15,033 nucleotides of DNA from Deltaproteobacteria bacterium (GTDB lineage Bacteria; Desulfobacterota; DSM-4660; Desulfatiglandales; HGW-15), in assembly GCA_020060215.1 (NCBI GenBank), contig JAGVAP010000069.1:1-15033 (forward strand), given 5' to 3'. Below the pieces are notes generated by a model. The model was not told where the DNA came from and ran no database searches. It saw nothing but the letters and a program-made list of their open reading frames with translations. Position 1 is the first letter of the stretch; the number at the start of each line of letters is the position of its first letter. Shown here piece after piece: positions 1 through 15,033 of this stretch. The position numbers and the translations under genes were made by a program.

Positions 1-22
1 AAACCTGCCGGTTGGGGGTTTT

Positions 23-149
23 CCCGATTCACCAGCAGGCGTCAGATGCAAGGCGCCCGACAGCCCGAGGAGCGAGTCGTACAGGCCGGTACGTCGCAGC
101 GACGAGGGACGAGGGCAACGCCGCAGATGATGCTTGATGGTGAATCGGG
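23..149. repeat. Dispersed palindromic repeat, about 127 bp
   Basis: Two 27-bp arms (23-49 and 123-149) are inverted copies of each other, matching at about 21 of 27 positions; the outer 12 bases (CCCGATTCACCA) are perfect. The core between them is GC-rich and reads as an open, low-complexity Arg-rich peptide on the plus strand, typical of repeats that get mis-annotated as genes. I recall similar elements scattered in delta-proteobacterial genomes, but a genome-wide count is needed to prove repetition. It lies downstream of trxA. The rest of 1-204 shows no gene. Confidence 0.6.
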
Positions 150-204
150 GAGGTGCAGCGTTCCCGGTTCATTGGGATCATTCGATTTGCCTCGGCTTCG
201 AAAG

Positions 205-531
205 TCATTCCGTCAGCACTGCATCGACCGCAGCTTTGATCTCCTGAATGGTCAGGCGCTCGCCCGTCAATCGCTTTACTTCAACGCCGCCCTTGTACAG
301 GAGAAAGGTCGGCAGGCTCATGACCCGAAGCTTCGCGCAGAGCATCCGGTTCTCCGCCGCATTGAGTTTGGCCACCTTGAGCTTCCCGCCGTACTCCCGC
401 TCCAGCTCCTCCACCGGCTTCATCAGGGAAAGGCACGGCACGCAGCGGGGGCCCCAGAAATCCACCAGGACCGGTCTGTCCGATCCATTCACCTCGACTT
501 CATAGCTGTCTCTCGTCAGTTCAACCGCCAT
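205..531 (-). CDS. trxA: Thioredoxin with CVPC active site, electron donor of the Grd operon
   Basis: This 108-residue protein has the full length of a classical thioredoxin. The active-site segment FWGPRCVPC places the redox cysteines at 30 and 33, and the cis-proline loop (SLPTF) follows near residue 74. The usual WCGPC is replaced by RCVPC; I recall that thioredoxins of glycine-reducing anaerobes such as Eubacterium acidaminophilum also have a CVPC motif. In glycine reductase, thioredoxin supplies the electrons that re-reduce the selenoprotein component, which fits this position as last gene of the grdE1-grdB1-grdC-trxA operon. The start lies 2 nt after the grdC stop, and the grdC end contains its ribosome binding site (GGAGG). 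No thioredoxin reductase is visible. Cytoplasmic. Confidence 0.93.
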   Translation of the reverse strand: MAVELTRDSYEVEVNGSDRPVLVDFWGPRCVPCLSLMKPVEELEREYGGKLKVAKLNAAENRMLCAKLRVMSLPTFLLYKGGVEVKRLTGERLTIQEIKAAVDAVLTE

Positions 532-533
532 AT

Positions 534-2003
534 CTATTTTCCTCCATGGTTCCTTTCAAGCAGGAGCGATATCCCGTCGGCGAGCTGGGTCATGCGGCCC
601 AGGAAAAGGCTCCCCTTGGCCAGGAACAGAGCCCTTTCCATTTCACCGGCCTTCATCTTCCTGACGGCGTGCCCCAGGACCGGCACGGCGGAAGCGATGT
701 GCCCCTGGGTCGGAGAGAACCCGAGCATGCCGCGGGTCTTTACAAAATCGTCCAGCTTGTCCCTCTCTATCTCCTTTCGGAGCACCGCAAAACTCCCGAT
801 GATCCGATAATTCGTCTTCGGCACGTTCCCGCTCCCCTGCGGCTCCGTGATCTCGGGGTTGTGCATCTCGGTCGCGAACTTGTCGATGTCCGTCAACTTC
901 AGTCCCGCCCGGTCCAGGGGCTCCGTGACCAGCTTCCTGAAGATGTCCTGCTGGGAAGAACCGGACTGGATGTCGTGTTTGCCTATCGCGTCGAGCCGGA
1001 TGACCGGACTCTCCCCGTCGTCCTGCGCGATCCAGATGGCAATGCCCGCAAGGACGTCCTCCAGGATCGGCATCCCGTTCCGGACATGCCCGTGGAACTT
1101 CATCCCCAGTTTCGCAAAGGAGCCGCCTGCCACCACGGCCACATTCTTGAAGACGCCGGAGCTGACGAGACCGGCCCCGAGCACCATGGCGTGAACCGGC
1201 GCGCAGCAGAAGGCCTTGGTGTCCGAGCCGGTCGCATTCACGCATCCACACAGCTCCCCGATGGCCTTGGCCATGTTCCCACCGCCCCGGTTGTAGCGGT
1301 CCCCCACGGCCTCCTCGCCGCACCCGATGAGGTAGTCGAAGGCCCTGGCATCGGCGAACCTGGACGCCATATGACGCAAGGCCATGACCCCGCTTGCGCG
1401 GTTGGTGAGGTTCTCCATCAGGATCTCGGGGATGAGATTGAAATCCTCCTCGTGCCCCCTCTGGCAGCAGCCGATCAATTCCCCTCCGTTCCAGAAAAGG
1501 GGCATGGCCTTTTCCTCTCGGATCTTGCTTTCGATCACCTCCAGGGCCACGCCCTTGTTCTCGATCCTCTTCAGGTCCGACTCGGCGATCAGCGGATGGG
1601 CGGCGAGTTTCCCGATCACGTTCTTGAGAAAACCTGCCTCTATCGCGAGCACATCGAAGTCATCGCAGATCTTCACCATCCCGAGGAATTCATCTTCAGG
1701 CATGATCTCGCCGAAGGCTCCTTCTCTGGACGCCTCGGGGCGGTCGTTTTGAAACCATGGCGACGGGGAGCTCGAGAGCTCGTCAGGGTCCATATTCCCG
1801 ATAAAGACCTGGTTCGGCGGATACGCCACGGCCTTTTCGAAGGGGTTCAGATGATTCAGGACCTTTTCGAGCACCGACGGATCCGCAGCGATTTCCCTGG
1901 ACGGCTTGGAGCCGTGCCGGATCATATTGGGTACATGGGCCAGAAAGTAGGTGACCGCCCTGACCACAGGGCGCGTCGGGGTGGATGGTGAACGGCCGGT
2001 CAT
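534..2003 (-). CDS. grdC: Glycine/sarcosine/betaine reductase component C, beta-type subunit (GrdC-like)
   Basis: The 489-residue product matches the GrdC family over its length: an N-terminal YFLAHVPNM segment, YPPNQVFIGNM near residue 61, a thiolase/KASIII-like core with TGSDTKAFCCAPVHA near 258-272 (candidate acyl-accepting Cys266/267), VVAGGSFAKLGM, and a C-terminal GHIASAVPVLGHA then KGSLFLGRM. In glycine reductase, GrdC and GrdD together form protein C, which converts the carboxymethyl-selenoether on GrdA into acetyl phosphate. I chose the start at 2003 because GAAGGAG lies 8 nt upstream; it follows the grdB1 stop by 13 nt. No grdD is adjacent, although the two normally occur together, so this subunit may work alone, with a distant GrdD, or as a different acyltransferase. 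Cytoplasmic. Confidence 0.9.
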   Translation of the reverse strand: MTGRSPSTPTRPVVRAVTYFLAHVPNMIRHGSKPSREIAADPSVLEKVLNHLNPFEKAVAYPPNQVFIGNMDPDELSSSPSPWFQNDRPEASREGAFGEIMPEDEFLGMVKICDDFDVLAIEAGFLKNVIGKLAAHPLIAESDLKRIENKGVALEVIESKIREEKAMPLFWNGGELIGCCQRGHEEDFNLIPEILMENLTNRASGVMALRHMASRFADARAFDYLIGCGEEAVGDRYNRGGGNMAKAIGELCGCVNATGSDTKAFCCAPVHAMVLGAGLVSSGVFKNVAVVAGGSFAKLGMKFHGHVRNGMPILEDVLAGIAIWIAQDDGESPVIRLDAIGKHDIQSGSSQQDIFRKLVTEPLDRAGLKLTDIDKFATEMHNPEITEPQGSGNVPKTNYRIIGSFAVLRKEIERDKLDDFVKTRGMLGFSPTQGHIASAVPVLGHAVRKMKAGEMERALFLAKGSLFLGRMTQLADGISLLLERNHGGK

Positions 2004-2016
2004 GGAAAAGACTCCT

Positions 2017-3321
2017 TCACTGATCAAAAATGGTCTGCTCTTTCACGTCCTTCTGCAAGGCTTCGAGGGCCTTTCTCAGAATGGCCCTTCGCAGCTCTTT
2101 CTCATCCTTCGGTTCCAGATCCGCATTGCCCAGGGGGTTTACGATCTTGCTGCCCGTGACGATCCGGTTGGATCCGACCATCATGGCCACGGGGATGATG
2201 GAACAGACGTGGGCCGTCGGGATGCCCACCCGCTCCAGCTCCTTGACGAGCGTTGCGCCGCAACGCGTGCTGGTGCCTCAGGTGGATGTCAGGATTACAC
2301 CCGATATGCCCTTGGCAATGAGTTCCTCGGCGATCTTTCTCCCGATGCCGCTCATGGTCTCCACGATGTTGGCAACGCCGGTGGTCGTGTAGAATTCCTG
2401 GTGGAGACTTCCGATGGCCCCCTCTTTCTCGAACTCCCTCATGACATCGACGGGCACGAGCCGGTTCGGGTCCTGCCTGACGAAGACCGAGTCATATCCC
2501 ACATGGCTCACTTCATAGTCGCCGGGAGTGAGCGATGCCTCCCCCTCGAAAGAATATTTGCCGAACCGGGTGGCCGTCCTCGATTCGATCTTGTCCGGAT
2601 TCCCCCTGGGGACGAGCCCCCCGTCGGTGACCAGCGCAATCTTGGCCTTGGCCATATCCCTGACGGCCGAAGCGGGCGCCACCCGGTCGTACATGGGGCG
2701 AGGCACCTCGGTCTCGAAAGGCTGCCCCCCGATCTTCCTGAGCAGCATGGAGACCACCCTCTCCGCCCCCGTCTTCTCCGATACCTCGTTCGCAAGCCAC
2801 CCCCGGGGGAAGTACCCCTCCTCCGAAGGTCTGCCGATCCTCTCTTTGGCGGCGAGCTTCAGCGAAAGACGCACGATCTTGTTCACGGCATCGGACATGG
2901 CCCTGACCGAGTCCCCGGTCGAGACGATGTGGACGCTGTTTCTGTAGAGATCCAGCCCCGGGTTCTCCTCGTGCATCCCGGTGACCGCCGGGATGGTGAG
3001 CTGAGCGATCGCGGCCTTGCACATGGCCCCGCAGGCGATCCCGTAGCGGCCGGCATTGAACGCGGGCCCTGCGATCAGGAGGTCCGGTTTGTATTCCCGC
3101 AGTAGGCCGACGATCTCCGCAGAGGCCTTTTCGATGTTTTCAGCAAAGTAGTTGTCGCCGCAGGTGACGGTGACCACGACCTTCCCTCGATCCCCAAGGG
3201 CGGCATCGATGGCACGGCCCGGGCCGACGGCCCCCTGGTGGACCATTGGGCCCGCCTCCGCCTTTTCCTCGCCTCCGATTCCGCCGAAAAACTGATTGAG
3301 ATAATGGGCCACTCTCAGCAT
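2017..3321 (-). CDS. grdB: Selenoprotein B of glycine/sarcosine/betaine reductase (GrdB-like), in-frame UGA = Sec348
   Basis: Reading through the TGA at 2278-2280 gives one 434-residue protein of normal GrdB length (the classical protein is about 428 aa with Sec near 350). The N-terminus (VAHYLNQFFGGIGGEEKA) and the segment ALVTDGGLVPRGNPD at about 230-243 are GrdB hallmarks. The context VILTSTU-GTSTRCGAT is the selenocysteine active site, with Cys353 three residues after the GTST. After the UGA, the frame continues with conserved GrdB sequence (IPVAMMVGSNRIVTGSKI) to residue 434, so this is not a broken gene. A SECIS hairpin follows the UGA. The start at 3321 has GGAGG 6-7 nt upstream; a longer 5' frame is repeat DNA. 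GrdB binds the substrate with the GrdE pyruvoyl group and attacks the C-N bond through selenium. The substrate here is unknown. Confidence 0.93.
2250..2266 (-). promoter_or_regulatory. Bacterial SECIS hairpin for Sec348 of grdB1
   Basis: On the coding strand, exactly 11 nt after the UGA, a 17-nt perfect hairpin forms: GCGTTGC-GGC-GCAACGC, a 7-bp stem with a 3-nt loop beginning GG. An 11-nt spacer plus a 17-nt upper stem-loop is the geometry I recall for the minimal E. coli fdhF element, and a G in the first two loop positions fits the bacterial SECIS consensus for SelB recognition. It lies inside the coding region and is also translated. Confidence 0.85.
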
Positions 3322-3401
3322 CTCCAACCTCCATTTTCCTGCACCGTGGGTGCCACTCCGTAACTGTCCCGAACACGAGCTCTCGGATCGCGGGCTCTTG
3401 C

Positions 3402-3504
3402 AGGATGGGTGGACCCCGGCGGGTCTTGAGCCGGGGGAACCCATCGGTTTGAGGTTCACGCCGCTGGGGAATCGATGGGTTTCGCTGCGCTCCACCCATC
3501 CTAC
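3402..3504. repeat. Dispersed palindromic (REP-like) repeat between grdE1 and grdB1
   Basis: Outer arms AGGATGGGTGGA (3402-3413) and TCCACCCATCCT (3491-3502) are a perfect 12-bp inverted repeat, with inner CCCATCG/CGATGGG. The right part, including ATGGGTTTCGCTGCGCTCC, is identical to the copy at the right window end (14944-15033). The left arm of this copy is altered: the expected GAGCGCAGCGAAA is replaced by a small hairpin, CCCCGGC...GCCGGGG. The 256-bp gap between grdE1 and grdB1 (3322-3577) holds only this element and no gene. No T-run follows, so it is not an obvious intrinsic terminator, but it could fold in the mRNA and change the grdE1:grdB1 ratio. Confidence 0.75.
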
Positions 3505-3577
3505 GATTCAACATTCACGAAGATCCATCTCAAATGAGGGTGAACGCCAAGATCCGGATTTGTCCTTGGACATTTTC

Positions 3578-4870
3578 TCAATACCGCACCGCCGTCCATC
3601 TGGTGCTCCCGAACTGGCACAGTGAGCCATAGATGGAGCCCAGGGGCTGGGTGATTTCACCTTCCACGGGCAATCCGCCCAACACAGCGCCGTCGCTTCC
3701 AATGACCCGTTCCATGGGAGGCAGGACCAGCGTGGCGAATGGGAAACCCATACTGACGATCGCATCCACTTCCGGCATGCTGAAGATGGTCGAAGCCCCG
3801 AATTTGGCGTCCTTGAAATCCGCGCCCATGTGCAGCATGGCAATGGCGGTCCTGATCCCCAGCTGCTCGCACCGCTGCGCAGTGCGCGCCATGGCGAGCT
3901 CCGGGGCGCCCCCTCCCGTCTTGGTCAGGATCGCACCATCGGCGCCGAGGACCCACCTGGCGAGACTTGCGGCGATGTTCGCCATCCTGTCGAAGTCGAA
4001 GACGTTGTTGGGGGCGAGGGTCGCGATCACCCCTGCGAAGCACAGCTCTTTCCCGTTCCTTCGATACAGCTCCTGGATGAGGGGATGGTTCTGGAAGCGG
4101 TAGGTCTGCACATTCAGGCCCGGCAATGCGGAGGTGACGGCCCCGTCCAGGATCTGGTTGGGATGCATGATGGTGGGCAGAATCCCCCCGGCCTGGATCC
4201 CGAACAGCGTCGGCTCTCCGGGGACCGGCTCGTACTGAAGGCTCAGGACCTGGGGGATGTAGACGATCTTCGGCAATCCTTCCATGCCCTTCGCCATCTC
4301 CGTGAGGGGTGGAAGTGCATACGTCTCCACCTCGTCCGGCTCCAGCTCCCTTCCGGCCCAGGCCAGGTAAGCGGCGGCCTTGAGCCCTGCGAGTTTGAGA
4401 CCCGCCTGGAACTGCGGAACGGTCACGTTTTCCTTCGGCCTGGGGATCAGCACGATGTTGAAGGTCTTGCCGTAGGTGCTCACATCGCTCGCCGGGCCGG
4501 ACATGTCGATGAGATGATCGCGGGGATCCATGCTGGTCGTGTCCCCGCCCTTCCGGGCGTCCAGCAGCACGACGGCCGTCCCGCGGAGCACGCATGTCTT
4601 GCCCTGACCGGTGTGTTCATGTTTCCCCGAGTAGCCGAAAGGGCCGTCGCCTTCCATCTTCACCCGGGGTTCGATCACATCGGCCACCTGGACGATCCGG
4701 CATCGCTCCCCGGGACGGGCGATCTCGACGTCCACCCGTTCGAATCTCTTGTCCTTCTGAAGAAAAGCCTGGAGCTCACCGCGGTCGATGGTCATGACAC
4801 CATCCTGGATCTGTGTCCTGCCGCCGAAACGGATGTCCTTGATCCTGATGATATGAAGGTCCAGTCTCAT
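3578..4870 (-). CDS. grdE: Glycine/sarcosine/betaine reductase component B, alpha/beta proprotein (GrdE-like, copy 1)
   Basis: The 430-residue product is the normal length of GrdE (about 428). GrdE hallmarks are the N-terminal ARPGERCRIVQVADVIEPR (51-69), QAGLKLAGLKAAAYLA (155-170), PTIMHPNQILDGA (232-244), and the C-terminal LPPMERVIG near 383. GrdE is made as a proprotein that is cut at an internal cysteine, which becomes a pyruvoyl group that forms a Schiff base with the amine substrate. Here the segment after LDGA (245-260) has no cysteine; Thr246 and Ser247 are the only hydroxyl residues near the expected cut, so either the chemistry differs or the protein is not processed. The start at 4870 (MRLDLHIIRI) has AAGGAG 8 nt upstream and matches the start of copy 2; upstream frame extension is ignored. 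It is the first gene of the minus-strand operon. Confidence 0.9.
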   Translation of the reverse strand: MRLDLHIIRIKDIRFGGRTQIQDGVMTIDRGELQAFLQKDKRFERVDVEIARPGERCRIVQVADVIEPRVKMEGDGPFGYSGKHEHTGQGKTCVLRGTAVVLLDARKGGDTTSMDPRDHLIDMSGPASDVSTYGKTFNIVLIPRPKENVTVPQFQAGLKLAGLKAAAYLAWAGRELEPDEVETYALPPLTEMAKGMEGLPKIVYIPQVLSLQYEPVPGEPTLFGIQAGGILPTIMHPNQILDGAVTSALPGLNVQTYRFQNHPLIQELYRRNGKELCFAGVIATLAPNNVFDFDRMANIAASLARWVLGADGAILTKTGGGAPELAMARTAQRCEQLGIRTAIAMLHMGADFKDAKFGASTIFSMPEVDAIVSMGFPFATLVLPPMERVIGSDGAVLGGLPVEGEITQPLGSIYGSLCQFGSTRWTAVRY

Positions 4871-4989
4871 GATGGGCACTCCTTCTTTTCGGTATCGAAA
4901 CCGTTCCGAGATGGGGCTGTCGCTTTCCTGCTTCCGCCGGGAGACGGGTTGCTCGGGTGGATGCAATCAGGAACGCCGGGAATGGGTGG

Positions 4990-5017
4990 ATTATAGATTG
5001 ACATTAAATACTGTCAA
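4990..5017 (-). promoter_or_regulatory. Sigma70-type promoter of the grdE1 operon
   Basis: On the minus strand, TTGACA (complement of 5012-5017), a 16-bp spacer and TATAAT (complement of 4990-4995) form a perfect-consensus promoter in otherwise GC-rich DNA. It lies about 120 bp upstream of the grdE1 ATG. A perfect dyad (4997-5018) overlaps the -35 box and the spacer. Confidence 0.75.
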
Positions 5018-5018
5018 T
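4997..5018. promoter_or_regulatory. Candidate operator 1: perfect dyad ATTGACA-N8-TGTCAAT
   Basis: A 22-bp perfect inverted repeat with 7-bp arms lies over the -35 and spacer of the grdE1 promoter. Read on the minus strand from 5017, it matches the plus-strand motif at 5164-5185 at 17 of 22 positions. Binding between -35 and -10 is the usual mode of MerR-family regulators, so the divergently encoded MerR-GrdB fusion is the natural candidate ligand. The usual MerR promoter has a 19-20 bp spacer, whereas here it is 16, so repression rather than classical MerR untwisting is possible. Confidence 0.6.
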
Positions 5019-5100
5019 AAAAAACTGGTAGCCGGAGCCGGCGGACGCCGCCCGCCAAGGCGGAAACCCTTGCCTTTCGGACCAAAGGCTTCACAGAGAA

Positions 5101-5130
5101 GTCGTCATCCGGTGAAAGCCGGGATCCATT
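5101..5130. repeat. Fragment resembling the common 'GTCATTCCGGCGAAAGCCGGAATCC' class of dispersed repeat
   Basis: The stretch contains CCGG-tgaaag-CCGG within GTCATCC...GGATCC, an imperfect palindrome very like a dispersed repeat that I recall from many proteobacterial genomes. Just to its left (5072-5089) is an independent small hairpin, GCCTTT-cggacc-AAAGGC, without a T-run. This part of the 406-bp divergent intergenic region (4871-5276) holds no gene. Confidence 0.45.
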
Positions 5131-5163
5131 AGAAGCGCGGCCACCGGCACTATTTCGTTTACC

Positions 5164-5185
5164 TTGCCACTATTTGATGTTAATA
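5164..5185 (+). promoter_or_regulatory. Candidate operator 2, upstream of the merR-grdB fusion
   Basis: The 22-bp stretch beginning TTGCCACTATTTGATG matches the grdE1 promoter dyad (opposite strand) at 17 of 22 positions and keeps a partial dyad (4 of 6 arm pairs). It fills the space between a weak -35 (TTTACC, 5158-5163) and a weak -10 (TAATAA, 5181-5186) that are 17 bp apart, which would suit MerR-type autoregulation. The core CACTATTT occurs again at 5148-5155, exactly 20 bp upstream, about two helical turns. The rest up to 5276 shows only a small CCGGC/GCCGG hairpin (5199-5214). Confidence 0.5.
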
Positions 5186-5276
5186 AAAACAACCATCCCC
5201 GGCCGCTGAGCCGGATAGCCGTGAATCATGCCCGTATCGGCGCAAACGATCGATTCTACTCGAACGAGACACGCGA

Positions 5277-6617
5277 ATGCCGAAAAGACCGGACAAGCGT
5301 ATGAATCCCCGTCCAAGGCGCTTAGGAAAAAGCCTGCCGAGGGAGCTCCTGGTGGAGCTCTTGACCGACAGGAGTTATACCCTGGAGCAGATGCTCGTGG
5401 AGGCGAATCGCCGGCTCCCCTATTTCGCCGCCAAGCAGGAGCGGTACAAGGTATCCGATGAAGTGAGTGAAAGGACCGTCCGGTTCTACATCGGCAGAGG
5501 ACTCATCGACAGGCCCGTCGGCCGCGAAGGCAGAAAGGTCACCTTTTCAAACAAGCACGTTCTGCAGCTCCTGGCCGTGAAATTCCTCCAATCCAACTAC
5601 ATCCCCCTCAGGAAGGTCGTGGACATCATGGCGGTGTTCAAACCCGATGATCTTCTATCCCTCCTCACGGGTGAACGCCCCTTGCCCCTGGCCGCCCCCG
5701 GACTGGCCCGGGACCGCGTCTCTCCTTTCCTTACCGGTCTCGACCATGGAAGGCGCAGACGGTTTCACATCCATGAAAAGCTCGATCTGGGAGTGGACGA
5801 GGATTTCGATGTCCTGGGGGCGGACGTGGATGTGAAGCAGATCGTCACCAGGATCATGCAGGTCCTGTCCCAAACGGCGGGAGGCCATGGAAGCGCTCAG
5901 GACCCGATGAGCCTGGACGCCTGTTTCGAAGAGCCGGATGGGGAACATGCCGGCCCGGCGCACCCCCTGAAAAACCGGGCCGAGGCGGTGGTCGCCCTGG
6001 TGACGGAAGGAGGACTCGTCCCGCGGGGGAATCCGGACCACCTGGAATCCGCCAGGGCCTCCCGCTTTCTTCGCTACAGCATCGCGGACATCGAAGATCT
6101 CAAGCCCGGTGAATTCGAGTCCATCGACCGCGGGTGGGACAGGAAGCACGTCAACGAAGATCCGGACCGGCTCCTGCCCCTCGATGTGATGAGAGAGCTG
6201 GAAAAGGAACATGTTTTCTCGAGACTCCACCCCTATTTCTACACCACCACCGGCGCCGGCACCCCTGCGGATGTCGCCAGGAGGATCGGGAGGGATTTGG
6301 CCGCGGAGCTCAGGGACCAGGGGGTGTCCGGTGTCCTCCTGACCTCCACCTGAGGGATCGGGACTCGCTGTGGAACAGCGATCAGCAAAGAGATCGAGTC
6401 CGCCGGAATCCCCGTCGCCCTGGTGTCGACCCTGGTCCCAACCGCCTTGTTCTGCGGCGCCTACCGCATTGTCCCGGGCTACGCCATCGTGCACCCCCTC
6501 GGAAACCCTTCTCTCCCGCCCCGCCGGGAAAAGGAGATGAGGCGAAAGATCGTGACCGCCGCCCTCGCTTCCATGGAGACCGCGGTCTCCGGAAGCCGCG
6601 TTTTCACCTGGAGCTGA
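5277..6617 (+). CDS. MerR-type DNA-binding region fused to the C-terminal half of GrdB; selenoprotein with Sec359
   Basis: Read through the TGA at 6351-6353, the frame gives 446 residues. Residues ~57-115 look like a MerR winged helix-turn-helix (VSDEVSERTVRFYIGRGLI, then RKVTFSNKHVLQLLAVKFL). Residues ~116-200 resemble the rest of a MerR-like regulator (I do not recognise a ligand pocket), and ~200-232 is a likely linker. From ~235 to the end it is GrdB: ALVTEGGLVPRGNPD (240-254), RLLPLDVMRELEKEH, YFYTTTG, VLLTSTU-GIGTRCGTA with Sec359, and the normal GrdB C-terminus (IVPGYAIVHPLGNP). About half of the residues match GrdB1 from its residue 225 onward. The GrdB N-terminal half is absent. The start could be 5277 or 5301 (in-frame ATG); neither has a strong Shine-Dalgarno. 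Role inferred: a selenocysteine-based sensor regulating the divergent operons. Alternatively it is an enzyme subunit that also binds DNA. Confidence 0.85.
6365..6381 (+). promoter_or_regulatory. Bacterial SECIS hairpin for Sec359 of the MerR-GrdB fusion
   Basis: Exactly 11 nt after the UGA at 6351-6353 is a 17-nt perfect hairpin, TCGCTGT-GGA-ACAGCGA, with a 7-bp stem and a GG-starting 3-nt loop. The geometry is identical to that of grdB1, but the stem bases are almost all different and still paired, which is compensatory change in favour of a functional SECIS. Confidence 0.85.
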
Positions 6618-6644
6618 TTTGACCCCAGTTGACGGGAGTGCATC

Positions 6645-8255
6645 ATGAGACTGGATGTGGAGGCCTTCACGGTCCGCGGGGCCGAGTTCGGCCGCTCTTC
6701 GGCTTTTCGAGACGGCATCCTCTCCATTCATCGACAGGAGTTGATACGGCTGATATCGGAAGACGATCGACTGCGTGGGGTGGCAGTCGAAATCGTGCGC
6801 CCCGGGGAAAAGGTCAGGATCACCAATGTAAACGACATCCTGGAGCCGCGGATCAAGGCCGGCGATGCGACCGGCTATTACCCGGGGATCCTGAGCCGGC
6901 TGTTCAGGGCGGGTCAGGGCAAGACCCGTGTCCTTGAGGGATGCGCCGTGATGGAGATCGGCTACAGGCAGGGATTCTACGGCGGGGTGGTGGACATGCG
7001 GGGAGAGGGGGCTTCCCTCACCCCCTACTCCAGGACCCATAATGTGTGTATCCTGACAGAGCCGGCGCCGGATGTCGATCTGGCCCAGTACGGGCGCGCA
7101 TTGAAACTGGCCGGGGCAAGGGCTTCCGTCTATCTGGCGGGGATTGTATCGGATACGAATCCGGATGAGGTGAGGTCCTATCAACTGAGGGCAGGGGGAC
7201 GGCGGCTCAAGGACCTGCCCAGAGTGGGATACCTGTTCCAGCTCCACAGCCACGGAGACTCCAGGGAGCCTTTCATCTACGGCGCCAACAGCCGGCATTA
7301 CTACCCCACCATCCTCCACCCCAACGAGATCCTCGACGGCGCCATCGTCTGCGGACACTATAACCTGGCCGTTTGCCTCAAGAACCTTACCCACTCGATC
7401 CTGAATCATCCGGTCGTCCTGGATCTTTACGAGCGGCATGGAAAGGAACTGGACTTCAGGGGGGTGGTGGTCGCTCCGGAGCCGACGACCATGGAGGAGA
7501 TCCACCGTACGGCCATGATGGCCGCAGGGCTCATGAAGGACCAACTGGGCGCGGAGGGGGTCATCATTACCAAGGAGGGGGGTGGCCACGCCGATGTCGA
7601 TCTGATGCGGAACTGCGAGGCCTGTGAAGATCTGGGGATGAAGACCGTCCTCATGGGGAACGAGTGGCTCGGCAAGGACGGGAGGGGAAGACTCTCCCTG
7701 CTGGACATGTGTGAAGAGGCCGATGCCGTCGTCAGCCTGGGCAACGTCGACGAGATCGTCGAGGTCCCCCCTGTGGAACAGGTGGTCGGCGGCAGGGTCG
7801 TGGCCGACCTCGGAGGAGATCTGTCCGGGAGGGTGAGCCTCCCCGTCATCTCCATCCCGGGGGCGATCAGCCAGATCGGCGCAAGCCGTCTGACCGTAAA
7901 GGTGAAGGATCCGCGGTCGCCGGAGAGTGCCCGGATCGAGCTCTGCAGGAGGGCCAAGGATATCCTCGAGACCGCCGGCGGTAGCGAGGGCGCGGGTGAG
8001 GCCACGCTCCGGATGGTCCGTCTCCTCTCGAAGATCTGTCGCAGCGATCCCGGCGGAAGAACGCTGCAGAAGGGGTATCCGTCCAGGGGGGGCCGTAAGA
8101 ACGTGTTGAGCGACAAACGCGGATCTCAAAGGGCGATCGAGCTCCTCCTCAGAAAAATGGAGGGAAAGGGTTTCGATACCGAGATCGATTTCCCCGGCCG
8201 GGGAAGGAGTTCTCTCGGCGCTTCGCTGGAGACCGCAGGGTCAAGTGAGCGCTGA
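6645..8255 (+). CDS. GrdE-like component B proprotein (copy 2) with a C-terminal GrdB-derived extension
   Basis: Residues 1-419 of 536 are a GrdE: VEIVRPGEKVRITNVNDILEPR (split around 48-69), ALKLAGARASVYLAG (152-166), PTILHPNEILDGA (221-233), VEVPPVEQVVGG near 372. In the region where GrdE proproteins are cut to make the pyruvoyl group, this copy has Cys236 and Cys244, unlike copy 1. Normal GrdE ends near 430; here about 117 extra residues follow. Residues 456-514 align without a gap to GrdB1 148-206, with 23 of 59 identical (for example LLRK and FETE/FDTE). This is the GrdB segment just before the part carried by the upstream MerR fusion. The start has GGGAG upstream and lies 27 nt after the fusion's stop. 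The two proteins may assemble into one GrdE/GrdB-like complex; this is an inference. Confidence 0.87.
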   Translation: MRLDVEAFTVRGAEFGRSSAFRDGILSIHRQELIRLISEDDRLRGVAVEIVRPGEKVRITNVNDILEPRIKAGDATGYYPGILSRLFRAGQGKTRVLEGCAVMEIGYRQGFYGGVVDMRGEGASLTPYSRTHNVCILTEPAPDVDLAQYGRALKLAGARASVYLAGIVSDTNPDEVRSYQLRAGGRRLKDLPRVGYLFQLHSHGDSREPFIYGANSRHYYPTILHPNEILDGAIVCGHYNLAVCLKNLTHSILNHPVVLDLYERHGKELDFRGVVVAPEPTTMEEIHRTAMMAAGLMKDQLGAEGVIITKEGGGHADVDLMRNCEACEDLGMKTVLMGNEWLGKDGRGRLSLLDMCEEADAVVSLGNVDEIVEVPPVEQVVGGRVVADLGGDLSGRVSLPVISIPGAISQIGASRLTVKVKDPRSPESARIELCRRAKDILETAGGSEGAGEATLRMVRLLSKICRSDPGGRTLQKGYPSRGGRKNVLSDKRGSQRAIELLLRKMEGKGFDTEIDFPGRGRSSLGASLETAGSSER

Positions 8256-8276
8256 ACTCAGAAAGGAGGATGAAAG

Positions 8277-9260
8277 ATGAGAAGTCGAAGGTCGGACATG
8301 GCGTGTCTGGGTGTTTCTTTGTTGACTCTCTTCCTCACCTGCTTCCTCGGGGTCCCGGCTGTTTCAGCGGAATACCCGGACCGAACGGTCACCGTGGTCG
8401 TGCCCTTTCCTCCGGGGGGCGTGACCGATCTCGGGGCCAGGGCCTTTGCGGCCGCCATGGAGAAACACCTGAACAAGCCCTTCGTGGTGGTGAACAAGGC
8501 CGGCGGCGCGACGACCATCGGAGGCAACGCTGTCGCCGCTGCCAAACCGGATGGTTACACCATCGGGTATTTCCCCCCCATGGCGAGCATGCCCGAAGTC
8601 TACAGCTATTTCTTCCAGGCCCCTTACTCGAGCAAGGACCTGAAGCCGGTCTGCCGGGTCGGAACGGCCGTCGGCGCGATCTGTGTCAAAGGGGACGCCC
8701 CCTTCGAGAGTTTCAAGGATCTGGTCGAGTACATCCGCAAAAACCCTGGCACAAAATGGGGCATCAACACCAAGACCTCCCCCAGCTACATCATCATGCG
8801 GGCGATTGCCAAGAAAGAGAACATCCAGATCACCGACGTGGCCTTTGACGGCGACACCAAGATCGTGCCGGCCATCCTCGGAGGACACATCCCCGTAGGA
8901 TCCCCCACCTATCCTTCCGTGAGGGCCCTGGTGGACGCAAAGCAGATCAAGCTGGTGGCCCTGCTCGTAGAAGAATACGCCGACTTCATGCCCAAGGTGC
9001 CTACCATCGTCGAACTCGGCTACAAGGTCCCGCCGGGCATGTCCAACTCCGTGTTCGCACCGAAAGGGACCCCGGAGGAGATCGTGAAGATCCTGAATCA
9101 GACGGCCTCCAAAGTTTCGCAGGAACCGGAGTTTCGTTCAAAGCTGATGGGGCTCGGCATTCTCCCCGCGTACCGGGAAACCGTCGCGTTCGAGGCGACC
9201 ATCGCGCAGGAAATAAAGGAACTGCAGGTCTTCTTCAAGGAGGAGGGACTGGTCAAGTAG
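8277..9260 (+). CDS. TctC/Bug-family periplasmic substrate-binding protein, copy 1
   Basis: This 327-residue protein begins with a Sec signal peptide (basic n-region, hydrophobic core about 10-27, cleavage after VSA before EYPDRT). The mature protein has the TctC/Bug signature: [17 protein letters not shown] near the N-terminus, [23 protein letters not shown], and DLVEY.RKNPG in the middle. Bug proteins bind small carboxylates, with the PGG-x-TD loop contacting the carboxylate, and deliver them to the TctA-TctB membrane pair. The start at 8277 has AAGGAGG 8 nt upstream and follows grdE2 by 21 nt, so it belongs to the same transcript. It is the first of two tandem paralogues. Confidence 0.93.
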
Positions 9261-9321
9261 GCTCCCGCCTCGGACCGGATCCCAGTTTGAAACCATCTCA
9301 GTGACATGGAGGGAGGCGCAC

Positions 9322-10308
9322 ATGAAGACAACGAGATCTTTCACCGTCATTGCCAGTGTCCTTATTTCTATGATGTTCGTGGCCACGATGTGTTCCGGAG
9401 TCCGGACGGCTGCGGCGGAGTATCCGGACCGGACGATTACACTGGTCGTACCCTACCCTCCGGGAGGCGTCACCGACCTCGGCGCCAGGGCGCTCGCGGA
9501 GGAGATGGAAAAGCGGCTGCGTCAGCCCGTGGTGGTCGTGAACAAGGCCGGGGGAGCGACGACCATCGGCGGCAATGCCGTGGTCACGGCAAAGCCCGAC
9601 GGCTACACCCTCGGGTTCTTCCCTTCATCGGCGAGCATACCGGAGGTCTATACCTACTTCTATCAGGCGCCCTACTCCAGCAAGGACCTCAAGCCGGTGT
9701 GCAAGGTGGCCGTGCCCGTCCTCACGATCTCCGTCAAGTCCGATTCTCCCATGAACAGTGTGAAGGACCTCGTGGAGTACGCCCGGAAGAACCCCGGCAC
9801 CAAGGTCGCCCTCCACGGCAGGAGCACGGTGGGGTATCTGGCCATGCGGACCATCGCCAAGACCGAGAATGTCAATCTTGTGGATGTGCCGTTTGACGGG
9901 GACACCAAGATCGTGCCGGCCATCCTCGGCGGCCACGTGCCCTGCGGCACCCCGGCCTACCCGGCCGTCCGGGCGCTGGAGGACGCCAGGCAGATCAAGG
10001 TGCTGGCGCTCCTGACCGAAAAGAGGGCGGATTTTGCCCCGAACATCCCATCCATCACCGAAGCCGGTTACAAGCTGCCGGCCGGCGTCTATCTGGGGGT
10101 CTTCGGGCCGGCAGAGATGCCTGACGAGATTGCCGGAAAACTCAGTCAGGTGATCGCGAAGATCGCGGAAGATCAGGCCTTCCGCACCAAGGTCCACAAC
10201 ATGGGGATACAGGTGAACTTCGACGACACCAAGTCCTTCCGTGGGTCGATCAATGATTACATCAAGAATCTGCAGGTCTTTTTCAAGGAGGAAGGCCTGG
10301 TGAAATAG
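9322..10308 (+). CDS. TctC/Bug-family periplasmic substrate-binding protein, copy 2
   Basis: A 328-residue tandem paralogue of the preceding gene; by eye more than half of the mature residues are identical, including [53 protein letters not shown] and the last 14 residues. The signal peptide is cut at TAAA before EYPDRT. The start at 9322 is preferred over 9301 because GGAGGG lies just upstream and the signal peptide then begins MKTTRS. The copies differ most at residues that follow SVK/CVK and in the C-terminal lobe (PPGMSNSVF versus PAGVYLGVF), which suggests different ligands or affinities rather than a recent duplication. Confidence 0.93.
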
Positions 10309-10314
10309 GGTGGC

Positions 10315-10767
10315 ATGACCATGCCGAAGCGGCTTGAAGGGGTTCTCTGGATCGCCGTCGGGGTCGTGATCTGCGTCCTGTCTCGACGGACGGGCATAGG
10401 GACCTTCACCGAGCCCGGGGCCGGCTTTGTGGCCATGGTCTCCGGGCTCTTCCTGATCGCCGTCGGTTCGATCATGAGTGTGGTCCGAAAGGAAACGGGG
10501 GACGGGCAAGGAAAGCCGCGGGCCCCGGAACGGCTCCAGAAGCTCTTTCTCACGACCGCACTCCTGATCCTGTACGGCCTCTTCCTCGAGCCGCTGGGAT
10601 ACGTGCTCACGACTTTCCTGTTCATGCTGGGCCTGTTCCGGGATCTGGGGAGACGCCGTTTTGCGGCTCCCTTCTTCGCATCCCTCGCAAGCGTGGCGCT
10701 CACGTACGCCCTGTTCGAGATCTGGCTCAAGGTCCGGTTCCCCCGGGGCGTCTTCCCATGGTGGTAG
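10315..10767 (+). CDS. tctB: Tripartite tricarboxylate transporter small membrane subunit (TctB)
   Basis: A 150-residue membrane protein with hydrophobic segments near 9-25, 37-56, 80-105 and 113-132, the usual TctB pattern of about four helices with a basic cytoplasmic loop in the middle (RKETGDGQGKPRAPERLQK). The family is poorly conserved in sequence, so the call rests on topology, length and position between tctC and tctA. It starts 6 nt after tctC2 and ends 7 nt before tctA. It forms the permease with TctA. An alternative ATG at 10321 is possible. Confidence 0.85.
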   Translation: MTMPKRLEGVLWIAVGVVICVLSRRTGIGTFTEPGAGFVAMVSGLFLIAVGSIMSVVRKETGDGQGKPRAPERLQKLFLTTALLILYGLFLEPLGYVLTTFLFMLGLFRDLGRRRFAAPFFASLASVALTYALFEIWLKVRFPRGVFPWW

Positions 10768-10774
10768 ATTAGGC

Positions 10775-12295
10775 ATGCTCCACGATCTTCTGTACGGGTT
10801 CGGGGTCGCGCTCCAGCTCCCGAACCTCCTCGCCTGCTTTATCGGCGTCCTCGTCGGCACGCTGATCGGGGTGCTGCCGGGCATCGGACCGGTCGGCGCC
10901 ATGTCGATCCTGCTGCCCATCACCTTCGGTCTGTCGCCGGTAGCCGCCATCATCATGCTGGCAGGCATCTACTACGGTTCCATGTACGGGGGATCGACCA
11001 CATCCATCCTGGTGAATATCCCCGGGGAGGCGGCCTCCGTGGTCACCTGCCTCGACGGCTACCAGATGGCCCGGAAAGGCCGCGCAGGACAGGCGCTGGG
11101 CATTGCCGCCTTCGGGTCCTTTATTGCCGGGACGATTGGCCTCGTGGGCCTCATGCTCATGGCCAACCCTCTGGCGGGCTTTGCGGTCAGGTTCGGCCCT
11201 GCTGAATATTTTTCCCTGATGTGCCTCGGCCTGTCGGTGCTCCTCTATCTGACGCACGGATCGGTCCTGAAGGGACTGGCCATGGCGGGCGCCGGGCTCT
11301 TCCTGAGCCTCATCGGACAGGACATCGTGACGGGAAAGGTTCGGTTTACCTTCGGCTTCTTCGGTCTGCAGGACGGCGTGGGCCTGGTGCCGATGGTCAT
11401 GGGGCTCTTCGGCATCTCGGAGGTCCTGATGAACCTGGAACAACCGTCGGAGAGGACGGTACTCTCGACCAGGATCACAAACCTGCTCCCGAGCAGGAAA
11501 GACTGGGCCGCGGCCGCCAAGCCCATCGGGCGGGGTTCGCTTCTGGGATTCTTCCTGGGGATCCTGCCGGGGGGCGGGGCCGTGATCTCCTCGTTTGTCT
11601 CCTATGCCCTGGAGAAGCGGCTCTCGAGACACCCGGAGCAGTTCGGCAGAGGCGCCATCGAAGGGGTCGCCGGACCGGAGGCCTCCAACAATGCCGCAAG
11701 CAGCGGGGCGTTCATCCCGCTTTTCTCCTTGGGGATACCGGCCAATGTGGTCATGGCGCTCCTCCTCGGCGCCCTGATGATCCACGGCCTGCGGCCGGGG
11801 CCGTTGATGATTACGGAAAGTCCCGAGATCTTCTGGGGCACCGTCGCCAGCATGTATGTCGGCAACGTCCTGCTCCTCGTGCTCAACCTCCCCCTGATCG
11901 GGCTTTGGGTGCGCGTCCTGAAAATCCCCTACAAGATCCTCTTTCCGCTCATCCTCCTCTTCTGCCTCATCGGCGTCTACACCATAAACGGAAACATCTT
12001 CGATATCTTCGTGATGATCCTCTTCGGCATCGTGGGGTATGTGCTTCGCAAGACCGGATACGAGCCCGCCCCCCTCGTCCTCGCCTTCGTGCTGGGGCCG
12101 ATGCTGGAGCAGAACCTGCGGCAGGCCCTCATCCTCTCGGATGGAAGCGCGATGGTGTTCATCACGCACCCCATATCGGCCGCCTGTCTGATCGTTTCCC
12201 TCTTCCTCGTGGTCACCGGCGCCATCCCGGAGATCCGAAAGAGGCGCAAAGCGGGGAAAGAGGGTTCCGTGCCGACGTCCAGCCCGTATTCCTGA
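10775..12295 (+). CDS. tctA: Tripartite tricarboxylate transporter large membrane subunit (TctA)
   Basis: The 506-residue product has the normal TctA length and about 10-12 hydrophobic segments. Family signatures are GVLPGIGPVGAMSILLPIT (32-50), NIPGEAASVVTCLDGYQMAR (81-100) and, in the second half, GILPGGGAVISSFVSYALE followed by GPEASNNAASSGAFIPLFS. TctA is the ion-coupled permease that carries the substrate given up by TctC. The start at 10775 (MLHDLLYGFG) is chosen because it is 7 nt after the tctB stop and gives the canonical N-terminus; the frame stays open further upstream but overlaps tctB. Confidence 0.95.
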   Translation: MLHDLLYGFGVALQLPNLLACFIGVLVGTLIGVLPGIGPVGAMSILLPITFGLSPVAAIIMLAGIYYGSMYGGSTTSILVNIPGEAASVVTCLDGYQMARKGRAGQALGIAAFGSFIAGTIGLVGLMLMANPLAGFAVRFGPAEYFSLMCLGLSVLLYLTHGSVLKGLAMAGAGLFLSLIGQDIVTGKVRFTFGFFGLQDGVGLVPMVMGLFGISEVLMNLEQPSERTVLSTRITNLLPSRKDWAAAAKPIGRGSLLGFFLGILPGGGAVISSFVSYALEKRLSRHPEQFGRGAIEGVAGPEASNNAASSGAFIPLFSLGIPANVVMALLLGALMIHGLRPGPLMITESPEIFWGTVASMYVGNVLLLVLNLPLIGLWVRVLKIPYKILFPLILLFCLIGVYTINGNIFDIFVMILFGIVGYVLRKTGYEPAPLVLAFVLGPMLEQNLRQALILSDGSAMVFITHPISAACLIVSLFLVVTGAIPEIRKRRKAGKEGSVPTSSPYS

Positions 12296-12357
12296 CGTGG
12301 CAATACCAGGAGAGATGGGGATTGATCGATACCCTACCGGAGGATATGGAGGAGCCC

Positions 12358-13281
12358 ATGGAGCAGGAAGAGATCCTGAAGGACTTCTTTTTCATCGAGA
12401 GGGGTTATTTGAACGGGAACCACTTCCTCTTCAGAGGGGTGCGGCCGGTCCTGGTGGACACCGGGTACATCGGGGACTTCAGCCGGACCCAGGCGCTGCT
12501 GGAGGGACTGGGGTGCGATCTCTCCAGGGTGCGGCTGATCGTCAGCACCCATACGCACTGCGACCACATCGGGGGGAACGCGATCATCCAGGAGATGTCC
12601 GGGTGCGACGTGGCGCTCCACCCGGTCGGGAAACACTTCATCGAGACCGGCGACGACTGGTCCACCTGGTGGCGCTACTACCACCAGGAGGCGAGCTTCT
12701 TCCAATGCACCCACTCCATCCGGGACGGCGATACGGTGCCGATCGGCCCCTATGAATTCAAGGCCTTCCATACGCCCGGACACGCCGCGGACGGGATCGT
12801 GCTCTATCACCCCCCATCGGGGGTCCTGCTCTCTTCCGACACCCTCTGGGAAAACGATATGGCGGTGATGACCTTGCGGATCGAGGGGAGCACGGCCCTC
12901 TTCGCGCACGAGGAGTCCCTCGAGAAGATCTCCGGCCTCAAGGTCAGCAGGGTCTTTCCCGGCCACGGCAGCCCGTTCTCAGGCTTTCAGGCGGCCCTGT
13001 TGGAGGCGCGGAAAAGGCTGAAGGTCTATTTTCGGGAGAGGGAGCGGATCGGCCAGGACCTGATGAAGAGGATCATGATCAATACCCTGCTGATGCGCCC
13101 TGGTCCGGATGAGGATCGCTTCTACGAGCAGCTGATGGCCAGCCCCTGGTTCAGGGAGACCGTGGATCTCTACTTCCACTCGGAATACGAGAACAAGTAC
13201 CGGGAAATCCTGGAATACCTGACCAGAAAGGGGCTGATCGTCCGCAAGGAGGGGACCCTCCGCACCACCGTGAAGCCGTAG
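12358..13281 (+). CDS. MBL-fold metallo-hydrolase, last gene of the operon
   Basis: The 307-residue protein has the metallo-beta-lactamase motif HTHCDH (residues 65-70), then TPGHAADG (His142), SSDTLW (Asp161) and PGHGSPF (His203), a complete binuclear metal site. After about residue 215 there is a charged helical region and a possible winged-helix end (residues ~240-307), similar to the layout of LACTB2-type hydrolases. It begins 62 nt after tctA; GGAGGAG precedes the ATG at 12358, and 12346 is an alternative start. Possible roles are hydrolysis of a thioester, lactone or other acyl intermediate from the imported compound; the sequence does not fix the substrate. The long open frame upstream in this phase overlaps tctA and is not coding. 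Confidence 0.88.
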   Translation: MEQEEILKDFFFIERGYLNGNHFLFRGVRPVLVDTGYIGDFSRTQALLEGLGCDLSRVRLIVSTHTHCDHIGGNAIIQEMSGCDVALHPVGKHFIETGDDWSTWWRYYHQEASFFQCTHSIRDGDTVPIGPYEFKAFHTPGHAADGIVLYHPPSGVLLSSDTLWENDMAVMTLRIEGSTALFAHEESLEKISGLKVSRVFPGHGSPFSGFQAALLEARKRLKVYFRERERIGQDLMKRIMINTLLMRPGPDEDRFYEQLMASPWFRETVDLYFHSEYENKYREILEYLTRKGLIVRKEGTLRTTVKP

Positions 13282-13363
13282 GCTCTGCGCAATGGTAAGG
13301 ATCCGGCTCCCGAGGGGGCAGCTTCGTTTGCACCCCTGAGGGGTGAAGCCTATGGCGCAGCCA
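13282..13363. repeat. Structured region downstream of the operon, nested hairpins
   Basis: An outer pair CTGCGC (13285-13290) / GCGCAG (13355-13360) encloses an inner perfect hairpin CACCCC-TGA-GGGGTG (13331-13345), flanked by GCTT/AAGC. There is no T-run, so a simple intrinsic terminator is not supported. It starts directly after the MBL gene stop and could serve as a 3' mRNA-stabilising fold or be repeat DNA. Confidence 0.4.
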
Positions 13364-13364
13364 A

Positions 13365-13438
13365 AACGGAATGCTGGAACGGTGGGATAGTGGAATATGG
13401 GGGAAGAGCGACTAGAACCACCATTCCGACATTCCGTT
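13365..13438. repeat. Inverted repeat, 21-bp arms
   Basis: Arms 13365-13385 and 13418-13438 are inverted copies matching at 18 of 21 positions (AACGGAATG outermost), with a 32-nt loop. The TTCCG/TGGAAT-rich composition resembles dispersed repeats I recall in sulfate reducers. It lies between the convergent ends of the MBL gene and the 76-aa gene. The whole 13282-13501 interval has no gene. Confidence 0.55.
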
Positions 13439-13501
13439 ATTTCAGGAGGCCCCTTTTCCGGCTGAGCCAACGGTCTCGGACCTGGCCCGCAGGACCAGAT
13501 T

Positions 13502-13732
13502 CTAGTTGTCCCGTCTCACCGCCTTCAGCTGCACCCAGTCTTCCGTAGGTTTCCTGGATGCGATCTGGTAGCCCAGCGATTCCACCAGCCGGGTCACATC
13601 TTCGCTGATCTGCCCGGACTTGACCTCGATGCTCATTTCGGGCTCACGGAGGATCTCCACGATCTTCCTGGTGTAAGCGACGACGAATTCGGGGTTGTCG
13701 ATCAGCCTGAGTTTAAGCTCCACAGATTCCAT
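13502..13732 (-). CDS. Small hypothetical protein, 76 aa, possibly TusA-like fold
   Basis: The product is soluble, charged, and has no signal peptide. The second half (SIEVKSGQISEDVTRLVESL, then GYQI) resembles by pattern the C-terminal half of TusA/YedF-type small proteins (strand, acidic helix, L-G-[YH], final strand), but the CPxP motif of TusA is missing and there is no cysteine at all, so this is only a weak structural guess. Support for a real gene: a near-consensus promoter upstream (13814-13842) and AGGA about 6 nt before the ATG. The gene stands alone. Confidence 0.6.
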   Translation of the reverse strand: MESVELKLRLIDNPEFVVAYTRKIVEILREPEMSIEVKSGQISEDVTRLVESLGYQIASRKPTEDWVQLKAVRRDN

Positions 13733-13813
13733 GATGATCCTGCATGTCTCCTTGAGTGGTGTTCATGAGTTCGGTGTTTCGAGACCCGCCTCATCTGTCT
13801 CAATGATGTGGGA

Positions 13814-13842
13814 ATGATAAGGAATCCGGACTCCTGTGTCAA
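13814..13842 (-). promoter_or_regulatory. Sigma70-type promoter of the 76-aa gene
   Basis: On the minus strand, TTGACA (complement of 13837-13842), a 17-bp spacer and TATCAT (complement of 13814-13819; 5 of 6 to consensus) point toward the small gene, with a 5' leader of about 75 nt. No gene is seen in the rest of 13733-13900. Confidence 0.65.
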
Positions 13843-13900
13843 GAATGGGGACAACTTGGAGATACCGGGGCTGACTTGCAGAAGACCTGACTCGATGCTT

Positions 13901-14329
13901 CTAGGGCAGGTGGGGCAACCTCACGGTTTGAAACCAGTACCTGAAGATCTGATTCAGGGTCTCGACCCACTCCTTAAGGGTGGTCGGTTTGACGACGTAG
14001 GCCTTGCCGCTTTCAGCATAGACCCTTCTGACCTCATCCTCTGCATGGGAGCCTGTGAAGACAAGGACAGGGATCACGTCCGTCCTGGGGTCGGCCTTCA
14101 ACTCAGGGATCAGATCGAGGGCACCCATTTGAGGCATCCGAAGATTCACGAAGATCAGAACGGGCCTTGGATTCGACTCTTCCCGGAGGTAGGCGATCAC
14201 TTCAGCGCCATCCTGCAGGAATCGGCATTGGACATTGTAATCGCACTGCCGGATACCTTCCTCGAAGAGGAGGCGATCATCGTCGTCGTCCTCTGCAATC
14301 ATAATAAGATGTGGTTCCTTGTAGGACAT
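13901..14329 (-). CDS. Single-domain CheY-like receiver with Asn at the phospho-acceptor site
   Basis: The 142-residue protein is one receiver domain: IAEDDDDDRLLFEEG (acidic pocket, 11-25), VLIFVNLRMPQMGALDLI, VFTGS (Thr92) and YVVKP (Lys114). The position that is normally the phosphorylated Asp in LDLxMP is Asn62, encoded by AAT, so normal phosphorylation is not expected; the other conserved residues remain. Such receivers can act as constitutive or phosphorylation-independent binding modules. No output domain. The start at 14329 has GGGGTGAG upstream; a GTG at 14338 is possible. It follows the lipoprotein gene by 65 nt and is probably cotranscribed with it. Confidence 0.88.
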   Translation of the reverse strand: MSYKEPHLIMIAEDDDDDRLLFEEGIRQCDYNVQCRFLQDGAEVIAYLREESNPRPVLIFVNLRMPQMGALDLIPELKADPRTDVIPVLVFTGSHAEDEVRRVYAESGKAYVVKPTTLKEWVETLNQIFRYWFQTVRLPHLP

Positions 14330-14394
14330 CGCACTCACCCCGGAAGGGCAGTTTTCCCTGTGTTGAGACCTGGCGCCTGCGGAAAGCGATCTTC

Positions 14395-14823
14395 CTAACG
14401 AGGCTTGTCCTCTCTTGGGGTTTCACTGTAGACTTCGATCCTGTCTATTGCGTCCATGGGGATGGAATCAAGCCAGTAGAGCACATCGTTTTTCAGGTGG
14501 ATGCCTTGCAGGCCCACCCTGCGGGTATGCCCTTTCTTGTCCTTGATGATCAATACCGTGTCCTGACTGACGTTTAAGTACATCTTCTGATCGTTCTGGT
14601 CATAGCAGAGAATTTGTGGTCTGTTGTCTGCGTCATATGCGTAGTTCATGCCCAGGATCCGACCTGAAGTCGGAACGACGAGGGACAATGGTTTGGTCTG
14701 GAGCAGTTCCTGAGAAGACATCTGCTCCCTCAACATCTTCTTGGACAGATAATGATGTTCCTTCGAACAACCCGCAAAAAGGATTGCGATCACTGCCATT
14801 ACGAGGAGTGACTGCATGCTCAT
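14395..14823 (-). CDS. Small predicted lipoprotein
   Basis: The 142-residue product begins with a lipoprotein signal: hydrophobic stretch LLVMAVIAILFAGC with the lipid-attachment Cys at residue 19, followed by SKEHH. The mature part has alternating strand-like segments (MYLNVSQDTVLIIKDK, then GLQGIHLKNDVLYWLDSI) and ends DRIEVYSE; I do not recognise the family. The start at 14823 has AAGGAG 6 nt upstream and places the signal peptide correctly; a longer frame to 14871 lacks a ribosome binding site. It probably sits in the outer or inner membrane on the periplasmic side. The receiver gene lies downstream. Confidence 0.75.
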   Translation of the reverse strand: MSMQSLLVMAVIAILFAGCSKEHHYLSKKMLREQMSSQELLQTKPLSLVVPTSGRILGMNYAYDADNRPQILCYDQNDQKMYLNVSQDTVLIIKDKKGHTRRVGLQGIHLKNDVLYWLDSIPMDAIDRIEVYSETPREDKPR

Positions 14824-14943
14824 CGTAGGCTCCTTCTGCAGAGGTATACGCTGCTCATAAAACAAGGGCAATGTCGTCTTCGCAAATGGGGAGGCTACAT
14901 GAATTGTGGAGAAATAACGTCATCTCACTGCCGGTGAATTCCT

Positions 14944-15033
14944 GTAGGATGGGTGGAGCGCAGCGAAACCCATCGGTTTTGAGGTTTGCGGCATGTTCAA
15001 TCGCTCGAATGGATGGGTTTCGCTGCGCTCCAC
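14944..15033. repeat. Dispersed palindromic (REP-like) repeat, cut by the window end
   Basis: Perfect 22-bp inverted arms lie at 14953-14974 and 15012-15033 (beginning GTGGAGCGCAGCG and ending CGCTGCGCTCCAC). The outer GTAGGATGG of the left side should be matched just beyond the window. It is the same element as 3402-3504. The GGATGGGTGGAGCGCAGCG palindrome is one I recall from many bacterial genomes. Confidence 0.8.

Follow-up and report, generated by a model that had tools for sequence, protein, structure and literature searches.

The Deltaproteobacteria bacterium of assembly GCA_020060215.1 carries a gene in which a MerR-type winged helix is joined to the C-terminal domain of GrdB, with an in-frame UGA codon at the position of the GrdB selenocysteine (Sec). 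Judged from sequence, the product is probably a Sec-bearing local regulator whose GrdB domain would take a metabolic signal. The window is the whole stretch of DNA analyzed, 15,033 nt of contig JAGVAP010000069.1. Relatives are named here by locus, with L001 coming from HGW-Deltaproteobacteria-15 (genome G001), L002 from Syntrophaceae bog_1155 (G002) and L022 from genome G308. The gene and its parts are:

5277–6617, + strand: MerR-GrdB(C domain) fusion gene, 446 residues with Sec359; stop codon TGA at 6615–6617
5373–5642, + strand: MerR-type winged helix, residues 33–122 (Pfam match at 63–119)
5754–5879, + strand: small beta-beta-helix module, residues about 160–201, motif E/D-L-x-L/H-V (alignment; model, pLDDT 55–71)
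5988–6614, + strand: GrdB C-terminal domain, residues 238–446 (profile matches)
6126–6128, + strand: Asp284, where all 15 GrdBs compared have a His (alignment)
6351–6353, + strand: UGA, Sec359 (translation, DNA comparison, dN/dS, database ends)
6365–6381, + strand: SECIS-like hairpin, 7 pairs with 3-nt loop GGA (folding, shuffles)
6369–6371, + strand: Cys365 codon, partner cysteine of a U-x5-C motif (alignment)

Architecture, recurrence and origin of the fusion

Translation of the frame 5277–6617 yields a single in-frame TGA, codon 359 (6351–6353). Profile searches match both parts of the protein, as the earlier note had proposed in describing a MerR helix-turn-helix joined to the C part of GrdB; its partner cysteine, numbered 364 there, is residue 365 by 1-based count. 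PF13411 (MerR_1) matches residues 63–119 with 30.9 bits (cut-off 21.6), PF07355 (GRDB) matches residues 220–358 with 156.3 bits over profile positions 209–347 of 347, and TIGR01918 matches residues 222–443, spanning the UGA, with 235.9 bits (cut-off 65.45). TIGR04483 (PrdB) matches residues 274–439. The two-domain chain of GrdB is incomplete in the fusion, which holds only profile positions 209–347 and the part after Sec, and this part starts where the predicted C domain (226–434) of the window's true GrdB starts. The DNA-binding domain has the MerR-family fold, its nearest structural neighbor being PbrR691 (5gpe). MerR family members carry a long antiparallel dimerization helix after the winged helix; in the model of the fusion (mean pLDDT 74) the winged helix is followed only by short helices at 111–120 and 123–131, with no long dimer helix. 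The beta-beta-helix module is shared with unfused cousins. MerR proteins with diverse input domains are a known kind, as are enzymes turned regulators. Unlike PbrR691 and other MerR regulators, the fusion would have a selenoenzyme domain as its sensor, and it has no known metal site. By architecture alone it can be likened to CarH, since both place a Rossmann-like input domain after a MerR winged helix; CarH, whose cofactor domain is of the Rossmann type, acts as a MerR-like repressor and uses cobalamin and light, not selenium. In PutA, BirA and Ada, which contain no selenocysteine, a DNA-binding domain is combined with an enzyme domain whose sensing works through a ligand or a covalent modification.

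The fusion recurs in 21 distinct proteins, the window's included, and so is not an assembly error. This set comprises the fusions from the profile search, P0006 (from a search with residues 1–232) and the L022 protein. Residues 1–232 as query retrieved four proteins besides the window's own, and with a profile built from the N-terminal part there were 26 matches, 19 with GRDB and seven with MerR only. Alignment A8 consists of 19 fusions and one plain GrdB piece, and 19 of these 20 rows match MerR_1 (E up to 0.01). Among the 395 genomes of the phylum of G001, 11 have any match (E up to 1e-10) and two, G001 and G308, have fusions; the 85 genomes of the class of G001 hold the G001 fusion and one unfused cousin, while the 46 genomes of the class common to G002 and G308 hold those two fusions. 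GrdB is found by TIGR01918 in 20 of the 395 genomes, and fusions account for 2 of the 27 matches. Because only two occur among the 395 genomes and among these matches, the fusion is rare. In a tree of 41 GrdB C domains, 20 fusions fall on one side of one branch (support 98/92), showing a single origin at the sequence level, and the GrdB of L002 is closest to this clade (94/86, long branch). The earlier note had named three outcomes that would count against it (no MerR match, a sequencing error, and absence of the fusion from relatives), and each turned out the other way.

The UGA codon and its hairpin

The Sec motif of the fusion reads LLTST-U-GIGTRCG. All 20 database versions of the fusion stop right before Sec, with [LF]T[SA]T as their last residues, and in each of the four fusions for which DNA was compared (window, L001, L002 and L022) the next codon is TGA, followed by an in-frame GrdB end. 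Sec and one nearby cysteine are kept in 4/4 complete fusion sequences. Between the window and L001, dN/dS by a simple counting method is 0.173 in the MerR part and 0.377 in the linker; within the GrdB part it is 0.127 up to Sec and 0.116 beyond it. As the ratio is as low after the UGA as before, the read-through product is under selection. The UGA of the fusion is presumably read as Sec in the window's organism. SelB scores over the cut-off in both relatives' genomes searched, G001 and G002, although the G002 match extends only over positions 1–263 of 581. For tRNA-Sec, G001 has a match over the cut-off and G002 has none.

All seven pairs of the hairpin occur at the same place in the four fusions and in the four GrdBs of the same loci. 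The hairpin was reached by 0.04–0.66% of synonymous-codon shuffles of the fusions (0.04% for the window fusion) and by 0.32–3.1% of those of the GrdBs, for a geometry that was set only after the folds had been viewed. Fold energy of the 54-nt stretch is weakly unusual in the window fusion (z −1.69, 32/500 shuffles as low), and whole-stretch fold energy in most of the hairpin sequences is without significance. The closing pair is T-A in the window and L001 and C-G in L002 and L022, the change in the Cys codon being silent. An Rfam search of the window gave no match over the cut-off. The in-frame UGA in GrdB Sec context and the SECIS hairpin, both described in the earlier note from the window alone, are thus present in 4/4 fusions each, and the survey for the same fusion with conserved UGA that it had called for finds both in relatives.

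Candidate operators and neighboring genes

The fusion gene is flanked by genes for grd-type reductases and transport:

205–531, − strand: thioredoxin (profile)
534–2027, − strand: grdC, component C beta subunit (NF040746)
2017–3321, − strand: complete grdB with in-frame UGA (profiles, DNA)
3578–4870, − strand: grdE, PF09338, lacking pyruvoyl-site cysteines (profile and alignment)
4990–5017, − strand: promoter TTGACA-N16-TATAAT into grdE, its −35 box being one arm of operator 1
4997–5018, no strand: candidate operator 1, perfect inverted repeat ATTGACA-N8-TGTCAAT (comparison, genome search)
5164–5183, no strand: candidate operator 2 upstream of the fusion gene, TTAACATCAAATAGTGGCAA on the − strand (comparison, shuffles)
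6645–8255, + strand: GrdE-like protein, PF09338 (404 bits); its C-terminus (residues 406–519) corresponds to GrdB profile 98–211
8277–9260, + strand: tctC solute receptor (profile)
9301–10308, + strand: second tctC solute receptor (profile)
10661–12295, + strand: tctA permease, match starting near 10826 (profile)

The divergent region between grdE and the fusion gene is 406 nt long in the window and 788 nt in L001. In the window it spans 4871–5276, the target region proposed in the earlier note, and holds both candidate operators. In a blastn comparison of the window and L001 regions, only two blocks are alike, and they are collinear. Block 1 comprises operator 1 and the grdE promoter, and block 2 contains operator 2, a related palindrome. 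The grdE promoter matches the consensus at 12/12 positions, and 0/200 shuffles of the window yield such a promoter. Upstream of the L002 fusion lies TTGACAGTAAATACTG, with no mismatches to the 16-mer core and a −10-like TAAGAT 18 bp on; it is the only match to this core in G002 with up to one mismatch. The palindrome is likewise found upstream of a MerR-CoA-transferase gene in G181 and of an unfused cousin in G462. A search of five genomes (20.7 Mb) with up to three mismatches locates the 20-mer only at these two places and at the operator 1 and operator 2 sites of G001, none being found in G002 or G308; control searches gave two matches, both in G462. G001 (7 Mb), the nearest searchable genome, thus has the 20-mer at its two operator sites alone against no control matches, while the G462 match is a single one with three mismatches against two control matches there. 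Compared with 1000 shuffles, the palindrome beats chance in 5/7 upstream regions (0–4/1000), for a consensus drawn from these same sites after they were seen. No palindrome above chance was found upstream of the L022 fusion (326/1000 shuffles) or the L010 cousin (901/1000).

The G462 cousin (L023:8972–9571), unfused and 200 residues long, is related to the MerR part; the palindrome lies directly before its gene, and the neighboring genes that were read include no grd gene. In the product of the G181 gene (L024:7940–9952, − strand), an acetyl-CoA hydrolase/transferase follows this MerR N-terminal module (PF13411, PF02550, PF13336), and the palindrome lies 19–38 bp upstream. In Peptoclostridium acidaminophilum, a sigma-54-dependent regulator (L061:1–601) precedes the sarcosine reductase genes grdG-grdF, which represents a different control.

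The MerR-type winged helix would bind this palindrome (about TTGACACTAWATAGTGTCAA) at the divergent grdE-grdB promoter and beside its own gene. Input would come through the GrdB C domain, which carries Sec359 and Cys365 and in which the enzyme fold and most conserved residues are kept and an invariant His is lost. This domain would most likely bind, or react once with, a substrate or protein partner of the adjacent reductase; either event would alter DNA binding, and the signal would lift repression of the grdE-grdB promoter. The fusion probably regulates the grd and transport genes as a repressor. Classical MerR activators have their operator between −35 and −10 boxes that are 19–20 bp apart. 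The spacer is 16 bp at the grdE promoters of the window and L001, 18 at L002, and 19 at L022, where the −10 box is poor; the candidate operator at the window's grdE promoter thus departs from the classical spacing. Because operator 1 overlaps the −35 box and the spacer is 16 bp, a repressor that the signal releases is likelier than an activator of the classical MerR type. DNA binding, repression and the nature of the signal are what we infer from these arrangements.

The neighbors bear on the possible signal. Both window GrdE-type proteins are without a cysteine aligning with the pyruvoyl cysteine region of P. acidaminophilum GrdG, and for this reason both reductases may act on substrates needing no Schiff base. 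The fluoroacetate subunit FarE is likewise reported to be without the two cysteines (PMC10838667). The two tctC genes and tctA beside the fusion suggest a small carboxylate or amino-acid-like substrate. By reading of translations, L001 has trimethylamine-type methyltransferase-like and corrinoid protein genes beyond the transporters (17093–19100, − strand) and a TRAP transporter within its grd operon, and L022 has an opine-dehydrogenase-like protein and an amidohydrolase in its grd operon (1361–3717, − strand), which hint at N-substituted amino acids as substrate.

The GrdB domain as sensor or enzyme

The window fusion keeps 29 of the 33 C-domain positions that are invariant in 15 GrdBs. The four lost are I to V and L to M (both conservative), A to T, and His273 of the motif H-x-G-Y/F-D. 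This His is Asp or Ser in 19/19 aligned fusions and in all 21 overall, and the Tyr/Phe of the motif is Trp in the fusions. It is kept in P. acidaminophilum GrdF, a sarcosine reductase subunit known from experiment, in an Acetoanaerobium noterae GrdB and in a PrdB-like protein (L046). Still present in the fusions are Sec, Cys365 and the TTTG and GGLVPxGNPD motifs. Like GrdB, GrdF and GrdH of glycine, sarcosine and betaine reductase, the fusion has the C domain with TST-U-Gxx-TRCG and the TIGR01918 match across the UGA; unlike them, it is without the N-terminal domain, the invariant His and the middle cysteine of U-x2-C-x2-C, and has gained a DNA-binding domain. It resembles PrdB, the D-proline reductase selenoprotein, in having the C half only, and differs from it by the DNA-binding domain, and from the L046 PrdB-like protein by the missing His. 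Because the invariant His is replaced in every fusion, the GrdB domain is most likely a sensor rather than an enzyme. The earlier suggestion that an enzyme half has become a sensor gains from this loss, from the intact GrdE-GrdB pairs near other fusions and from the conserved palindrome at adjacent promoters. Its further proposals, that Sec359/Cys365 may detect substrate, oxidant or alkylating compounds and that the UGA may act as a selenium switch, stay conjectural. A GrdB C-domain protein without MerR in G037 (L053:1456–2568, − strand) has Thr for Sec and Ser for Cys (TATTGTGTRSG) with His kept, and by its sequence is a selenium-free GrdB relative.

A fusion that is still a working Sec subunit, to which the GrdE-like neighbor supplies the rest of GrdB in trans and which binds DNA when idle, is unlikely, although several features fit it. 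The tail of the GrdE-like protein stops at GrdB profile position 211 and the fusion picks up at 209; the same complementary split is seen in L001, and four more GrdE-GrdB(middle) proteins are in the databases. The fusion also keeps nearly the whole enzyme motif and most GrdB-invariant residues, and PrdB is homologous to the C half of GrdB only (TIGR04483). Against a working subunit stand the replaced His and an intact GrdE-GrdB near the fusion in two relatives. L002 has the fusion, a thioredoxin-reductase-like gene and then a complete grdE-grdB pair, its corresponding GrdE being without the GrdB tail. In G308 the order on one strand is fusion, thioredoxin, grdC, grdA, TAXI-type receptor and permease, two more enzymes, grdE and complete grdB (gene names from reading translations; only 103 bp of contig precede the fusion). 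In both, the fusion is therefore not needed for catalysis. The GrdE-like neighbor is, in addition, without the GrdG pyruvoyl cysteine, though there are reductases that lack it (PMC10838667). As for the split itself, the GrdB partner of the GrdE-like protein appears to have collapsed in the window's lineage, and that protein may now offer the regulator a docking site in place of the lost GrdB.

Somewhat less probable again is a redox or selenium-supply switch, whose signal would lie either in the redox state of Sec359/Cys365 or in the proportion of full-length to UGA-terminated, 358-residue protein. It is consistent with the Sec and nearby Cys kept in every complete sequence, and termination at the UGA is expected to compete with read-through; part of one study puts UGA recoding at 30–40%, with enough selenium needed (PMC4513850). 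Such competition is common to every UGA-coded selenoprotein, however, and hence is no evidence of a switch, and substrate-pocket motifs are conserved beyond the redox pair, which a redox sensor would not need. Truncation at the UGA would fall inside the Rossmann-like domain, between strand 352–357 and helix 360–375 of the model, making a stable short regulator doubtful; a low-selenium switch at the UGA is possible, though unsupported. An artefact, whether mis-assembly or a decaying gene with the UGA as its real stop, is highly improbable, since the annotation of database copies as ending at the UGA is outweighed by the 21 distinct proteins and the single clade, which refute mis-assembly, and by the low dN/dS after the UGA.

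To return to the sensor reading, a bolder form of it, tentative and short of even likelihood, makes Sec359 the sensing nucleophile in a natural family of Sec-bearing transcription factors, the selenium being alkylated by the adjacent reductase's substrate in a single turnover. The lost His would prevent completion of catalysis on alkylated Sec359, and the alkylated protein would stay off the promoters of the grd and transporter genes until it was reduced or replaced. Such a protein would be the selenium equivalent of Ada and other covalent sensors.

Searches of the open-access literature found no description of a selenocysteine-containing transcription factor, in agreement with the earlier note, which knew of none of this design. 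The sections consulted of a 2026 review of prokaryotic selenoproteins contain no MerR, helix-turn-helix or DNA-binding member, and a putative FmdB-family regulatory protein comes closest (PMC13188914); no Sec regulator was found in the corresponding parts of a 2022 review (PMC9312934), or by term search in the accessible text of PMC5029168 and PMC8318568. The fusion copies found bear MerR-regulator names or none, and if the reading is right, Sec regulators have escaped notice because gene prediction ends them at the UGA. The second fusion of this MerR module, to a CoA-transferase, suggests a wider habit of recruiting metabolic enzymes as sensors. The regulator and its palindrome form a testable pair for the switching on of grd-type reductases in uncultured anaerobes, and a handle on the substrates of these reductases. 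If our reading is right, selenium chemistry serves gene regulation, beyond catalysis.
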